Assembly: GCF_024346875.1 (NCBI RefSeq)
Contig: NZ_AP024872.1
Coordinates: forward strand, 186,001-250,000
From: Vibrio gallicus
Lineage (GTDB): Bacteria > Pseudomonadota > Gammaproteobacteria > Enterobacterales > Vibrionaceae
DNA length: 64,000 nucleotides
Direction of reading: 5' to 3'
Within the stretch, counting starts at the first letter, position 1. Each line of letters opens with the position of its first letter. Made by a program: the position numbers and the translations under genes. Below the pieces are notes generated by a model. It saw only the letters and a program-made list of their open reading frames with translations, was not told where the DNA came from and did not search any database. Positions 1 to 64,000 of this stretch are shown in pieces.

Positions 1-385
1 AGATCAGAAATAAAAATCCCCCATAAATACGTACTATCTGCCTTTAAAATAACCTGTTACGTAGATGGAGATTGCCTGATGCTGCGTAGGCAAAGATAAA
101 GCGTAAGCAGTACTAAAATGGATAAATACCCATCATTGAGCCATTAATTTGCTATTACGGGTCTTATTTTGTGATCTATGCCCGATTTAAAGTTGGAATA
201 TTAAAAATTCGTTACTACGCTGTAACAAAAGCTGATTTGTAGGACTAGTTGTGAACTCGGTTAATTAGAGGCACATCACCCGTTCTTGATTGCAGAAAGC
301 AATGACAAAATAAATTGGTTTTGCGGTACGAAAATAACAGTGTTCTAAAACACGTTTTTTATACATAGGTAAATGGAAATACATT
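1..385. other. Intergenic region upstream of the first porin
   Basis: This AT-rich stretch contains no convincing ORF. It presumably holds the promoter and leader of the porin that starts at 386. I could not assign a specific operator, sRNA or riboswitch to it. The left edge may also contain the end of an upstream transcription unit that lies outside the window. Confidence 0.4.
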
Positions 386-1393
386 ATGAAAAAAACAGTA
401 CTAGCAAGTTTAGTTGCGGCATCAGTAGTAAGCGCCCCAACGTTCGCAGTGGAGCTTTATAATAATGAAGGCTCTACATTCTCTATTGGTGGTCACGTCT
501 CCGCTAATATTAATGGTGAAGAAGATGGTGAAACCGATGTAGGTACCAATTCTCCACGTATTAATTTTAATGCAACTCAAGACATTGGAAATGGCTTTAA
601 AGTTGATGCAAAAGGTGAGTGGCAATTAAACTTTTTAGATGGTGGCGATGAAACGTTCACTACTCGTCTAGGCTATGTTGGTGTAACACATGAGCAATAT
701 GGACGCCTTGTAGCGGGTACCCAATGGGCACCATACTATGACGTTGGTGGAATTGCGGATCAACCTATCGTTTATGCCAATGACTTTTTATATGAAAACC
801 ACAAGTCATTGGGTACGGCACGTGCAGATAAAATGCTGAGCTACCGTAAAAGTTTTGACCTAGGCGGTTTTGTACTCGCTGGTGGTTTAGGTTGGCAAGG
901 TGATGACGGCGCTGATAACGGTGACCGCGTTCAGGTTGCATTGACCGGTACCTTTGGTGAGTTCCAAGTCGGTTATGCGTTTACTACTGGTAAATATCGC
1001 CCTGCAGACGAGGATGCTATGTCTAATATCGTGAGTGCTAAGTACGGCTCTTACGGTGATGGTATCTTTGTTGCTGGTGTATATGCAATGAATGAGTATG
1101 TAGATAGCGTAGATAGCGATGTTCTGCCAGGCGTCCGAATTGAAGATTCAACGGGTTATGAACTGATTGGTGCCTACGGACTCGATTTTGGTTTGAATCT
1201 AATAGTGAACTATGAAGCACTTGAAGATGATAAACGAAACGAGACCAAATACAGTCAACTTGCTTTTCAAGCTGAGCAGACAATTACCCCTAATTTCATA
1301 GGCTATGCAGCATACGAGCTAGACCTTGGTGGTGATGGTGTTTACGGTGATGGCAAAGATAAGTGGACTATAGGTATGCGCTACTACCTATAA
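386..1393 (+). CDS. Outer-membrane general porin, OmpU-like
   Basis: A 335-residue protein with a clear signal peptide (MKKTVLASLVAASVVSAPTFA, cleavage near residue 21). The mature part alternates short amphipathic strands with Gly/Asp/Asn-rich turns and ends in an aromatic residue pattern (GMRYYL), as in 16-strand beta-barrel porins. It would form a trimeric diffusion channel in the outer membrane. The length fits the Vibrio OmpU/OmpC-type family (about 320-350 aa). It is monocistronic: a hairpin terminator follows 20 bp after the stop. A second, clearly different porin lies at 45899-46822. Which named Vibrio porin this corresponds to cannot be decided from the sequence alone. Confidence 0.88.
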   Translation: MKKTVLASLVAASVVSAPTFAVELYNNEGSTFSIGGHVSANINGEEDGETDVGTNSPRINFNATQDIGNGFKVDAKGEWQLNFLDGGDETFTTRLGYVGVTHEQYGRLVAGTQWAPYYDVGGIADQPIVYANDFLYENHKSLGTARADKMLSYRKSFDLGGFVLAGGLGWQGDDGADNGDRVQVALTGTFGEFQVGYAFTTGKYRPADEDAMSNIVSAKYGSYGDGIFVAGVYAMNEYVDSVDSDVLPGVRIEDSTGYELIGAYGLDFGLNLIVNYEALEDDKRNETKYSQLAFQAEQTITPNFIGYAAYELDLGGDGVYGDGKDKWTIGMRYYL

Positions 1394-1412
1394 TATCTGA
1401 ATAAAGAATATC

Positions 1413-1438
1413 AAGGCAGAGCGAAAGCTCTGCCTTTT
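1413..1438 (+). terminator. Rho-independent terminator after porin
   Basis: A 10-bp stem (AAGGCAGAGC pairing with GCTCTGCCTT) with a 4-nt loop, followed by a short T run. It lies directly after the porin stop codon and should end its transcript. Confidence 0.85.
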
Positions 1439-1563
1439 GCGTTTCATCTATACTTGTTTTTGATTGGGGGATTGGATGATTCTTGCTACAATCAGCGCCC
1501 AAAATTAATCTGGCATGGATTAGTTTGAAAAACAGACCAATGAAATTGATTAAGAGAGATAGA

Positions 1564-2229
1564 ATGCTTCAAGTAAACGAAATTTTTGAAACAATTCAAG
1601 GCGAAGGTTTTTTTACTGGGGTTCCTTCTATCTTTATTCGTTTGCAAGGCTGTCCTGTTGGCTGTGCATGGTGTGACACTAAGCAAACCTGGGAAGTACA
1701 ACCAGACAAGCAAACCGACTTCGGCACTATTATCGCTAAATCTGGTGATAGTGAATTGTGGTGTCAGCAATCTGAAGCGTCGCTGGTTGCGTACTGTTTA
1801 GAAAACTATACCGCGAAGCATGTGGTGATTACCGGTGGAGAGCCATGTCAATACGACCTTGTTCCGTTGACCACATTGCTGGAAGAAAAGGGGTATCGTT
1901 GCCAGATTGAAACCAGTGGCACCTTTGATATCCAAGCAACCCCTAGCACTTGGGTAACGGTTTCGCCTAAGATTGGTATGAAAGGTAAGCTGCCAATTAA
2001 AGCGCAGCCAATGACGCGCGCTAATGAGGTAAAGCACCCAGTAGCAAAGCAGTCTGACATCGATGATTTAGAGCAACTACTGGTTAATCATCCTGTGACT
2101 GATGGTGTTGAAATACTACTGCAACCCATCAGTCAAAAGCCTCGAGCAACGCAATTGTGTATTGATACCTGTATACAAAAAAATTGGCGCTTATCGATTC
2201 AAACACACAAGTATTTACAGATAGCGTAA
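1564..2229 (+). CDS. queE: 7-carboxy-7-deazaguanine synthase QueE
   Basis: This radical-SAM enzyme converts 6-carboxytetrahydropterin to 7-carboxy-7-deazaguanine in the queuosine (preQ0) pathway. The N-terminus MLQVNEIFETIQGEG and the cysteine cluster GCPVGCAWCDT (CX3CX2C, binding the 4Fe-4S cluster) are diagnostic, and the ITGGEP motif follows. The frame stays open upstream to 1483, but the extra 27 residues do not look like this family. The ATG at 1564 gives a 221-aa protein that starts exactly at the conserved region. An ATG at 1540 is the alternative. I looked for a preQ1 riboswitch in the 170 bp upstream and saw none. Confidence 0.93.
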   Translation: MLQVNEIFETIQGEGFFTGVPSIFIRLQGCPVGCAWCDTKQTWEVQPDKQTDFGTIIAKSGDSELWCQQSEASLVAYCLENYTAKHVVITGGEPCQYDLVPLTTLLEEKGYRCQIETSGTFDIQATPSTWVTVSPKIGMKGKLPIKAQPMTRANEVKHPVAKQSDIDDLEQLLVNHPVTDGVEILLQPISQKPRATQLCIDTCIQKNWRLSIQTHKYLQIA

Positions 2230-2253
2230 GGTTAATTACAGATAAATGTGGGT

Positions 2254-2892
2254 TTACCAGTTTCTAAATCCACACGTATCTATATGAAAACGAACACCTG
2301 AATAGATCCCCATCCCCATATTATTCTTTCTGCCGACTGCGTTATATATACTCCATAATTTTTTATGGAGCTCACTGCGAGTGATGTTATTAATCGGTAC
2401 TAAATCAAGAGCACAAAAGCTAAGGTGCTTACTCTTTGTTGCCCCGCCTGAGGTTTGATTGTAATACTGCGTTCTATCTCCAGATACCGGAATAAGAGGG
2501 CCTAGCACCGGTTCGACGTGTTGTTGGATGAATTTTACGGTGCGCACCATATTCGGGACCTGCTTTTTGGCCGGAATTGTAAATACTGAAGTGCCATTCA
2601 TCGCCCAATTGGTACCTTGTAATAATATTAAATGCATAGGCATCGTTTTCATCGGCTCTTCAGTGATACCGGCAGCTTTGAGTTGATCGGCTATTTCCTG
2701 TACACGCTTTTGCGCGCCATTCATCAACATCCATCCTCGAAACGCCGCACGCGTCGGTACTTTGTAACCTTTGACGCTGATAACTAGGTCACTGTATTCA
2801 ATTTCGTTTTCTGACTTATACAACTTCATTAAGTCGTTACTAGAGGCTGAAAAACTAAAACTCACAAGTAATAAGATCAAGAATCGAAACAT
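2254..2892 (-). CDS. Secreted M15-like zinc peptidase (DD-carboxypeptidase-type)
   Basis: A 212-aa protein with an N-terminal signal peptide (MFRFLILLLVSFSFSASS). The C-terminal half carries the zinc-site pattern of M15 peptidases: SKHLSFCALD (His-X6-Asp) followed by RFHIDTCGF (His-X-Asp) close to the C-terminus. Families with this core include D-Ala-D-Ala carboxypeptidases and endolysins. It probably acts on peptidoglycan in the periplasm. The N-terminal 100 residues match nothing I recognise. It converges on queE with only 24 bp between the stops. The family call rests on the spacing of the metal ligands, so exact specificity is unknown. Confidence 0.6.
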   Translation of the reverse strand: MFRFLILLLVSFSFSASSNDLMKLYKSENEIEYSDLVISVKGYKVPTRAAFRGWMLMNGAQKRVQEIADQLKAAGITEEPMKTMPMHLILLQGTNWAMNGTSVFTIPAKKQVPNMVRTVKFIQQHVEPVLGPLIPVSGDRTQYYNQTSGGATKSKHLSFCALDLVPINNITRSELHKKLWSIYNAVGRKNNMGMGIYSGVRFHIDTCGFRNW

Positions 2893-3279
2893 TCTACTTC
2901 TCCCATAAAAGTTTGGGTAAGTATAGGTGTAATATTGTACAAAAGTTAAACGGCATTTCGCTGAAATCGCCTTATTGGTGACAAGTTGGATATCATTTTA
3001 AAGTGTCGATTCAATAAATTACCCACTTGTTATTGGTTAAATACACTAATTTGTGGGCTAGTGTTTGAATTATTAATCTGTAAATTAGATGATTTTTAGC
3101 GGTTAATCTCGTCTCATCCAGTCGTTCCGCCTTTTATTATTAGTGATGCTGATTTTCTCATCCTTTAATTAAATGTTATGGGGAGGATTTCATATCAGGC
3201 ATGATTCTTGTAAGTTAATCAGAGGTTTATGATCGATTAAATTAATAAGTGAATAGGTTTAATAATTTAGAGGTGTCTC
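2893..3279. other. Divergent intergenic region, M15-like peptidase / amylase
   Basis: An AT-rich 387-bp gap between two divergently transcribed genes, so it must hold both promoters. The amylase has a good ribosome-binding site (AGAGG about 8 bp before the ATG at 3280). I could not identify a defined operator or a small ORF with supporting signals. Confidence 0.4.
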
Positions 3280-4653
3280 ATGTCAGTTCAGTTTGATTCA
3301 AGCGCTTGCACTAGTGATGTGATCCTTCATGCTTTTGATTGGCCGTATTCTATGGTTGCTCAGCAGGCGAAGTATATTGTTGAGCTAGGTTATAAGACGG
3401 TGCTTGTGTCACCACCAATGAAAAGTCTAAAGAACGCCAACGGAACCCCTTGGTGGCAACGCTATCAACCTCAAGACTACCGTATCATTGATAACCAGCT
3501 AGGTAATACGCTCGACTTTAAACAGATGATGGTTGAGGCCAACAAATGGGGATTGCGGATTTATGTAGATGTTGTATTTAACCATATGGCAAATGAAGCG
3601 TATTTAAGGGATGACCTTGAGTACCCAAGCCAACAGGAACGCCAACACTACCAAAGTAATGAATGCTTTTATGAGTCGCTAAAGCTATTTGGCGATCTCT
3701 CTGAACCCCTGTTTACTAACAAAGATTTTGTTGATGCGTTTGGTATTGTTGATTGGCAAGATAAATACCAGGTACAAAATGGTCGTATCACTGGTGGCCC
3801 AGATGACCCAGGGCTTCCAACCTTAAAAGAGAGTGATTACGTCACCGCTCAGCAAAAGAATTATCTAAGAGCACTGAAGCAACTCGGCGTAAAAGGTTTT
3901 CGTATTGATGCGGCGAAACATATTAGTATCGAGCAAATCTGTAAGGTGTGGACTCCAGAGATTACTGAGGGAGTGCACATTTTTGGTGAAATCATTACCG
4001 ATGGTGGGGCAACGAAACAAGAGTATGAGCTGTTTTTAAAACCCTACTTAAGCAAAACTCAGCTGGCTGCCTATGATTTTCCGTTATTTAATACGGTGTT
4101 TAAGGCATTTCAAGATAAAGGGCGCATGTCCTCGCTAAGCGATCCTTATAGCTTAGGTGAGGCGCTAAGGCGAAAGCGTGCCATTACCTTTGCGATTACG
4201 CACGATATTCCAAATAACGATGCCTTTAAAGGGCTGATTATGCCTGAAGAATATGAATGGCTCGCGTATTGCTATGTTTTATGCCGAGATGGTGGTGTGC
4301 CGTTAGTGTATACGGACTTAAATACCAGTGGCATACAAACTCACACTGGGCAACCGCGTTGGGTAAATTCATGGCAAGACCCTAGAATGAAGAGCTTAAT
4401 AGCGTTCCATAATCGAGTTCATGGCAGCCGTATGCTCGTTTTAGAGGTAAGCGATGAGCATTTAGTCTTCCAACGTGGTGAGCTTGGAGTCGTTGCTATA
4501 AATAAATCTGATAAGCCCAAGTTAGTGACAACTCAATGGAGCTACCCGATGCGAGATATTGCATCGGGATTGGAATATACCCTTCAAGATGAAGAACTGA
4601 ATATAACGATACCAGCGAAAGGGTATGTCTGTTTGGTGAGGAGTGATGGATGA
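3280..4653 (+). CDS. GH13 alpha-amylase, apparently cytoplasmic
   Basis: A 457-aa glycoside hydrolase of family 13 that cleaves alpha-1,4-glucan. All four GH13 signature regions are present: DVVFNH (residues 97-102), GFRIDAAKH with nucleophile Asp210, GEII with acid/base Glu237, and THDIPNN with Asp309. A small beta-domain follows to the C-terminus. No signal peptide is visible, so it probably acts in the cytoplasm on maltodextrins or glycogen, or is exported by another route. It is monocistronic and ends next to a compound repeat. The maltodextrin importer genes lie 32 kb away in the same window. Confidence 0.88.
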   Translation: MSVQFDSSACTSDVILHAFDWPYSMVAQQAKYIVELGYKTVLVSPPMKSLKNANGTPWWQRYQPQDYRIIDNQLGNTLDFKQMMVEANKWGLRIYVDVVFNHMANEAYLRDDLEYPSQQERQHYQSNECFYESLKLFGDLSEPLFTNKDFVDAFGIVDWQDKYQVQNGRITGGPDDPGLPTLKESDYVTAQQKNYLRALKQLGVKGFRIDAAKHISIEQICKVWTPEITEGVHIFGEIITDGGATKQEYELFLKPYLSKTQLAAYDFPLFNTVFKAFQDKGRMSSLSDPYSLGEALRRKRAITFAITHDIPNNDAFKGLIMPEEYEWLAYCYVLCRDGGVPLVYTDLNTSGIQTHTGQPRWVNSWQDPRMKSLIAFHNRVHGSRMLVLEVSDEHLVFQRGELGVVAINKSDKPKLVTTQWSYPMRDIASGLEYTLQDEELNITIPAKGYVCLVRSDG

Positions 4654-4654
4654 G

Positions 4655-4936
4655 GGGGGGGGGAGAGCGGTTCTGTGGTGCTGTGGTTCTATGATCCTAT
4701 GGGGTACATCATCGCTACATCGCCACACCCTTCAAAATCGTCATCCCCGCGCAGGCGGGGATCTGTAGTCTCGGGTACCTAATTGGGTGTGTTGCTTCAC
4801 GTGGATTGTGAAGGACTACAGATCCCGGCTTAAAAGACTACCGGGATGGGGGGGAGAGCGGTTCTGTGGTGCTGTGGTTCTATGATCCTATGGGGTACAT
4901 CATCGCTCATCGCCACACCGATACACCGATACGCTC
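4655..4936. repeat. Compound intergenic repeat, locus R1
   Basis: This fills the whole gap between the convergent amylase and rsgA genes. It starts with degenerate 8-bp words of the type GTTCTGTG/GTTCTATG/ATCCTATG. Next come CATCGCTA/CATCGCCA words, then a strong palindrome at 4743-4762 (ATCCCCGC...GCGGGGAT). A weaker palindrome follows at 4822-4847 (ATCCCGG...CCGGGAT). The stretches flanking the two palindromes are inverted copies (GATCTGTAGTC near 4760, GACTACAGATC near 4814), which gives a BIME-like head-to-head layout. A second copy of the 8-bp word array starts at 4846. The same modules recur at four other loci in the window. Confidence 0.85.
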
Positions 4937-4937
4937 C

Positions 4938-5969
4938 TCACTTATTCTTACGTGAACGAGCGTCGTTTTGGTGTGATTTATACATTTTTCCGAGTTGCTT
5001 ATCGTGTGAGCGCAATTCGGCTAAGGTTGCGCTGTTGCGAGCTTGTTCGCGTTGTAATTTAAGGTAATTATTGAGTCTGCGAGTGTCTAAGTCGCCGCTA
5101 TCGAGTGCTGTTTGAATCGCACAGCCGGGTTCTCCTTGGTGTGAGCAATCCGAAAAGCGACATTGTTGGGCAAGTGTTTCGATATCCGAGAAGGTTTCAC
5201 TTATTCCTTGGGAGACATTTGCTAACTGTAATTCGCGCATACCTGGGGTATCTAGTAATACCGCGCCACTTGGCATGCTGAGCAGGGTACGGCCGGTCGT
5301 TGTGTGGCGGCCTTTGCTGTCGTCGTCTCGAATCGAGCCAGTTTTTTGAGCGGACTCTCCTAACAAAGAGTTTACTAGTGTTGATTTGCCTACGCCTGAA
5401 GAGCCCATAAAGGCGACGGTTTTGCCAGTGTTACACCATGGTAGTAAACGGGCAACACTGGTTTCGTTTAGAGCGTTGACCATTTCGACCATTAACATTG
5501 GGTCTAATGCCTGAACTTGAGCTTTGAGAAGCTCCCCATCGTTACAGAGGTCTTGCTTGGTTAAAACAATAACAGGCTCAACTTGAGACTCATTAGCTAG
5601 TGCAAGATAGCGTTCGACGCGACTTAAATTAAAGTCATCATTGAGCGACATAACGATAAATACGGTATCGATATTAGCGGCAATATATTGCTCTGCAACC
5701 TTACTCCCAGCGGCTTTGCGCGAGAATAATGAGGTTCTCTCTAATAGTCGTGAAAATGTATTGTCAGCGGTTAATATTACCCAATCACCAACTGTCATTG
5801 CCGGTAACGATTCATGGATTGGCAGTTGAATTGTATCGGTTTCAGTTTGTACGACATAACCCGAGCGATGGTGAGCGCTAATTCGAGCAATTTTGTTTTG
5901 TTCGTAATCCTCAAGGGCTAGCTGTTGTTGAAAAAAAGGCTGCCAGCCCAAAGTTACCGGAGGTATCAT
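4938..5969 (-). CDS. rsgA: Small-subunit ribosome biogenesis GTPase RsgA
   Basis: A 343-aa circularly permuted GTPase that helps mature the 30S subunit. It has an N-terminal OB-like region. The GTPase motifs appear in the permuted order typical of RsgA/YjeQ: TKQD (G4, residues 137-140), then GSSGVGKST (G1, 189-197), then DTPG (G3, 240-243). A C-terminal zinc site is formed by Cys270, Cys275, His277 and Cys283, and a basic tail follows. It is the last gene of a five-gene operon and overlaps the PCuAC gene by 4 bp. Vibrios commonly carry two RsgA-like proteins, and from the sequence alone this could be the accessory copy. Confidence 0.9.
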
Positions 5970-6400
5970 TTATGCATTACCATTTTTTTAACAGGTACAG
6001 ATAAGTTTATTACACGTCCACTGTCCAAAGTTAAGCTTAGTGGAATTATCATGCCTTCAGTAAGTGGCTGTTTAAGGTCAAATAGCATCACATGTAAGCC
6101 ATGTGGTTTAAGCTGTGTGCTTTTGCCAGCAGGGATGGCAATGCTTTTCACTTGACGCATTTTCATGATGCCATTTTCTTTAAGATGGGTGTGCAGTTCT
6201 GTAATACCTGCCGCTTCAGTACTAGCAGATATAAGGTTTCTGTCGGTCTTTGTTGGGTTGGACAAGGTTAGGAATATCGCGCTGGTAGTGGCGGTTGGTG
6301 GCGTTTCTTTAGCCCAAGCATGGGAGACTTCTACAACTGAGCTTGACCAAGCAAGAGGAGAGAGTAGGCACAGTAGAAGTGTGATAAAACGAGTTTTCAT
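5966..6400 (-). CDS. Periplasmic copper chaperone PCuAC
   Basis: A 144-aa secreted protein (signal peptide [20 protein letters not shown]) that binds Cu(I) and delivers it to the CuA centre of cytochrome oxidase. The family motif H(M)X10MX21HXM is exact: His70, Met81, His103, Met105. It overlaps rsgA by 4 bp and touches the SCO1 gene by 1 bp. SCO1 acts in the same copper-delivery step, so translational coupling and a joint role in oxidase assembly are likely. Confidence 0.92.
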
Positions 6401-7002
6401 TATAAGGTCTCACTGGTGATTTGATTTATGGTTTTTATGAGAGGTGCAGGTGAAAGGGTGTGTTGCACCTTGGTAATTTCAGTCCCATCAGGAGCTAGAA
6501 AATAGAAATAAGAGTTGTGGTCAACGGTATATTCGAGGGCAGAATCTTGAAGTTCACTGCGTATATAGACCACACCATAGCGGTTGGCTAGGGTTTCGAG
6601 AGTCGCAGGATCTGTGGAGTAGCCTTCAAAGTTTGGATGGAAATATTGCGCATAGGTGTTGGTATCATCCCCTGAATCTCTTTCTGGATCTAAGGTAATC
6701 AGGATGGGACGGATTTTATTAAGCGTATTGTCATCAACTTGATTTAACGCCGCTGCTAACATGGCTAGTGAAGTAGGGCATACATCAGGGCAGCGTGTAA
6801 AACCGAAGTAAACCACGTTCACTCTAGGATCCGTTGAGTCAAACAATGGAAATTGCTGGTTTCCCTCGCCACTTACCATAGGGTAGTGAGAGGATAATTC
6901 AGTTTGTTGATTGGCCACTTGTTGTTGATTGTCCAAATAGGATTTTAATCCGTATCCAAGTACAAAGGCGACAACCAGAACTAGTGACCAAGCTTTACTC
7001 AT
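6400..7002 (-). CDS. SCO1/SenC family copper metallochaperone
   Basis: A 200-aa, N-terminally anchored thioredoxin-fold protein. One TM helix spans residues 5-20. The copper/thiol motif is CPDVC (Cys71, Cys75), preceded by VVYFGFTR, and the conserved distal ligand is His162 in DHNSYFYFLAPDG. It works with PCuAC to metallate the CuA site or to keep the oxidase thiols reduced. It overlaps both neighbours by 1-4 bp, so the operon is tightly coupled. Confidence 0.93.
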   Translation of the reverse strand: MSKAWSLVLVVAFVLGYGLKSYLDNQQQVANQQTELSSHYPMVSGEGNQQFPLFDSTDPRVNVVYFGFTRCPDVCPTSLAMLAAALNQVDDNTLNKIRPILITLDPERDSGDDTNTYAQYFHPNFEGYSTDPATLETLANRYGVVYIRSELQDSALEYTVDHNSYFYFLAPDGTEITKVQHTLSPAPLIKTINQITSETL

Positions 7003-7427
7003 TTTTCCATCCTAACTAACAGCGGTATTGACTGTGGTGTATCAGGTGCGCTCACCTTTCCTATCCAAGTCATTTTTTCACTGTGACAAGCAGGTAACAA
7101 TAGACTACCGGTAAACTTGTTGCCGTGGTCACGTTGTAATACAAATTTTGCGACACCCATGTGCATTTCTTTCCCTTCAAGCTCTACTAGGAGTGTATCT
7201 GAAGCTTGGTTAGGCCAATCAATATTAATCGCGGTAGGTTGCATGGCTTTGGCGACATCACTATCCATTTTTATAGTTACACCATTATTCTGACACCCTG
7301 AGATTGAAGCCTCACAATAGGTGATTTGTTGCGGAGCAGGTTTTATGGCCTCAATGATGTCATGAGAAAAGAAACCCAAGGTTAAAGCTGCAATCAGCAC
7401 AGGGATTTTAATTATTTTGTTTTTCAT
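6999..7427 (-). CDS. Membrane-anchored periplasmic protein of unknown function in the SCO operon
   Basis: A 142-aa protein with one N-terminal signal anchor (residues 5-22). The rest is probably a periplasmic beta-rich domain. It carries paired cysteines (TYCEASISGCQNNG), a later Cys-His (LPACHSEK) and a Met/His-containing segment (GKEMHMGVAKFVLQRDHG). These residues could bind copper or thiols, which would suit its position directly upstream of SCO1 and PCuAC, but no family motif proves it. It overlaps SCO1 by 4 bp and touches popT by 1 bp. I do not recognise a named family. Confidence 0.7.
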   Translation of the reverse strand: MKNKIIKIPVLIAALTLGFFSHDIIEAIKPAPQQITYCEASISGCQNNGVTIKMDSDVAKAMQPTAINIDWPNQASDTLLVELEGKEMHMGVAKFVLQRDHGNKFTGSLLLPACHSEKMTWIGKVSAPDTPQSIPLLVRMEK

Positions 7428-8338
7428 TAGTGCTTTCCAAATCTTTCAAGGGTAAGTACTAACCCAATCGCAAGCAACATCATAGCAATCGCAAGGGGTA
7501 GCTGTGATGAAGTATGAAATAGTGACTCAAAGGCGCTAGGCGTTAGATTATGCTGTAGCAGTGGCACCTGTTCTCCACTGGAATTAGTGCGCCAAGTTAT
7601 GGTCTCTTTCCATGGCCAAATTTTCGGTAACGTTCCAAGCATAAGACCGACCAAAAACATAAAGGTCATATCTCTATAGCGTTTTAGTAGCCATGAGAGA
7701 AGATGTGAGAAGCTCAATAAGCCTGCGATACAACCGAACATAAATAACGCGAGAGTATTGATCTGAAATCCTTTCACTGCGGCTAAAACAGGTGCATACA
7801 TCCCAATTAATAGCAGTATAAAGCTGCCAGAAATGCCGGGTAGAATCATGGCACAAATGGCTATCGCGCCTGCCATAACGATATTTACGCCGGTAGGTTC
7901 AAGGTGTAGGGGATTAAGCACGGTGATCATGAAGGCTATCCCAATACCTATCAATAGGCTGCTCCATTTTAGTATCGAAAAAGAGGTGATCTGCTTTAGC
8001 ATATGCCACACCGAAACCAAAATTAGGCCGAAGAAAAATGACCACAATGGAACGGGATGGGTAACCAGCAGCCAAGAGATTAGCTTTGCTAGGGTTAGAA
8101 TGCTGGTGAAAATCCCAGCAAACAGGCTAATTAAAAACAAGCCATTAATATGTGCAAATGCCCCCTTTATCCCTTGATTTCTCAAGATACCAATCAAGCT
8201 GGGATTAATGCGTCGAATGCTTTCAAGTAAGGTGTCATAAACGCCGGTAATAAAGGCAATCGTACCCCCAGATACTCCGGGTACAACGTCAGCGGCTCCC
8301 ATCGCCATGCCTTTAAGGAAATTTGTAAAATAATTCAT
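7427..8338 (-). CDS. popT: DUF368 membrane protein, PopT-type undecaprenyl-phosphate translocase
   Basis: A 303-aa polytopic inner-membrane protein with about 8 hydrophobic segments. It holds the two pseudo-repeated DUF368 signatures, GAADVVPGVSGGTIAFITG near the N-terminus and AMILPGISGSFILLLIGMY in the middle, each with a PG(V/I)SG core. DUF368 proteins have been shown to recycle undecaprenyl phosphate across the membrane (PopT in Vibrio cholerae). The gene leads an operon whose other members serve copper delivery and ribosome maturation. The functional tie is not obvious. The start follows a repeat-rich promoter region. Confidence 0.82.
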   Translation of the reverse strand: MNYFTNFLKGMAMGAADVVPGVSGGTIAFITGVYDTLLESIRRINPSLIGILRNQGIKGAFAHINGLFLISLFAGIFTSILTLAKLISWLLVTHPVPLWSFFFGLILVSVWHMLKQITSFSILKWSSLLIGIGIAFMITVLNPLHLEPTGVNIVMAGAIAICAMILPGISGSFILLLIGMYAPVLAAVKGFQINTLALFMFGCIAGLLSFSHLLSWLLKRYRDMTFMFLVGLMLGTLPKIWPWKETITWRTNSSGEQVPLLQHNLTPSAFESLFHTSSQLPLAIAMMLLAIGLVLTLERFGKH

Positions 8339-8439
8339 TGGGTTACCGGTTAGAAATTAATTACGGCTATTGTATGGGATTATGATAATGAGCTAAACCA
8401 CTGCTAAACAAATTTATGATGTTTTTTGACAAGTGTTGT

Positions 8440-9030
8440 GGTGGTTTTAAGGGCGGTGCTGTGGCTCTATGGATTGAAGAGCGTAGCGATGAATCGATGT
8501 TTCGATGATGCGCCCCAAAGGACCATAGGGTCATAGGACCACAGAACCGGTTCCCCCCCGTTGTTTTAAGCCGGGATCTGTTGGGACTCGGGCTTCAATT
8601 GGTGCAATGCACTTGATTGGTTTTTGAGAGACTACAGATCCCCGCCTGCGCGGGGATGACGTTTTTAGGGCGGTGCTGTGGCTCTATGGCCCTGTGGTTC
8701 TATGGATTGAAGAGCGTAGCGATGAATCGATGTTTCGATGATGTGCGCTACAGGGCCATAGGATCATAGGACCACAGAACCGATTCACCCCCGTTGTTTT
8801 AAGCCGGGAGCTGTTGGGACTCGGGCTTCAATTGGTGCAATGCACTTGATTGGTTTTTGAGAGACTACAGATCCCCGCCTGTGCGGGGACGACGTTTTTA
8901 CGGCGGTGCTGTGGCTCTATGGCCCTATGGATTGAAGAGCGTAGCGATGAATCGATGTTTCGATGATGCGCCCCAAAGGACCATAGGACCACAGAACCAC
9001 AGGATCACAGAACCACAGAACCGCTTCTCA
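8440..9030. repeat. Compound intergenic repeat, locus R2 (three units)
   Basis: Three successive units begin at about 8451, 8668 and 8901 with GGGCGGTGCTGTGGCTCTAT or a close variant, giving periods of about 217 and 233 bp. Each continues with ATTGAAGAGCGTAGCGATGA and a degenerate 8-bp array (CCATAGGA, CCACAGAA). The palindromes ATCCCCGC...GCGGGGA lie at 8638-8657 and 8871-8890. The spacer next to them carries an 11-bp arm found inverted at R1. The array separates the M20 peptidase gene from popT. Its right edge runs into the peptidase coding sequence and supplies the last codons and the stop. Confidence 0.85.
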
Positions 9031-10126
9031 AATAACACACTAAAAATTCGCTGACTTTTTGCATATCTTCAATGGCGATAAATTCTTCGGTGGTGTGCAC
9101 TTTGGACATACCGGTTGAAACGTTGGCAATGGTTAATCCTTTTTCTGAGAATACGTTGGCGTCGCTTCCGCCACCGGTAGCGGCTAATCGAGGTTCAATA
9201 TCAAGGTCGGTGAAGGCTTGCTGCATTGCGACAATATGTGGGTGTGAGCAATCTAGCTGGAATGGGTTGTAAGCACGACTTGTCTCAATGGAGATCTCTG
9301 CGCCGTGTTTCTCTGCCGCTGCTTCGAACGTTTCAACCATATGGGCAACCTGTATCGCGAGTTTTTGTTCGTCGATAGAACGCGCTTCTGCCTCTAAATA
9401 GAGTGTTGGCATTACCACGTTTGTTGCATGGCCGCCTTTTACAATACCGATATTGGCAGTCGTTTCACTATCAATGCGCGATAGCTTCATGTTGCTGATA
9501 GCGTCAGCTGCAACGGTTAATGCATTAATGCCTTGCTCGGGTGCAAGTCCTGCATGGGCCGGCTTACCTGTAATGTTAACCTTAATGTTTTGCTGTCCAG
9601 GTGCGACGGTAATAATGGTACCGATCGGACCGCCAGTATCGAGCACGATACCATTGCGTGATTCAATCTTATTGATATCGAACTGTTTTGAGCCACGTAG
9701 TCCGCCTTCTTCGAATACGGTGAAGGCAATTTCGATAGTTTTGTGCTCAATATTTTGCTGTTGAATGGTTTTCACAGCTTCGATAATTGCGGCAATACCT
9801 GACTTATCGTCGCCTCCAAGGATGGTATCGCCGGCAGAGCGAATGATACCGTTCTCGATGATAGGCTCGATAGCCTTGCCTGGTGCAACGGTATCCATAT
9901 GACAGCTTAATACGACACTGTCGTCCAGTTTACCTTGCAGTTTGGCATAAATATTGAAACCGTTAGATAGGTTTTCAGGAACGGCTAGACGCTCAACATC
10001 AAAGCCTAATTGCTGAAGTTGAGATTCAATTTCGATAGCAACTTCGAGTTCGTTACCGGATTCACTGTCGATCTTAATCAATTTAATAAAGTTGTCGACG
10101 AGTCGGTTTGAATTAACATGCATCAT
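9005..10126 (-). CDS. M20 family metallopeptidase, tripeptidase T-like
   Basis: A 373-aa cytoplasmic zinc aminopeptidase of the PepT-like M20B group, which removes N-terminal residues from short peptides. Visible motifs are SCHMDTVAPG (first metal His and Asp), GGDDKSG (bridging Asp), FTVFEEGGLRGS (catalytic Glu pair) and VSTGMSKVHTTEEF near the end (last metal His). The dimerisation/lid insert lies near residues 180-290. The final seven residues and the stop are encoded by the intergenic repeat array, so the natural C-terminus was replaced or extended. Conserved residues all lie upstream of this tail, so activity is probably unaffected. Confidence 0.87.
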   Translation of the reverse strand: MMHVNSNRLVDNFIKLIKIDSESGNELEVAIEIESQLQQLGFDVERLAVPENLSNGFNIYAKLQGKLDDSVVLSCHMDTVAPGKAIEPIIENGIIRSAGDTILGGDDKSGIAAIIEAVKTIQQQNIEHKTIEIAFTVFEEGGLRGSKQFDINKIESRNGIVLDTGGPIGTIITVAPGQQNIKVNITGKPAHAGLAPEQGINALTVAADAISNMKLSRIDSETTANIGIVKGGHATNVVMPTLYLEAEARSIDEQKLAIQVAHMVETFEAAAEKHGAEISIETSRAYNPFQLDCSHPHIVAMQQAFTDLDIEPRLAATGGGSDANVFSEKGLTIANVSTGMSKVHTTEEFIAIEDMQKVSEFLVCYLRSGSVVL

Positions 10127-10271
10127 GGGAATGGCTCTTTTTTAGTTATGTGTAATTAGTTACCCATATTGCGTGCTACTCATTTATGACGCAGATCAAA
10201 ATGAGAACTGATTGCGTCTTTGCCTGCTTAAAATTGCGAGGTAAAGACGCGATCTAGTGGCTAATTACTCT

Positions 10272-11708
10272 CTAAAATAGATGTCCATTTATTGCGAGGT
10301 GAGTTGCGATACTGGCTGCATAGCCTAAAGCAATAATCGGCATCCACTTTAAGTGGCCAAAAAAAGTATACTTTCCATGAGCTGCGCCCATCAGCGCTAC
10401 CCCTGCCGCAGAGCCAATTGAGAGTAAACTGCCTCCAACGCCAGCGGTAAGTGTCACCAATAACCAATTGCCCATTGTTAGGTCAGGTTGCATGGTTAAA
10501 ATAGCAAACATTACTGGAATATTATCGACTATGGCGGACAGCACACCCACCGCGACATTAGCCCACACCGGATCCCACTGGGTGTACATGATTTCAGAGA
10601 CCATACCCAGGTACCCCAGAAGGCTTAAACCTCCCACACACATAACAACGCCATAAAAGAATAATAAGGTATCCCATTCGGCGTGGGATACTCGGCGAAA
10701 CACATCGAAAGGAACCACAGAACCTAAACGATGCAGGGCAGCCTCATCATGATTTGCTTGAGCCAATGCACGCTTACGCTCTAGAGAACGAGGAAGTGAT
10801 TTCTTGAGATAGAACCCAAAGAATTGCAAATAGGCTAGGCCCATCATCATTCCGATAACCGGAGGGAAATGGAATAGAGCGTGGAAACCCACGGCAGTAA
10901 TTATCGTGAATATAAACAGAACAATAATACGTTTCGCACCACGCTTTAACTCGACGTGTTCGTTGACGGTATTGGGCTGCTCTTTGGGAACAAACCAAGC
11001 CATGATAAATGCAGGAATAATGTAATTCACCACTGATGGCACGAATAGGGTTAAAAAGTCGCCGAAAGCAACATGTCCGGCTTGCCAAACCATGAGGGTG
11101 GTTATGTCCCCAAAGGGACTAAATGCGCCACCTGCATTTGCTGCAACTACGATGTTAACGCAGGCGATATTAATGAATTTTAGGTTACTCCCTCCTACCT
11201 TCATCACTACGGCACACATCAATAATGCTGTGGTTAGGTTGTCTGCGATAGGGGATATAAAGAAGGATAGGATACCGGTAATCCAAAATAGGCTTCGCAG
11301 ATTAAACCCTTTACTTACCATCCATGCACGCAATGCATCGAATAAACGCCGCTCTTCCATCGCATTGATATAGGTCATTGCGACCAGCAAGAACAAAAGC
11401 AGTTCTGAATACTCTAGCAGGTTGTGGTCCAGCGCAGTTTTCGCTTGCTCAATCTCGCCTAAGCGCAAAAAGGTAAAGCCAATCAGAATCCAAATAAGCC
11501 CAGCGGCCAGTAGTACTGGCTTGGATTTTTTGAGTTTTAGCTGTTCTTCCCCCATAACCAAGCCGTAGGCGAGGGCAAAGATAATAAGGCAGGCATACCC
11601 GACACCAGACTGGGTAAGGTCGGGTAGTGTACCCGGTAATGATGTACTAGCTAAAATAGAGCTAGAGAATAGGCCAAGGCATACACCTAATACATGTATG
11701 GGTTTCAT
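10272..11708 (-). CDS. nhaD: Na+/H+ antiporter NhaD
   Basis: A 478-aa inner-membrane protein with an N-terminal signal-like segment and about 12 transmembrane helices. NhaD features are visible: FFISPIADNLTTALLMCAVV, the NAGGAFSPFGDITTLMVWQAGH stretch (shown here only as a label of its place near residues 190-212) and SAIVDNIPVMFAI in the second half. The two Asp-Asn pairs are the ion-site pattern of this superfamily. It expels Na+ (and Li+) in exchange for H+ under saline, alkaline conditions, which fits a marine bacterium. It is monocistronic, with a 145-bp gap to the M20 gene. Confidence 0.9.
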   Translation of the reverse strand: MKPIHVLGVCLGLFSSSILASTSLPGTLPDLTQSGVGYACLIIFALAYGLVMGEEQLKLKKSKPVLLAAGLIWILIGFTFLRLGEIEQAKTALDHNLLEYSELLLFLLVAMTYINAMEERRLFDALRAWMVSKGFNLRSLFWITGILSFFISPIADNLTTALLMCAVVMKVGGSNLKFINIACVNIVVAANAGGAFSPFGDITTLMVWQAGHVAFGDFLTLFVPSVVNYIIPAFIMAWFVPKEQPNTVNEHVELKRGAKRIIVLFIFTIITAVGFHALFHFPPVIGMMMGLAYLQFFGFYLKKSLPRSLERKRALAQANHDEAALHRLGSVVPFDVFRRVSHAEWDTLLFFYGVVMCVGGLSLLGYLGMVSEIMYTQWDPVWANVAVGVLSAIVDNIPVMFAILTMQPDLTMGNWLLVTLTAGVGGSLLSIGSAAGVALMGAAHGKYTFFGHLKWMPIIALGYAASIATHLAINGHLF

Positions 11709-11903
11709 CGCGACTCCTTGCGATTGAGAGAGTAATATTCCAACCGCTATAGCTTAATCGTTATGCAACTAGGTTAACTTGAATTGGATCACTGTTTCGA
11801 ATGTCGTTGCTGGTTTGTTTTTGCCTTGCAATCAATGTGGCGTAAACGGTTGAGAAGTCTATAATTTGTGGGTGTTTTTTGAATACTTTTTATAGGAAAT
11901 ATT

Positions 11904-12569
11904 ATGGGGTCACTCGATACCGCTATAGCATCAGCGACTGTGCAAGATAGGGTGGATAAAAAGGTATTAATATTATTTGCTCATCCATCTCAGAGACGCT
12001 CTGAGGTGAATGTCGAGATGTTTCAGGCCGCTAAAAAGGTCGCTGGTGTTACCTGTGTTGACCTGTATGCAGATTATCCAAGACATAATATTAATATCAA
12101 TATTGAACAACAACGACTGCTTGACCACGATGTCGTTGTGTTTCAATTTCCTTTGTATTGGTATTCAACGCCATCCATTATGAAAGAGTGGCAAGACCTA
12201 GTCTTAGAGTATGGCTTTGCTTATGGTACAGACGGGACGGCATTGCATGGTAAAACCTTCTTAACTGCGCTCACCGCTGGTGGACGTGAGGCTGCCTACC
12301 AAACGGATGGCTACAATCATTATTCGATTCGAGAGTTACTGCATCCAATAGAGCAAACGGTCAATTTAATCGGTATGGATTATCTTCCTCCATATGCACT
12401 ATTTGGTTCTCGAAGTGCAGTCGAGGAAGGGCGTATTGAGCAGCATGTTAATGGTTACGTAGAGCTGTTACAGGCATTGGTGTCAGATAAGGTGGACATT
12501 AAGCAAGCCTCTGTATTGCCACAGATTAGTGGCAACCTTTCTAGTGTGATTGTAGGAGAGCGTGCATGA
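11904..12569 (+). CDS. KefG/KefF-type NAD(P)H quinone oxidoreductase, potassium-efflux ancillary protein
   Basis: A 221-aa flavodoxin-fold protein. The VLILFAHPSQRRSEVN phosphate-binding start lies near residue 21. FQFPLYWYSTPSIMKEWQD and FLTALTAGGREAAY are the family motifs. KefF/KefG proteins bind FMN and activate the KefC/KefB efflux channel they are encoded with. This copy has about 20 extra residues at the N-terminus and a C-terminal tail compared with E. coli KefG (about 183 aa). It overlaps the following Kef gene by 4 bp (ATGA), so the two are translationally coupled. Confidence 0.85.
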   Translation: MGSLDTAIASATVQDRVDKKVLILFAHPSQRRSEVNVEMFQAAKKVAGVTCVDLYADYPRHNININIEQQRLLDHDVVVFQFPLYWYSTPSIMKEWQDLVLEYGFAYGTDGTALHGKTFLTALTAGGREAAYQTDGYNHYSIRELLHPIEQTVNLIGMDYLPPYALFGSRSAVEEGRIEQHVNGYVELLQALVSDKVDIKQASVLPQISGNLSSVIVGERA

Positions 12570-14479
12570 CTGGTTATTTTTTACAGGCATTTATTTATCT
12601 GATTGCGGCGGTTATTGCTGTTCCAATCGCAAAACGCTTAGGTCTTGGTTCGGTGTTGGGTTACTTGATTGCAGGTGTCATCATAGGTCCGGTTACTGGA
12701 TTTGTGGGCAGTGAGACTACTACCATTCAGCATTTCGCTGAGTTTGGCGTCGTAATGATGCTGTTTTTAGTGGGGCTTGAGCTAGAGCCTAAGATGCTTT
12801 GGGGGATGCGCAATCGATTGATTGGGCTAGGTGGATTGCAAGTTGGTGTTAGTGCTGCGATTGTGATGGGGATCTGCCTATTGCTTGGTTTGCAGTGGTC
12901 TATTGCGCTGGCGATAGGGCTTATTTTCTCACTGTCATCAACGGCTATTGTTCTGCAAACCTTCAATGAGAAGGGGTTGACCAAAACAGAAGGGGGCAAA
13001 AATGCCTTTTCGGTTCTGCTTTTCCAAGATATTGCTGTAATTCCTATGCTTGCTTTTATTCCTTTGCTGGCTCTTCCCGAGTTAGTTGAGAAAGCTAAGT
13101 ATGTCGTAACGCAAGCGGCAGATCATCATGAGCAGCTGAGCTTAGTTGCGGGCTTACCCGGCTGGGCGTATGGGTTGGTGATTACTGCTTCAATCGCGAT
13201 AGTGGTTGTAGGGGGACATTTCCTAAGTCGGCCTTTGTTTCGATTTGTTGCCGCATCGGGTCTTAGAGAAATTTTTACCGCAACTGCACTTATGTTGGTT
13301 ATCGGTATCGCGGCTTTGATGAGTTTAGTTGGGTTATCGCCAGCATTAGGTACATTCTTGGCCGGTGTGGTTCTGGCAAACTCAGAGTTTCGCCACGAAC
13401 TCGAATCCAATATTGAGCCGTTCAAAGGCTTGTTGTTGGGGCTGTTTTTTATCACCGTAGGGGCGGGCATCGATTTTTCGGTTTTGATTACCGATTTCTC
13501 GTCGATTATTGCGATGACTCTAGGCTTGATGCTACTTAAAGGCGCGGTGCTCTATGGTTTGGGTCTTATTTTTAAGATACGTGGTTGCAATCGCTGGTTG
13601 TTTGCCTTGAGTTTGGCGCAAGCTGGGGAGTTTGGCTTCGTGTTGCTGAGTTTCACAGTGCAAAATCATGTTATTCCTGCTGATATGGCAACCCATCTAA
13701 GCTTAGTAGTTGCGTTATCTATGTTTTTAACCCCCGGTTTGTTTATCTTCTATGATAAGGTCATCAAGCCTAAATATGAGCAGAAATCAAACGAACAGCA
13801 GCAAGATGAAATAGAAGAAACCGGTACGGTTATTATCGCTGGCGTGGGGCGTTTTGGGCAGATAGTCAATCGACTACTGGTTAGCAACGGCGTTCCAACT
13901 GTGGTGCTAGATTATCAAGCTACTCAAGTTGCTAACCTTAGGCGGGTGGGAACCAAGACCTATTTCGGTGATGCAACCAAACCGGATATGCTGCATACAG
14001 CTGGGATCGAGGGGGCTAAGGCGCTGGTTATAGCGATTGATAACCAAGAGGCTACTACGGAATTGGTGAAGTATGTTAAGCATACTTATCCGCATGTGAA
14101 AGTGATGGCTCGCGCATTTGACCGAGGGCATTTTTATCTGCTTCGTCAGGCAGGAGCGGACCACATAGAAAGTGAAACCTTTCATTCCGCCCTTGAGCTT
14201 GGTACGCAAACCCTACGCTGTATGGGATTTCATCCCTTTCAGATTGAGCAACAACGTCACGCTTATATCCAGATAGAGAAAGAAAGTTCGAATGACCTCT
14301 ATCATGCTTGGTTAGATCACTCGGAAGAAGAGCGTTATGACAATAACTTCATCAAGTTGTTTATCGAGTTAGAAGATAAAGTTCGCAATATGATGAATAG
14401 CGATCGCTCTGATAAGCATGACAAAGGAGAGCGAGGCTGGACTCCTCCTCCCAAAGGGTATTCAGATAATCTCGAATAG
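12566..14479 (+). CDS. Glutathione-gated K+/H+ antiporter, KefB/KefC type
   Basis: A 637-aa CPA2 antiporter. Residues 1-390 form about 12 transmembrane helices, including LGSVLGYLIAGVIIGP and the SLSSTAIVLQ segment. A cytosolic RCK/TrkA-N domain starts near residue 413 with the nucleotide-binding motif TVIIAGVGRFGQIVNRLL and continues with GDATKPDMLHTAGI. These systems release K+ and acidify the cytoplasm when electrophiles form glutathione adducts. The upstream KefG-like gene supplies the ancillary flavoprotein. KefB and KefC cannot be told apart with certainty here. The pairing with a KefG-type subunit slightly favours KefB. Confidence 0.88.
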   Translation: MTGYFLQAFIYLIAAVIAVPIAKRLGLGSVLGYLIAGVIIGPVTGFVGSETTTIQHFAEFGVVMMLFLVGLELEPKMLWGMRNRLIGLGGLQVGVSAAIVMGICLLLGLQWSIALAIGLIFSLSSTAIVLQTFNEKGLTKTEGGKNAFSVLLFQDIAVIPMLAFIPLLALPELVEKAKYVVTQAADHHEQLSLVAGLPGWAYGLVITASIAIVVVGGHFLSRPLFRFVAASGLREIFTATALMLVIGIAALMSLVGLSPALGTFLAGVVLANSEFRHELESNIEPFKGLLLGLFFITVGAGIDFSVLITDFSSIIAMTLGLMLLKGAVLYGLGLIFKIRGCNRWLFALSLAQAGEFGFVLLSFTVQNHVIPADMATHLSLVVALSMFLTPGLFIFYDKVIKPKYEQKSNEQQQDEIEETGTVIIAGVGRFGQIVNRLLVSNGVPTVVLDYQATQVANLRRVGTKTYFGDATKPDMLHTAGIEGAKALVIAIDNQEATTELVKYVKHTYPHVKVMARAFDRGHFYLLRQAGADHIESETFHSALELGTQTLRCMGFHPFQIEQQRHAYIQIEKESSNDLYHAWLDHSEEERYDNNFIKLFIELEDKVRNMMNSDRSDKHDKGERGWTPPPKGYSDNLE

Positions 14480-14570
14480 AGAGCTGATTCCCGATACAAC
14501 ATAATATATGCCCAAGTTGTTATATAGATTAATAGCTTGGGCATTAGTTTATATTAACGAAGGTAAACCA

Positions 14571-15752
14571 ATGAAACATGGTGCAAAGTCGTGGCAAACA
14601 CCACAGAACTTCTTATTGCTGATCTCAATCATAGTGCCGGTGGCATTTTCTAGTTGGATGGCTTTGCTGAACAACTTTGTGGTTGAACGTGCCAACTTTG
14701 ATGGAGCCGATATTGGTTTATTACAAAGCGTTCGAGAGATACCCGGTTTTCTAGCGTTTACCGTGGTGTTTGTACTGCTGTTTATACGTGAGCAGCGCTT
14801 TATGTTGGTGTCTTTGTTCTTATTGGGGATGGGGACATTTTTAACCGGATTCTTCCCTAGCTTGACTGGGCTTTTGGTGACGACACTTATTATGTCGACA
14901 GGCTTTCATTACTTTGAAACGTTAAAGCAATCCCTATCGCTACAATGGCTTTCTAAACAAGAAGCCCCCGAGATGCTAGGAAAGATGATTTCAGTGGGCG
15001 CGTTAGCATCACTAATTACTTATGGTGCATTGTGGGTCATGCTAGAGAAGCTCAAGCTTGATTATATCTACATTTATGCCATCACGGGTGGTGTTGCCAT
15101 GGTATTAGTTGGAGTGATGGCGGTAAGCTTCCCTCAATTTCAGACCAAAACGACGCAAAGTAAAAAACTGGTACTACGTAAGCGTTATTGGCTGTATTAC
15201 GCGTTAACCTTTATGAGTGGAGCAAGGCGCCAGATCTTTACCGTCTTTGCTGGGTTCTTGATGGTTGAGCATTTTGGCTACAGCGCCGCGGACATTACAC
15301 TGCTATTTTTGATTAACTATGCCTTTAATTTTTTGTTTGCTAAACGTATTGGTCGCTTTATTGGCGTTGTAGGTGAACGCAGAGCGTTAATGTTTGAGTA
15401 CACAGGATTAATTGTTGTATTTTTAGGTTATGCCTTTGTCGAAAATGCGCATCTTGCCGCAGGCTTATACGTGATTGACCATCTATTTTTCGCTCTAGCT
15501 TTAGCGGTAAAAACCTACTTTCAAAAGATTGCAGACCCTTCAGATATGGCCTCAACAGCCGGAGTAAGCTTCACCATAAATCACATTGCAGCTATCATTA
15601 TCCCAGTCACATTTGGGGTAATTTGGCTCAGCTCGCCTGGATTAGTGTTTATTATTGGTGCGGTGATGGCGGGCGTATCGCTAATATTGTCGTTGAATGT
15701 ACCAAGAAAGCCGGCCTCGGGTAATGAGGTTCGAGTCTTGAATTGGGGGTAG
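14571..15752 (+). CDS. MFS transporter of unknown substrate
   Basis: A 393-aa major-facilitator protein with about 12 hydrophobic helices and a basic loop in the middle (around TTQSKKLVLRKRYWLYYAL). The frame extends 21 codons further upstream. The ATG at 14571 is preferred because an AAGG lies about 8 bp upstream and the preceding residues look non-coding. Substrate-specific motifs are not evident, so it could export drugs or transport a small solute. The gene ends at the edge of repeat array R3. The weak 91-bp gap after the Kef gene leaves co-transcription possible. Confidence 0.72.
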   Translation: MKHGAKSWQTPQNFLLLISIIVPVAFSSWMALLNNFVVERANFDGADIGLLQSVREIPGFLAFTVVFVLLFIREQRFMLVSLFLLGMGTFLTGFFPSLTGLLVTTLIMSTGFHYFETLKQSLSLQWLSKQEAPEMLGKMISVGALASLITYGALWVMLEKLKLDYIYIYAITGGVAMVLVGVMAVSFPQFQTKTTQSKKLVLRKRYWLYYALTFMSGARRQIFTVFAGFLMVEHFGYSAADITLLFLINYAFNFLFAKRIGRFIGVVGERRALMFEYTGLIVVFLGYAFVENAHLAAGLYVIDHLFFALALAVKTYFQKIADPSDMASTAGVSFTINHIAAIIIPVTFGVIWLSSPGLVFIIGAVMAGVSLILSLNVPRKPASGNEVRVLNWG

Positions 15753-15756
15753 TGGA

Positions 15757-16450
15757 TTTGTGGTTCTATGGATTGAAGAGCGTAGCGATGAATCGATGTT
15801 TCGATGATGTATCCCACAGGGCCAAAGGACCATAGGACCACAGAACCGGTTCACCCCCGCCTTTGCGGGGATGACGTTTTTAGGGCGGTGCTGTGGCTCT
15901 ATGGCCCTGTGGTTCTATGGATTGAAGAGCGTAGCGGTGAATCGATGTTTCGATGATGTATCCCACAGGGCCAAAGGACCATAGGACCACAGAACCGGTT
16001 CACCCCCGCCTTTGCGGGGATGACGTTTTTAGGGCGGTGCTGTGGCTCTATGGCCCTGTGGTTCTATGGATTGAAGAGCGTAGCGGTGAATCGATGTTTC
16101 GATGATGTATCCCACAGGGCCAAAGGACCATAGGACCACAGAACCGGTTCACCCCCGCCTTTGCGGGGATGACGTTTTTAGGGCGGTGCTGTGGCTCTAT
16201 GGCCCTGTGGTTCTATGGATTGAAGAGCGTAGCGGTGAATCGATGTTTCGATGATGTATCCCACAGGGCCAAAGGACCATAGGACCACAGAACCGGTTCA
16301 CCCCCGCCTTTGCGGGGATGACGTTTTTAGGGCGGTGCTGTGGCTCTATGGCCCTGTGGTTCTATGGATTGAAGAGCGTATCGATGAATCGATGTTTCGA
16401 TGATGTGCGCCACAGGGCCAAAGGACCATAGAACCACAGAACCGCTTCTC
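15757..16450. repeat. Compound repeat locus R3, 149-bp tandem array
   Basis: About 4.6 copies of a 149-bp unit in direct tandem. The landmark CACCCCCGCCTTTGCGGGGA starts at 15852, 16001, 16150 and 16299, an exact 149-bp period. Each unit holds a GC-rich palindrome, ATTGAAGAGCGTAGCG(G/A)TGA and a run of 8-bp words (CCAAAGGA, CCATAGGA, CCACAGAA). The inner copies are almost identical. The first and last differ at a few positions, for example GTAGCGATG or GTATCGATG in place of GTAGCGGTG. That pattern points to recent expansion from the middle. The array lies between the convergent MFS and HlyD-like genes. Confidence 0.93.
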
Positions 16451-16452
16451 CC

Positions 16453-17583
16453 CTAATGATCCAAGTATAAATAGTTTTGCCAGCTTTTCATGCGTATCAA
16501 TATTTTGCGCATGATTGATACATGGTGGAAACTATCAGAGTAGACCGCAACTTCTACAGCCGTGCCCAATGGTAATCCGTACTGTTTTAGGTCTTCTTTG
16601 ATGCGTAGCTTTACTAAAGCTCTACCTTGAGTATTGATGGCATTGGTGCCTATGAGCCTACCTGAGGTTTGCACTTGTCCTTCCGCCATTGCCGGTATCA
16701 CGTTGACGACTTCTCCTGTAAATACTTTACCCGGTAAACTGCGGAATAAGAATTCCGCCTCGAAGCCCGGTTTGAGGCGTTGGAGTGAGTTTTGACGGAA
16801 TGCGCCTATGTAATAGTATTCTTCAGCATGAATGAACACCATTGCAGGGGCGATGGGTATTGGAACTGCCATTTGCCCTGGACGTAAAATCAGTTGGGTT
16901 ACGTAACCATCTGTTGGGGCTCTAATAATGGTCTCATCGAGATTGAATTGAGCTTGGGCAACTTCAGCTTGTAGCCTAGCAACGGTGGTATTTTCACCAT
17001 CTATTTCAGACTCATAAGCTAAGCGCGCACTATTTTGTTGTGCGATTTTAGCTTCAAGATCGGCGTTAGCACCTTTAAGGTTTTGACGACGAGTATCAAC
17101 TTGCTGTGCGGTGAAAGCACCTTTTTTATAACCAGTATAGTAGCGGTTAAACTCTCTTTTTACTCTATCGCGTTCAGCCTGAGAGCGGATTACATCTGAT
17201 TGTGCGGCTTTGTATGCTGATTCAAGTTGAAATACCGCTTGCTTTGCAGCTGCGAGATCTGCTTGTTTGCGCATTAATTCAGACTTGTAAGGTGCTGACT
17301 CAATGGTAAACAGTGGGTCGCCTTGGCGAATAAAGACATCCGGTTTTACATTAACCTCAGTGACTCGTCCTTTAACCGTAGGAACAATTGGGGTTGTGTT
17401 ATAGATCTGTCCGCCGATTTGAGTGAAAGGGTGGTTGTAGTTCATCAATAGAATCAATGTTCCTATTAAAACTATGCCCCCTAGTACTGCGGTAGGAACA
17501 CTCCATTTATTGAGTGGTATCTTAAATATTTTGAATATCGCGACGCAGATTGCGGTGTAAGTCAGTATTAGTAGTAAATCCAT
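16453..17583 (-). CDS. HlyD-family membrane fusion protein, YibH/YiaV-like
   Basis: A 376-aa periplasmic adaptor. One N-terminal transmembrane helix is followed by a biotinyl-lipoyl-like segment (KGRVTEVNVKPDVFIRQGDPLF). A long alpha-helical coiled-coil hairpin rich in Ala, Gln and Lys spans roughly residues 110-210. The second lipoyl half (IIRAPTDGYVTQLILRPGQM) and a beta-barrel follow. It would link an inner-membrane exporter to an outer-membrane channel, but no pump gene is adjacent. It pairs with the DUF3302 gene, as in E. coli yibH-yibI and yiaV-yiaW. Its stop codon abuts the R3 repeat array. Confidence 0.85.
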   Translation of the reverse strand: MDLLLILTYTAICVAIFKIFKIPLNKWSVPTAVLGGIVLIGTLILLMNYNHPFTQIGGQIYNTTPIVPTVKGRVTEVNVKPDVFIRQGDPLFTIESAPYKSELMRKQADLAAAKQAVFQLESAYKAAQSDVIRSQAERDRVKREFNRYYTGYKKGAFTAQQVDTRRQNLKGANADLEAKIAQQNSARLAYESEIDGENTTVARLQAEVAQAQFNLDETIIRAPTDGYVTQLILRPGQMAVPIPIAPAMVFIHAEEYYYIGAFRQNSLQRLKPGFEAEFLFRSLPGKVFTGEVVNVIPAMAEGQVQTSGRLIGTNAINTQGRALVKLRIKEDLKQYGLPLGTAVEVAVYSDSFHHVSIMRKILIRMKSWQNYLYLDH

Positions 17584-17969
17584 TACGCCTCTCCCTCGCT
17601 TTCTGCAGTCTTACCTTGGTTCTTTGGCACACTTTGCGATTGCTGAAGTTTTGCCACTTGATGAGATAGATCCAGAACCTTTTGATTTAATTGTGTAATA
17701 TCATGATGAAGATCGGATTGCTCTTTTTGGATTTGATTCATTCCCCATCCGCGATCTTCGCGCCAAAGGGTTGCCCAGATCCAAAGAAATGGCCATAAAG
17801 CGTGTAGAGTAAATAGGCTTATCCAACCGGTGACATGGATTGCATCTTGATGAGGGTGATTGCGTTTTTTAGCAATTTCATACGGGATATCATGAATTAC
17901 TATGATCCCATAGAATATAACAAGAGCAACGAATACTAGAAGCCCAAGTGCGACATAATCGAGAAACAT
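17583..17969 (-). CDS. DUF3302 small membrane protein, YibI/YiaW-like
   Basis: A 128-aa protein with two N-terminal transmembrane helices (about residues 5-25 and 50-70). The loop DIPYEIAKKRNHPHQDAIHV between them and the WPFLWIWATLWREDRGWG segment are typical of DUF3302. The C-terminal 45 residues form a predicted coiled coil (MNQIQKEQSDLHHDITQL). It is the first gene of a two-gene operon and touches the HlyD-like gene by 1 bp. The conserved pairing suggests that the two proteins form one complex of unknown cargo. Confidence 0.83.
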   Translation of the reverse strand: MFLDYVALGLLVFVALVIFYGIIVIHDIPYEIAKKRNHPHQDAIHVTGWISLFTLHALWPFLWIWATLWREDRGWGMNQIQKEQSDLHHDITQLNQKVLDLSHQVAKLQQSQSVPKNQGKTAESEGEA

Positions 17970-18084
17970 ACTCCATCCTTGTTCATGTTTTTTCGAGTAG
18001 TTTGATTGTCATTCTTTCCATGTTCCATTACAACCATTTTATTGAATTTTAACAAAAATAACCAAATTATAACCGAGGCTTAGC

Positions 18085-18975
18085 TTGAGTATTTATGGAG
18101 AGATAGCAGCGATTTGCGCCGCTATAGTGTGGGCCCTTGCCACTTGGATCTATGGCCAGTTTAGTCACCAGTTTAGTGCGATGCAGTTGAACATCATAAA
18201 AGGTGTCGTTGCCTCGTGTATGATGCTAATAGTGATGCCGATTATCCCTACTGGGACACTCGAAATTTCCACGCACCATGCTTTGATTTTAGGTATTTCA
18301 GGTATCGTTGGGATTGCGATTGGCGATAGCGCCTATTTCGCAGCACTTAAGCGCATTGGTCCTAATCACACTTTGTTACTGGAATCATTGGCACCGCCAC
18401 TTTCGGGGCTTATTGCTTTGCTAGCTTTGGGCACAGCCTTGAGTTTGGGGAGTTGGTTTGGTGTGCTTTTGACAACGGTTTCGGTGGCATTTGTGTTGTT
18501 TAAAGCCGATGGCAGTCAACAGCCATTGTCGCGTTCCGGTATTGGCTTTGGAGTGTTGGCAAGTGTTTGTCAGGCTAGTGGGGTAGTGATATCGCATTTT
18601 GCATTGGTTGCAGGGGATGTAAACCCGTTACTTGGCGCCTTAATTCGTTTATCGGTGGGCGTTCTCGCAGTGGCAATAACTATTAATATGGTTGAAGCAT
18701 CACCTTGGACAACAATGAGAAAGTTGTTAAAAGATATGCGCTCGAAGCAGTGGCTGATTCTGTTAGGTGCCATTTTCGTAGGCACGTTTATCGCACTATG
18801 GTTGCAACAAATTGCCCTTAAATATGCGAACCCTGCAGTAGCGCAGACTTTAATTGCAACTAGCCCTTTGTTTATGTTGATAATTTATAAATTTAAAGGT
18901 GAACCGCTGTCTACTCGGGCTTTACTGGGGACCTTAGGGGCGGTAGCTGGCGTCGGGATTATCTTTTTAACCTAA
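18085..18975 (+). CDS. EamA/DMT family transporter
   Basis: A 296-aa protein with 10 transmembrane helices in two EamA halves. The first half includes AAICAAIVWALATWIYGQF and GIVGIAIGDSAYFAALKRIG. The second repeats the fold and ends at GAVAGVGIIFLT. These carriers export amino acids, metabolites or drugs, and nothing here identifies the substrate. The start is a TTG with a GAGG ribosome site 5-9 bp upstream, and no better ATG is in frame nearby. The last 9 bp overlap the end of the convergent gene at 18967. Confidence 0.85.
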   Translation: MSIYGEIAAICAAIVWALATWIYGQFSHQFSAMQLNIIKGVVASCMMLIVMPIIPTGTLEISTHHALILGISGIVGIAIGDSAYFAALKRIGPNHTLLLESLAPPLSGLIALLALGTALSLGSWFGVLLTTVSVAFVLFKADGSQQPLSRSGIGFGVLASVCQASGVVISHFALVAGDVNPLLGALIRLSVGVLAVAITINMVEASPWTTMRKLLKDMRSKQWLILLGAIFVGTFIALWLQQIALKYANPAVAQTLIATSPLFMLIIYKFKGEPLSTRALLGTLGAVAGVGIIFLT

Positions 18976-20439
18976 TAGTTGAGCTAGAGATAAGGGTTTT
19001 TCTGATATTCCAGCATTCACGGCTGGAGTCTGTCCGGGTTCTATTTGGTGACATAGGTTATTCCAAGCTCGGTAAATATCCAGCAGTGGCATAAGACCCT
19101 CTGGACGAAGTCGTCTTCTCGGTTCTTGGACTGTTACTTTAAATAAGGCGTGAAAGCGATGAAAGTATTCATTGAGTGGGGTTAGATTTGGTAATGAAAA
19201 CAATTCTTTAGTATCAAGGTTACTTTCAACTAAGGTTCCCATTATGCGGTGAACATTGGCACCACGCAGGCGTCGCTGTTCTGCCATATTCCAGATTGCT
19301 TTGCTGTGCAGCCATGTTATTTGGTCGGGCTTAAATATATGTTTGCTCGGCTTCCAACCGAGATCTTGATGAATATAAGCCATATCAAAAATTTGTTGTT
19401 GCCTAAAGCTATTAAAAGCGTTGAGAGCGCTGGTGGCTAAGCAAGGTTCCAATGGGATTAATAGGGCGATGGGTTTGTTACAAACCTTATGCGCAATACG
19501 TGTGAAATGTGCTGTCATAGCATATTGCGGCTTCACTAATGCAGACTTTAGAGGGTATTTAAAGTTTGGCAGCTCTTCTAATGGATTCAGCTCTTCAAAT
19601 CGCTCATCAATACGTATCTCTATCGCCTTTAATTGGGCTTCAACTGGGTCATCATTTTTTAATTGAGGCAACTTGTTACGTAGCGCAATAAAGCTTGGCT
19701 TTATGATACGTTTCTCATCAATTACAGGGGGGTGAGAGTCGCGATTGGTTAGATTGATATTATGGTCAATGATGTATTGCGAAGACAAGTCGCAAGTAGC
19801 ATGCAACAGTACGCCGTTGCTACTTTTGGGCTGTAGAGAAGTAAACTTACTTCCTAGATTAAATTTGGATTGGCTGTCTTGCCAGTGATGGTCGAACAAG
19901 GTTGATTTCTGTCGACATAGGACAGCCATTGTTTTTAGGTGATCGTTAAATGTCTTAGCCTGCATACTCAGTTTTTTGGCAATTTCTTTGGGGCTAAATC
20001 CAGTTAGCAGTAAGCCTAATATGGTTATATGGATATCGAGTTGTGGGTTATCTACCGAAAAGCGGTCAACAATTGTTGACTGGCATTGCTTACAGCGATA
20101 GCGCTGTTTTTCGCCACTAAAGCCAAAAGAGTGGTAGAGGTGCGGATATAGGTGAACGTTGAGCCCAAAGTTGTTGCACACTTCATTATTGCAACAAGGG
20201 AGTTGATGACGCTTATGTTGGTTTTGCTGAATTATCTCAATATCGAGCACTTCAGAACATATTAAATTTTGGATACTGCGGCAGCTTTTACATGCCACCT
20301 TGGGGGTAATACTGTGTTGATTGGTAACGATATAGTTATCAAGATTTAGAGAACCAAAATCTTCGCACAATGGGTTCTTACAAAAATTTACCGCGAGCGT
20401 TGCGTTGTCCAGCTGTTTCAAGATGTGTTGTCTCACCAA
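18967..20439 (-). CDS. Unknown protein with two zinc-ribbon repeats and HTH, transposase-like N-terminus
   Basis: A 490-aa protein that I cannot assign to a named family. The first 130 residues hold two similar cysteine modules: FCKNPLCEDFG ... CKSC and CCNNEVCNNFG ... RYRCKQCQ. The second resembles the zinc ribbon of IS1/IS1595 InsA-type DNA-binding domains (QRYRCKQC). A helix-turn-helix candidate follows (LLLTGFSPKEIAKKLSM). The remaining 300 residues include LLHATCDLSSQYIIDH, which might be the start of an RNase-H-like fold, but no clear DDE triad is visible. I saw no flanking inverted repeats or target duplications, so it may be a domesticated transposase-like regulator. It overlaps the EamA gene by 9 bp, tail to tail. 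Confidence 0.6.
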   Translation of the reverse strand: MVRQHILKQLDNATLAVNFCKNPLCEDFGSLNLDNYIVTNQHSITPKVACKSCRSIQNLICSEVLDIEIIQQNQHKRHQLPCCNNEVCNNFGLNVHLYPHLYHSFGFSGEKQRYRCKQCQSTIVDRFSVDNPQLDIHITILGLLLTGFSPKEIAKKLSMQAKTFNDHLKTMAVLCRQKSTLFDHHWQDSQSKFNLGSKFTSLQPKSSNGVLLHATCDLSSQYIIDHNINLTNRDSHPPVIDEKRIIKPSFIALRNKLPQLKNDDPVEAQLKAIEIRIDERFEELNPLEELPNFKYPLKSALVKPQYAMTAHFTRIAHKVCNKPIALLIPLEPCLATSALNAFNSFRQQQIFDMAYIHQDLGWKPSKHIFKPDQITWLHSKAIWNMAEQRRLRGANVHRIMGTLVESNLDTKELFSLPNLTPLNEYFHRFHALFKVTVQEPRRRLRPEGLMPLLDIYRAWNNLCHQIEPGQTPAVNAGISEKPLSLAQLLG

Positions 20440-20598
20440 TAATTCTCTATCGATTGTAACCTAAATTAAGCTCAATTCGAAAATTTACGTCGCATAATCG
20501 GAGGTGAAAAATATCTATAAAAATCTGAACTATATTCAAATTATATTCGTATGCATGGATGCACTTTTATTAAATATGGCGCTCTTTAAGGGGATATT

Positions 20599-21576
20599 AT
20601 GACTCATCAATCGTTGCTCAATGACAGTCAATCTAAAATAGAACTAGGTATCAGTGCCTGTGTGATAGGTGACAAGGTTCGCTTTGATAGTGGACATAAG
20701 CTAAGTAAGTTTGTGACCAAAGAGCTCGGCCCATTTGTGAAGTTTGTTCCAGTATGTCCAGAAGTAGGTACCGGTATGCCAGTTCCACGCCCTACGATTC
20801 GCCTTATTTCAGATAAGGAACGCATTGCCCTTGTGGAAACCAAAGATGAAACCCAGGATTACACTGACAAAATGCTGGCATTCTCGAATCAAAAAATAGC
20901 CAGTCTGAAACTAAAACAGCTGTGCGGGTATGTGGTCTGTGCCAAATCGCCGACCTGCGGTATGGAAAGAGTTAAAGTCTATTCAAAAGGCGGCGCATCT
21001 AAAGAGGGGGTTGGCCTATATACCCAGCAATTGATGCAACAAATGCCATGGTTACCGATAGAAGAGGATGGCCGTTTAAACGATCCCGTATTAAAAGAGA
21101 ATTTCATTGCACGCCTTTTCAGTTTACGTGACTTTTATGATTGTATGGGAGATGAGCCTACTGCAGGTAAAATAGTCGCGTTCCACTCACGGTATAAGTT
21201 GACATTGATGTCACACCACCCGCAATCGTATAAGGAACTAGGAAAGCTAGTAGCAACTATCTCTGAATATGATATCGATGAGTTTTATGAGTTGTATCGT
21301 TTGAAATTGATGCAAGCACTGAGTAACAGAGCGAGTAGAAAAAACAATTCTAATACGCTGATGCACATCCAGGGGTATTTTAAAAAGTGGCTTTCAAGTC
21401 AAGAGAAGCAAGAGTTGAGACGGGTAATTGATGAGTATCGGGAAGGCGTGTTACCGCTTCTAAGCCCGATAACCTTACTCAAACATTATTTGACTCTTTA
21501 TCCTGATGCCTATTTGCAGCAACAGAAATTTCTAGCTCCGCACCCTCAAGATCTGCGTTTGAGGTATAGCCTGTGA
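20599..21576 (+). CDS. DUF523-DUF1722 fusion protein (YbgA-type, TudS-like N-domain)
   Basis: A 325-aa two-domain protein. Residues 15-165 form DUF523, with the three cysteines that bind a 4Fe-4S cluster in 2-thiouracil desulfurases: SACVIG, PVCPEVG and SPTCGM. Residues about 195-315 form DUF1722 (YbgA). The family is linked to removal of sulfur from thiolated bases and often sits next to photolyase, as it does here (7-bp gap). That pairing suggests handling of damaged or modified bases after light stress. Actual activity cannot be confirmed from the sequence. Confidence 0.87.
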   Translation: MTHQSLLNDSQSKIELGISACVIGDKVRFDSGHKLSKFVTKELGPFVKFVPVCPEVGTGMPVPRPTIRLISDKERIALVETKDETQDYTDKMLAFSNQKIASLKLKQLCGYVVCAKSPTCGMERVKVYSKGGASKEGVGLYTQQLMQQMPWLPIEEDGRLNDPVLKENFIARLFSLRDFYDCMGDEPTAGKIVAFHSRYKLTLMSHHPQSYKELGKLVATISEYDIDEFYELYRLKLMQALSNRASRKNNSNTLMHIQGYFKKWLSSQEKQELRRVIDEYREGVLPLLSPITLLKHYLTLYPDAYLQQQKFLAPHPQDLRLRYSL

Positions 21577-21583
21577 TACGTCA

Positions 21584-23005
21584 ATGAATCATATCGTTTG
21601 GTTGCGACGCGACCTCAGAGTCATAGATAACACAGCGCTGTGCTGCGCGTTGCAAGAAGCTCAAAAAGTTGAGGGTTGCGGCGTGATTGCCGTGTTTATT
21701 GAGACCCCAAATCAATGGCAACAGCACGCAATGGCGCCGATTCAAGCGGATTTGATTCGGCGTAGACTCTGTGAACTAGCACAAGAGCTTGAAGCGCTAC
21801 ATGTTGGCTTGATTGTTACCCGCAGCGCAACTTATGACCAATGCCCTAGCGTGATAAACAGGCTTTGTGATGAGCACCAGGCTTCAACAGTCTGGGTAAA
21901 TACCGAATATGAATTCAATGAGCTTAAAAGAGATGAAGCCGTAGCTGAGCGGCTTGCTGGAAGTACAAGGCGCTTTATCAGTAGCCATGACAGGTGTGTG
22001 TTTAAACCAGGGCAAGTGCTTAATAAAAAAGGGGATTACTTTAAAGTTTTCACTCCGTTTAAAAAGGCATGGCTGAATAAACTCCAGCAAAGCTCATTTC
22101 AAGTACTAAAGCCAATTAAAGCTGCCTGCGATACTAGCGTGAATAAGCCGAGCATCGATTTCAACTACCCTTGTCAGGACAGTAAGCAATGGACAGTATC
22201 TAGCCGCGCTATTTTGGATAAGCTGCGGCAGTTTGTTGCCGATGATGCCATTAACTACAACCAAGACCGAGATTTTCCTGCAATAGCAGCGACTAGTGGA
22301 CTGTCTCCTTTTTTAGCGATTGGGGCGTTATCTACGCGACAGTGTGTAGAGAGTATGCTGCAAGGCCGACTCGTTACTGAGTTGTCACAAGGAGAGCAGA
22401 CGTGGCTGAGTGAGCTCATTTGGCGCGAATTCTATCAGCATTTGATTGCTTTTTTACCCAGCCTTAACCAAGGAAAATCGTTCGCCCCATGGGGGAGGAA
22501 TATGATTTGGCAAGGAAATTCACAACACCTTGCAAAGTGGCAACAAGGAAGAACTGGGTATCCAATTGTGGATGCCGCGATGCGACAATTAAATGCCACG
22601 GGTTGGATGCATAATCGATTGAGAATGGTTACTGCGAGCTTTTTAACTAAAGACCTATTGTTAAACTGGAGACTCGGTGAAGCCTACTTTATGCATAAAT
22701 TGATCGATGGGGATTACGCTTCTAATAATGGTGGTTGGCAATGGAGTGCTTCGACGGGATGCGATGCACAACCCTATTTTCGTATCTTTAATCCGATTTC
22801 TCAGGGGGAAAGGTTTGACCCGCAAGGTGAATTTGTTCGATTTTGGATACCAGAATTGTCACACGTACCAAATCGATATATCCATAAGCCATGGCTGTGG
22901 GCTGAATTTGCTGGCTTAGACTATCCTTTACCCATAGTGGACCATAAAACTCAGCGCGGAAAAGCACTTGAGATGTATAAAGAGGCGAGAAGTCGTGCAA
23001 ATTAG
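21584..23005 (+). CDS. phrB: Class I CPD photolyase
   Basis: A 473-aa flavoenzyme that uses light to split cyclobutane pyrimidine dimers. The N-terminal alpha/beta antenna domain begins IVWLRRDLRVIDNTAL. The FAD-binding helical domain contains WLSELIWREFYQHL, TGWMHNRLRMVTASFL and DGDYASNNGGWQWSASTG. This places the adenine-binding and electron-transfer tryptophans in their usual positions. The length is standard (about 470 aa). It is translated just after the YbgA-type gene and probably from the same mRNA. Confidence 0.94.
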   Translation: MNHIVWLRRDLRVIDNTALCCALQEAQKVEGCGVIAVFIETPNQWQQHAMAPIQADLIRRRLCELAQELEALHVGLIVTRSATYDQCPSVINRLCDEHQASTVWVNTEYEFNELKRDEAVAERLAGSTRRFISSHDRCVFKPGQVLNKKGDYFKVFTPFKKAWLNKLQQSSFQVLKPIKAACDTSVNKPSIDFNYPCQDSKQWTVSSRAILDKLRQFVADDAINYNQDRDFPAIAATSGLSPFLAIGALSTRQCVESMLQGRLVTELSQGEQTWLSELIWREFYQHLIAFLPSLNQGKSFAPWGRNMIWQGNSQHLAKWQQGRTGYPIVDAAMRQLNATGWMHNRLRMVTASFLTKDLLLNWRLGEAYFMHKLIDGDYASNNGGWQWSASTGCDAQPYFRIFNPISQGERFDPQGEFVRFWIPELSHVPNRYIHKPWLWAEFAGLDYPLPIVDHKTQRGKALEMYKEARSRAN

Positions 23006-23009
23006 CAAG

Positions 23010-23906
23010 ATGTTGAAAGGGATGTTAATCGGTAGTTTGTTCATATCGGAGGTCGTGATGTCTGCAACCTTTACCCTGCCTGCGGATGGGGGACAGGTTA
23101 TTGGCAAGAATAAGCGACACGTGGTGCAGTCAGGGGAAACCTTTGCCGTTTTGGCACGAGATTATGACGTGGGTTTATTGAGTTTAATGGCAGCCAATAG
23201 AGGGGTTGATCCGTTTCTTCCTCATGAGGGAGAGGTGCTGATTATCCCGCACCAAACCATACTTCCTAACGCCCAAAGAGAAGGGATTGTGGTAAACCTT
23301 GCGGAGTTAAAACTGTATTACTTTGACCCTAATGGTGAGCAGGTGCATGTATTCCCCGTTGGGATAGGCAAGATAGGGCGAGAAACACCCCAGATGACAA
23401 CCTATATCAATGAGATGATAGAAGGACCAACATGGACACCGCCTAAATCTATTCGTCTTGCTTATGAAGAGGCTGGTATTGAGCTTGCGGAAAAAGTCCC
23501 TGCCGGACCGGATAACCCATTAGGTGAATACGCAATGCGTCTTCGTTACGGCTCAGGGCAATATTTGATCCACGGTACCAATAAGGATTTCGGAATTGGG
23601 TTAAGGGTAAGCAGTGGATGTATCCGCATGGAACCCGCTGATATTGAGTGGTTGTTTGCACAGGTTAAACGCAAGACGCCGGTTCAAATCGTTAATCAGC
23701 CGGTTAAGGTTGCAGTGGAGCCTGATAGTAGTATTTATGTGGAATCTCATGAGCCATTGACTGCTAGGGATGGATATAAGGAATCTATGGAATGGCCAAT
23801 AGAGCTGCAGATATGGGTTGAGCGTTATAGCTTTGCGTCAAATAGAGTAGATAGCGTGGTTAAGGTACAATCAGGTTTGCCCACCCTAATATCGGCGATT
23901 AACTAG
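23010..23906 (+). CDS. L,D-transpeptidase with LysM domain (ErfK/YbiS/YcfS-type)
   Basis: A 298-aa periplasmic enzyme. The signal sequence MLKGMLIGSLFISEVVMSA is followed by a LysM module (HVVQSGETFAVLARDYDVG, about residues 36-80). The YkuD domain has its active-site motifs HGTN (about residue 190) and SSGCIRM (about 204, nucleophilic Cys). Such enzymes attach Braun lipoprotein to peptidoglycan or make 3-3 crosslinks. The lpp gene lies on the opposite strand 88 bp downstream, which supports the first role. The ATG at 23010 starts the signal peptide. Upstream in-frame starts would overlap phr. The phr stop is only 4 bp before this start. Confidence 0.9.
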   Translation: MLKGMLIGSLFISEVVMSATFTLPADGGQVIGKNKRHVVQSGETFAVLARDYDVGLLSLMAANRGVDPFLPHEGEVLIIPHQTILPNAQREGIVVNLAELKLYYFDPNGEQVHVFPVGIGKIGRETPQMTTYINEMIEGPTWTPPKSIRLAYEEAGIELAEKVPAGPDNPLGEYAMRLRYGSGQYLIHGTNKDFGIGLRVSSGCIRMEPADIEWLFAQVKRKTPVQIVNQPVKVAVEPDSSIYVESHEPLTARDGYKESMEWPIELQIWVERYSFASNRVDSVVKVQSGLPTLISAIN

Positions 23907-23908
23907 TA

Positions 23909-23938
23909 TTTGAATTTGAATTTGAATTTGAATTTGAA
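23909..23938. repeat. Hexanucleotide microsatellite (TTTGAA)x5
   Basis: Five perfect tandem copies of TTTGAA start 2 bp after the L,D-transpeptidase stop. Such a tract can vary in copy number by slipped-strand pairing. It lies in the 3' region, so it would alter transcript length or terminator spacing but not the reading frame. Confidence 0.9.
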
Positions 23939-23948
23939 TAGGCCAATA

Positions 23949-23979
23949 AAAAGCCCAGTGATATTCTCACTGGGCTTTT
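23949..23979. terminator. Bidirectional terminator between ldt and lpp
   Basis: The inverted repeat AAAAGCCCAGTGA ... TCACTGGGCTTTT has an 11-13-bp stem and A/T runs on both sides. It can serve the converging L,D-transpeptidase and lpp transcripts. Confidence 0.9.
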
Positions 23980-23993
23980 AAAATCTTTAAGGC

Positions 23994-24278
23994 TTACTTA
24001 GTGTAAGATTGAGCTACGTTGTCGAGGCGTTCGTTAGCTCGAGCGGCGTCATCTTGTGCAGACTTAGCAGTTTCATGTGCTTTCATTGTGGCTGCTTTAT
24101 TGTCAGCTACATCTTTCTCGTGCGCTGCTTTCAATGCTGAGACATCTTGCTCAAGCTGTGAAATACGAGCATCTTGATCATTCATTTTTGCGGTAGTTGC
24201 TTCGTCTGGACCAGACGCACAACCTGCAAGTAATAATACTGAGCTAACTCCTGCTACAAGTAAAATTTTGTTCTTCAT
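23994..24278 (-). CDS. lpp: Major outer-membrane (Braun) lipoprotein Lpp
   Basis: A 94-aa lipoprotein. The signal peptide ends in the lipobox LLLAGC, so the mature protein begins at a lipidated cysteine. The rest is a continuous alpha-helix with heptad hydrophobics (ISQLEQDVSALKAAHEKDV) and many alanines, as in trimeric Lpp. The C-terminus is YTK, whose lysine can be joined to meso-diaminopimelate by an L,D-transpeptidase. It is somewhat longer than E. coli Lpp (78 aa). The convergent L,D-transpeptidase gene next door is a plausible partner enzyme. Confidence 0.9.
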   Translation of the reverse strand: MKNKILLVAGVSSVLLLAGCASGPDEATTAKMNDQDARISQLEQDVSALKAAHEKDVADNKAATMKAHETAKSAQDDAARANERLDNVAQSYTK

Positions 24279-24556
24279 AGTAACTCCTGTAATTTTCTAA
24301 TTATGCCACTGGTCGCCCATGACTTTTTTAGTGTAGTAGCTGATTGAAAAATGTAGAAATATTCTTTCATCTATTAATAATTCTTCATTTTAGATTACTC
24401 ACAATTCAACTCAGAAGGTGATGATTGAGTAATAGTGGGGTTTGCAATGCTATGGGTGGGCAAGTGGGTAACTATGTTAATTTGATAATTTTGTGATCTC
24501 TATTGGTATGTGATGTATGATTGGCACCGTATAACTATCTTATTTAGGAGAAAACT

Positions 24557-25885
24557 TTGAAGTTTCGTGAACTGGGCTTAGACAACCGCTTGATGAAAAA
24601 TTTGGACCACTATTCGTTTAAGAAAGCGACGGAGATTCAACAGAAGGCCATTCCGGTCATCATGGCAGGTAAAGATCTATTAGCATCGTCTAAGACAGGC
24701 TCTGGTAAGACGCTTGCGTTTGTATTACCAATGCTTCATAAGGCTCTTAAAAGTAAGGCATTTTCTGCAAAAGACCCACGTGGCCTAATATTGGCACCAA
24801 CGCGTGAACTAGCGCGTCAAGTATATGGTGAGTTGCGTTCTATGCTCGGTGGTCTTTCTTACCACGCTGAGTTGATAGTGGGTGGTGAAAACTTCAATGA
24901 TCAAGTAAAAGCCTTGCGTAAATATCCTCGCTTTATCGTCGCGACGCCGGGACGCTTGGCGGACCATTTAGAGCATCGCTCTCTATTTTTAGATGGTTTA
25001 GATACCCTGATCATGGATGAGGCAGACCGTATGCTTGATCTTGGATTCGCGGTTGAGTTGCGCCGAATAGACGCCGCAGCTAAGCATCGTCGCCGTCAAA
25101 CCTTAATGTTTTCAGCAACATTAGACCACGCTGAGGTTCATGACCTTGCGATGGAACTGCTAAATGATCCAAAGCGCATCTCAATTGATAGTGCGCAAGC
25201 ACAGCATATGGATATTGAACAGAAATTCTATCTGTGTGACCACCTTGATCACAAGGAAGCACAACTGTTGCGTTTGATTGATGATGCTGATTATAAACAG
25301 ATCATGATCTTTACCGCGACACGTTCTGATACTGAACGCTTAACTGAGAAGCTTAATGAACTTAAGCTTAAGGCGGTAGCGCTAAGTGGTAGTTTGAACC
25401 AGAATCAGCGTAATACCATCATGAGTCAGTTCGAGCGAGCGGTGTATAAGATCTTGGTAACCACCGATATCGCCTCCCGTGGTATCGATATCTCGAACGT
25501 ATCACATGTTTTCAACTTTGATATGCCAAAACATACCGAGGAATACGTTCACCGAGTAGGTCGTACAGGCCGTGCAGGTAACAAGGGTTGTGCTGCTTCG
25601 TTGGTTGGTCCAAAAGATTGGGATAGCTTTAAGCGCGTAGAGAACTTCCTCCATCAAGATCTTAAATTTGATGTGCTTGAAGGCTTGGAAGGTAAGTTTA
25701 AAGGATTGAGACCGAAAAAACCGGCCTACGCCAAGTCAAAAGGCAAGCAGGGTGGTAATGCTCAGTTAAACCACAAGAAGACACCTAAGAAGGCGGTCAA
25801 AAGGGATAAAACCTTCCATACCAATATTGCAGTTGGTGACTCCGTCTTTATACCGAAGAAAAAGCCGAAAGCGGATACAGAATAA
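24557..25885 (+). CDS. DEAD-box ATP-dependent RNA helicase
   Basis: A 442-aa helicase with all core motifs: Q motif (FKKATEIQQKAIP), I (SKTGSGKT), Ia (APTRELA), II (DEAD), III (SAT), V (TTDIASRGID) and VI (HRVGRTGRAG). The basic C-terminal tail (about residues 370-442, rich in Lys and Pro) probably binds RNA. These proteins remodel ribosomal or messenger RNA, often at low temperature. SrmB- and RhlE-type members cannot be separated by eye. The start is TTG, chosen because AGGAG lies 7 bp upstream and the next residues match the family N-terminus. Confidence 0.9.
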   Translation: MKFRELGLDNRLMKNLDHYSFKKATEIQQKAIPVIMAGKDLLASSKTGSGKTLAFVLPMLHKALKSKAFSAKDPRGLILAPTRELARQVYGELRSMLGGLSYHAELIVGGENFNDQVKALRKYPRFIVATPGRLADHLEHRSLFLDGLDTLIMDEADRMLDLGFAVELRRIDAAAKHRRRQTLMFSATLDHAEVHDLAMELLNDPKRISIDSAQAQHMDIEQKFYLCDHLDHKEAQLLRLIDDADYKQIMIFTATRSDTERLTEKLNELKLKAVALSGSLNQNQRNTIMSQFERAVYKILVTTDIASRGIDISNVSHVFNFDMPKHTEEYVHRVGRTGRAGNKGCAASLVGPKDWDSFKRVENFLHQDLKFDVLEGLEGKFKGLRPKKPAYAKSKGKQGGNAQLNHKKTPKKAVKRDKTFHTNIAVGDSVFIPKKKPKADTE

Positions 25886-25891
25886 ATCTCA

Positions 25892-25918
25892 ACGAAGCCT
25901 AGTGGCTCCGTTTTTTTG
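25892..25918 (+). terminator. Terminator after DEAD-box helicase
   Basis: The hairpin ACGAAGCC/GGCTCCGT with a short loop is followed by seven T residues, directly after the stop codon at 25885. Confidence 0.8.
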
Positions 25919-26440
25919 GTGTATCGGTCCTATGGTCCTATGGTCCTATGGTCCTGTGGGTGCATCATCGATACACCGATACACCGATACACCGATACAC
26001 CTTTGTATCGTCGTCCCCGCGAAGGCGGGGATCTGTAGATACTCGATACTAATTCACTGTATTGCTTCACTTGAGTTCGAGATATCACAGATGCCGGCTT
26101 AACAGATTACCGGCATGACGGGGGGGGGAGGTGCGGTTCTGTGGTTCTTTGGTTCTATGGCCCTGTGGGTTGCATCATCGGTACATCGGTACATCGGTAC
26201 ATCGATTCACCGACACGCCTTTGTATCGTCGTCCCCGCGTAGGCGGGGATCTGTAGATACTCGATACTAATTCAGTGTTTTGCCTTAATTGAACCTGAGA
26301 TATCACAGATGCCGGCTTAAAAGATTACCGGCATGACGGGGGAGGAGGTGCGGTTCTGTGGCGCTTTGGTTCTATGATCCTGTGGGTTGCGTCATCGATT
26401 CACCGACACATCGATTCACCGACACATCGATTCCCCGATA
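25918..26440. repeat. Compound intergenic repeat, locus R4 (about 2.3 units)
   Basis: The best place to see the modular build. An array of 8-bp words (GTCCTATG x3, then GTCCTGTG) spans about 25927-25958, followed by TGCATCATCG and a second 8-bp array (CGATACAC x4). Next come the strong palindrome GTCCCCGCGAAGGCGGGGAT (26013-26032), an AT-rich spacer, and a second palindrome ATGCCGG...CCGGCAT (26091-26116). The same order repeats with the strong palindrome at 26231-26250 and different 8-mers (CGGTACAT x3). A third word array follows to 26440 (CGATTCAC, CGACACAT). It separates the helicase from the pst operon promoter. Confidence 0.88.
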
Positions 26441-26472
26441 CACCACCCCATCTACTCATCATTTCCTTCCAA

Positions 26473-26516
26473 TTGTCATTTACCTTTCAAATTGCTGAAA
26501 CATAACTGTCACATAA
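26473..26516 (+). promoter_or_regulatory. PhoB box, four 11-bp direct repeats upstream of pstS
   Basis: Four consecutive 11-bp units lie 76-119 bp before pstS: TTGTCATTTAC, CTTTCAAATTG, CTGAAACATAA and CTGTCACATAA. Each is a CTGTCAT-like heptamer plus an AT-rich tetramer, the classical PhoB binding pattern. This predicts induction of pstSCAB by PhoB under phosphate limitation. Confidence 0.85.
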
Positions 26517-26591
26517 CCCGCTTAAAGTGTGCTTCGTCGTTTAAATAAACCCACGGCATATCGTCGTGACAGTGATTCCCATTAAGGACAT

Positions 26592-27416
26592 ATGATGAAA
26601 AAGACAGTAATCGGTACAGTTGCACTACTCGGTGCTCTATCAATGAACGTAGCAACTGCGAAAGAGACTATTTCTGTTGTAGGTTCAAATAGTGCTTCTC
26701 CTTTGGTTGAGGTTTTTGCTGAAACTTATATGAATAAGGGTGAACCAGTATTTATCGAGATTCAAGCGCCAGGTTCATCTGCAGGTATTCGTGCTGCAAA
26801 AAATGGCACAGCGGATTTTGGTATCTCTTCTCGTGACCTAAAAGCAGAAGAAAAATCAGACAACCTAAAAGAGCTTGTTATTGCTCGTGATGGTATCGCT
26901 GTTGTTGTAAACCCAAACAACTCAGTTAAGGCTCTAACCGCTGACCAAATCGCTAAAATCTATAAAGGTGAAATCTCTAACTGGAAAGACGTTGGTGGTG
27001 AGAACAAGCCTATCGTAGCAATCACTCGTGATACTGCTTCGGGTACTCGTGGTGCATTTGAAGACATCATGAACCTTAAGATGACTATCTCTGGTAAGAA
27101 AGTATCGGCTATCTCTCAGCGTGCACAAGTAGCAAATGGTAACGGCGCACTTAAGGTTTCTGTTGCGAATAACCCATATGCAGTAGGTTATATCTCTCTA
27201 GGTACGGTTGATTCATCTGTTCAAGCTCTGACAATTGATGGTGCAGCAGCAACGGTTGATAACGTGAAAAACGGCTCTTATAAAGTAGCTCGTCCATTCC
27301 TAGTGCTTTACAAAGACGGTGCACCTTCGGCTGAAGCGCAACAATTCCTAAGCTGGATGGTTGCTGATGAAGCTCAAGCTATTGCAGCTAAGAAAGGTTA
27401 CATCACAGTTAACTAA
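26592..27416 (+). CDS. pstS: Phosphate ABC transporter substrate-binding protein PstS
   Basis: A 274-aa periplasmic phosphate receptor. The signal peptide MKKTVIGTVALLGALSMNVATA precedes a two-lobed binding fold. Phosphate-contacting segments are SVVGSNSASPLVE, PGSSAGIRAAKNG and TRDTASGTRGAFEDI. It belongs to the shorter PstS group common in vibrios. It captures phosphate and passes it to PstCA. Two adjacent ATG codons (26592, 26595) follow an AAGGA site, and either may be used. A hairpin after the gene probably lets pstS be expressed at a higher level than pstCAB. Confidence 0.93.
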   Translation: MMKKTVIGTVALLGALSMNVATAKETISVVGSNSASPLVEVFAETYMNKGEPVFIEIQAPGSSAGIRAAKNGTADFGISSRDLKAEEKSDNLKELVIARDGIAVVVNPNNSVKALTADQIAKIYKGEISNWKDVGGENKPIVAITRDTASGTRGAFEDIMNLKMTISGKKVSAISQRAQVANGNGALKVSVANNPYAVGYISLGTVDSSVQALTIDGAAATVDNVKNGSYKVARPFLVLYKDGAPSAEAQQFLSWMVADEAQAIAAKKGYITVN

Positions 27417-27439
27417 GCTTTAAATCAAAATTAAATTTT

Positions 27440-27465
27440 GCTCAGCCTGTGAAGGCTGAGCCTTT
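27440..27465 (+). terminator. Intercistronic hairpin between pstS and pstC
   Basis: A perfect 8-bp stem (GCTCAGCC / GGCTGAGC) with a 6-nt loop and a weak T tract. Hairpins like this after a binding-protein gene usually stabilise the upstream mRNA or attenuate read-through. Confidence 0.7.
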
Positions 27466-27519
27466 CGCTTACTTTAATAAGCTTTTTATATCCCATCGCA
27501 ATTTATAGTGAATTTTTCT

Positions 27520-28431
27520 ATGAATAATGACAGCGTTCAATCCTCCAATCTTGGCCAAGGGTCCCTTCGCCAAAATCGTGGTGTTGACTGGAGAGAGCGT
27601 ATCTTCCATACGCTTTTTCTTACCAGTGCAATTATCGGCATTCTTTCTCTTGCCATCATTGCTTATTTTATTGTTGTTGAAAGTATCCCAGCTTTTCAGG
27701 AAGTGGGTGTTAGCGGCATCGTATTAGGTCAAAACTGGTTACCGCCTGCGCTTTACGGCGTTGCAACTATGATAGTCGCTTCGCTGGTATCTACCATAGG
27801 CGCAGTTTTATTTGGTGTGCCAGTCGGCGTTTTGACGGCTATTTTCATTGCAGAAGTCGCGCCTAAGCGCGCCGCGAATTTAATTCGTCCTGCGATTGAG
27901 TTATTAGCGGGTATTCCTTCTGTAGTATATGGATTCTTTGGCTTAGTTATCATCGTTCCTCTTATCCAAGAGGTCTTTGATGTGCCAGCGGGTAATACCA
28001 TTCTTGCGGGTATTATTGTACTCGGCATTATGATTCTACCGACGGTAATTACTGTCTCAGAAACCTCTATTCGCGCAGTGCCTCCTGCTTATAAAGAGGG
28101 CTCACTTGCTCTAGGTGCTTCTAAAATCTACACCATCTTCAAGTTACTTGTGCCAGCAGCACGCTCAGGGATTATGACAGGTGTGATTCTTGGAATAGGC
28201 CGTGCACTAGGTGAAACTATGGCAATTATCATGGTGATGGGTAACGCACCTGCAATGCCTGAAGGGATTTTAGATTCTGCTCGTACATTGACTGCCAATA
28301 TCGCAATTGAGATGTCATACGCAAGCGGCGTGCATGCCAGCGCACTTTACGCAACTGGCGTGGTTCTGTTGGTGTTTATCATGCTCCTCAACGGTGCCTT
28401 ATTGTACCTAAACCGTGAAAAGGCGAAGTAA
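27520..28431 (+). CDS. pstC: Phosphate ABC transporter permease PstC
   Basis: A 303-aa inner-membrane permease with about six helices. The EAA-like loop is PAYKEGSLALGASKIYTIFK, followed by GIGRALGETMAIIMVMG, typical of PstC. It forms the phosphate channel with PstA. The ATG at 27520 is preferred. A GTG at 27508 would add four residues (MNFS). No strong ribosome site distinguishes them. It is second in the pst operon. Confidence 0.93.
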   Translation: MNNDSVQSSNLGQGSLRQNRGVDWRERIFHTLFLTSAIIGILSLAIIAYFIVVESIPAFQEVGVSGIVLGQNWLPPALYGVATMIVASLVSTIGAVLFGVPVGVLTAIFIAEVAPKRAANLIRPAIELLAGIPSVVYGFFGLVIIVPLIQEVFDVPAGNTILAGIIVLGIMILPTVITVSETSIRAVPPAYKEGSLALGASKIYTIFKLLVPAARSGIMTGVILGIGRALGETMAIIMVMGNAPAMPEGILDSARTLTANIAIEMSYASGVHASALYATGVVLLVFIMLLNGALLYLNREKAK

Positions 28432-28435
28432 AGTC

Positions 28436-29299
28436 ATGGATATAGCTAAATTAAAACAAGCTCGTCAACGCAAAGACCAAATGTTAAGTGCATTTGTATG
28501 GTTGGCCGCAGCCCTCACTGTTGGTTTCCTGTTTTGGATAATCTGGTACGTTCTTTCAAATGGTTTGAAGTTCGTTGACCTTAACTTTATCTTTGATGAT
28601 TACACGCGTACTGGTGAAGAACGCGGAATCTTCCCAATGATAATTTCGACCATTTATATGGTTATTGCATCTATCTCGGTCGCGGCGCCGTTAGGCATAA
28701 TGACCGCTATTTATCTTACTGAATACGCCAAAGTTGGCAGTAAGTTTGTGAAAGTGATTCGTTTTTGTACCGAATCTCTAGCGGGTATTCCGTCAATTAT
28801 TTTTGGTCTGTTTGGTATGACCTTTTTTGTCACCATTATGGGGTTTGGGTTTTCCATCCTATCTGGGGCATTAACACTAAGTATCTTGATTTTACCTGTC
28901 ATCATCCGAGCTACTGAAGAAGCTTTGATGGCGGTACCTCAGACATATCGTGAAGGTTCATATGCACTAGGTTCTTCAAGAATCTACACCATTTGGCGCT
29001 TGATTTTGCCAAGCGCAATGCCAGGTATTTTGACCTCGGTCATCTTGAGTATTGGACGTGTTATAGGTGAGTCAGCCCCGGTATTTTTAACCGCAGGTAT
29101 GGTGGCGCGTATTCCTGAATCATTGCTTGACTCAGGTCGTACTTTGACCGTTCACCTCTATAAGTTGACCACTGAGCTGTTTACCATTGATGAATGGAAT
29201 CAAGCCTATGGCACCGCGACGGTACTTATCGTAGTCGTACTGCTTATCAACACGCTGACCAAACTTATCGCTAGTCGTTTCAACAAAGCAACTTACTAA
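28436..29299 (+). CDS. pstA: Phosphate ABC transporter permease PstA
   Basis: A 287-aa permease with six transmembrane helices. The ESLAGIPSIIFGLFGM segment and the coupling loop PQTYREGSYALGSSRIYTIW match PstA. It pairs with PstC and is driven by PstB. The open frame extends 7 codons into pstC. The ATG at 28436, 4 bp after the pstC stop, is the likely start and gives the usual length. Confidence 0.93.
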   Translation: MDIAKLKQARQRKDQMLSAFVWLAAALTVGFLFWIIWYVLSNGLKFVDLNFIFDDYTRTGEERGIFPMIISTIYMVIASISVAAPLGIMTAIYLTEYAKVGSKFVKVIRFCTESLAGIPSIIFGLFGMTFFVTIMGFGFSILSGALTLSILILPVIIRATEEALMAVPQTYREGSYALGSSRIYTIWRLILPSAMPGILTSVILSIGRVIGESAPVFLTAGMVARIPESLLDSGRTLTVHLYKLTTELFTIDEWNQAYGTATVLIVVVLLINTLTKLIASRFNKATY

Positions 29300-29335
29300 G
29301 TGCTAGCCAGATTAAAGAATTCAAGAGACTAAACA

Positions 29336-30085
29336 ATGAACAAATTCAATATCGAAAATTTAGACCTTTTTTATGGCGAAAACCGCGCACTTAAGGCAAT
29401 CAATCTACCGATTCCACAGCGTCAAGTTACGGCGTTAATTGGTCCTTCTGGTTGTGGTAAGTCAACGCTATTGCGTTGCTTAAATCGCATGAACGACCTG
29501 ATTGAAGGTGTAAAAATCACCGGTCTAGTTGAGATGGATAGCCAAGATATATACGGCAATATTGATATTGCTGATCTGCGTATTAAGGTGGGTATGGTTT
29601 TTCAAAAGCCCAATCCATTTCCAATGAGCATTTACGAGAACGTAGCCTACGGTTTACGAGCACAAGGTATCAAAGATAAGAAACACATCGATGAGGTTGT
29701 AGAGCGTTCTTTGCGCGGTGCTGCGTTATGGGATGAGGTAAAAGATCGCCTTAAATCACACGCTTTCGGCCTATCGGGTGGACAGCAGCAGCGATTATGT
29801 ATTGCGCGTACTATTGCCATGGAACCAGATGTTATCTTAATGGACGAGCCAACCTCAGCGCTTGATCCTATCGCAACACATAAAATCGAAGAATTGATGG
29901 AAGACCTAAAAAAGGACTACACCATAGTGATTGTGACGCACTCAATGCAACAGGCTCGTCGTATTTCTGACCGCACGGCTTTTTTCTTAATGGGTGAATT
30001 AGTTGAGCATAATGAAACTCAAGTAATATTCAGTAATCCGAGAGATGACCGCACTCAAGGCTATGTGAATGGCGATTTCGGCTAA
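29336..30085 (+). CDS. pstB: Phosphate ABC transporter ATPase PstB
   Basis: A 249-aa ABC ATPase. Walker A is GPSGCGKST, the signature is LSGGQQQR, Walker B is [13 protein letters not shown], and the switch His lies in VTHSMQQA. The segment [20 protein letters not shown] is the PstB-specific Q-loop. It energises phosphate import. No phoU follows: a terminator comes next. PhoU must therefore be encoded elsewhere if present. Confidence 0.95.
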
Positions 30086-30142
30086 TCACATGCTTTAAAA
30101 TGTTAAATATAATTACACTATAATAAAAGCGATGGAAACTTT

Positions 30143-30167
30143 GCCCCTCAATCTGAGGGGCTTTTTT
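30143..30167 (+). terminator. Terminator after pstB
   Basis: An 8-bp GC-rich stem (GCCCCTCA / TGAGGGGC) with a 3-nt loop and a T6 run, about 60 bp after the pstB stop. It closes the pstSCAB operon. Confidence 0.9.
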
Positions 30168-30230
30168 GCTAGTTGAGCTTAATTGTGTACTCCAGTAAAC
30201 TCATCTCATAACTATTGAGAGGTTTGAATC

Positions 30231-30431
30231 ATGAGTGATTTTGAAAAAGAACTGCAGGACATGGCTGACAACGTTGCAGACCAACTTGAAGAGCAACTTC
30301 CTACTATTGATGAGCAAAAACGCATAGCGGCGGAGCTCAAAAAGCTTGAGGAAGCAGGTGAGTTAACGCCTGAAGTGTTAGAGAAGTACTTCGGTAAGTT
30401 CAATAATAAAACCGATGCGCCAATTCACTAA
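30231..30431 (+). CDS. Small acidic protein of unknown function
   Basis: A 66-aa, highly charged and largely helical protein (SDFEKELQDMADNVADQLEE, then EEAGELTPEVLEKYFGKF). It has no signal peptide or cysteine. A GAGAGG ribosome site lies about 9 bp upstream, and a terminator follows 15 bp after the stop, so it is a stand-alone gene. The sequence looks like a coiled-coil regulatory or structural protein, but I recognise no family. Its place behind pstB suggests nothing firm about its role. Confidence 0.75.
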   Translation: MSDFEKELQDMADNVADQLEEQLPTIDEQKRIAAELKKLEEAGELTPEVLEKYFGKFNNKTDAPIH

Positions 30432-30445
30432 TAACAAAATGTAAT

Positions 30446-30471
30446 AAAGCCGAGCGATAGTGCTCGGCTTT
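30446..30471 (+). terminator. Terminator after the 66-aa gene
   Basis: The stem AAAGCCGAGC / GCTCGGCTTT with a 6-nt loop, adjacent to the stop codon at 30431. The symmetric A/T ends allow function on either strand. Confidence 0.85.
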
Positions 30472-30742
30472 ATTGGTTAAGGGGCTGGTAGATGGCCCTC
30501 ATCAATGTTAGCGAGCAAACCTATAATCCGCATCAATAATATAGTTCTAAAATAGATATCGTATTTAATAGCGTATGTTCAAATGGGTAAATTATTGGAT
30601 TATTAGGCGTATCAAAGGTGAAAATCAGACCAAAAACGCCTAAAGTTAAATGGCCTTCAAATGGATTTGTAGCTTTGAGATATTGACTCATACAAGGCTT
30701 AAAGGGGTATCGTTTGATGGCATAGGTTCCTAAGGAGGGCTT
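30472..30742. other. Leader region of the LuxR-type regulator
   Basis: A 271-bp AT-rich region without a credible ORF. It must contain the promoter of the LuxR-type gene. A strong ribosome-binding site (AAGGAGGG) lies 7 bp before its ATG. I found no defined operator. Confidence 0.4.
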
Positions 30743-31432
30743 ATGTCGCTATCTTATGCGTGCGGTTATGTCGTTACACGCTCTGATGAATTTGCCAGTG
30801 CAGCAACGGCTATTTTAAGACAGCACTTCACTTCTATTAAATTCTCACACGCCAACAATGTGAGAGACTGTTTTTGTCCTAATGCTTCATTATCAACACG
30901 AAGTATCTATATTATTGACGTTGCTACCAGTGGTAATCCAATCAGAGTTGGCATCAATCCAGCACATGAACGAGGGGATTGGCTGGCGGTTAATGTAGAT
31001 GAAGAAGGATTCCAGTTAGGCGATTGGATCTTGAGTGGTTTTTCTGGGGTTGTGATGCGCCGGCATTGTCTTGAGCACATTGCAAGCGCGGTAGAAGCTG
31101 TAGAAAGTGGTGAGCTTTGGTACTCACGAAGAGATCTCAGTAAGCTTGCTAAAGCCTATCTTGCCAATGAATTTGATCCGCATATTGCAGCTGATGATTT
31201 TGCTTTATCGCATGCGCTTACCCCAAAAGAGAAGAATATCTGTTTAATGCTATTAAAGGGCCTAAATAACCCGCAAATAGCTGAAACCGTTAATGTAAGT
31301 GTCAATACGGTGAAAACACATGCTTCTAGTGTCATGAAAAAAATTAACGTGCACTCTAGGGCAGAGCTTATTGCTAGAGCGGTAGCGCAATCGACAAATT
31401 CACCCAAAAATCACCCGCTAAATGGTAGCTAA
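30743..31432 (+). CDS. LuxR-family regulator of the VpsT/CsgD type
   Basis: A 229-aa regulator. The C-terminal LuxR helix-turn-helix is unmistakable (ALTPKEKNICLMLLKGLNNP through NVSVNTVKTH, about residues 162-215). The N-terminal half resembles a degenerate receiver domain. Just before the linker it has GELWYSRRDLS with W126-Y127-S128-R129, close in sequence and position to the c-di-GMP motif W(F/L/M)(T/S)R of VpsT. It probably controls the pilus operon that begins 89 bp downstream on the same strand. Binding of c-di-GMP is an inference: Tyr replaces the usual Phe/Leu/Met. Confidence 0.82.
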   Translation: MSLSYACGYVVTRSDEFASAATAILRQHFTSIKFSHANNVRDCFCPNASLSTRSIYIIDVATSGNPIRVGINPAHERGDWLAVNVDEEGFQLGDWILSGFSGVVMRRHCLEHIASAVEAVESGELWYSRRDLSKLAKAYLANEFDPHIAADDFALSHALTPKEKNICLMLLKGLNNPQIAETVNVSVNTVKTHASSVMKKINVHSRAELIARAVAQSTNSPKNHPLNGS

Positions 31433-31521
31433 CTCATTCTTTAGGGTGACGCTTTAATTTAGGGGTAACACTAAGCTTTCCTCGCAACTTGGTAAAAGTG
31501 ATAAAAGGCGAGGGATTGATT

Positions 31522-32091
31522 ATGAAACAGGTATTTTTTGCAGCTATCTTGGGGTTAGCCTTGTTTGGGCTAATTATACCGGACGCAGATGCGGGGAAAC
31601 GGCATAAACACCGCATGTGTAATAGCTATGATACTCCACCAGGTGATGATCAGGGAGACGATCCAGGTGGCGTGATGTGTGATATCAGCGATGACATCAT
31701 AATTACAGGGATTGTGCCGTGTGAATGCGAGTTGACTATTGATTTTGATAATACTTTAGGCACAAACGTATTTGCAAGTGAACTTAACCACACAGATCTA
31801 GGGCTCGGTTCCGTATCTGCCTATTGTAATACTGTGGATGGCTTTAAAGTTACCATGAGTTCTGCAAATGGTGGTATGGCTCGTAATGGTGGTGGGGCGC
31901 CCTCCCTTCCATATACTTTAAACGTGGGTAGCTATGTGTTTGACCCAGCGGTAGCGTTTGAAGAGACGATTGATCAGGTGAATGCAACAGATTTTGAAAA
32001 TGCAGCGCTTGAGTTAAATGTCGACGCATCAGATGCTTTAGAAGGGACTTATTCTGATACGGTCACAATTGAAGTAGCCGGTGTGATATAA
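31522..32091 (+). CDS. Putative major pilin subunit of a chaperone-usher system
   Basis: A 189-aa secreted protein with signal peptide MKQVFFAAILGLALFGLIIPDADA. The mature start is unusual: a basic patch (GKRHKHR) and an Asp/Gly/Pro-rich segment (PPGDDQGDDPGG). A beta-rich domain with several cysteines (MCNSYD, VMCDIS, PCECELTID, AYCNTV) and a C-terminal TYSDTVTIEVAGVI strand follows. That last pattern is typical of the spore-coat-U/CsuA-like donor-strand pilins. The ATG at 31522 follows GAGGG, and 11 further upstream codons do not fit a signal peptide. The gene is followed directly by chaperone and usher genes. Confidence 0.7.
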   Translation: MKQVFFAAILGLALFGLIIPDADAGKRHKHRMCNSYDTPPGDDQGDDPGGVMCDISDDIIITGIVPCECELTIDFDNTLGTNVFASELNHTDLGLGSVSAYCNTVDGFKVTMSSANGGMARNGGGAPSLPYTLNVGSYVFDPAVAFEETIDQVNATDFENAALELNVDASDALEGTYSDTVTIEVAGVI

Positions 32092-32173
32092 GCAGTACGC
32101 CGAATTGTTACCAAATTAGATCATCTCTTATGAGCGGGTATTTACTCGCTCATGTTGATTTTAAGGAGGAAAC

Positions 32174-32863
32174 ATGAGGGGTTTAATTGTTTTTTTGTCG
32201 GTTGGAGTATTGTGGGCAATACAGGCATGGGCTTATCAAGTTACTCCTATGTATTTGGAGATGGAATATGTGGGGCGTAAGGCTCAATCGAGTTATCAGG
32301 TAACGAATAACACCAGTCAGCCAGTTATGCTGGATGTTCTTGTGCATAAAGTGTCAATAGACCCTGAAACCAATCAAGAAATAAGTACCGCAGCGGATGA
32401 AGACTTTTTGATTTTGCCGCCACAAGCTATGGTAGCGCCGAATACGATCCGTCGTTTCAGGGTTCGCTATTTGGGTGAAGGGCAGGTAGATAGCACTCAA
32501 ACCTACAGGGTGATGTTTGAGCAACTGCAAACCAACGATGGCAACGAGACTGCGTCTCAGGTCAAATTCCTATTTAATTTCTCGACTGTAGTTTTTGTCT
32601 CACCTACACAAGATAAGTGTACCCGAACCCTAAATGCACAGGTAGATTCCCCCAATATTGTATTGGTGAATAAAGGCAATTGCGTGATTAACATTGGGCA
32701 AGCACGCCTTACTTTTGCTGTCGGTGATGAAGAAACAGAGTCTACTTGGAGTGGGTTGGAGCTGGAAAATAGCTCTAACTACCTCATACCTAAAGTGACC
32801 AAAAAATATGTACTTCCTAAGGAGTTGCAAGGCTCTAGGCTTGTAGATATCAATCTAAATTAG
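32174..32863 (+). CDS. Periplasmic pilus chaperone (PapD-like)
   Basis: A 229-aa immunoglobulin-fold chaperone with a cleavable signal (cleaved near AWAYQ). The first domain contains the subunit-capping strand region (NTIRRFRVRYLGEGQ) and a conserved TYRVMFEQL strand, as in archaic and alternate FimC-like chaperones. It holds subunits in the periplasm by donor-strand complementation and hands them to the usher. A disulfide pair (CTRTLN, NCVINIG) in the second domain fits the non-classical groups. It has a strong AGGAGG site and lies 13 bp before the usher gene. Confidence 0.82.
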   Translation: MRGLIVFLSVGVLWAIQAWAYQVTPMYLEMEYVGRKAQSSYQVTNNTSQPVMLDVLVHKVSIDPETNQEISTAADEDFLILPPQAMVAPNTIRRFRVRYLGEGQVDSTQTYRVMFEQLQTNDGNETASQVKFLFNFSTVVFVSPTQDKCTRTLNAQVDSPNIVLVNKGNCVINIGQARLTFAVGDEETESTWSGLELENSSNYLIPKVTKKYVLPKELQGSRLVDINLN

Positions 32864-32875
32864 TGTCTTGTCATC

Positions 32876-35302
32876 ATGATAAGGTTGCTAAGTACCTTAC
32901 TATGTATCTTCTTTTTTAGCTGGGTATATGCCAACCAGTGGACCTTTCCAGTGCCTCTTTATCGAGGACAAACCCAGATATCTGAAATAAACATTGTGAC
33001 CGATGGTGAGCGTTTGATAGGGATTAGCGCCACCGAATTGCATGAAAGATTAAAGAACTATCTGGCTCCTGATGTAAATGAGTCGCTATTACGTTTTGGA
33101 AATAAGGTTGTGAGCCAACAAGAACTGCAAGATATGGGGATTGAACTGACGTTCGATAACCTTGACCTTAGCTTGACATTGTCTCTGGAAAAAGACCGAG
33201 CTAAGCGCAATGAATACAGCTTTGATATTCCCTATGAAAAGCCGATTTATAGTGAGTCGGGATTTTTTGCGTGGCACAACATCTTTAATTTAACGGCGTC
33301 GTATGTCGATAGTGAGCAGGATACTCAACAAACGGATTGGCGTTTTGAATGGGTAGCGAGCAGTAATTTTGGGGGTTATCAAGGATTGAATATTGATGGT
33401 GCTTTGTATGTTGCCCCAGAAAATTTAGCGGATGATTCTGACAATATTCAAGTTTATCGTGGTGATGTGAGAGCATTTGTTGATAGGCCTGATTATCCAA
33501 TGCGATTTAGTGTTGGTGATATTAATCCGTTTGTAACGGGGCACCTGCCTTCTGTGCCCTTAGGCGGTGTAGCAATGGAGCGTTTGTGGAACCGTTTGCA
33601 ACCGACACGAAACATTCAATCTGGTGGTTCGCAAGAGGTCTATCTGGTTGAGAGTGCCACGGTTTCAGTCTACGTAAATGACACCTTTTATGGTGATTTG
33701 CGTCTTCCTCCTGGCCGCTACGATATCGATGACTTGCCCCTTCGTCAGGGAAATAACGACATACGTTTGGAAATTCGTTATCAATCAGGACGGCGTGAAG
33801 AAATAACGTATAGCCAGTTCTTTAATACCAGATTATTGCGTCAAGGGTACAGTGATTACGGTATATATGCTGGTGTGGTATCTAATGTGGCGGACCGAGA
33901 GTATATCTACGATGAGCAGCAATACGTGGTGCAGTCTTATGTTGACTACGGATTAACAGATGCTTTTACCGTCGGCATAAACGGTATATATCATCCGTTA
34001 GGTCAGATTGCAGGTATGAGCCTTGGACTGGGGACGGGGTTTGCCAATATCGGATTAAGAGCGAGCGCACTTCATTATCAAGAGCAGCAGGTCGATTCTC
34101 CCTATTATGGTGCGATTGTCTCACTCGACTATGCAAGTTCAGTATGGGGAAACCTTGGCTACAATGCCCCTAATTTTAGAGTCGGTGTAGAAGGCTTCAC
34201 CGATTACAGGGCGACGCCATGGAGCGCAGCTCCTCTTGAAACTGGTGGTCGAGCATTGCTTGATTATACCTATCGAATGACGTCGTATTTGAGTTTAAAT
34301 AGTTATGTGGAATATGACATGCTCACATTCCCTGAGCAGAATGAACTGTTTGCACAACTGGAACTACAAGTAGGGTATCAGGACTTCGAGCTCACTATAG
34401 GGGCTGATTATCTGCAAAACAAAGGAGCGTTTGAGTTTGAGGAGACAACTTATTACTTCATTGTTGAGTGGGATTGGTATTCAGATAGTGGAGAATATGA
34501 AGCGCTAGCCCAGTATTTTAGTCGTGGTAACGTCGCGCGTACTGCGTTTAGTAAATACAGTTCGAACTCGGTTGGTAGTTATGGTTATCAATTGCTAGGA
34601 GAGTATGGTGATGAGGCGCAACTCTATGAAGCAAGAGCCGATTATATTGGAAATCGCTTCTCTGCTGAGGTTGATGTCAATCGGGTTGTCGACAATCAAG
34701 ATATATTTACCGCCAATACGGTATCAGGGCGTTTATCTAGTGGTTTGACCGTAGTAGATAGTGATGTTTCTTGGAATCGAGGCTATCGAGGCCCTGCGGC
34801 GATAATCAAGGTGCACGACTCTATACAAGTGCCAGTAAACATTAATGAGTACGAAGACCAATCTCCAGAAGCTAGCGCAACCTCTAGCTTAAATAATTCT
34901 ACTTCCCTATACGGGCATTCATACAGTTCATTTAACGTGACGATTCCGGAAGCAGATATAGGTTATGACTATGGTTCTGGCTACTATCAGATAGTCCCCG
35001 GCTCAAATACTGGTCACGTTGTGACTGTCGGCTCTGATGAATCAAAGACCGTAATTGGGACATTGAAGTTGAGCAATGGTGACGCGGTTATATTGCGTAA
35101 TGGCGTGGTCAGTGGTGAGGGGATCACGCGCAGTATATTCACTAACAAAGCGGGTCGATTTGCTATTGATCGCATGAAAAGTGGCCGCTATACAGTGACT
35201 ATTATTGGTACGCCGGAATTAACGGGCGACTTAATTATTGAACAAACCAGTGATAATTTAATTTATCTGCAAGCATTAACCTTGCGCGAGGTATCACCAT
35301 GA
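32876..35302 (+). CDS. Outer-membrane pilus usher
   Basis: An 808-aa beta-barrel assembly platform. The signal peptide ends near VYA. The N-terminal periplasmic domain is followed by a long barrel region rich in Tyr/Gly strands. The plug-like segment VESATVSVYVNDTFYGDLRLPPGRYDIDDL lies at about residues 260-290, here given only by its ends. The C-terminal domain holds a carboxypeptidase-regulatory-like fold (SNGDAVILRNGVV, NKAGRFAIDRMKSGRYTVTI). The length fits CS1/alternate or archaic ushers (800-870 aa). The stop overlaps the next gene by 4 bp. Confidence 0.85.
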   Translation: MIRLLSTLLCIFFFSWVYANQWTFPVPLYRGQTQISEINIVTDGERLIGISATELHERLKNYLAPDVNESLLRFGNKVVSQQELQDMGIELTFDNLDLSLTLSLEKDRAKRNEYSFDIPYEKPIYSESGFFAWHNIFNLTASYVDSEQDTQQTDWRFEWVASSNFGGYQGLNIDGALYVAPENLADDSDNIQVYRGDVRAFVDRPDYPMRFSVGDINPFVTGHLPSVPLGGVAMERLWNRLQPTRNIQSGGSQEVYLVESATVSVYVNDTFYGDLRLPPGRYDIDDLPLRQGNNDIRLEIRYQSGRREEITYSQFFNTRLLRQGYSDYGIYAGVVSNVADREYIYDEQQYVVQSYVDYGLTDAFTVGINGIYHPLGQIAGMSLGLGTGFANIGLRASALHYQEQQVDSPYYGAIVSLDYASSVWGNLGYNAPNFRVGVEGFTDYRATPWSAAPLETGGRALLDYTYRMTSYLSLNSYVEYDMLTFPEQNELFAQLELQVGYQDFELTIGADYLQNKGAFEFEETTYYFIVEWDWYSDSGEYEALAQYFSRGNVARTAFSKYSSNSVGSYGYQLLGEYGDEAQLYEARADYIGNRFSAEVDVNRVVDNQDIFTANTVSGRLSSGLTVVDSDVSWNRGYRGPAAIIKVHDSIQVPVNINEYEDQSPEASATSSLNNSTSLYGHSYSSFNVTIPEADIGYDYGSGYYQIVPGSNTGHVVTVGSDESKTVIGTLKLSNGDAVILRNGVVSGEGITRSIFTNKAGRFAIDRMKSGRYTVTIIGTPELTGDLIIEQTSDNLIYLQALTLREVSP

Positions 35303-36120
35303 CAAAACGGCTGATGTTATTTGTGATAATTGGGGTAATGAGCAGTATGTCTTATGCTTCATGCTCTGGAAGTTGGGGGATGACAACTAAAGCTGTGCCA
35401 AACAGTGATGTAAGTAATATCCCCAGTTTAAGGTTTGAGGTAGAACTGAGCGAAGCGCTAAGGCGGTGTGATATTAAAGGGATTTCTATTGACTCGTATG
35501 GCAATGGAATGATTCGATTTGAACACGATGGTCAGTCGTTATTTGCTTATATTAGTGATGAATCAGGTAAGACGTATAGTGAACGAGAGAATCGGAAAAT
35601 CTTTATTCCATTTAAACATAACCGTCGCACTCACACCTTTGAATTGAAATTTGTAGAAAATAAAGCCCTGCAACCTGGTTTGTACTCTGGCATTTTGGTT
35701 GGACAGCTACAAGGTTCGCGCAACAATACTAGAAGGCTTAAAAGCTCAGTGCGTATTTACCCATATTTATCGCTGGCCTTTCAGGGCGCGACACTGAATA
35801 ACAACTCTTTAGATATGGGAGTACTAAAAACAGGTGCTCAGAAAAGTATTGATATGATAGTGGGGTCAAACTCTGGGTATTCGGTGAAGATTGAATCTGA
35901 ATATGGTGGATTGATGCATCAAAGTGCTCCCGATCAACTTATTCCCTATTCAATACGTTTAGGCGGAAGGGGGGTCAGCTTTGGGGAACGGATCTATTTT
36001 TCAAGGCCGGGCACTAAAGGAAATAGCCAGAGGTTATCAATAATAATCGATTCCGTGCAGGGGGCAATGGCGGGGTCTTATAAAGATTATATTCGGGTTA
36101 CTGCAATCGCGAACCCATAA
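35299..36120 (+). CDS. Putative minor/tip pilus protein of the usher operon
   Basis: A 273-aa secreted protein with a signal peptide cleaved near SYASCS. It shows no lectin motif. It is beta-rich, with only three cysteines visible, and ends in GSYKDYIRVTAIANP. That terminus resembles the C-terminal strand of pilins that complete a neighbouring subunit. It overlaps the usher gene by 4 bp, so it is translationally coupled and likely exported by that usher, perhaps as a tip adhesin or terminator subunit. Its family is not recognised. Confidence 0.65.
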   Translation: MTKRLMLFVIIGVMSSMSYASCSGSWGMTTKAVPNSDVSNIPSLRFEVELSEALRRCDIKGISIDSYGNGMIRFEHDGQSLFAYISDESGKTYSERENRKIFIPFKHNRRTHTFELKFVENKALQPGLYSGILVGQLQGSRNNTRRLKSSVRIYPYLSLAFQGATLNNNSLDMGVLKTGAQKSIDMIVGSNSGYSVKIESEYGGLMHQSAPDQLIPYSIRLGGRGVSFGERIYFSRPGTKGNSQRLSIIIDSVQGAMAGSYKDYIRVTAIANP

Positions 36121-36134
36121 AATGTACAAATAAA

Positions 36135-36157
36135 AAACCCTTGCATGGCAAGGGTTT
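36135..36157. terminator. Bidirectional terminator between pilus operon and malK
   Basis: The near-perfect inverted repeat AAACCCTTGC ATG GCAAGGGTTT with A-rich and T-rich flanks. It separates the converging usher-operon and malK transcripts. Confidence 0.85.
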
Positions 36158-36191
36158 GAGAATATATAAAGGGCTTAAATCACGGTCGCTT

Positions 36192-37316
36192 TTATGCTTG
36201 CGGGATCTCTGCGCCAACTTCTTGATGTAGGCGGCGACATGCACGGCCATCATCATGGAATAGATGACAGCGCTTTGGATCAATACCGATAGTATAGTGA
36301 TCGCCCGGCTCTACTTCTAACGTATCAGGTTGACGGAAGTTAATATCAGTATCGGCACTTTCTACTGACAGATATACCTGTGTTTCTTGCCCTAGCTTTT
36401 CAACAATCGTTACTTCACCTTGGATAGTTGCCTCTGAAGAGTCGGACATTAAAAGGTGCTCCGGACGAATGCCAAGGGACATACGGTCTCCAACATTAAC
36501 CGTTGTACCGTCAACAGGGATATCAAAGCTGACCTTGTTTTCCAGCTCAACTCTTACATGGGTAGAGCTGGCTTCAATGGCATGAACACTGATGAAATTC
36601 ATCTTAGGTGAACCGATAAAACCTGCCACAAAGCGGTTTTGTGGATAGTGATATAGCTCGAGAGGGCGGCCTACTTGAGAAACATAACCACCATCTAAAA
36701 CCACAATCTTGTCTGCCATTGTCATCGCTTCCACTTGATCGTGGGTTACGTAGATCATTGTACAGCCAAGTTGACGTTGCAGCTTGGTGATTTCACTGCG
36801 CATCTGTACGCGCAAAGCGGCATCGAGGTTTGACAGAGGTTCATCGAGCAGGAATACATTCGGTTGTGATACCAAAGTACGCCCGATAGCAACACGCTGA
36901 CGCTGACCTCCAGATAGAGCCTTAGGCTGACGTTCTAGAAGGTGGGTCAGTTGTAGGATATCTGCGGCATGTTCAACGCGGCGTTGAGTCTCTTGCTTGT
37001 CGGCTTTGGCCAGTTTCATACCAAATGACATGTTGTCATATAAGTTAAGATGAGGATAAAGGGCGTAAGATTGGAATACCATACCCACACCACGCTTGGA
37101 TGGCTCTACATCGTTCATACGCGTATCGCCGATATACAAGTCACCTGATGTGATATCTTCTAAGCCTGCAATACAGCGTAACAGTGTAGATTTACCGCAA
37201 CCCGATGGGCCAACGAACACAACAAATTCGCCTTCATGAATTTCGAGGTTTACATTCTTTGAGATCTCGACGTCACCGTAGGATTTATAGACGTTTTTTA
37301 ACGTGACACTTGTCAT
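36192..37316 (-). CDS. malK: Maltodextrin ABC transporter ATPase MalK
   Basis: A 374-aa ABC ATPase of the sugar-importer type. The nucleotide-binding domain has [26 protein letters not shown] and [16 protein letters not shown]. The regulatory TOBE/OB domain follows ([12 protein letters not shown]). MalK powers MalFGK2 and, in E. coli, also restrains MalT and is inhibited by EIIA-Glc. It is transcribed divergently from malEFG across a 745-bp control region, the same arrangement as in enteric bacteria and vibrios. Confidence 0.94.
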
Positions 37317-38061
37317 TTGAGTTGGTCCTCAATTTTTATTTTTACGTTTTAGTGACCACTGTATAGATATTGGTATGTGTGATCACTAAAAATAGGAAAC
37401 AGTTGGTTGTGATTGAAAGCCACTGCAGTTGTATCTTCAGAGATTTTCAAAATATATTTATATCGAAATAGCCCATATTGGAGCCATTTTGGTATCAATA
37501 TATTGTCCTAAATAGACGAATAAGAAAAAAGGCGGTGCACACAGCGGATTCGATGTGGCACCCCCGGTCATTTCAATTGATATTGACCTCCCCCAATACT
37601 CTATGTTGTGTCCCCCGTCATGAATTCATCACGCACAAACAACAGAATGTCAGCCAATATCTTGGAAATGTTAATTCAACAACGAGGTTGAAAAAAAGTT
37701 CTTACCATCCATATCTCGGATGTTGTTAGTTTGTGCATTTTTGTCCACTGCAACATCATCCTGAACCCTATTTTTGTAGGGGGAGTAGCAGGGGAGTAGG
37801 CTTAAAGGCATACCTGTTGATAAAAAGGACCAATATCACTTTTACTGGTGCTTATCTGTCGATCTGACTCACAAGATTACGCGTTCTGTGATCTGTGTCT
37901 TTTATTGAGCGTGAGCTTGATCGCGATTTTGTTTAGGCTTGGTGAGGGCGTAGTAGTTAGGAGGATGATTAGCGTTGTGGAGTGGGGGATGATAGATAAT
38001 GAAATTTGGCTTTCCGATGAATGACGGTGGCCCTACATTAATAATAAAAAGGAAGATACCC
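37317..38061. promoter_or_regulatory. malK / malE divergent control region with MalT-like boxes
   Basis: A long non-coding region between two divergent mal units. Two direct copies of GGGGAGTAG(C/G) lie at 37780-37789 and 37791-37800. They are one or two mismatches from the MalT box consensus GGGGA(T/G)GAGG. Further GGAGGATGATT and GGGGGATGA words occur near 37960 and 37984, close to malE. This suggests MalT-dependent activation. A small frame inside (37478-37729) has no coding character. I could not place a convincing CRP site. Confidence 0.55.
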
Positions 38062-39243
38062 ATGAAAAAAGCCCTAAGCACAGTAGCATTAGGTACTTTA
38101 GTCGCTTTAGGTTCGTTTGGAGCACACGCATCAATCGAAGAAGGTCAACTAACTATCTGGATCAACGGTGACAAAGGTTACAACGGCCTTGCTGAAGTTG
38201 GTAAGCGCTTTGAAGAAGACACTGGAGTTAAAGTAACCGTTGCTCACCCTGATGGTCTATCTGACCGCTTTCCTCAGGTAGCGGCTACTGGTGACGGCCC
38301 TGACATCGTTTTCTGGGCACACGACCGCTTTGGTGGTTACGCAGAAGCTGGCCTACTTGCTGAGATCAAACCGTCTAAAGAAGTTAAAGATGGCATTGTT
38401 GATTTTGCATGGGATGCTGTAAATTACGATGGCAAAATTATTGGTTATCCAGTTGCGATTGAAGCACTAGCACTTATCTATAACAAAGACCTAGTTCCTA
38501 ACCCACCTAAGACTTGGGAAGAAGTGGCAGCCCTTGATGCAAAACTGCAAAAAGATGGCAAGAAAGCGATCATGTGGAACCTAAAAGAACCGTATTTCAC
38601 ATGGCCACTTATGGCGGCTGACGGCGGTTATGCGTTCAAATTCACTGGCGAAGGCTATGACATTAAAGATGTAGGTATTGCAAACGAAGGCGTTACATCG
38701 GCAATGAACTTCTTGCATAGCCTAGTTGAGAAGAAAGTGATCTCTGCTGATATGGACTACTCGATTGCAGATTCATCTTTTGCTAAAGGTGATGTAGCAA
38801 TGACCATCAACGGCCCATGGGCTTGGGGTGGTTATGACAACAAAGTGAACTACGGCGTAACGACAATCCCTACCTTTAATGGTAAAGCATCTAAACCTTT
38901 CGTTGGTGTTCTAACTGCTGGTATCAGCTCTGCGTCACCAAACAAAGACCTTGCAGTTGAGTTCATCGAGAACTACCTGCTGACTAACGATGGTCTACGT
39001 GACGTAAATAACGATAAGCCTTTAGGTGCAGTTGCCCTTAAATCTTTCCAAAAAGAGCTAGCTTCTGATCCACGTATTGCTGCAACAATGGAAAGTGCTG
39101 AGCACGGTGAAATCATGCCGAACATTCCACAAATGAATAACTACTGGAACTCAGCTAAGAACGCAATTATCAATATCGTAGATGATCGCCAAACAGTTGA
39201 TGCCGCTCTATCTGATGCTAAGAAGCAAATGCTTCGCAACTAA
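38062..39243 (+). CDS. malE: Maltodextrin-binding protein MalE
   Basis: A 393-aa periplasmic receptor for maltose and maltodextrins. The signal peptide [23 protein letters not shown] is followed by [23 protein letters not shown], labelled here by its first 20 residues in the E. coli MalE style. Binding-site segments include [29 protein letters not shown] and [14 protein letters not shown]. The ATG at 38062 has an AAGGA site. The frame extends 21 codons upstream, but that part is not signal-like. It delivers sugar to MalFGK2. Hairpins after the gene probably raise its expression above malFG. Confidence 0.95.
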
Positions 39244-39246
39244 TAT

Positions 39247-39308
39247 ACCCACAAGTATCTTAATATTACTTGGGTAAAAAACCTTTTAGGAGGGGGTAAC
39301 CCCTCCTA
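39247..39308 (+). terminator. malE-malF intercistronic hairpins
   Basis: Two hairpins in a row. The first pairs TACCC..AAGTA with TTACTTGGGTA (39247-39277). The second is a very stable stem TAGGAGGGG / CCCCTCCTA (about 39287-39308). Such structures between a binding-protein gene and its permeases usually protect the upstream mRNA and reduce read-through. Confidence 0.75.
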
Positions 39309-39342
39309 GTTTTAAATTTTTCATTCGCTAGTAGGTCTTTTT

Positions 39343-40917
39343 ATGCAGACGGTACAATCTTCTGGTTCTGTTGAGACGCCTCCTGTTGCCAGCAATACCA
39401 AAGCGGTATTAAAGTGGGCAACCCTTGGCTTAGTCGGAATTGTAAATGGTTATGCAACCATTCTAATGTATTCGCGTGGTGAAGTAGCTTTCGCACTTCT
39501 CACTCTAATAATTACAGCATTGGCGCTGTATATATTTGGTAGCAAGAAAACCTACGCACATCGTTATATCTATCCAGGCGTCGCTGGGATGATTCTATTC
39601 ATCTTGTTCCCGTTGGCGTACACAGTAAACCTCGCTTTCACAAACTACAGCGCAAAAAATCAGTTGTCACTCGAGCGTACACAGTCGGTGTTGGAAGGTC
39701 GTACTTTCCAAAGTGGTGATAGCTTTTCGTTTACCTTGTTAAAGGCTGCTGATGGCAGTCATGTTATTACCGTTAAAGATGGCGAGAAAACATTAGCAAC
39801 ACCTAAATTTAGCCTATCGGAAGAAGCGAAAGGACAAGATCTCAATCTTAGCCCTGTAGAATCTGTCGAAGGCACAAAAGAGCCTATCAAGGGCATTATC
39901 CAAGCGCGTCCAGTGCTGAGCAGTTTTGACCTTATTATGCCTGATGGCGAAGCAATTCGAATGAGTGGGCTTCGTAAATTTGCAGCAGTAGAGCCGTTGT
40001 TCACCCTGCAAGATGATAAGCAGGCGATGCTGAACAATGAGACGGGTCAAATATTCATGCCGAATATGGATACCGGTTTTTATCAAGCAGTTGATAGCAA
40101 CGGTAGCTTTATTGGTAATCCAGTCTCACCAGGTTTTGTGGTTGGTATTGGTACGCATAACTTCGAGCGTGTGTGGAAAGATGATGGTATTAAAGAGCCG
40201 TTCGTTTCTATATTCATCTGGACTGTAGTTTTCTCAATATGCACCGTTGTGTTTACCCTAGTTATTGGCTTGGTGTTAGGCAGTATTGTGCAATGGGAAG
40301 AGCTGAAAGGTCGTTCTGTTTATCGAGTATTACTGATTCTTCCATATGCCGTGCCTGCCTTTATATCAATATTGATATTCAAAGGGCTATTTAACCAAAG
40401 CTTTGGTGAGATAAACCTAGTATTAACTCAGATATTTGGCATTTCTCCGAGCTGGTTCTCTGACCCAATTTTAGCTAAAACCATGGTCTTGATTGTGAAT
40501 ACCTGGCTTGGTTTCCCGTATATGATGATCCTATGTATGGGGCTATTAAAGGCTATTCCTGATGATTTGTATGAGGCATCGGCTATTGATGGGGCGGGTC
40601 CATTCAAGAACTTTTTCCACATCACTGTGCCATTGATGATTAAGCCAATGACGCCACTATTGATTGCAAGCTTTGCGTTTAACTTCAATAACTTTGTAAT
40701 GATTCAGCTGTTGACCAATGGTGGACCAAATATGATTGGTACATCAGAGCCTGCAGGTTATACGGACCTATTGGTGAGTTATACCTATCGAATTGCATTC
40801 GAAGGTGGTGGTGGTCAAGACTTCGGCCTAGCAAGTGCTATCGCAACCCTTATCTTCCTATTGGTTGGCGGTATGGCTCTATTAAACCTACGTTTCACTA
40901 AGCTGTCTCAAGATTAA
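39343..40917 (+). CDS. malF: Maltodextrin transporter permease MalF
   Basis: A 524-aa permease. The N-terminal helices are followed by the large periplasmic P2 loop (about residues 95-270) that is characteristic of MalF. Then come the core transmembrane domain and the coupling motif DLYEASAIDGAGPFKNFFHI. The periplasmic loop contacts MalE. The length matches E. coli MalF (514 aa). It forms the channel with MalG, whose gene starts 13 bp downstream. Confidence 0.95.
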   Translation: MQTVQSSGSVETPPVASNTKAVLKWATLGLVGIVNGYATILMYSRGEVAFALLTLIITALALYIFGSKKTYAHRYIYPGVAGMILFILFPLAYTVNLAFTNYSAKNQLSLERTQSVLEGRTFQSGDSFSFTLLKAADGSHVITVKDGEKTLATPKFSLSEEAKGQDLNLSPVESVEGTKEPIKGIIQARPVLSSFDLIMPDGEAIRMSGLRKFAAVEPLFTLQDDKQAMLNNETGQIFMPNMDTGFYQAVDSNGSFIGNPVSPGFVVGIGTHNFERVWKDDGIKEPFVSIFIWTVVFSICTVVFTLVIGLVLGSIVQWEELKGRSVYRVLLILPYAVPAFISILIFKGLFNQSFGEINLVLTQIFGISPSWFSDPILAKTMVLIVNTWLGFPYMMILCMGLLKAIPDDLYEASAIDGAGPFKNFFHITVPLMIKPMTPLLIASFAFNFNNFVMIQLLTNGGPNMIGTSEPAGYTDLLVSYTYRIAFEGGGGQDFGLASAIATLIFLLVGGMALLNLRFTKLSQD

Positions 40918-40929
40918 GGAGCAATAATT

Positions 40930-41820
40930 ATGGCAATGGTACAAGGTAAAGACCTTAAATACCGTGTTTGGGCAACGCATATTGCTCTATGGATTTTCTT
41001 ATCACTTATTATATTTCCACTGCTGATGGTGGTAGCGATCTCGTTCCGTGAAGGTAACTTCGCAACCGGTAGCTTGATCCCTGATAACCCATCTTTGGAG
41101 CACTGGAAATTAGCATTGGGCTTTACGGTAACACATGCAGATGGCAGCGTTACACCACCTCCATTCCCAGTATTAACCTGGTTATGGAACTCAGTGAAAG
41201 TCGCTGGTATCTCCTCAATTTTGATTGTGGCGTTATCTACAACCTCGGCTTACGCGTTTGCTCGTATGCGCTTTAAAGGTAAGAGCACTATCTTAAAAGC
41301 GATGATGATCTTCCAGATGTTCCCCGCTGTGTTGGCGTTGGTGGCGATTTATGCGCTATTTGATAAGTTAGGGCAGTATATTCCATTCTTGGGATTGAAC
41401 ACCCATGGCGGTCTTATCTTTTCTTACTTAGGCGGGATTGCGCTTCATGTTTGGACTATCAAAGGCTATTTCGAGACGATAGATAATTCACTAGAAGAAG
41501 CAGCAGCTCTTGATGGCGCAACACCTTGGCAAGCATTCCGTTTGGTACTATTGCCGTTATCGGTGCCGATTCTAGCGGTGGTATTTATCTTATCCTTCAT
41601 TGGTGTTGTCGGTGAAGTACCTGTTGCATCCTTGCTATTGTCTGATGTGAATAATTACACTCTTGCCGTTGGTATGCAGCAATATCTATACCCTCAGAAC
41701 TATCTATGGGGTGATTTTGCCGCCGCCGCAGTGTTATCTGCATTCCCAATTACCATTGTGTTCTTGTTAGCACAGCGCTGGTTGGTTGGTGGTCTAACTT
41801 CTGGTGGCGTGAAAGGGTAA
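40930..41820 (+). CDS. malG: Maltodextrin transporter permease MalG
   Basis: A 296-aa permease, the same length as E. coli MalG. It has six transmembrane helices and the EAA coupling loop [20 protein letters not shown]. The C-terminus [10 protein letters not shown] is the MalG tail that inserts into the MalE/MalF sugar path. It is the last gene of malEFG, closed by a strong terminator. No malM, lamB, malP or malQ gene follows here. Confidence 0.95.
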
Positions 41821-41840
41821 CCTTACGCAATCAAATTGGA

Positions 41841-41872
41841 AAACCGAGCACTTTTCAGTGCTCGGTTTTTTT
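41841..41872 (+). terminator. Terminator after malG
   Basis: The stem AAACCGAGCAC / GTGCTCGGTTT with a 6-nt loop and a T7 run, 20 bp after malG. Confidence 0.92.
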
Positions 41873-41916
41873 ATGGAAGAGAGAAGATGTAACCGCGGCT
41901 CTAGAGCCTACTCCCT

Positions 41917-42159
41917 CTATATCTTTTCAAGATTGGAAGGCGCATAGCCTAAGTGCTGCATTAATAGATAAATACTTTCTTGATGCAATGCCACACGTCG
42001 AAATAGATGAGCAAATACAGTGTCACCGCCAAAGCATTGCATTATATAGTGGTCGATTTGACTGTCATTGTATCCCTCTACGTGCATCGCGCGTACCCAG
42101 TGATACTCAACAGACTGTAGATTTTTGATAACATCAATACTAAGTTTTACATCTTCCAT
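41917..42159 (-). CDS. Small protein of unknown function (80 aa)
   Basis: An 80-residue soluble protein (MEDVKLSIDVIKNLQSVEYH ...) with regular helical character and an aromatic/His-rich centre. It has no signal peptide and no clear Shine-Dalgarno sequence before the ATG. The amino-acid composition is natural, and no competing frame is longer, so it is probably real. It faces the malG terminator. I recognise no family or partner. Confidence 0.55.
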   Translation of the reverse strand: MEDVKLSIDVIKNLQSVEYHWVRAMHVEGYNDSQIDHYIMQCFGGDTVFAHLFRRVALHQESIYLLMQHLGYAPSNLEKI

Positions 42160-42376
42160 TTTAAGGCTGTTCTGCTTTGTAATAACAAGAAATTAAAGAC
42201 GCCTGATTAAACCAGATAATAATGAACAAATGATTACAACGAGATGTCATATCTATTATCTAGGTAGATATGTGCTCTTTTTTCACTGTGTGATGTGTTC
42301 GCAATTGAGTTGAGGCACATCTAAAATTGGGTTTATACAGCATTATCTATATGTTTAAATATTGTCGATTTTACAA

Positions 42377-42958
42377 ATGATTAAGAAGCTTGATATGAAA
42401 TGGTTAGTCACAGGTGCTTTGGCGGGATTAATGTTACCAGCGCTTACTTTTGCGCATCCACTGACACCAACTCAGTTTAACTGTGATGTTGCAGATTATA
42501 ATCGACCTAATACTCTTCATCTTGATATGAGTGAAAATGCGGATGTTCAAATTGCATCACAGCTGCTGCTTGAGCCAAGTCAACATGACAAACGGTTATA
42601 TCAATCAACAGAACGCTATACGGAATCGAATCTACAACTGTTCATAGATACAAACTATGTTTGCTTCAACAAAGGGTCTAACGGCTATGTAGTTGTGCCA
42701 TCTATAGTGACAAGCGGAGCGAGTGGGGTGTTTTATTACCTTACTCTCTATCAAGTTAACCCGCAGCGTTGGATGTTCAAAAATGAGGTGTTTTTGGGCG
42801 ACAGGGTTGAGCTTAACTCTCTGAGTTTTAAGGGAGATCAGTTTCATATTGTGTATTCTGAGCATGGTATAGATCAAGCGATGGCAGAGCATCCGCAACA
42901 GACTGTAAGCAGAGAGTTTCGTATAACTGACAATAAGTTGACCGAACAATCAAATTGA
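42377..42958 (+). CDS. Secreted protein of unknown function
   Basis: About 193 aa with a signal peptide (MKWLVTGALAGLMLPALTFA, cleaved before HPLTPTQ). The mature part has two cysteines (FNCDVAD, NYVCFNKG) and alternating beta-type segments, consistent with a small periplasmic or cell-surface protein. Starts at 42377 (MIKKLDMKW) and 42395 (MKW) are both possible. A TTG at 42362 is less likely. It precedes the M23 endopeptidase by 131 bp on the same strand. No family is recognised. Confidence 0.65.
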   Translation: MIKKLDMKWLVTGALAGLMLPALTFAHPLTPTQFNCDVADYNRPNTLHLDMSENADVQIASQLLLEPSQHDKRLYQSTERYTESNLQLFIDTNYVCFNKGSNGYVVVPSIVTSGASGVFYYLTLYQVNPQRWMFKNEVFLGDRVELNSLSFKGDQFHIVYSEHGIDQAMAEHPQQTVSREFRITDNKLTEQSN

Positions 42959-43089
42959 TACAGCTGTTCTTTGATAGGGTATACCTATTACTGGTAAACT
43001 CTCTTTCCGGAATTTGTGCATAAAAAATCTGATGAAATTTTGTTCAAATTCCTATATTCTTCCAGCCCAAATTTCAATGAATAGGTAAT

Positions 43090-44391
43090 GTGGTGTTTAA
43101 ATTCAATCGCAGTCAACTCTTGTCCAACAAAAAGCTACTCCTTATTCCGGTTCTGCTATTGATAGTTGCTCTATTTTCGCATTCACATGAAGAGCGTAAG
43201 TTTGTGCAACTCGATATAAACTCTGCACCTGCACCAACCATTGATACTTCTTCAGCGAAAGCTAACTGGGAACAAGCGCCGACGTATAGCTACCACATTA
43301 AGCGTGGTGACAACTTGAGTGTGGTTTTCTCGCGTCTTGGATTCTCTTATCAAGATTTGATGAGAATTATGGAAGAGGATCTTAACCACCTCTCTTTAGA
43401 TAAGCTGAAACCAGGTAATATCTTAAAGTTTTGGGCAGATGAAGAGTCAGGCCGATTGGTTAAGATGGAACTCGAGTTTACTTTGGCTGATCGTGTTCAA
43501 TATACACGAGGTCAAGATGACAGCTTTGCATATAAAGATATTTCATTACCGGGTACATGGGAAACAAAAGCCTTGGTGGGCAAGGTATATGGCAGTTTCT
43601 CAACCTCAGCGCATAAACTAGGCCTTAGCAGTACTGAAATTGAAGAGATTTCAAACCTACTAAAAGACAAATTAAATTTTGTTAAGGAACTGCGAGCGGG
43701 AGATAAATTCAGTATCGTCCACAAGGTTCAATACATTGATGGCCAGGAAACCGGAAATCGCGAAGTTGAAGCTATTAACATCTACAATCAAGGGCGCGTA
43801 ATTAGTGCGTATCTGCACAATAACGGTCAGTTCTTTGATGAAAATGGTGATAGCCTACAGCGTGCATTTGATCGCTATCCAAGTAAATATCACAGAATAA
43901 CCTCACCATTTAACCCGCACCGTCTACACCCAGTAACTGGACGCTTAGCTCCGCACAATGGTACTGATTTTGGTGCGCCGCTTGGTTCTGAAGTACATGC
44001 TACAGGTGACGGGAAAGTGATTATGATTCGTAATCACCCTTATGCAGGTAAATATATCGTGCTAGAGCATGGCCCAATTTATAAAACTCGTTATTTGCAC
44101 CTCAGTAAAATCTTGGTGAAGAAAGGGCAGAAGGTTAAGCGCGGCGATATTATTGCATTGTCTGGAGCGACTGGTCGCGTAACTGGACCTCACCTACACT
44201 TTGAATTGTTGGTTAGAAATCGCCCTGTAAATGCAGTAACAGCGAATATTCCAATGGCAGATTCTGTGCCAAAAGATGAGATGAAGCAGTTTGTTGCCCG
44301 TCGTAATCAGTTTATGAAATTGATGAAAGATAAAGAAGTGATGCTTGCTAAGCAAACTCAACAAACCAAGAATAAGAAACAAGCCTTATAA
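43090..44391 (+). CDS. Peptidoglycan DD-endopeptidase, M23 family (ShyA/MepM-like)
   Basis: A 433-aa cell-wall hydrolase with one N-terminal membrane anchor (about residues 15-31). A LysM-like module follows (YHIKRGDNLSVVFSRLGFSY), then a central inhibitory/OapA-like region. The LytM zinc domain has HNGTDFGAPLGSEV (His-X3-Asp) and HLHFELL. It cuts D-Ala-mDAP crosslinks so that the wall can expand. Size and layout match Vibrio ShyA. The start is a GTG pair (43090/43093). No in-frame ATG lies near the anchor. Confidence 0.88.
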   Translation: MVFKFNRSQLLSNKKLLLIPVLLLIVALFSHSHEERKFVQLDINSAPAPTIDTSSAKANWEQAPTYSYHIKRGDNLSVVFSRLGFSYQDLMRIMEEDLNHLSLDKLKPGNILKFWADEESGRLVKMELEFTLADRVQYTRGQDDSFAYKDISLPGTWETKALVGKVYGSFSTSAHKLGLSSTEIEEISNLLKDKLNFVKELRAGDKFSIVHKVQYIDGQETGNREVEAINIYNQGRVISAYLHNNGQFFDENGDSLQRAFDRYPSKYHRITSPFNPHRLHPVTGRLAPHNGTDFGAPLGSEVHATGDGKVIMIRNHPYAGKYIVLEHGPIYKTRYLHLSKILVKKGQKVKRGDIIALSGATGRVTGPHLHFELLVRNRPVNAVTANIPMADSVPKDEMKQFVARRNQFMKLMKDKEVMLAKQTQQTKNKKQAL

Positions 44392-44404
44392 ACGTGAGAT
44401 AAAA

Positions 44405-44752
44405 ATGACTCAAGACGAATTTGTAACACTAGTAAAAACAGCAAGTGATTGTGTTGATCTACCTGAAGCATTGGCTTTACTTCAAGCCAATGAAGACCAA
44501 GATGTAGCAGAAGCGGCACTGAGTCTAAAAGGTCAGTTTGCTATGGCTGAGGTGAATGGGGAGCAACGCGTATACCATGTAACAACTCAGCAAAATGGTG
44601 ATGATCTCGAAGAGTTCGTGGAGCATGTAATGAACACGGACGAGCCAACTATAAAGTTTGTTGCTTGGTTCTTTGATTTCCATTTTGAGGTTAAACAAAG
44701 CGACACTTATAAGGCGGCAGGTAAAACCTATCGTCAGCCAAAACGAAGCTAG
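44405..44752 (+). CDS. Conserved-looking small protein of unknown function (115 aa)
   Basis: A 115-aa acidic soluble protein starting MTQDEFVTLVKTASDCVDLP. The mid-region EEFVEHVMNTDEPTIKFVAW and the basic end (GKTYRQPKRS) suggest a compact alpha/beta fold. It lies 13 bp after the M23 endopeptidase and probably shares its mRNA. The frame extends 20 codons into the upstream gene, but the ATG at 44405 is the natural start. A terminator follows directly. Confidence 0.7.
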   Translation: MTQDEFVTLVKTASDCVDLPEALALLQANEDQDVAEAALSLKGQFAMAEVNGEQRVYHVTTQQNGDDLEEFVEHVMNTDEPTIKFVAWFFDFHFEVKQSDTYKAAGKTYRQPKRS

Positions 44753-44769
44753 TTCAAAATCAATAACCA

Positions 44770-44799
44770 AGCCCGAGCAATGAGTCTCGGGCTTTTTTA
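44770..44799 (+). terminator. Terminator after the 115-aa gene
   Basis: The stem AGCCCGAG / CTCGGGCT with an 8-nt loop and a T6 run. Confidence 0.9.
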
Positions 44800-44944
44800 T
44801 GCTCAAAATATACGGAATTGGTCATGTGTAGCAAGTGCTGAATGTAATTAAGTTACATTAAAGTGTGATCTATATCTTGTTTGTGTCGGGTTTACAGTGT
44901 GAATTACGCCAGAATTAGAAATTAAATTACATCCGAGGCTTAAC

Positions 44945-45079
44945 ATGAACAATGATTTAGGTGGCATGCTTATCTGCTCACATATCGCTCGTAAGGCAAT
45001 TGAAGCGAAATTTGATAATAAAATTGTTCGCGAAAAGCCTTCAATATTTAAAAAGTTATGGACGAAATTGACCAAGTAG
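44945..45079 (+). CDS. Micro-protein of 44 aa, unknown function
   Basis: A short frame translating to MNNDLGGMLICSHIARKAIE and on to KSIFKKLWTKLTK-like residues (the last part reads SIFKKLWTKLTK). It has a GAGG ribosome site 5-9 bp before the ATG and a perfect terminator 13 bp after its stop, the layout of a real mini-gene. The C-terminal half is basic and amphipathic, which could bind membrane or RNA. It is too short for most automated gene calls. I recognise no family. Confidence 0.6.
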   Translation: MNNDLGGMLICSHIARKAIEAKFDNKIVREKPSIFKKLWTKLTK

Positions 45080-45091
45080 TCATTAACTATC

Positions 45092-45123
45092 AAAAAAGCC
45101 TCGGATATATTCGAGGCTTTTTT
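45092..45123. terminator. Bidirectional terminator after the 44-aa gene
   Basis: The hairpin AAAAAAGCCTCGGA / TCGAGGCTTTTTT is flanked by A and T runs on both sides. It separates the micro-gene from the converging glutaredoxin gene. Confidence 0.9.
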
Positions 45124-45130
45124 GTATCTG

Positions 45131-45772
45131 TTAGTTACTCATGATTGAGGTATGGGAATCACTATTAGCTTGGGACAGGTCTAATACATTATTCGGCACA
45201 TGATGGTTTTTGTCTGAGGTGAGCCATTTTTCTAGAGCATCGGCACCACCGATATATTCACTATCCATCCAAATTTGTGGAACCGTAACTGGGGTCTTTA
45301 AACCAATATGCGCTTTTACTTCAGGTATCATGCGATATAGGGCTGCGCTTTCTTTAACTACATCATGATAGATGTAATCAATCCCAGCTTGGTCGAGGCG
45401 CTTTTTGGCTTTGACACAATAAGGGCAGGTTGCTTTACCGTACACAATATTGCCTTGTAGTTGATGCCGCTTCGACCACTGTGCAATTACAGATTGTACT
45501 AATAGGCCTCTATTCAATGCTTCGCCTTGGCTAATGACTTTACCTTCAACGATGAGGATTGGTGCGTGCCATGCGCCTTTTTTAAGTGGTTCCCACCAAT
45601 GAGACAGCCAATCTTTGATTTCAAGCTCTACTTCCACGTCCTTGAGTTCGTTGGCAAAGGTGTCACTTAAGATGTCTTTGGTGAGGGTACATTCACCACA
45701 AGGGATGTTGACCTTAAATGGACCCCATTGCCCGCCCCAGCGGTAGAGTGTGATTTTTATTGGCTTGTTCAT
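45131..45772 (-). CDS. Two-domain thioredoxin-fold / glutaredoxin protein
   Basis: A 213-aa cytoplasmic protein. The N-terminal domain (residues 1-100) starts ITLYRWGGQWGPFKVNIPCG and contains a CGEC pair, like an altered thioredoxin-type redox site. The C-terminal domain is a classical glutaredoxin with the active site TCPYC (about residue 115) and the glutathione-binding TVPQIW and GGAD motifs. It could reduce disulfides or protein-glutathione adducts. The fusion is less common than stand-alone GrxA/GrxC. No neighbour indicates its target. Confidence 0.8.
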   Translation of the reverse strand: MNKPIKITLYRWGGQWGPFKVNIPCGECTLTKDILSDTFANELKDVEVELEIKDWLSHWWEPLKKGAWHAPILIVEGKVISQGEALNRGLLVQSVIAQWSKRHQLQGNIVYGKATCPYCVKAKKRLDQAGIDYIYHDVVKESAALYRMIPEVKAHIGLKTPVTVPQIWMDSEYIGGADALEKWLTSDKNHHVPNNVLDLSQANSDSHTSIMSN

Positions 45773-45846
45773 GATGCGTTTCCTTATGCTTTCCTTAATT
45801 ATAAGAACTTGTTAGCACAAAGAAAATTTCATTGTATAAATAAAAA

Positions 45847-45868
45847 AACCGAGCGCCATGGCTCGGTT
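45847..45868. terminator. Terminator after the second porin gene
   Basis: The inverted repeat AACCGAGC...GCTCGGTT with an A-rich left side that becomes a U run on the minus-strand transcript of the porin. Confidence 0.8.
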
Positions 45869-45898
45869 ATATCCGTTATCGAACGAATCGATATCAAA

Positions 45899-46822
45899 TT
45901 AGAAATCGTAGCGAATACCCGCTTGGATTTGGTCGTCTTTATTGTCAACTTGTTCAAACTTGTAGCCTGCATAAGTGCGCAGGTTACCGTTAAACTTGTA
46001 AACCGCTTCAACGGCAAAGTTGTCTACATTTGCATCGTCAGCTTTTTCAAACTCTTGATAGTTGTATACAGCAATAAAAGTTAGCTTATCTAGCTTATAT
46101 TTTGCTGATACTTCAAAAGCGTTCACATCTTCATCTGCAACACTGCCTAGTGCATATAGACCGCCAACCGTGAAGTCTGCAATTGAATACTGAGCTGCAA
46201 TGTTGATTTGGCTATCATCATCGTTGCCGTTGGTTTGCGCAACATAGCCCAAGCCTAGGTCTAGACCGAAATCAAAAGAGTACATACCTGCGATGCCGTA
46301 GCTGTCTGCATCTTTTTCATCGTTAGCAAGGTAGTTTGCTTCAACGGTGAAAGCGTCAAACTTTCCAGCATAAAGGAAGTTATTGTTACGCTTGTCTTTG
46401 TTTCCTGCAACGATATCAGCGGCATCAGCGCCAAAGGTTGCCATGGTATCAGTAATGTCCGTTAGCATTACTTGAGCAGAATCTTGTTTACCGTAAGAGA
46501 ACTCACCAAACTGAGTACCTAAACCTGCAAAGGCATAGCGGTTGCTGATGCTTGAATCGGTGTCGAACTCAGCTTCATATTTACCAAATCCATATAGGCT
46601 ATCTGAAATTTGGGATTTTCCAACAACGTTTAGGCGTGCACGAGATTTGTCATTAAAAGAGCTGTCACTAGCTGATTCGTTGTTGTCTGAGATGTTGAAA
46701 CGCGCTTCTGCACGACCACCAATCTTCAATTCAGAGGTGTCATCTTTGTACACAGTTGCTGCTGATGCGTAACCTGATGCCATAATCGCTAAAATTGCAG
46801 TAGTTAATGCTGCCTTGTTCAT
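45899..46822 (-). CDS. Outer-membrane porin, OmpU/OmpC superfamily
   Basis: A 307-aa beta-barrel porin. The signal peptide MNKAALTTAILAIMASGYASA is followed by TVYKDDTSELKIGGRAEARF. The constriction-loop region is near GKQDSAQVMLTDITDTMATF, and the barrel-closing terminus is GIRYDF (ends in Phe, needed for BAM recognition). The many acidic residues suggest a cation-preferring pore, as in Vibrio porins. It differs strongly in sequence from the porin at 386-1393. A terminator follows, so it is monocistronic. Confidence 0.88.
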   Translation of the reverse strand: MNKAALTTAILAIMASGYASAATVYKDDTSELKIGGRAEARFNISDNNESASDSSFNDKSRARLNVVGKSQISDSLYGFGKYEAEFDTDSSISNRYAFAGLGTQFGEFSYGKQDSAQVMLTDITDTMATFGADAADIVAGNKDKRNNNFLYAGKFDAFTVEANYLANDEKDADSYGIAGMYSFDFGLDLGLGYVAQTNGNDDDSQINIAAQYSIADFTVGGLYALGSVADEDVNAFEVSAKYKLDKLTFIAVYNYQEFEKADDANVDNFAVEAVYKFNGNLRTYAGYKFEQVDNKDDQIQAGIRYDF

Positions 46823-46992
46823 TTCAAAGTCCTATTTAATTAAAAGTGAGTAAGTACTCGGGATTTATTATTGTTTCGGGCCGTGCCCGTTTGGTATGGG
46901 AGTAATTTAGATTTTTTATGTGAAGGTCTAATGAAGAACAGGTTGCAGTGCAGTGACGTTGTTATTGCAGATTTGTTTATGGTTGAGTTGTG

Positions 46993-47024
46993 CGTGTCTA
47001 CAGATCCCCGCCTTCGCGGGGATG
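46993..47024. repeat. Left remnant of compound repeat R5, interrupted by IS110
   Basis: This is the left part of a repeat copy: TGTCTACAGATCCCCGCC leads into the palindrome ATCCCCG...CGGGGAT at 47004-47023. The copy breaks off after GGGGATG. The expected continuation (ACGATTTTAAGGTGTGGTGG) resumes at 48282 on the other side of the insertion sequence. Confidence 0.9.
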
Positions 47025-47049
47025 CCTGTTAAACGACGTTGTCAAATTA

Positions 47050-48060
47050 TTAGGCCCCAAAAGCCTTAATAGGATCGTATTTTTCACCACTGCTCAACAA
47101 GTGATAAGCGATCCTAATTTGCTTCTTAGCTAAGATACACAAGGCTTCTTTATAACTCCTTCCTTCTGCCCTCAGTTTGTCGTAGTAAGCTTTAAAATGT
47201 TCATCATGCATTGTCGCTCCCCAAGCAGAGCAGAAGATTCTTTTCCTCAAATAGGTGTTTCCTCGTTTACTCAGTTTGCCTTTCCCTCTCCACGTTCCGC
47301 TTTGTCGAATGCTGGTGTCCAACCCAACAAACGCTACCCATGAATGACAACTCTTAACCCTTCTATCCAGTTGGCTTAAAAGAGCTGCAGTGGTCGAAGA
47401 GATGCCTGGAATACTGGCTAAGATATCGGTGTCTCTTGCGCTTTCGTTAGTTTCAACAATCAAGGCCTCAAGCTCTCGAAGCATACGCTTGTGAAGCGAC
47501 TTTAATTCCGCCAGTTTCGTAGCGAGCTCTTGTTGAACTTCATCTAACTCAAACCCTAAACCTTGATAAGTTTCCTCGAACAAACGAAGGCTACTCCCCA
47601 TTTTCTGTATTAGCTTCTCTATTGCCTTTATTTGGCCTACTTTCAATGTAATCAATAGATTACGGTCACTTAGTTTAGTCGGTTTAGGCAGGTTTCTCTC
47701 AGTAAGACACATTGTGGCTAGTGTCTCAGCATCGACGGGATCTGTTTTAGTCTTGCGAATGTTAGCTTTGCTATGCTTGCTCGATTGCAATGGATTAATG
47801 ACGTAGAGATTAAGATTATGCTTTGAAAATACAGAGACTAACTTGAGATGATAGTGGCCGGTTGATTCACAGATTATTTTACCTTTGTACTGCGATTCTA
47901 CGAGCTTTTCAGCCAACTTTTCTATCGACTCTACGGTGTTGTTAAGTTGATACAGAATGGTTTTTCCTGCCGTTAATCCAGCAAAATCTAGCGTCTTTTT
48001 AGAGACATCAATGCCAATAGCGGTACAGTTTTTTAACTGCGAAATAGAGAGAGTTTTCAT
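47050..48060 (-). CDS. IS110-family transposase (DEDD recombinase)
   Basis: A 336-aa recombinase. The RuvC-like DEDD residues are Asp18 (GIDVSKK), Glu65 (CESTGHY), Asp107 and Asp110 (KTDPVDAETLA). The C-terminal Transposase_20 domain begins IPGISSTTAALL and contains RQSGTWRGKGKLSKRGNTYL, with Ser253/254 the likely catalytic serine. IS110 recombinases work with a structured bridge RNA that pairs with both target and donor DNA. The coding sequence is full length with no frameshift, so the element may be active. Confidence 0.95.
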   Translation of the reverse strand: MKTLSISQLKNCTAIGIDVSKKTLDFAGLTAGKTILYQLNNTVESIEKLAEKLVESQYKGKIICESTGHYHLKLVSVFSKHNLNLYVINPLQSSKHSKANIRKTKTDPVDAETLATMCLTERNLPKPTKLSDRNLLITLKVGQIKAIEKLIQKMGSSLRLFEETYQGLGFELDEVQQELATKLAELKSLHKRMLRELEALIVETNESARDTDILASIPGISSTTAALLSQLDRRVKSCHSWVAFVGLDTSIRQSGTWRGKGKLSKRGNTYLRKRIFCSAWGATMHDEHFKAYYDKLRAEGRSYKEALCILAKKQIRIAYHLLSSGEKYDPIKAFGA

Positions 48061-48276
48061 AAATCTACTATCCTTACATTGAAAGGTAAGAGCGATTCAT
48101 GGCTTTTTCATATCGGTTAAAGATCTTGTGCGATTACCTGTTATAGAAGCTCAGAATCGCTAGAGCGAGAAGAGACTTTGGCATCCCCAGAAGCTCGAAG
48201 CCTTTGACGCGTTAGTCTCTTCTTCTCACCCTAGCTTAGTCCCAGATAATTTACTTTATTTGGGACTACTTCTTTT
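48061..48276 (-). ncRNA. Predicted IS110 bridge RNA
   Basis: Read 5'-3' on the minus strand, the region folds into three parts. (1) A 5' hairpin with the 8-bp stem TAGTCCCA/TGGGACTA (arms 48261-48268 and 48237-48244). (2) A loop closed by a long stem (arms 48214-48235 and 48159-48177: 10 perfect pairs, a 3-nt bulge and 9 pairs including two wobbles). Inside it are CGTCA (48205-48209) and GGGGATG (48182-48188), which match the left target and the complement of the right target. (3) A loop closed by GCGATTC/GAATCGC (48154-48160, 48092-48098). It holds TAACAGG (48137-48143) and ATATG (48109-48113), which match the element's right end and the complement of its left end. This is the target-loop/donor-loop plan of IS110 bridge RNAs. 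Exact RNA ends are unknown. Confidence 0.75.
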
Positions 48277-48279
48277 ATA

Positions 48280-48645
48280 TGACGATTTTAAGGTGTGGTG
48301 GTTGTGGAGCGTAGCGATGAATCGATGTATCGATGACGTGTCCCACAGGGCCAAAGAACCACAGGACCACAGAACCGCTTCTCCCTGTTGCTCGGGTTTA
48401 GGTTTGAAATCGAGACCATGATTGAGGTCTGAGTATCTACAGATCCCCGCCTGCGCGGGGATGACGGTTTTAAGGTGTGGTGGTTGTGGAGCGTAGCGAT
48501 GAATCGATGTTTCGATGATCTGCCTCACAGGGCCAAAGAACCACAGAACCACAGGACCACAGAACCGCTTCACCCCCGCCTGCGCGGGGATGACGATATT
48601 GGAGTGGTTGTGGGGCGTAGCGGTGGTTCGATGTATCGGTGAGAT
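48280..48645. repeat. Compound intergenic repeat, locus R5 (right part)
   Basis: This is the continuation of the copy cut by the IS110 element, then a complete unit and a partial one. TTTTAAGGTGTGGTGGTTGT occurs at about 48287 and 48470, and GAGCGTAGCGATGAATCGAT follows each time. The 8-bp word array (CCAAAGAA, CCACAGAA, CCACAGGA) precedes CCGCTTC. Strong palindromes lie at 48443-48462 and about 48573-48591. The array fills the gap up to the DUF1415 gene. Confidence 0.88.
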
Positions 48646-48677
48646 CACCGATAATCCAGGCTCTAGCCCCGTTCTAT

Positions 48678-49214
48678 CTACAAATACGGAAACAGCTTGG
48701 CTTTTTGCTTGTCGCTCAAGGCTTGTACGCGCTCGATGTTATTATCAGGGATAGCTTCAGGGTTAGGGTAGTGCTTTAAAACTCGTTCCATACTTTCTTC
48801 TCTGATCAAATGAATAGTAGGGTAAGGGGAACGGTTGGTTAGGTTCTCTGCATCATCTGGTTCTGTCCCACCAAAGCAATAATCAGGGTGGAAGCTCGCG
48901 ACCTGATATATGCCTTCATAGTCCTCTTGCTTCAATAGAGCATCTACCCAATCTAGAAAGAAGTTATAGTCCATAAAGTCATCGAGCATATTAGCTGCAA
49001 CAACTAAAGTAGTTTCTAATTGTTGGGGAGGCGTGCTATCGAGCTGTTTAAGTTCCAATAAGATAAATTCTAATAGGGCTTCTTCTGTTGTTGCATCGGA
49101 AATGGCTATTTTTATCTGATTTTTCTTATTTGGCTTGTGTGCAAAAGGGCACAAATTTAGCCCGATAACGACCTGCTCAAGCCACGCCTGTGTTTGTTGG
49201 TGTATGTCATTCAT
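48678..49214 (-). CDS. DUF1415 family protein
   Basis: A 178-aa cytoplasmic protein with the DUF1415 landmarks GLNLCPFAH near the N-terminus, DYNFFLDWVD in the middle and VASFHPDYCFGG followed by NRSPYPTIHLIREES. The conserved Cys and His residues suggest metal or redox chemistry, but no function is established. It overlaps nfsA by 4 bp, so the two are co-translated. Its 3' end lies beside repeat locus R5. Confidence 0.88.
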   Translation of the reverse strand: MNDIHQQTQAWLEQVVIGLNLCPFAHKPNKKNQIKIAISDATTEEALLEFILLELKQLDSTPPQQLETTLVVAANMLDDFMDYNFFLDWVDALLKQEDYEGIYQVASFHPDYCFGGTEPDDAENLTNRSPYPTIHLIREESMERVLKHYPNPEAIPDNNIERVQALSDKQKAKLFPYL

Positions 49215-49933
49215 TTGGTACTAAAGCCCTGACTTTTTATGAATTCTTGCATAAATGGGCGGGTTTCTTTACTTAAATTTGTAGTGATCTGTTGTGACCA
49301 GCTTCCAACTTTATTATTGCTACTACGGGTTGCGTAGTAGTCTGAAATCTGTTGGTCATATTCTGCTAAGGCTTGTGTGTTAAGGGGTTGATAGCTATTT
49401 TCGTGTACCAATATGCTCTTTGGAAGTCGAGGTTTAACCTCTGGTGATTGATCTGGGTAGCCTAAGCATAAACCGAACAGTGGCAGAACATTTTGTGGTA
49501 GCTCTAAGCAATCAACGACTTGGTCTGGATTATTACGTAATCCGCCAATATAGACACCACCTAAATCTAAAGACTCCGCCGCAGTTAAGCAGTTTTGTGC
49601 CATTAATCCAGCATCAATTGCGCCAATGAGGGTCTGTTCTGTAAAGCCTAATTGAGCTTGTGGATGGATCTGTTGGTGTCTTTGGTAATCGATACAGAAA
49701 ACCAGAAACTCTGCGCAACTTGCAACATAGGATTGTCCGCCAGCGCATGTGGCAAGTTGTTCACGCTTGTTGCTATCGGTAACTCGAACGATAGAAACAC
49801 ATTGTATAAAGCTGGAGCTAGAGGCTGCGATGCCGCAATCTAAAATGGTTTGTAGTTGTGTATCAGAGATCGCTTGCTTGGTGAATGCGCGAATAGAGCG
49901 ATGATTTAATAGGGTTTCGATAGTAGGAGTCAT
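49211..49933 (-). CDS. nfsA: Oxygen-insensitive NADPH nitroreductase NfsA
   Basis: A 240-aa FMN-dependent nitroreductase of the NfsA/Frp group. The N-terminus IETLLNHRSIRAFTKQAIS and the segments IAASSSSFIQ (flavin contact) and LGGVYIGGLRNNP are characteristic. It reduces nitroaromatics and quinones by two electrons using NADPH. It is the first gene of a pair with DUF1415 (4-bp overlap). The csrB-like RNA lies upstream on the same strand and has its own terminator. Confidence 0.9.
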   Translation of the reverse strand: MTPTIETLLNHRSIRAFTKQAISDTQLQTILDCGIAASSSSFIQCVSIVRVTDSNKREQLATCAGGQSYVASCAEFLVFCIDYQRHQQIHPQAQLGFTEQTLIGAIDAGLMAQNCLTAAESLDLGGVYIGGLRNNPDQVVDCLELPQNVLPLFGLCLGYPDQSPEVKPRLPKSILVHENSYQPLNTQALAEYDQQISDYYATRSSNNKVGSWSQQITTNLSKETRPFMQEFIKSQGFSTK

Positions 49934-50047
49934 TGGGATAGTTGCCTTAGTCTGTTTTGTTTTAGCTTAACAATTGCAGTGTCTAGTGCAAAGAGCTAAT
50001 CCCAGCTGGTGATTGAAAATGTGCTTCTAACCCTATAAATTATAAAC

Positions 50048-50309
50048 AAAAAAATACCCCTACCAGACTGGCTGGAAGGGGCGAACTTATAACGCAGCAA
50101 TCCTGCTACAAACACATTCCCTAATACTATCCCTGATATGGTTAAATCCGTTAACCTTATCCTGTCACATCGTCATCCCGACGGTGTCCTGCGTTCAACT
50201 GTCCTTGTTAAACGTCGTTTCATCCAGAAACTTTGCCTTTAATGGTGTTATTTCCAAATAACGGGGCCAACTGGCCACCCTTTAAAGACTTTGCCAACTC
50301 CCTGTCGAC
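50048..50309 (-). ncRNA. csrB: CsrB/CsrC-type regulatory RNA
   Basis: The minus-strand transcript begins GTCGACAGGGAGT, the same 5' start as E. coli CsrB. It carries 11 GGA motifs over about 260 nt. Several sit in hairpin loops: GTTATTTGGAAATAAC, GTTTCTGGATGAAAC, CGTCGGGATGACG, GGTTAACGGATTTAACC and GTAGCAGGATTGCTGC. These are binding sites that sequester CsrA. It ends in a strong terminator (stem CCCCTNCCAG/CTGGTAGGGG plus a U run, 50048-50081). The region has no ORF. Vibrios have several such RNAs, so B/C/D numbering is uncertain. Confidence 0.87.
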
Positions 50310-50315
50310 ACACTC

Positions 50316-50343
50316 ATAGTACTATTTTGCCGCTTGCGTACAA
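50316..50343 (-). promoter_or_regulatory. Promoter of the csrB-like RNA
   Basis: On the minus strand, TTGTAC (-35, 50338-50343) and TACTAT (-10, 50316-50321) are separated by 16 bp. The -10 ends 7 bp before the predicted RNA start GTCGAC at 50309. The spacing fits a sigma-70 promoter. Confidence 0.65.
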
Positions 50344-50466
50344 TGACAATAGTAGATTTTACCCGCTGGAATATTATTCACTAAATATCTATTCGTTATA
50401 AAACAATGACTTAATTATAGATGATGGATTTTATGTTAAAAAAAAGTTATCGACTCTCACGCTTCT

Positions 50467-50484
50467 TGTAAGCGATCTCTTACA
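50467..50484. promoter_or_regulatory. VarA/UvrY (GacA-type) binding site upstream of csrB
   Basis: A perfect inverted repeat TGTAAG-CGATCT-CTTACA, exactly the GacA/UvrY consensus. It is centred about 167 bp before the csrB start, the distance usually seen for csrB-type genes. It predicts activation by the VarS/VarA (BarA/UvrY) two-component system. Confidence 0.88.
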
Positions 50485-50553
50485 AAGGCATGGGCGAAAC
50501 TCGTATCTAGTCTTTTAATAGTGACTACGTGAGAATATTTCTCTTTAAATCAG

Positions 50554-51504
50554 CTATTTATCATAGATAAAAGCACGACCTCGCAGGGTGCTCAGTATCA
50601 GATTTTTTAACCATTGGTGAGGTGCACTGTTGGACGTACGTCTGTGCTCTAATAGGTATACACCAATATCCAATTGACCTTGCATGCTTAAGATAGGCAC
50701 CAGTTGATGTTGAAAATTGTCCACTGAGCCTAAGGTATGAGTAGAAACCAGTAAGCTATTGGAGCCCTCCATTGCATCAATTAGGGTATTCACTTGACCG
50801 CTTTTAAAGCTGATATTACGACTTAATCCCAGAGGTTTGAGGTAATCGTCAATAGGGTTTTGCGAATCTGCATCTGAGCGCAGGTCGAGATTTAAATCCA
50901 TGAACGGATAATCCATACAGTGTTCAATAGTGACATTATCTTTATCAGCTAAAGGGTGATTCTTCATTCCATAAATGACACCGTAAGTTGTACCAATAAG
51001 CTCACTTGGAAACTCATCGCTGTTGGTGGGAGTCGTTACATGGATGGAGAAATCCACTTCTCGTTGCTTGAGCAGTTTCTCGGGATCTTTAGCTGCTGGG
51101 TACTCTAACAAACTGGCATTGGGTGCAGTTTGCATCAACTGTTTTACCAGTGGTACTGAAAGTTGGCGACTCATTAAAGGCGGCAAAGAGATCTTAAAGG
51201 TTTGATCGCATAATTCAGGTGAGAACTTGGTGCTGTCTATTAGCTTGTTCACCGACATTAAGATTTCGGCAAGGGGTTCTTGCAGGCTAATTGCCTTGTC
51301 GGTAGGTTGTAAGCCTGCCGATTCGCGATAAAACAAGGGGTCATCAAATACGTCTCTAAGGCGCTTTAAGGTGCGACTCATCGCGGGCTGTGAAAGATAG
51401 AGAGTTTCAGCAGCGCGTGATACGTTTTTTTCTTTTAGCAGTACACTAAGGGAAACCAAAAGGTTTAAATCTAATCGAGAAAGCTGTTGTTCCAATGTCT
51501 TCAT
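50554..51504 (-). CDS. LysR-family transcriptional regulator
   Basis: A 316-aa LysR regulator. The N-terminal winged HTH reads DLNLLVSLSVLLKEKNVSRA, then AETLYLSQPAMSRTLKRLRD. A linker helix and a two-lobed effector domain follow (from about residue 95). The DLNLL start and long recognition helix place it nearer the NodD/LeuO-like branch than the CbbR type. It is encoded alone, upstream of the csrB-like RNA on the same strand and downstream of the FadL-type porin gene. Target and ligand are unknown. Confidence 0.88.
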   Translation of the reverse strand: MKTLEQQLSRLDLNLLVSLSVLLKEKNVSRAAETLYLSQPAMSRTLKRLRDVFDDPLFYRESAGLQPTDKAISLQEPLAEILMSVNKLIDSTKFSPELCDQTFKISLPPLMSRQLSVPLVKQLMQTAPNASLLEYPAAKDPEKLLKQREVDFSIHVTTPTNSDEFPSELIGTTYGVIYGMKNHPLADKDNVTIEHCMDYPFMDLNLDLRSDADSQNPIDDYLKPLGLSRNISFKSGQVNTLIDAMEGSNSLLVSTHTLGSVDNFQHQLVPILSMQGQLDIGVYLLEHRRTSNSAPHQWLKNLILSTLRGRAFIYDK

Positions 51505-51572
51505 GGTATCTACTTTAGTAATAATGAAACAAAATATTATTTGGTTAATTAATAATGTAGACAGGAGTCACA

Positions 51573-51602
51573 AAAAAAGCGAACCACTAGGGATCGCTTT
51601 TT
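51573..51602 (-). terminator. Terminator after the FadL-type gene
   Basis: The stem AAAGCGA / TCGCTTT with a T run on the minus strand, 29 bp after the stop of the FadL-type gene. Confidence 0.75.
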
Positions 51603-51630
51603 CGATCATACTGAATATTAGGTCGGTGGA

Positions 51631-52824
51631 TTAGAAAGTGTAGCTTGCTCCAACAAAGTGAACCTGCCCAATAAAGCTGCCTTGTAGTCCGGCATCCGCT
51701 CGAATGCTCTGCTGGTCGACATCCATCTCTCCGAAATCTGCGTATTGGTAGTAAAGATCTAAGGTGCTAGTTTTGAAGTCTTTAGATAGCCCAATTGAGT
51801 ATCGATGCTGCTCTCCTACGGGTAAATCAGGAGATTGATTTGCGCTGTCATCTAAAGGTGAAGTCTCATATGAATAACCCGCTTTTAATGTCCAACTGCT
51901 GTTGTTAAGTCGATGCTGTGCGCCAAATCCAAAATGCCAAACATCGTCAAATTCGCGATTAATTACATATGGATTTTGGGTAAAAGAGAGGTCAACAACG
52001 GTTTGTTGCCATTTACTCCAGTCATGCCATTGTACCGAGGTAAATAGGCTTGTTTGTGGACTGAGTTTATAGCTAGCACTGATATCTAGCATAGCCGGAG
52101 TTATTAAAGGAGCTCCGTAGCTACCAGATGCAATAACGTTGCTTCCAGAGATTACTTTTGAGTCCCCTTCAAAGTCATGCTCAAGTTTTGAGCGATATGC
52201 AATACCTAGGTTTACCCGTTCGGTGACGTCAAACATCATGCCTAGGTTAAAGCCCGCCGCAAAGCTGTCACTGGTTGCAAGCTCTATAGATTGGGTGTTG
52301 GCATTGATAAGGGCATAATCTAACTGCACTCCGAACGCGATAGCGGCTCTATCGTCAATTCTATAGCTAACCGAGGGGTTGAATTGATACGTAACCAGAG
52401 CCACATCGGTCAATTGGTTTGCGCCTTGCCAATCATAACCATAGTCAAGCGCCGCTCCACCGCGTGATGAAAACGCTAAACCTAAGCTCCAGCTATCACT
52501 TAAATGATGATTACTAAAATAGCTTACGATTGGCATAGTCTTGTTAGATTCAGCATCTGATCCAGCAATCGATCTGTCGTCCTCATACGCCATGTTGAGG
52601 TTCAGCACAGTACCACTAATAGTATGCTTTTCTTCATCCATGAAACTTGCTGTTGCAGGGTTTGTCCAGATAGCGGCGGGGCTATTGGTATAAACCCCAT
52701 CTCCTGCACCGGCAGTACCGAGGTTTGCGTATCCTGCTTCGCCCAAAAATATACCGCTGGCATTGGATATACCGGGAACAATTAAGGCAATAACATAAGT
52801 AAGGTAAGATTTATGACAGCGCAT
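51631..52824 (-). CDS. FadL/OmpP1-family outer-membrane transporter
   Basis: A 397-aa barrel protein. The signal peptide (MRCHKSYLTYVIALIVPGIS, cleaved near NA-SG) precedes the FadL N-terminal hatch sequence with GEAGYANLGTAGAGDGVYTN, then NPATASFMD and the barrel. The C-terminus HFVGASYTF ends in Phe. FadL-type channels take up fatty acids or other hydrophobic compounds. The frame extends 9 codons upstream, but the ATG at 52824 starts the signal peptide. Two LysR genes flank it, and either could be its regulator. Confidence 0.87.
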   Translation of the reverse strand: MRCHKSYLTYVIALIVPGISNASGIFLGEAGYANLGTAGAGDGVYTNSPAAIWTNPATASFMDEEKHTISGTVLNLNMAYEDDRSIAGSDAESNKTMPIVSYFSNHHLSDSWSLGLAFSSRGGAALDYGYDWQGANQLTDVALVTYQFNPSVSYRIDDRAAIAFGVQLDYALINANTQSIELATSDSFAAGFNLGMMFDVTERVNLGIAYRSKLEHDFEGDSKVISGSNVIASGSYGAPLITPAMLDISASYKLSPQTSLFTSVQWHDWSKWQQTVVDLSFTQNPYVINREFDDVWHFGFGAQHRLNNSSWTLKAGYSYETSPLDDSANQSPDLPVGEQHRYSIGLSKDFKTSTLDLYYQYADFGEMDVDQQSIRADAGLQGSFIGQVHFVGASYTF

Positions 52825-52924
52825 CGAAATGGTCTCTGTATGGAATACCATTCAAGTGTGGGGTGTTATTACTATGCAATCAAGTTTATATTTTCTATAT
52901 CAGATATAACAATAATGCATATGA

Positions 52925-53812
52925 TTATCTGAGGCTCTCTGAGATGAGGTGTATGAACCTTTGATAGCGGGCAGCAAGGGGGCGATTCGCTTTATAGATC
53001 AAAAAGAGTTGATCTTTAACCGGTTGTTTTGGCTGATAAATATTGAGTTCATTGAACCAAGGTGAAGATACGACGGCGCTCTTGGGAAGTACAGTAAAAC
53101 CAATACCGTGCACAATCGGATACAAGATTTGGTTGAGTTGGTTGATGTAGCTTACCCTTGGGATTTTTGAGACCTGAATTGAAGACAGATGCGGCTCACC
53201 ACTTTCCCTTAAATAGCGAGAAACATAGTGCTCGGCATCGGGGTGCTTGATCAGCCCAAGCTCAACAAGAGACTGTTGGGTTACCTTATTAGAGTGTATG
53301 GAATTCGGTAGTACCAACAATAATTCTTCATCCCCAATATGGATAACCTCGAGCTCTGCGCTACTTGGTTGTTGAGTCACTAATCCTAGGGAGGTTATGC
53401 CATTTAATACATTGTCAATTATCTTGGAGTTTGGGGCGGCCTCAAACTCTACACTGAGTTTGGGATGTTGCTGTTGAATGCCTATAAACATTGGATAGAG
53501 CCATTGCGCTAGTGAACCCGAACAAGACAAGGAAACGATACCTTGGTTTTCATCGTCCACTTGCAGTTCATTGAGTAATAGCTGTTGCTGCTCGATAAGC
53601 TGGTTGGCATATTGATATATACGCAGCCCCTGTTCGGTTAACTCAAATCCCTTGCCTTGTTTTATAAGCAGCTGTACCCCGCAGGCTTGCTCCAATTTTT
53701 GGATATGCTGTGTGACACCCGGTTGAGTCATAAACAGGGCTTGAGCTGTTTTAGTAAAGTGATTTACTTCAACCAAGGTCTTGAATGTTTTTAGCCAGTT
53801 TGGATTGAGCAT
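52925..53812 (-). CDS. LysR-family transcriptional regulator, divergent from an MDR gene
   Basis: A 295-aa LysR regulator. The HTH region is FKTLVEVNHFTKTAQALFMT followed by QPGVTQHIQKLEQACGVQLL. The effector domain follows from about residue 90. It is transcribed divergently from the MDR reductase at 53977, the usual arrangement for LysR factors that control a neighbour. A striking 33-bp palindrome lies between the two starts and could be the operator. Confidence 0.88.
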   Translation of the reverse strand: MLNPNWLKTFKTLVEVNHFTKTAQALFMTQPGVTQHIQKLEQACGVQLLIKQGKGFELTEQGLRIYQYANQLIEQQQLLLNELQVDDENQGIVSLSCSGSLAQWLYPMFIGIQQQHPKLSVEFEAAPNSKIIDNVLNGITSLGLVTQQPSSAELEVIHIGDEELLLVLPNSIHSNKVTQQSLVELGLIKHPDAEHYVSRYLRESGEPHLSSIQVSKIPRVSYINQLNQILYPIVHGIGFTVLPKSAVVSSPWFNELNIYQPKQPVKDQLFLIYKANRPLAARYQRFIHLISESLR

Positions 53813-53896
53813 TAGAATTGGGTGTCAGTATATGTTTGATAGCATTATACTTTATTTATTATGTATTAGCCTTAGCGGTTAAATTTAGCCTGAAAT

Positions 53897-53929
53897 CTGT
53901 AGCTTGTGGTAATTAGCCACAAACTACAG
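53897..53929. promoter_or_regulatory. 33-bp near-perfect palindrome in LysR/MDR intergenic region
   Basis: The arms CTGTAGCTTGTGG (53897-53909) and CCACAAACTACAG (53917-53929) pair at 12 of 13 positions around a 7-bp AT-rich centre. It lies 48 bp before the MDR start and 85 bp before the LysR start. It is probably an operator for the adjacent LysR protein, but it could also form an RNA hairpin. Confidence 0.6.
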
Positions 53930-53976
53930 TCAAAAAGGCTAATTTATCGACTCAGTATCAATTGGAGAATATCCCT

Positions 53977-54981
53977 ATGAAAGCTCTGACCTATCGTGCA
54001 AGTGACGATCAGTTTATTTTGAAACAGTTACCTATGCCGCGTATTGAAACGGAGTGGGATGTGATTGTAAAGGTAGATGCAGCGGCGTTAAACCCAGTTG
54101 ACGCTAAAATCCACCTCTGGAAATCAATGGTTACCGAGATGGACGACAATTTTGTGGGTGGTTTAGATGTAGCGGGTGAGATTGTTGCGGTTGGTGAGAA
54201 AGTGATTGAATGGAGCGTGGGCGATCGTGTGCTCTATCATGGCAATATGCGCCGCTCGCAAGGCGGGTTTGCGCAATACGCAGTCCATGATTCGCGCACC
54301 CTTATCGAACATCCTGACGTGAGCTCAATTGTTGCTGCCGCGACGCCTTGTGCAGGTTGGACGGCATGGAATGCGTTGGTGGATAAACTGGATATCATCA
54401 ATCGTGAGTCGATCTTTATAGCTGGTGGCTCAGGCGGGGTTGGTAGTTTTGCTATTCAATTAGCCAAGCACTACAAGGTGCCGACAATTATTACCACCTG
54501 CTCTGAAAAAAATCATGATTTTGTGACAAAATTAGGTGCCACACACTGTATCGATTACCGTAGCGCCGACGTTGCCCAGTTAGTTACAGATATAACCAAG
54601 GGTAACGGGGTTGATGTTGCGCTAGATTGTGTGGGAGGGGATAACGATATCCTTTGTAGTAAAGTCTTAGGTTATCAAGGTCATATGGTCGAGCTTGTAC
54701 AAAACGTTCGCCCGCAAGCCTATGATGATGTTTTCTTGCGTGGATTAAGCTTTCATCAGCTGAGCTTAGGCTCTGGGCATGTGAACCACCGTAAGGGGCG
54801 CAACTCGATTGTCAGTGCTGGCAATGCGTTTAACTTGTTACTTGAACAAGGAGAGGTGATCGTACCTCAACTGGAGGTAATTAACCTTGAAAGCGCCGCC
54901 GAAGTATTAACTAAAATTCGACAGCAGCGTACGGTGGGTAAGGTGGTCATCTCGTTTGATCAGGCAGGTTCAAGGATCTAG
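53977..54981 (+). CDS. Zinc-type MDR alcohol dehydrogenase / quinone oxidoreductase-like
   Basis: A 334-aa medium-chain reductase. The N-terminal GroES-like domain includes VKVDAAALNPVDAKIHLWKS and GLDVAGEIVAVGEKV. The Rossmann domain has FIAGGSGGVGSFAIQLAKHY (NAD(P)-binding) and ITTCSEKNHDFV. The cysteine zinc ligands of alcohol dehydrogenases are not evident, so NADPH:quinone reductase-like activity is more likely. The ATG at 53977 follows GGAG by 9 bp. A TTG at 53962 would add 5 residues. It is divergent from a LysR gene and 81 bp before the mannosidase. Confidence 0.83.
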   Translation: MKALTYRASDDQFILKQLPMPRIETEWDVIVKVDAAALNPVDAKIHLWKSMVTEMDDNFVGGLDVAGEIVAVGEKVIEWSVGDRVLYHGNMRRSQGGFAQYAVHDSRTLIEHPDVSSIVAAATPCAGWTAWNALVDKLDIINRESIFIAGGSGGVGSFAIQLAKHYKVPTIITTCSEKNHDFVTKLGATHCIDYRSADVAQLVTDITKGNGVDVALDCVGGDNDILCSKVLGYQGHMVELVQNVRPQAYDDVFLRGLSFHQLSLGSGHVNHRKGRNSIVSAGNAFNLLLEQGEVIVPQLEVINLESAAEVLTKIRQQRTVGKVVISFDQAGSRI

Positions 54982-55062
54982 AACCCTAGCTGTGTATGTC
55001 GTCACAGTAACTATTCAATAAGTTGCTTAATATTTTGAGTCAATACGTGACTCAAAGGTTAA

Positions 55063-57468
55063 ATGTCTATGTCCTGCATAAGCTTAGATGGTACTTGGCA
55101 ACTGCTCTCACCTCAGCACCCGGAGCTGAAAGTTCCAATTGTTATGCCCGGAGATAATCACTGGGCACTGTATCAAGCCAAGCTTATACCTGATCCTTAT
55201 TACGCAACCAATGAGTCACAAGTACAGTGGGTTGGTGAGAGTGACTGGTATATCGAACGCCAATTTCTGATAAGCGATACCGATCTAGCCCATGAGGTAT
55301 TGCAACTCACATTGAGCCGGGTAGATACCTTTGCCCAGATATGGGTTAACCAGCGATTGGTGCTTAATTGCGGCAATATGTTTCGTCAGTATCAAGTGGA
55401 TATTAAGCCGTATCTGCGCCAAGGGAATAACCATATTCAGATCCGGTTTTCACGCGCAGATGTAGTGGGGCAACAATTGGCCACGCAGCAGCCGTTTTAT
55501 ATTCCATGGGCGAAGGGCAATAATCAAATTCCGTATATGAACCTAGTGCGCAAAGTGCAGTGTCATTCGGGTTGGGATTGGGGCATTTGCCTGATGGTTA
55601 GCGGTATCTATGACAGCATAAAGATAGAGCCTATTTCGCAATCTCATTTAGGGCAAATTAGAACCTCTCAACAGTGGCAAGATGATGGTTCGGTGTTATT
55701 TTGTGTTGAAGTAGAGTATCGCTGCCAGCACCCCTGCCAGCTACAGGTCGCTTTTGATCAACACAATAAAGTGCAGCAGGTTTCGAGTTCGGGAAATGGG
55801 CATTTTAGTTTTCAGATTGAAGCGCCAAAGCTGTGGTGGCCGGTTGGGTATGGCGCAGCCTATCTATACGATCTTACTATCACCTTGGGTAACAATCAGC
55901 TATCAAAGCGCATTGGATTGAGACAATTGCAGCTCAATACAAAGGCAGATGCGCTGGGCTCGGCGATGGAGTTTCAGATAAATGGTTTTCCTATCTCTGC
56001 CAAAGGTGCCAATTGGATACCGGTAGATGCTATGCCATCACTTGCCACCTCGACACGATATCGCGCTTTATTACAGAGTGCGGTCGATGCCAATATGAAT
56101 ATGATTCGGGTGTGGGGAGGTGGGCAGTATGAGTGCGATGAGTTTTATCAGCTGTGTGATGAGCTTGGGATCATGGTGTGGCAAGATATGATGTTTGCAT
56201 GCGCACTGTATCCATCTAATCCAGGGTTCGTCGATGAGGTTGAACATGAGCTGCGCTATCAAATTCGTCGCTTGCGAGATCATGCCTGTGTTGCATTATG
56301 GTGTGGTGACAATGAGGTGATTGGCGCGCTGAATTGGTATGACGAATCTAAGGCCAACCGTGACAGATATGTGGTTAACTATGACCGTTTGAGCCGCACC
56401 CTTGCTCAGATTGTGATGCAAGAAGATCCTAGCCGGGTGTTTTGGCCAAGCTCACCGTGTAACGGTGATTTAGATTATGGGGATGCCTGGCACGATGATA
56501 GCAAGGGTGACATGCACTTTTGGGATGTATGGCATTCGAATGCCTCATTTGATGCGTATCTAGGTATCAAACCGCGATTTTGTTCGGAGTTTGGTTTTCA
56601 GTCATGGCCTTCATTTGCTGAGATAAAGCGCTTTGTTCCTGAGCAAGACTGGAATATTACCTCGCCAACCTTTGAATCTCACCAGAAAAACAGCCGTGGC
56701 AATAGCATTATTACCGAGATGTTCACCCGCTACTTTCGCTTTCCTAACGGCTTTGAACAGATGCTGTATCTGAGTCAAGTTCAGCAAGCAATAGCCATTA
56801 AAACCGGTTGTGAATACTGGCGGGCGATGAGCCCTGTATGTCGCGGGCTTCTCTATTGGCAACTTAATGATAATTGGCCGGTAAGTTCGTGGTCGAGTCT
56901 CGAATACAGTGGTCGTTGGAAGCAGCTCCATTATCACGCTAAGCGATTCTTCAGTCCTACTTATGGGGCATTTTTAGATACAGAGAATAGCCTGAAAGTG
57001 CAGCTTATTAATGACAGTCGAAATACGGGTGTAGTGACAGGCGTTGCCACGTATTTTGACTACCATGGTGAGGAGTTAAATGGCTGGGAGTTTGCCATTG
57101 AGGTGGATGCCGATAGTAACAACTGTGCACTAGATATAGATAAACGCAGCCTTACGCATATTGGCTTTATACATTTACAGGTGCAGGCATTTGGACAACG
57201 CATTGAAAATACTTGGTTCGCATCGACGAAGTTTAAACAGCTTCCAATACAGGATACCCAGCTTAAGTGGCAGATAGTGAATAATCAGATTGTTATAACC
57301 GCAGACAAACCGGCATTTTTTGTGCATTTAGAATGTGATGGTAATGGGCGCTTTAGTGACTCGAGTTTTACTTTGATAGGGAAGAAAACCGTTTCCTATA
57401 GTGGAGAGTTAGAGGAGTTAGCCAGCCTTAGGATCTATCACTTGGCGGCAAGTTATGTCGCACAGTAG
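55063..57468 (+). CDS. GH2 beta-mannosidase
   Basis: An 801-aa glycoside hydrolase of family 2, mannosidase branch. The N-terminal sugar-binding and Ig-like domains (SLDGTWQLLSPQHPELKVPI, KVQCHSGWDWG) precede a TIM barrel. The acid/base is Glu418 in WCGDNEV and the nucleophile is Glu509 in CSEFGFQSWPS. MNMIRVWGGGQYE and YWQLNDNWP are family landmarks. There is no signal peptide, so it would trim beta-1,4-mannosides that have entered the cytoplasm. No mannan transporter or mannanase gene is adjacent. Confidence 0.9.
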   Translation: MSMSCISLDGTWQLLSPQHPELKVPIVMPGDNHWALYQAKLIPDPYYATNESQVQWVGESDWYIERQFLISDTDLAHEVLQLTLSRVDTFAQIWVNQRLVLNCGNMFRQYQVDIKPYLRQGNNHIQIRFSRADVVGQQLATQQPFYIPWAKGNNQIPYMNLVRKVQCHSGWDWGICLMVSGIYDSIKIEPISQSHLGQIRTSQQWQDDGSVLFCVEVEYRCQHPCQLQVAFDQHNKVQQVSSSGNGHFSFQIEAPKLWWPVGYGAAYLYDLTITLGNNQLSKRIGLRQLQLNTKADALGSAMEFQINGFPISAKGANWIPVDAMPSLATSTRYRALLQSAVDANMNMIRVWGGGQYECDEFYQLCDELGIMVWQDMMFACALYPSNPGFVDEVEHELRYQIRRLRDHACVALWCGDNEVIGALNWYDESKANRDRYVVNYDRLSRTLAQIVMQEDPSRVFWPSSPCNGDLDYGDAWHDDSKGDMHFWDVWHSNASFDAYLGIKPRFCSEFGFQSWPSFAEIKRFVPEQDWNITSPTFESHQKNSRGNSIITEMFTRYFRFPNGFEQMLYLSQVQQAIAIKTGCEYWRAMSPVCRGLLYWQLNDNWPVSSWSSLEYSGRWKQLHYHAKRFFSPTYGAFLDTENSLKVQLINDSRNTGVVTGVATYFDYHGEELNGWEFAIEVDADSNNCALDIDKRSLTHIGFIHLQVQAFGQRIENTWFASTKFKQLPIQDTQLKWQIVNNQIVITADKPAFFVHLECDGNGRFSDSSFTLIGKKTVSYSGELEELASLRIYHLAASYVAQ

Positions 57469-57484
57469 CTGTCATTAATGAAGA

Positions 57485-57514
57485 TGGGGAAGGCTTATTT
57501 TTATACCTTCCCCA
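57485..57514. terminator. Terminator between beta-mannosidase and CBM48 gene
   Basis: The inverted repeat TGGGGAAGG...CCTTCCCCA around an AT-rich loop, between converging genes. It probably serves both. Confidence 0.7.
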
Positions 57515-57539
57515 TTATGTGTTGCTATAGCTGCGGATA

Positions 57540-57839
57540 CTAGGCGTTGCTGGTAGATAGCACGCTATTGTCACTACCCAAGCTATTTGGAGCATAACCA
57601 TCAGCTTTAGGGTCGTTTTCCCACACTTCACCGTTAATCAGATAACGGAATTGAAACTGTTCTTCTTTAGGGAAGCGGGTTTTAAAGTTAAATGCTTTTT
57701 TGGCTTTGCTGTATTTCATGGCAACGGGTTGCCAATCGGTAAAGTCACCTGCAATCGATATTGACTGCTCGTCACTCTTCGGCCATTCAAAGGTTACTTC
57801 AACTTCATCTTTTGTTTTGAAAAATCGTTTTTTCAGCAC
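57540..57839 (-). CDS. Stand-alone glycogen-binding (CBM48/AMPK1-type) protein
   Basis: A 99-aa single-domain protein. The core EVEVTFEWPKSDEQSISIAG followed by DFTDWQPVAMKY, and later FQFRYLINGEVWENDPKADG, is the isoamylase/AMPK glycogen-binding fold with its Trp and Lys sugar contacts. It has no catalytic domain. It could bind glycogen or starch, possibly as a regulator or scaffold. It lies beside the mannosidase but is transcribed toward it, so no functional link is implied. Confidence 0.83.
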   Translation of the reverse strand: MLKKRFFKTKDEVEVTFEWPKSDEQSISIAGDFTDWQPVAMKYSKAKKAFNFKTRFPKEEQFQFRYLINGEVWENDPKADGYAPNSLGSDNSVLSTSNA

Positions 57840-58012
57840 AGTGGTATTTCCTTATAGTGTAATCGTGATTCTGTTCTAATTTTCAGCGATTAAAATCTAC
57901 ACTGCAAGTTTTTTGTAAAAATATAACGACATTTTAATGAAATGTTGATGAGATGAAGGGCTGTTTGTGTGCTTGTGTAGCGTGATCGAGTCTAATTGGT
58001 AGTAATAATAAC

Positions 58013-58045
58013 AAAGATGCTAGCTGGGGAAGCTAGCATCTTTAT
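58013..58045. terminator. Strong terminator downstream of the 75-aa gene
   Basis: The perfect 12-bp inverted repeat AAAGATGCTAGC / GCTAGCATCTTT has a 7-nt loop and T/A flanks. It lies 34 bp beyond the stop of the minus-strand gene at 58079. Confidence 0.88.
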
Positions 58046-58078
58046 TGTATTTTTGTATCTATGAGCGGCTAGTAACAG

Positions 58079-58306
58079 TTATTCATGCTCTGCTCTGCAG
58101 AAATAAGACGCTCGCCATATAAGATTACAAGAGTGTTGCATGGTATCGAGTAATTCTTTCCCTGACATTTGAGGGATGGCAAGTAACACCTTAGGGCCTA
58201 TCTCTGAATCGCTAGCTTGATAAGCTCGAACATGGGTAAATGTTGTGTGCTCATTTCCTTTTAACATCGTACGACTTAAGCAGATGCCAAATGAGTCTTT
58301 ATTCAT
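58079..58306 (-). CDS. Small protein of unknown function (75 aa)
   Basis: A 75-aa soluble protein (MNKDSFGICLSRTMLKGNEH ...) with several cysteines (ICLS, HSCNLI, YFCRAE). It has a strong GGAGG ribosome site 7 bp before the ATG and a clear terminator downstream, so it is a genuine gene. It is transcribed away from the giant adhesin. I recognise no domain. The cysteine content might indicate metal binding. Confidence 0.7.
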   Translation of the reverse strand: MNKDSFGICLSRTMLKGNEHTTFTHVRAYQASDSEIGPKVLLAIPQMSGKELLDTMQHSCNLIWRASYFCRAEHE

Positions 58307-58645
58307 GTCTAATCCTCCAATTGAATAGACGGAATAATTATCTCATAACCCTTTAGTAGTAGGGGATAATTGTGGTTATTTTATGAGCTAGATCATACAA
58401 TCAAAGCCGTTTATTGGCTGTATTACGTTCATTTTGGGTCGTTTTTGATATTTGCACGTATTGATATATAGATATTTATTATCTGATTTTAGTTAAGTAT
58501 TCATGTTGTGATTCTAATTATGCTAGACATGATTGAATAACGATTTTTGTTATTTTTGTTTTAATATTAAGTTGGTAATATGTGATTAACGTTGTTGATG
58601 TAATGAGTTGTACTGCGCCCACATTTGGGCGTAGAGAAAAGGATT
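58307..58645. other. Promoter region of the large adhesin
   Basis: A 339-bp AT-rich divergent intergenic region. It must contain the adhesin promoter. An AAAGGA ribosome site lies 3-8 bp before the adhesin ATG. I saw no specific operator, although VpsT-like or other biofilm regulators would be plausible. Confidence 0.45.
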
Positions 58646-61600
58646 ATGGCTATGGAAGAGCGTATATTATCGGCTACAGCGCAAGTTGTAGAGGTCTCGG
58701 GTAGTGCGGTTGTTGTTAGTGCCAGTCAGGGTGCGAGAGGGATTGAGAGAGGAGAAACATTAACCCCGCAATCTGTACTTTTACTGGGCGATGATGCCGA
58801 TGTTTTAGTTCGCACGGCTGATGGAATATTGCATCTCTCGCAAAATTGTGTCGCTTGTTTGTCGGTGTTTGATGATAGTAAAACCGCAATTGCATCGACA
58901 ACTATTGGAGGGGAGTTTGGTCTACAATTAAGTCCCACTGAGCCAGCGTATACTGAACAAGATATAGCGGTTATTCAAAAGCTGATCAGTGAGGGGCAAG
59001 ACCTCAGACAAGCCCTTGAGACCGACGCGCTAGTGCGTGAAACCGATGCTGAGAACTCGGCGAATGGTGGGTTTGTCAGCGTTGCTTTTAATTATCCGCA
59101 GGTGCTAGCCAGTACCGATTTTGAAACCGATGATTCATTGTTACCATTCGAATTAGTTGAAGATGATGGGCTGACCATATCTTTTGCCGAAGGAGGTGGG
59201 AGTATCACCACCGGTTTAGTTGAAGGCTCTCTTTCGCAAAACTCATACCCTCAAACAACGGTCGGTTCTGTTTTTATTGAGCAAGCTACCTTCGAGCTTG
59301 ATGCCGAGACATTTGTAGTGGCTCCGCTCGATATCGATCAAGTGCTTGCTGAGCTGAATGCACATATTACCTCTGCAGGTGAAGCGGTTATTTTTGTCTA
59401 TGATCAGGCAGCCAACGCGATTGTCGGTACCGTATCTAATGATGAAGTACTTTCAATCACGATTACCACTAATCAGTTGGATACTGGTATAGATTTAGTG
59501 GTAACAACCGCTATCTCTTCCCCAATTGACCACATCGATTTCAACGGACAGTATGTCGCTATTAATGATGACAAGCTGAACATAAACTTTGATATTACTG
59601 GGCAAGATTCAAGTGGATTTGACCTAGTTGAACCGATTTCATTTAGTACCACTATCGCCGATGGCATTAACCCTGTATTTGGTTCCGTCTCTGCAACGGG
59701 AACCACCACCCTAAATGAGGGCGATGGGATAAGTACCAATAGGCCAGCTGATGGTGATACCGGATTATCTTTAGGCAGTGATAGCGCTGAATTTTTTACC
59801 ATTGATACCGCTATTCTTTCCGATCCAAGCTGGTTAGCCCTGACGTCCAATGGTATGCAAACGAGCCTAAGTTTGAGCTCGGATTCTCAAGTTGATGTTG
59901 ATGCAAATCCAATCCTTGATAAGGTCATTGTCACCCTAGCCGATGCACCGAATATTGTGGTGCTTGAGATCGTGGTAAAAGTGGATGGCACCTATATTGC
60001 GACCTTGATGCAACCACTAGATCAAGGGGCTGATAACCTTACTCAGTTGCAGATTCCGGTCAAGGTCGTGGATTATGATGGTGACTTAACCCCGTCTGTG
60101 ATTCAGGTGGTCATAGAAGATGGTCAGGATCCAACGGGTGAATCGAGCCTACTTGATTATATAGAGACTGTGGGGGAGCAAAGTCAAACTCGTCATATAG
60201 AATTTACAAAGGGCAGTGATAACCTAGATGATATCTCGTTTGAAGTAAGCGTCGTCGATGACCCTGCTTGGACAAGTATACAAAGTAACGGTGTAGCAAC
60301 CGAAGTTTTGCTGTCTGATGACGCTAAGACTCTCACCGTTCAAACCTTGAGTGGTGAGCTTGTTCTTAAGGTGGTGATCGATAACAGTGGTGATTACACC
60401 CTGACTCAATATCGCGCTATCGAGCAAGACAATGACATATTGCGGCTCACTATTCCGACCACGGCAACCGATACCGATGGTGACTCGGTTACCGAAAATA
60501 TTAATCTGGTTATTCGAGATAATATCAGCCCACAAGGCGAGCCAAGTGAGGTTGATTACATTGAAACGGGCACACAAGGGCAGACCATTAACGGTCAAAT
60601 TGACTTTACTGTGTTTAGTGATGCGATTGATGTGGTGCAGTTTGCCTCGTCAATGGAGGTTGACCCCTCATGGACTGAGCTTACCTCGAACGGTTCACCG
60701 CTAACCGTGTCTTTATTGGCAAATAACACCATTTTAAGTTTATCTACTGTTGAGAGCCCCAATGATGTTGTGATGTCGATTTCGATTAACCGCGATGGCT
60801 CTTACACCCTAGTGCAAAACGCGGCTCTAGACCATCCAATCGACAACCTTTTACAATTGCCAATCACAGTAATTGCCACTGATTTTGATGGTGATAGCGC
60901 CAACGCTCAAATTACGATTAAGGTCAGCGATGGCATCAATCCTAGTGCGCAAAATTCGAGTATTACCTATACCGAACTCGATGATGCGGTGCGCAGTGCA
61001 GTAGGTACGGTACAAATAAATAAAGGCTCAGATGACATCGCGAGTGTGGTGTTTTCTCCAGTAATCGCTGATGATTCTAACTGGTTAGATATTACCTCAA
61101 ATGGCGTTGCAACTGAGCTGAGAATTGAAGACAACGTCGTTACTTTATATTACCAAGTGCCGGACTCTATTCCAGTACAAGAAGTTGTGGTTCTAAGGGC
61201 GACAATTGGACTCGATGGCCGCTATGTTATTGAGCAATTTGACTCTATCGATCAAGATGATGATTCATTAGATATAGTGCTGACATTACCTGTAGTCGTC
61301 ACAGATAGCGATGATGATGTAGCCACCGCGCAAATCACCTTAACCATACTTGATGGGGCGAACCCAAGTGCTGGAGATGCACTGGTCGAGTTTGAAGAAA
61401 AGGCCACCGAGCAAACCTTTATTGATCAGTTTGAGATAGAAGCTGGAGTGGATGCCATCCAAAGTATTGTGTTCAATGAGGCAGTACTAACCAATGATAA
61501 TTGGACTGGATTGTTAACTAATGACAGCGCGGTGCAGTTGTCTCTTAGCTCAGACGGAACCTTACTCACGGTCGCTTTAGGTGACGACCTTTCCAGTGTG

Positions 61601-64000
61601 GTTCTGGAAGTTGAACTTTTAGATGTGGAAGGCAACTTTAGAGTCACTCAATTTCAGGCGTTGGATCATTCACAACTTGAGCAGATCTTACTTACCCTAC
61701 AAGTTGATTTAACCGATACCGACGGCGATGTTATCTCGACAGAGATCGGAATCAATATCAGCGATGGCGATGATCCTAGCTTACAGCAAAGTACGGCGCC
61801 TGATATCAATGAAACCGGAGCCGAAGTTTCTGTTACAGGCTCGGTTGCGGTGGTGATGGGGAGCGACAACGTTGATAGCGTGGTGTTTGATGAAACAACG
61901 CTGGTGGCGGACGACACGTGGACAGAACTGCTGAGTAATAACCGCGCTACTGAGGTGTCAGTCACCGGTAATGTGCTGGTGGTTTATATTTCCCCAGACC
62001 CAAACAATATTGTGCTTCAAGCGCAGATAAACGCAGACGGCAGTTATACGGTTACTCAGTTTCAGGCGTTAGAACATAATAGCAGTGACAGCCTAAGTTT
62101 AACCTTACCCATTGTGGTGACTGATACCGATAATGACGTTGCCCGAGATACCATCACTGTCAATATTATTGATGGAACTGACCCAGTAATTAGTAACAGT
62201 TCAGTGACGTTATCTGACGATACCACCGAAAATCTGGCCTCCGAAATGGGATCGGTCGATCTGGTGGTGGGCAGTGATGTGGTGGAGTCGATTAATATTG
62301 ATCTTAGCGATCAACAAACCGCGCAATGGGATGCAGTGACCAGCAATGGTCAATCGACCACTCTCACGGTTGTCGGTGGCAGCTTAGTGCTGACATTAGA
62401 TGATGATAGTGAGGTATTACGATTTGATATCGGCCTTGATGGCCACTATGTTATCACTCAGTTCTTGCCCTTAGACCAACCCCTAGATAATCAAAGTCTG
62501 TTGTCCGCTACCGTTATTGCAACCGATGCCGATGGAGACACAGATACTGCGCTGATTGATATCACTATTCAAGATGGAGTCGATCCAAGTAGTGCTGACA
62601 GTACAGTGTTAGCTATAGATGAGAATGACATATCATCACTGGAAACAGGTGATATCGCACTTATTGCAGGCGTGGATGCGATAGCTAGCGTCCGATTTAA
62701 TGCCAGTGTACTGAGTGATGCAGATTGGTTGGGCTTGCTTTCAGATAACCGAGCGACGCAGCTTAACCTTTCACAGGATGGCTCAGTACTAACGGTACAC
62801 ATTGTCGATAATGAAGACGATGTGGTGCTAAGAGCAACAGTTAATATTGATGGCAGTTACAGTATTGAGCAGTTACAGGCGATAGAGCAAGACAGCGTAA
62901 GTAATATCAATGAGTTAGATCTGATTGTAGATGCCACTGATACCGATGGTGATATTACTTCAACCAGCGTATTGGTATCCATAACCGATGGCGACGATCC
63001 GACGACAACTGCGACTAATGCAGTATTAGATGAAAATGATATTGGCACCCCAGATTACCAAGCTATTATCGGAAATATCACTCTAGTAAAGGGCAGCGAC
63101 TTGGTTGAGTCGGTAGTGATTGATAGCAGCATATTGCTCAATAGCGACTGGCTTGGCCTGACAAGTAACGGTCAGGCGGTGGAGCTTGAGTTAGATTCAA
63201 CGCTGCAAACAGGGGAAACGGACACCTTATTTGTTCGCCGCGCTGATGATAAATCTTTAGTCCTTGAGATTGTGGTAAAACTGGATGGCAGTTTTGAAAT
63301 ATCTCAACAGGCTCCGCTTGATCAGCTCTCTGGAAATAGCTTAGATCTCTCTTTACCTGTGGTTGCCAATGATTCTGACGGGGATAACAGTCACGCTGAT
63401 GTATTAATTACCGTAAATGATGGCGATGACCCTATTGGTGTTGGTGACGTTGTCACAATAAAGGAGGCCACGGAGGTGGTGTTCGGCGGTGGACAAGTAC
63501 TATTTACCCCTGGCAGTGAGGATATCGCTGATATCTCATTCGACCCGCAAGTAGTTAATGATGCCAGTTGGTTGGGGCTGATAACGAATGGCGAAGGCGT
63601 GAGCGTGGCCCTTAGTGACTCTAAAACCCTTATTGTGACTTCTGACTCTGGAAAAGAGGTCCTGAAGGTCACTATTGATAATGAAGGTAATTATCAGCTA
63701 ACCCAGTCGTTACCTATCGAACAAGATTTATCCGATGTCACTCAATTGATTTTACCGGTTATCGCCAGTGATTCAGAAGGCGATACTGGAACGGTGGATA
63801 TTGTTATCAATATCCAAGACAACCTAGCGCCAGTGGCGCAAACCAGTACCTTGCAGTACACAGAGACAGGTCAGAGCGGGCAAACAAACAGCGGCGCGAT
63901 TGTATTTGTACCGGGCTCTGATGCAGTCCAAAGTATTATTTTGGACTCTGCGGTATTAGATGACCCAGCGTGGGGCGCCTTAACCAGTAACGGGCAAGCG
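58646..64000 (+). CDS. Giant LapA-type adhesin, N-terminal part (truncated by window end)
   Basis: The frame from ATG 58646 (AAAGGA site) is open for all 1785 codons to the window edge. Residues 1-75 form a retention module (SATAQVVEVSGSAVVVSASQ, then GETLTPQSVLLLGDDADVLV) like that holding LapA in the outer membrane. A helix (IAVIQKLISEGQDLRQALET) and a GGFVSV strand follow. From about residue 380, at least 11 tandem Ig-like repeats of about 135-145 aa appear, marked by DxxWxxLxSNG near 59822, 60259, 60662, 61073 and every 400-430 bp after. Each ends near a D(T)DGD calcium-type turn. No di-alanine LapG site is visible. Type I secretion genes should lie downstream. Confidence 0.88.
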   Translation, partial: MAMEERILSATAQVVEVSGSAVVVSASQGARGIERGETLTPQSVLLLGDDADVLVRTADGILHLSQNCVACLSVFDDSKTAIASTTIGGEFGLQLSPTEPAYTEQDIAVIQKLISEGQDLRQALETDALVRETDAENSANGGFVSVAFNYPQVLASTDFETDDSLLPFELVEDDGLTISFAEGGGSITTGLVEGSLSQNSYPQTTVGSVFIEQATFELDAETFVVAPLDIDQVLAELNAHITSAGEAVIFVYDQAANAIVGTVSNDEVLSITITTNQLDTGIDLVVTTAISSPIDHIDFNGQYVAINDDKLNINFDITGQDSSGFDLVEPISFSTTIADGINPVFGSVSATGTTTLNEGDGISTNRPADGDTGLSLGSDSAEFFTIDTAILSDPSWLALTSNGMQTSLSLSSDSQVDVDANPILDKVIVTLADAPNIVVLEIVVKVDGTYIATLMQPLDQGADNLTQLQIPVKVVDYDGDLTPSVIQVVIEDGQDPTGESSLLDYIETVGEQSQTRHIEFTKGSDNLDDISFEVSVVDDPAWTSIQSNGVATEVLLSDDAKTLTVQTLSGELVLKVVIDNSGDYTLTQYRAIEQDNDILRLTIPTTATDTDGDSVTENINLVIRDNISPQGEPSEVDYIETGTQGQTINGQIDFTVFSDAIDVVQFASSMEVDPSWTELTSNGSPLTVSLLANNTILSLSTVESPNDVVMSISINRDGSYTLVQNAALDHPIDNLLQLPITVIATDFDGDSANAQITIKVSDGINPSAQNSSITYTELDDAVRSAVGTVQINKGSDDIASVVFSPVIADDSNWLDITSNGVATELRIEDNVVTLYYQVPDSIPVQEVVVLRATIGLDGRYVIEQFDSIDQDDDSLDIVLTLPVVVTDSDDDVATAQITLTILDGANPSAGDALVEFEEKATEQTFIDQFEIEAGVDAIQSIVFNEAVLTNDNWTGLLTNDSAVQLSLSSDGTLLTVALGDDLSSVVLEVELLDVEGNFRVTQFQALDHSQLEQILLTLQVDLTDTDGDVISTEIGINISDGDDPSLQQSTAPDINETGAEVSVTGSVAVVMGSDNVDSVVFDETTLVADDTWTELLSNNRATEVSVTGNVLVVYISPDPNNIVLQAQINADGSYTVTQFQALEHNSSDSLSLTLPIVVTDTDNDVARDTITVNIIDGTDPVISNSSVTLSDDTTENLASEMGSVDLVVGSDVVESINIDLSDQQTAQWDAVTSNGQSTTLTVVGGSLVLTLDDDSEVLRFDIGLDGHYVITQFLPLDQPLDNQSLLSATVIATDADGDTDTALIDITIQDGVDPSSADSTVLAIDENDISSLETGDIALIAGVDAIASVRFNASVLSDADWLGLLSDNRATQLNLSQDGSVLTVHIVDNEDDVVLRATVNIDGSYSIEQLQAIEQDSVSNINELDLIVDATDTDGDITSTSVLVSITDGDDPTTTATNAVLDENDIGTPDYQAIIGNITLVKGSDLVESVVIDSSILLNSDWLGLTSNGQAVELELDSTLQTGETDTLFVRRADDKSLVLEIVVKLDGSFEISQQAPLDQLSGNSLDLSLPVVANDSDGDNSHADVLITVNDGDDPIGVGDVVTIKEATEVVFGGGQVLFTPGSEDIADISFDPQVVNDASWLGLITNGEGVSVALSDSKTLIVTSDSGKEVLKVTIDNEGNYQLTQSLPIEQDLSDVTQLILPVIASDSEGDTGTVDIVINIQDNLAPVAQTSTLQYTETGQSGQTNSGAIVFVPGSDAVQSIILDSAVLDDPAWGALTSNGQA

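Follow-up and report, generated by a model that had tools for sequence, protein, structure and literature searches.

Among described mobile elements, IS621 stands closest to the locus analyzed here. According to the reports on it (PMC11208160, PMC11208158), IS621 has a DEDD-Ser recombinase and an RNA in its upstream noncoding end, this RNA forms a 5′ stem-loop, a target loop and a donor loop with four guides, and the system further includes handshake bases, a promoter across the joined ends and insertion into REP sequences. The present locus, in a 64-kb window from Vibrio gallicus (the window being the whole stretch of DNA that was analyzed), is like IS621 in these respects, including the order and polarity of the guides. 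It differs in that the protein is only distantly alike, the overlap of target and donor is CAT with a CA or AT core as opposed to the CT of IS621, and a U-G wobble is present in the left donor guide of all five elements compared here. The lengths of the target guides are also reversed, with 9 nt on the left and 4 nt on the right given for IS621 (PMC11208158) and 5 and 8 nt here. The core and the reversed guide lengths appear to be the special points of this element. A second solved relative in the same family is the ISCro4 transposase, which scored lower and was compared by protein alone. ISPpu9, ISPpu10 and ISPa11 may be likened to the present element by target site alone, having specific insertion into REP palindromes, and ISPpu9 and ISPpu10 are described as inserting at the same point of the REP (PMC1525189). 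The seekRNAs of IS1111 and IS110 elements work on the same RNA-guided principle, and natural reprogramming has been reported for the elements carrying them (PMC11187229). In IS1111 elements, however, a group marked by subterminal inverted repeats of 7–17 bp, the RNA lies downstream of the gene, and membership of that group was rejected here since the RNA region is upstream of the transposase. A limited literature search found no publication for the wording IS110 with Vibrio and “repetitive extragenic palindromic”, nor for Vibrio breoganii with IS110.

The earlier note on this DNA had read the stretch as an IS110 bridge RNA, and the guides, the fold, the transposase and the changes of guide with flank in relatives all support that proposal. 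Given an intact transposase, a fold with four guides, fitting handshake bases, a promoter motif at the junction of the ends, a precise insertion, and a guide that changes together with the DNA in relatives, the stretch almost certainly encodes a bridge RNA belonging to an IS110-group insertion sequence, in an uncharacterised subgroup. It falls in a family that was discovered recently, within which it had not been characterised, and does not represent a new kind of system. Four further elements with the same left end as the window element were found in whole-genome searches. The first, L011, is 98.5% identical to the window element and lies at a different place (G026:C1), in another repeat, in Vibrio breoganii FF50. 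L012 (element 1465-2724), from another genome of the same genus, has 82% protein identity to the window element, while L013 (40%) and L014 (about 35–36%) come from other families of the class.

The window protein has the N-terminal DEDD RuvC domain (PF01548) and the C-terminal domain with a conserved serine (PF02371) that characterize the IS110 family, and its only solved relatives at E 0.001 were IS621 (8wt6, phmmer E 6.4e-20) and ISCro4 (9t56, E 2.3e-17). The catalytic residues given for IS621 are D11, E60, D102, D105 and S241 (PMC11208158). In the phmmer alignment with 8wt6 these correspond to D18, E65, D107, D110 and S254, a mapping that assumes, from the motifs, that the numbers of the alignment chain run two ahead of those in the paper. 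All five residues are invariant in alignment A1, which holds four proteins, two of them identical.

Two comparisons fixed the ends of the element (Table 1), one with the tandem copy of the repeat that carries no insertion and one with L011, which has the same ends. At the left junction the flank ...AAAATCGT, which ends in CGT, meets the element at CATATAAAAG; at the right junction the element ends in ...TAACAGGCA (TAACAGG-CA) and the flank continues as TCCCCGCG. When joined, the flanks match the neighbouring tandem copy at 92% over 100 bp, and the match is gapless across the junction, so the element inserted precisely and nothing but the shared bases was duplicated. Thus there is a short core only and no target duplication, as in the IS110 group, and as in that group the noncoding end is long upstream (221 nt, CA to start codon) and short downstream (27 nt, stop codon to the end of the right CA). 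The element is present as a single copy in its own genome, in which the flanking repeats are abundant; CGTCATCCCC occurs there 19 times and the reversed pattern 4 times. In four of the five elements the right flank opens a palindrome with exact arms of 6–8 nt, the background being arms of at least 6 at 163 of 3000 random CA sites on the plus strand of the window. The right flank of L013 showed no palindrome by the exact-arm test, and ATTGC...GCAAT is visible there by eye.

Table 1. Positions in the window of the element, its target, its RNA and its gene.
Feature	Position	Strand	Remarks
Whole IS110 element	47023..48281	-	CA at left end to CA at right end; 1259 nt counting both copies of CA
Left target half CGT and first CA(T)	48279..48284	-	
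CA and right target half, in REP-like palindrome CATCCCCGC-GAAG-GCGGGGAT	47004..47024	-	8-nt inverted arms; repeat family in own genome
Uninterrupted tandem copy of target repeat (model of empty site)	48419..48518	-	
Transposase/recombinase gene, 336 aa	47050..48060	-	PF01548 E 1.3e-24; PF02371 E 2.8e-15
5′ stem-loop of RNA	48237..48268	-	Fold; paired changes between window and L012 at A2 columns 17/42 and 20/39
Target-binding stem-loop	48159..48235	-	Fold; covariation
Donor-binding stem-loop	48091..48160	-	Fold
Left target guide CGUCA	48205..48209	-	Equals left flank CGT + CA
Right target guide UGGGGAUG	48182..48189	-	Pairs with right flank CATCCCCG; last seven exact, U by wobble
Left donor guide UAACAGGUA	48135..48143	-	Equals right end TAACAGGCA save one U-G wobble
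Right donor guide AUAUG	48109..48113	-	Reverse complement of left end CATAT, in 5/5 elements
Handshake position, target loop, CC (CA register)	48180..48181	-	Pairs with donor GG just before CA
Handshake position, donor loop, AA (CA register)	48107..48108	-	First base pairs with target T before CA, 5/5
-35 box TTGACA, right end	47040..47045	-	Joins -10 box only in circle; 11/12 consensus, spacer 17
-10 box TATAAA, left end	48274..48279	-	Joins -35 box only in circle

Folding of the 221 nt upstream of the transposase gives a hairpin at the 5′ end followed by two internal loops, as had been claimed from the letters, with an energy of -67.5 kcal/mol for the RNA strand compared with -48.1 ± 4.2 for 200 shuffles, none of which was as good (z -4.62). 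Modules of the window element, L012, L013 and L014 were folded separately, L011 being left out as nearly the same as the window, and with the guides constrained to stay open all four showed a common plan. The target part of this plan consists of a stem with a bulge on its 5′ side (3, 3, 1 and 4 nt in the window, L012, L013 and L014), the left target guide, an apical stem and the right target guide, and the donor part consists of an outer stem, the left donor guide, an apical stem of 3 or 4 pairs and the right donor guide. In unconstrained folds the guides partly pair with one another. A lack of structural covariation had been named in the earlier note as evidence that would count against a bridge RNA, and changes on both sides of pairs were in fact seen. 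RNAalifold on the five elements gave 55 pairs, 16 of which were kept with both sides altered in at least one sequence, although its summed covariation term was slightly unfavourable (+0.72); L013 and L014 align poorly in the outer parts of the RNA. Among 13 stem pairs, picked after the folds had been viewed and without the outer stems and 5′ hairpin because of that poor alignment, all 62 of 62 cells pair and 5 pairs are altered on both sides, a result reached by 2 of 500 shuffles; shifting the partner column by 1–3 lowers pairing to 23–60%. No Rfam family scored above threshold in the 64-kb window, and the sole weak match in the RNA stretch was to a snoRNA model (E 0.66). We know of no Rfam family for bridge RNAs.

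All four guides of a bridge RNA, left and right for both target and donor, can be read in the two loops. The earlier note had placed them as CGTCA at 48205-48209, the left target half; GGGGATG at 48182-48188, complementary to the right target half; TAACAGGTA at 48135-48143, matching the right end of the element with one wobble; and ATATG at 48109-48113, the reverse complement of the left end CATAT. Each was recovered on the minus strand at exactly these positions, and their order and strand polarity proved to be those of IS621. Chance agreement was assessed over the 2236 CAT sites on both strands of the window, each site receiving the score of the best left and right guide pair to be found within the 221 nt. 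For the window RNA, 8 of these sites score at least as high as the true target, every one of them a copy of the same repeat sequence CGTCATCCCCG; for L012, L013 and L014 no site reaches the score of the element's own target. In the donor test, which used 2999 or 3000 random CA sites for each element (2999 for the window) and left out the first 20 nt of the RNA region, the true score was reached by 2, 2, 0, 1 and 0 sites for the window, L012, L013, L014 and L011. These figures are somewhat optimistic since guide lengths were chosen after viewing the sequence, and the three Vibrio RNAs among those tested are close relatives. Chance as the source of the guide matches was rejected in that random sites rarely fit.

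Comparison among relatives showed that guides change with the DNA they would read. The right target guides of the window, L012, L013 and L014 are four different sequences, each of which pairs with its own flank over 8 nt. In L012, TCGGTATG / UCGGUAUG fits the flank CATACCGG with 7 exact positions and a wobble; in L013, TCGCAATG / UCGCAAUG fits CATTGCGA with 8 exact, or 9 if extended; and in L014, CCGGAATG / CCGGAAUG fits CATTCCGG with 8 exact. The left donor guide behaves likewise: the three Vibrio elements combine AACAGGUA with right end AACAGGCA, and L013 and L014 combine AGCGGGUA with right end AGCGGGCA, so that the shift from AACAGG to AGCGGG represents two changes, each seen in guide and end alike. 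CGUCA is the left target guide of all five elements, with left flanks of CGTCA in four and TGTCA in L011; this guide and the right donor guide AUAUG are invariant and hence show no covariation. As the window element and L011 are nearly identical and L012 is close to them, the independent guide changes number about three. When guides were reassigned among the five targets, 2 of 120 arrangements reached the observed total, namely the true one and a tie in which the window and L011 are swapped. An alternative explanation could be an ordinary structured leader, i.e. an attenuator or other control of transposase translation, with the target picked by the protein and the guide matches due to chance or to a carried target-like sequence. 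Structured leaders are common and this region is directly upstream of the gene, but such a leader would not account for the joint change of guide and flank in L012, L013 and L014, for the change of the left donor guide with the right end, or for the rarity of fitting random sites. A leader serving a protein-only system was rejected on the joint variation of guide and flank in relatives, and the leader explanation as a whole is very improbable.

Relatives with the same loops at unrelated sites, which the earlier note had also regarded as adverse to its reading, were looked for. L011 does lie elsewhere, but its site TGTCATTCCCG departs from CGTCA + CGGGGATG by one mismatch and one wobble, its right target guide CGGGGAUG fitting its own flank CATTCCCG over 7 positions and a wobble. 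Most cases show zero to two mismatches between guide and target in the data of Durrant et al. (PMC11208160), and the fit of L011 lies in that range, although it would be weak if taken alone, with 51 of the 2236 window sites fitting equally well. The L011 guide fits the window target better than its own (8 vs 7.5 of 8).

The CA core of the earlier note is possible: CA is common to target and donor, but the overlap is the three bases CAT in all five targets and donors. The CT core dinucleotide of the IS621-like subgroup was found in none of the five, and on these sequences the core may be CA or AT, in neither case the CT of IS621. CA is favoured by the RNA base next to the left target guide, since the CGUCA that closes this guide is followed by A in all five elements. 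Two RNA bases after each right guide are described as pairing with the other DNA during strand exchange (PMC11208158), and such handshake pairing with the other DNA was found here. In the CA register the target-loop handshake pairs with the donor at its first base in every element and at its second base in 4 of 5. The first base of the donor-loop handshake pairs in all five, and the second fits in 3 (L012 by wobble, L013 and L014) and does not fit in the window element or L011. As a control, none of the five shows pairing of the first handshake bases with their own DNA. There is about an even chance that the element does have a bridge RNA but with AT as its core, so that cleavage would follow the T of CAT and the preceding C would be among the guided positions. 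Either register fits CAT, but handshake pairing with the other DNA is complete in the AT register (two bases in each loop, 5/5), better than the 5 and 4, 5 and 3 of the CA register. The second core base T of IS621 is reported to be almost invariant and held by the main chain of G63, and AT cores tested in IS621 to work, less well than CT (PMC11208158); the aligned glycine, G68, is conserved here. The T is moreover constant in all five targets while the next base takes three values, although this T may simply be part of the shared repeat edge. Against AT, the base after CGUCA is A and not U in 5/5, so the left target guide would miss the second core base, unlike IS621, and the first handshake bases pair with their own DNA too in 5/5 and hence do not discriminate. 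The DNA bases opposite the handshake positions hardly vary, so in either register the agreement is a fit and not covariation. All five elements keep a wobble, U facing G, where the left donor guide reads the first base of CA (window 48136), and none has the exact C; it is possible that this conserved wobble has a role in strand exchange.

The handshake bases and a promoter motif at the junction of the ends are new beyond the earlier note. In all five elements the joined ends contain TTGACA or TTGACT, a spacer of 17 or 18 nt and TATAAA, with 10 or 11 of 12 consensus positions. By comparison, both strands of the 64-kb window hold one site with 11 of 12, none with 12 and 20 with 10, and a scan within the inserted element found 3 weaker sites vs 2.1 expected. 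At the level of the motif, joining the ends would create a near-consensus sigma-70 promoter ahead of the RNA. By analogy with IS621 we infer transcription, circle formation, RNA binding and recombination as follows. The recombinase would excise the element as a circle, and the promoter formed by the joined ends (TTGACA, 17 nt, TATAAA) would start transcription of the RNA a short way inside the left end. Bound to the recombinase, the RNA would pair through its second loop with TAACAGG-CA-TAT at the joined ends and through its first loop with the target CGT-CA-TCCCCG, and strand exchange at a dinucleotide within the common CAT would leave no target duplication. The short left target guide CGUCA, present in 5/5, would read the CGTCA edge of REP-like palindromes and, as the stem arms are inverted copies, the edge so read would set the orientation; the longer right target guide would read the variable stem and appears to have been retuned to the host's own repeat.

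It is unlikely, though conceivable, that RNA and target are as described but that the window copy is a fossil that no longer moves. There is one copy in the genome and the relative L012 has a shifted frame, both of which would fit a fossil. The window copy, however, retains an intact frame with its catalytic residues, its two ends, the complete set of guides and the promoter motif at the junction, and the nearly identical element at another place in Vibrio breoganii FF50 suggests recent movement. The frame of the L012 transposase shifts soon after the first catalytic aspartate, and that copy may be dead, inactive or in need of frameshifting.

Tentatively, and with somewhat more doubt than belief, the subgroup could be described as a bridge-RNA lineage that divides labour differently from IS621, with a CA core where IS621 and its kin have a nearly invariant second T, a fixed five-base left guide on the CGTCA edge of REP-like repeats, and an eight-base right guide that changes between hosts to suit the stem of each host's repeat. 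If true, nature would here have provided a series of retargeted recombinases whose core specificity is new. Bridge recombinases are programmable tools for DNA insertion and IS621 prefers a CT core; with CA or AT at the core and a long guide for the right target half, this subgroup would extend the range of sites that can be used. As a naturally retargeted set, the elements show which guide positions evolution changes, and they suggest in a simple way how elements of this kind move with REP-like repeats between hosts.

The searches for relatives scored the best few candidates from a loose first look at each genome, with one genome per species. The window protein was matched in 3 of 329 genomes of the family including its own (E 1e-40), in the same 3 among 227 genomes of the genus (E 1e-60), and in 5 of 369 genomes of the class including its own (E 1e-30). 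Alignment A1 against 398 genomes of the phylum at E 1e-60 returned its own genome only, the class of 369 genomes searched from another centre gave the same two relatives and none new, the orders of the L013 and L014 hosts (3 and 1 genomes) gave no new relative, and no relative was found in viral contigs. There were 45 phage records matching the window protein, with less than 60% identity among the best 15 of the 45, and 2705 plasmid records, with less than 60% identity among the best 40 of the 2705. The L014 protein had no plasmid match and the L013 protein had one (Thermus), at E 1e-20. L015 and L016, both among the class matches, were set aside as another subgroup before any count, their ends being different (ACAGTATCT, by eye) and without CATATAA. 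Six plasmid elements were likewise not used as relatives, five having no CATATAA and the sixth, L024, having one on the other strand. Three plasmid elements, L021 (from Eikenella corrodens plasmid pMU1), L022 and L023, are distant IS110 elements with GTAT-containing ends by eye and, as seen by eye, belong to another subgroup.

Tandem arrays of REP-like repeats adjoin the element at window 48285-48660 and occur elsewhere in its own genome (G000:C2), e.g. at 102149-102554, 113352-114096, 119270-119933 and 201866-202323. Tandem Repeats Finder on 46900-49000 reported just two short arrays, of 16 and 8 nt. The REP-like arrays are regularly spaced, at about 124, 149 or 218 bp in three of them. Many of the repeats have the common edge CGTCAT but differing stems, and CGTCATNCCSG occurs in 85, 67 and 67 copies in three Vibrio genomes vs 13, 5 and 13 for the reversed pattern.
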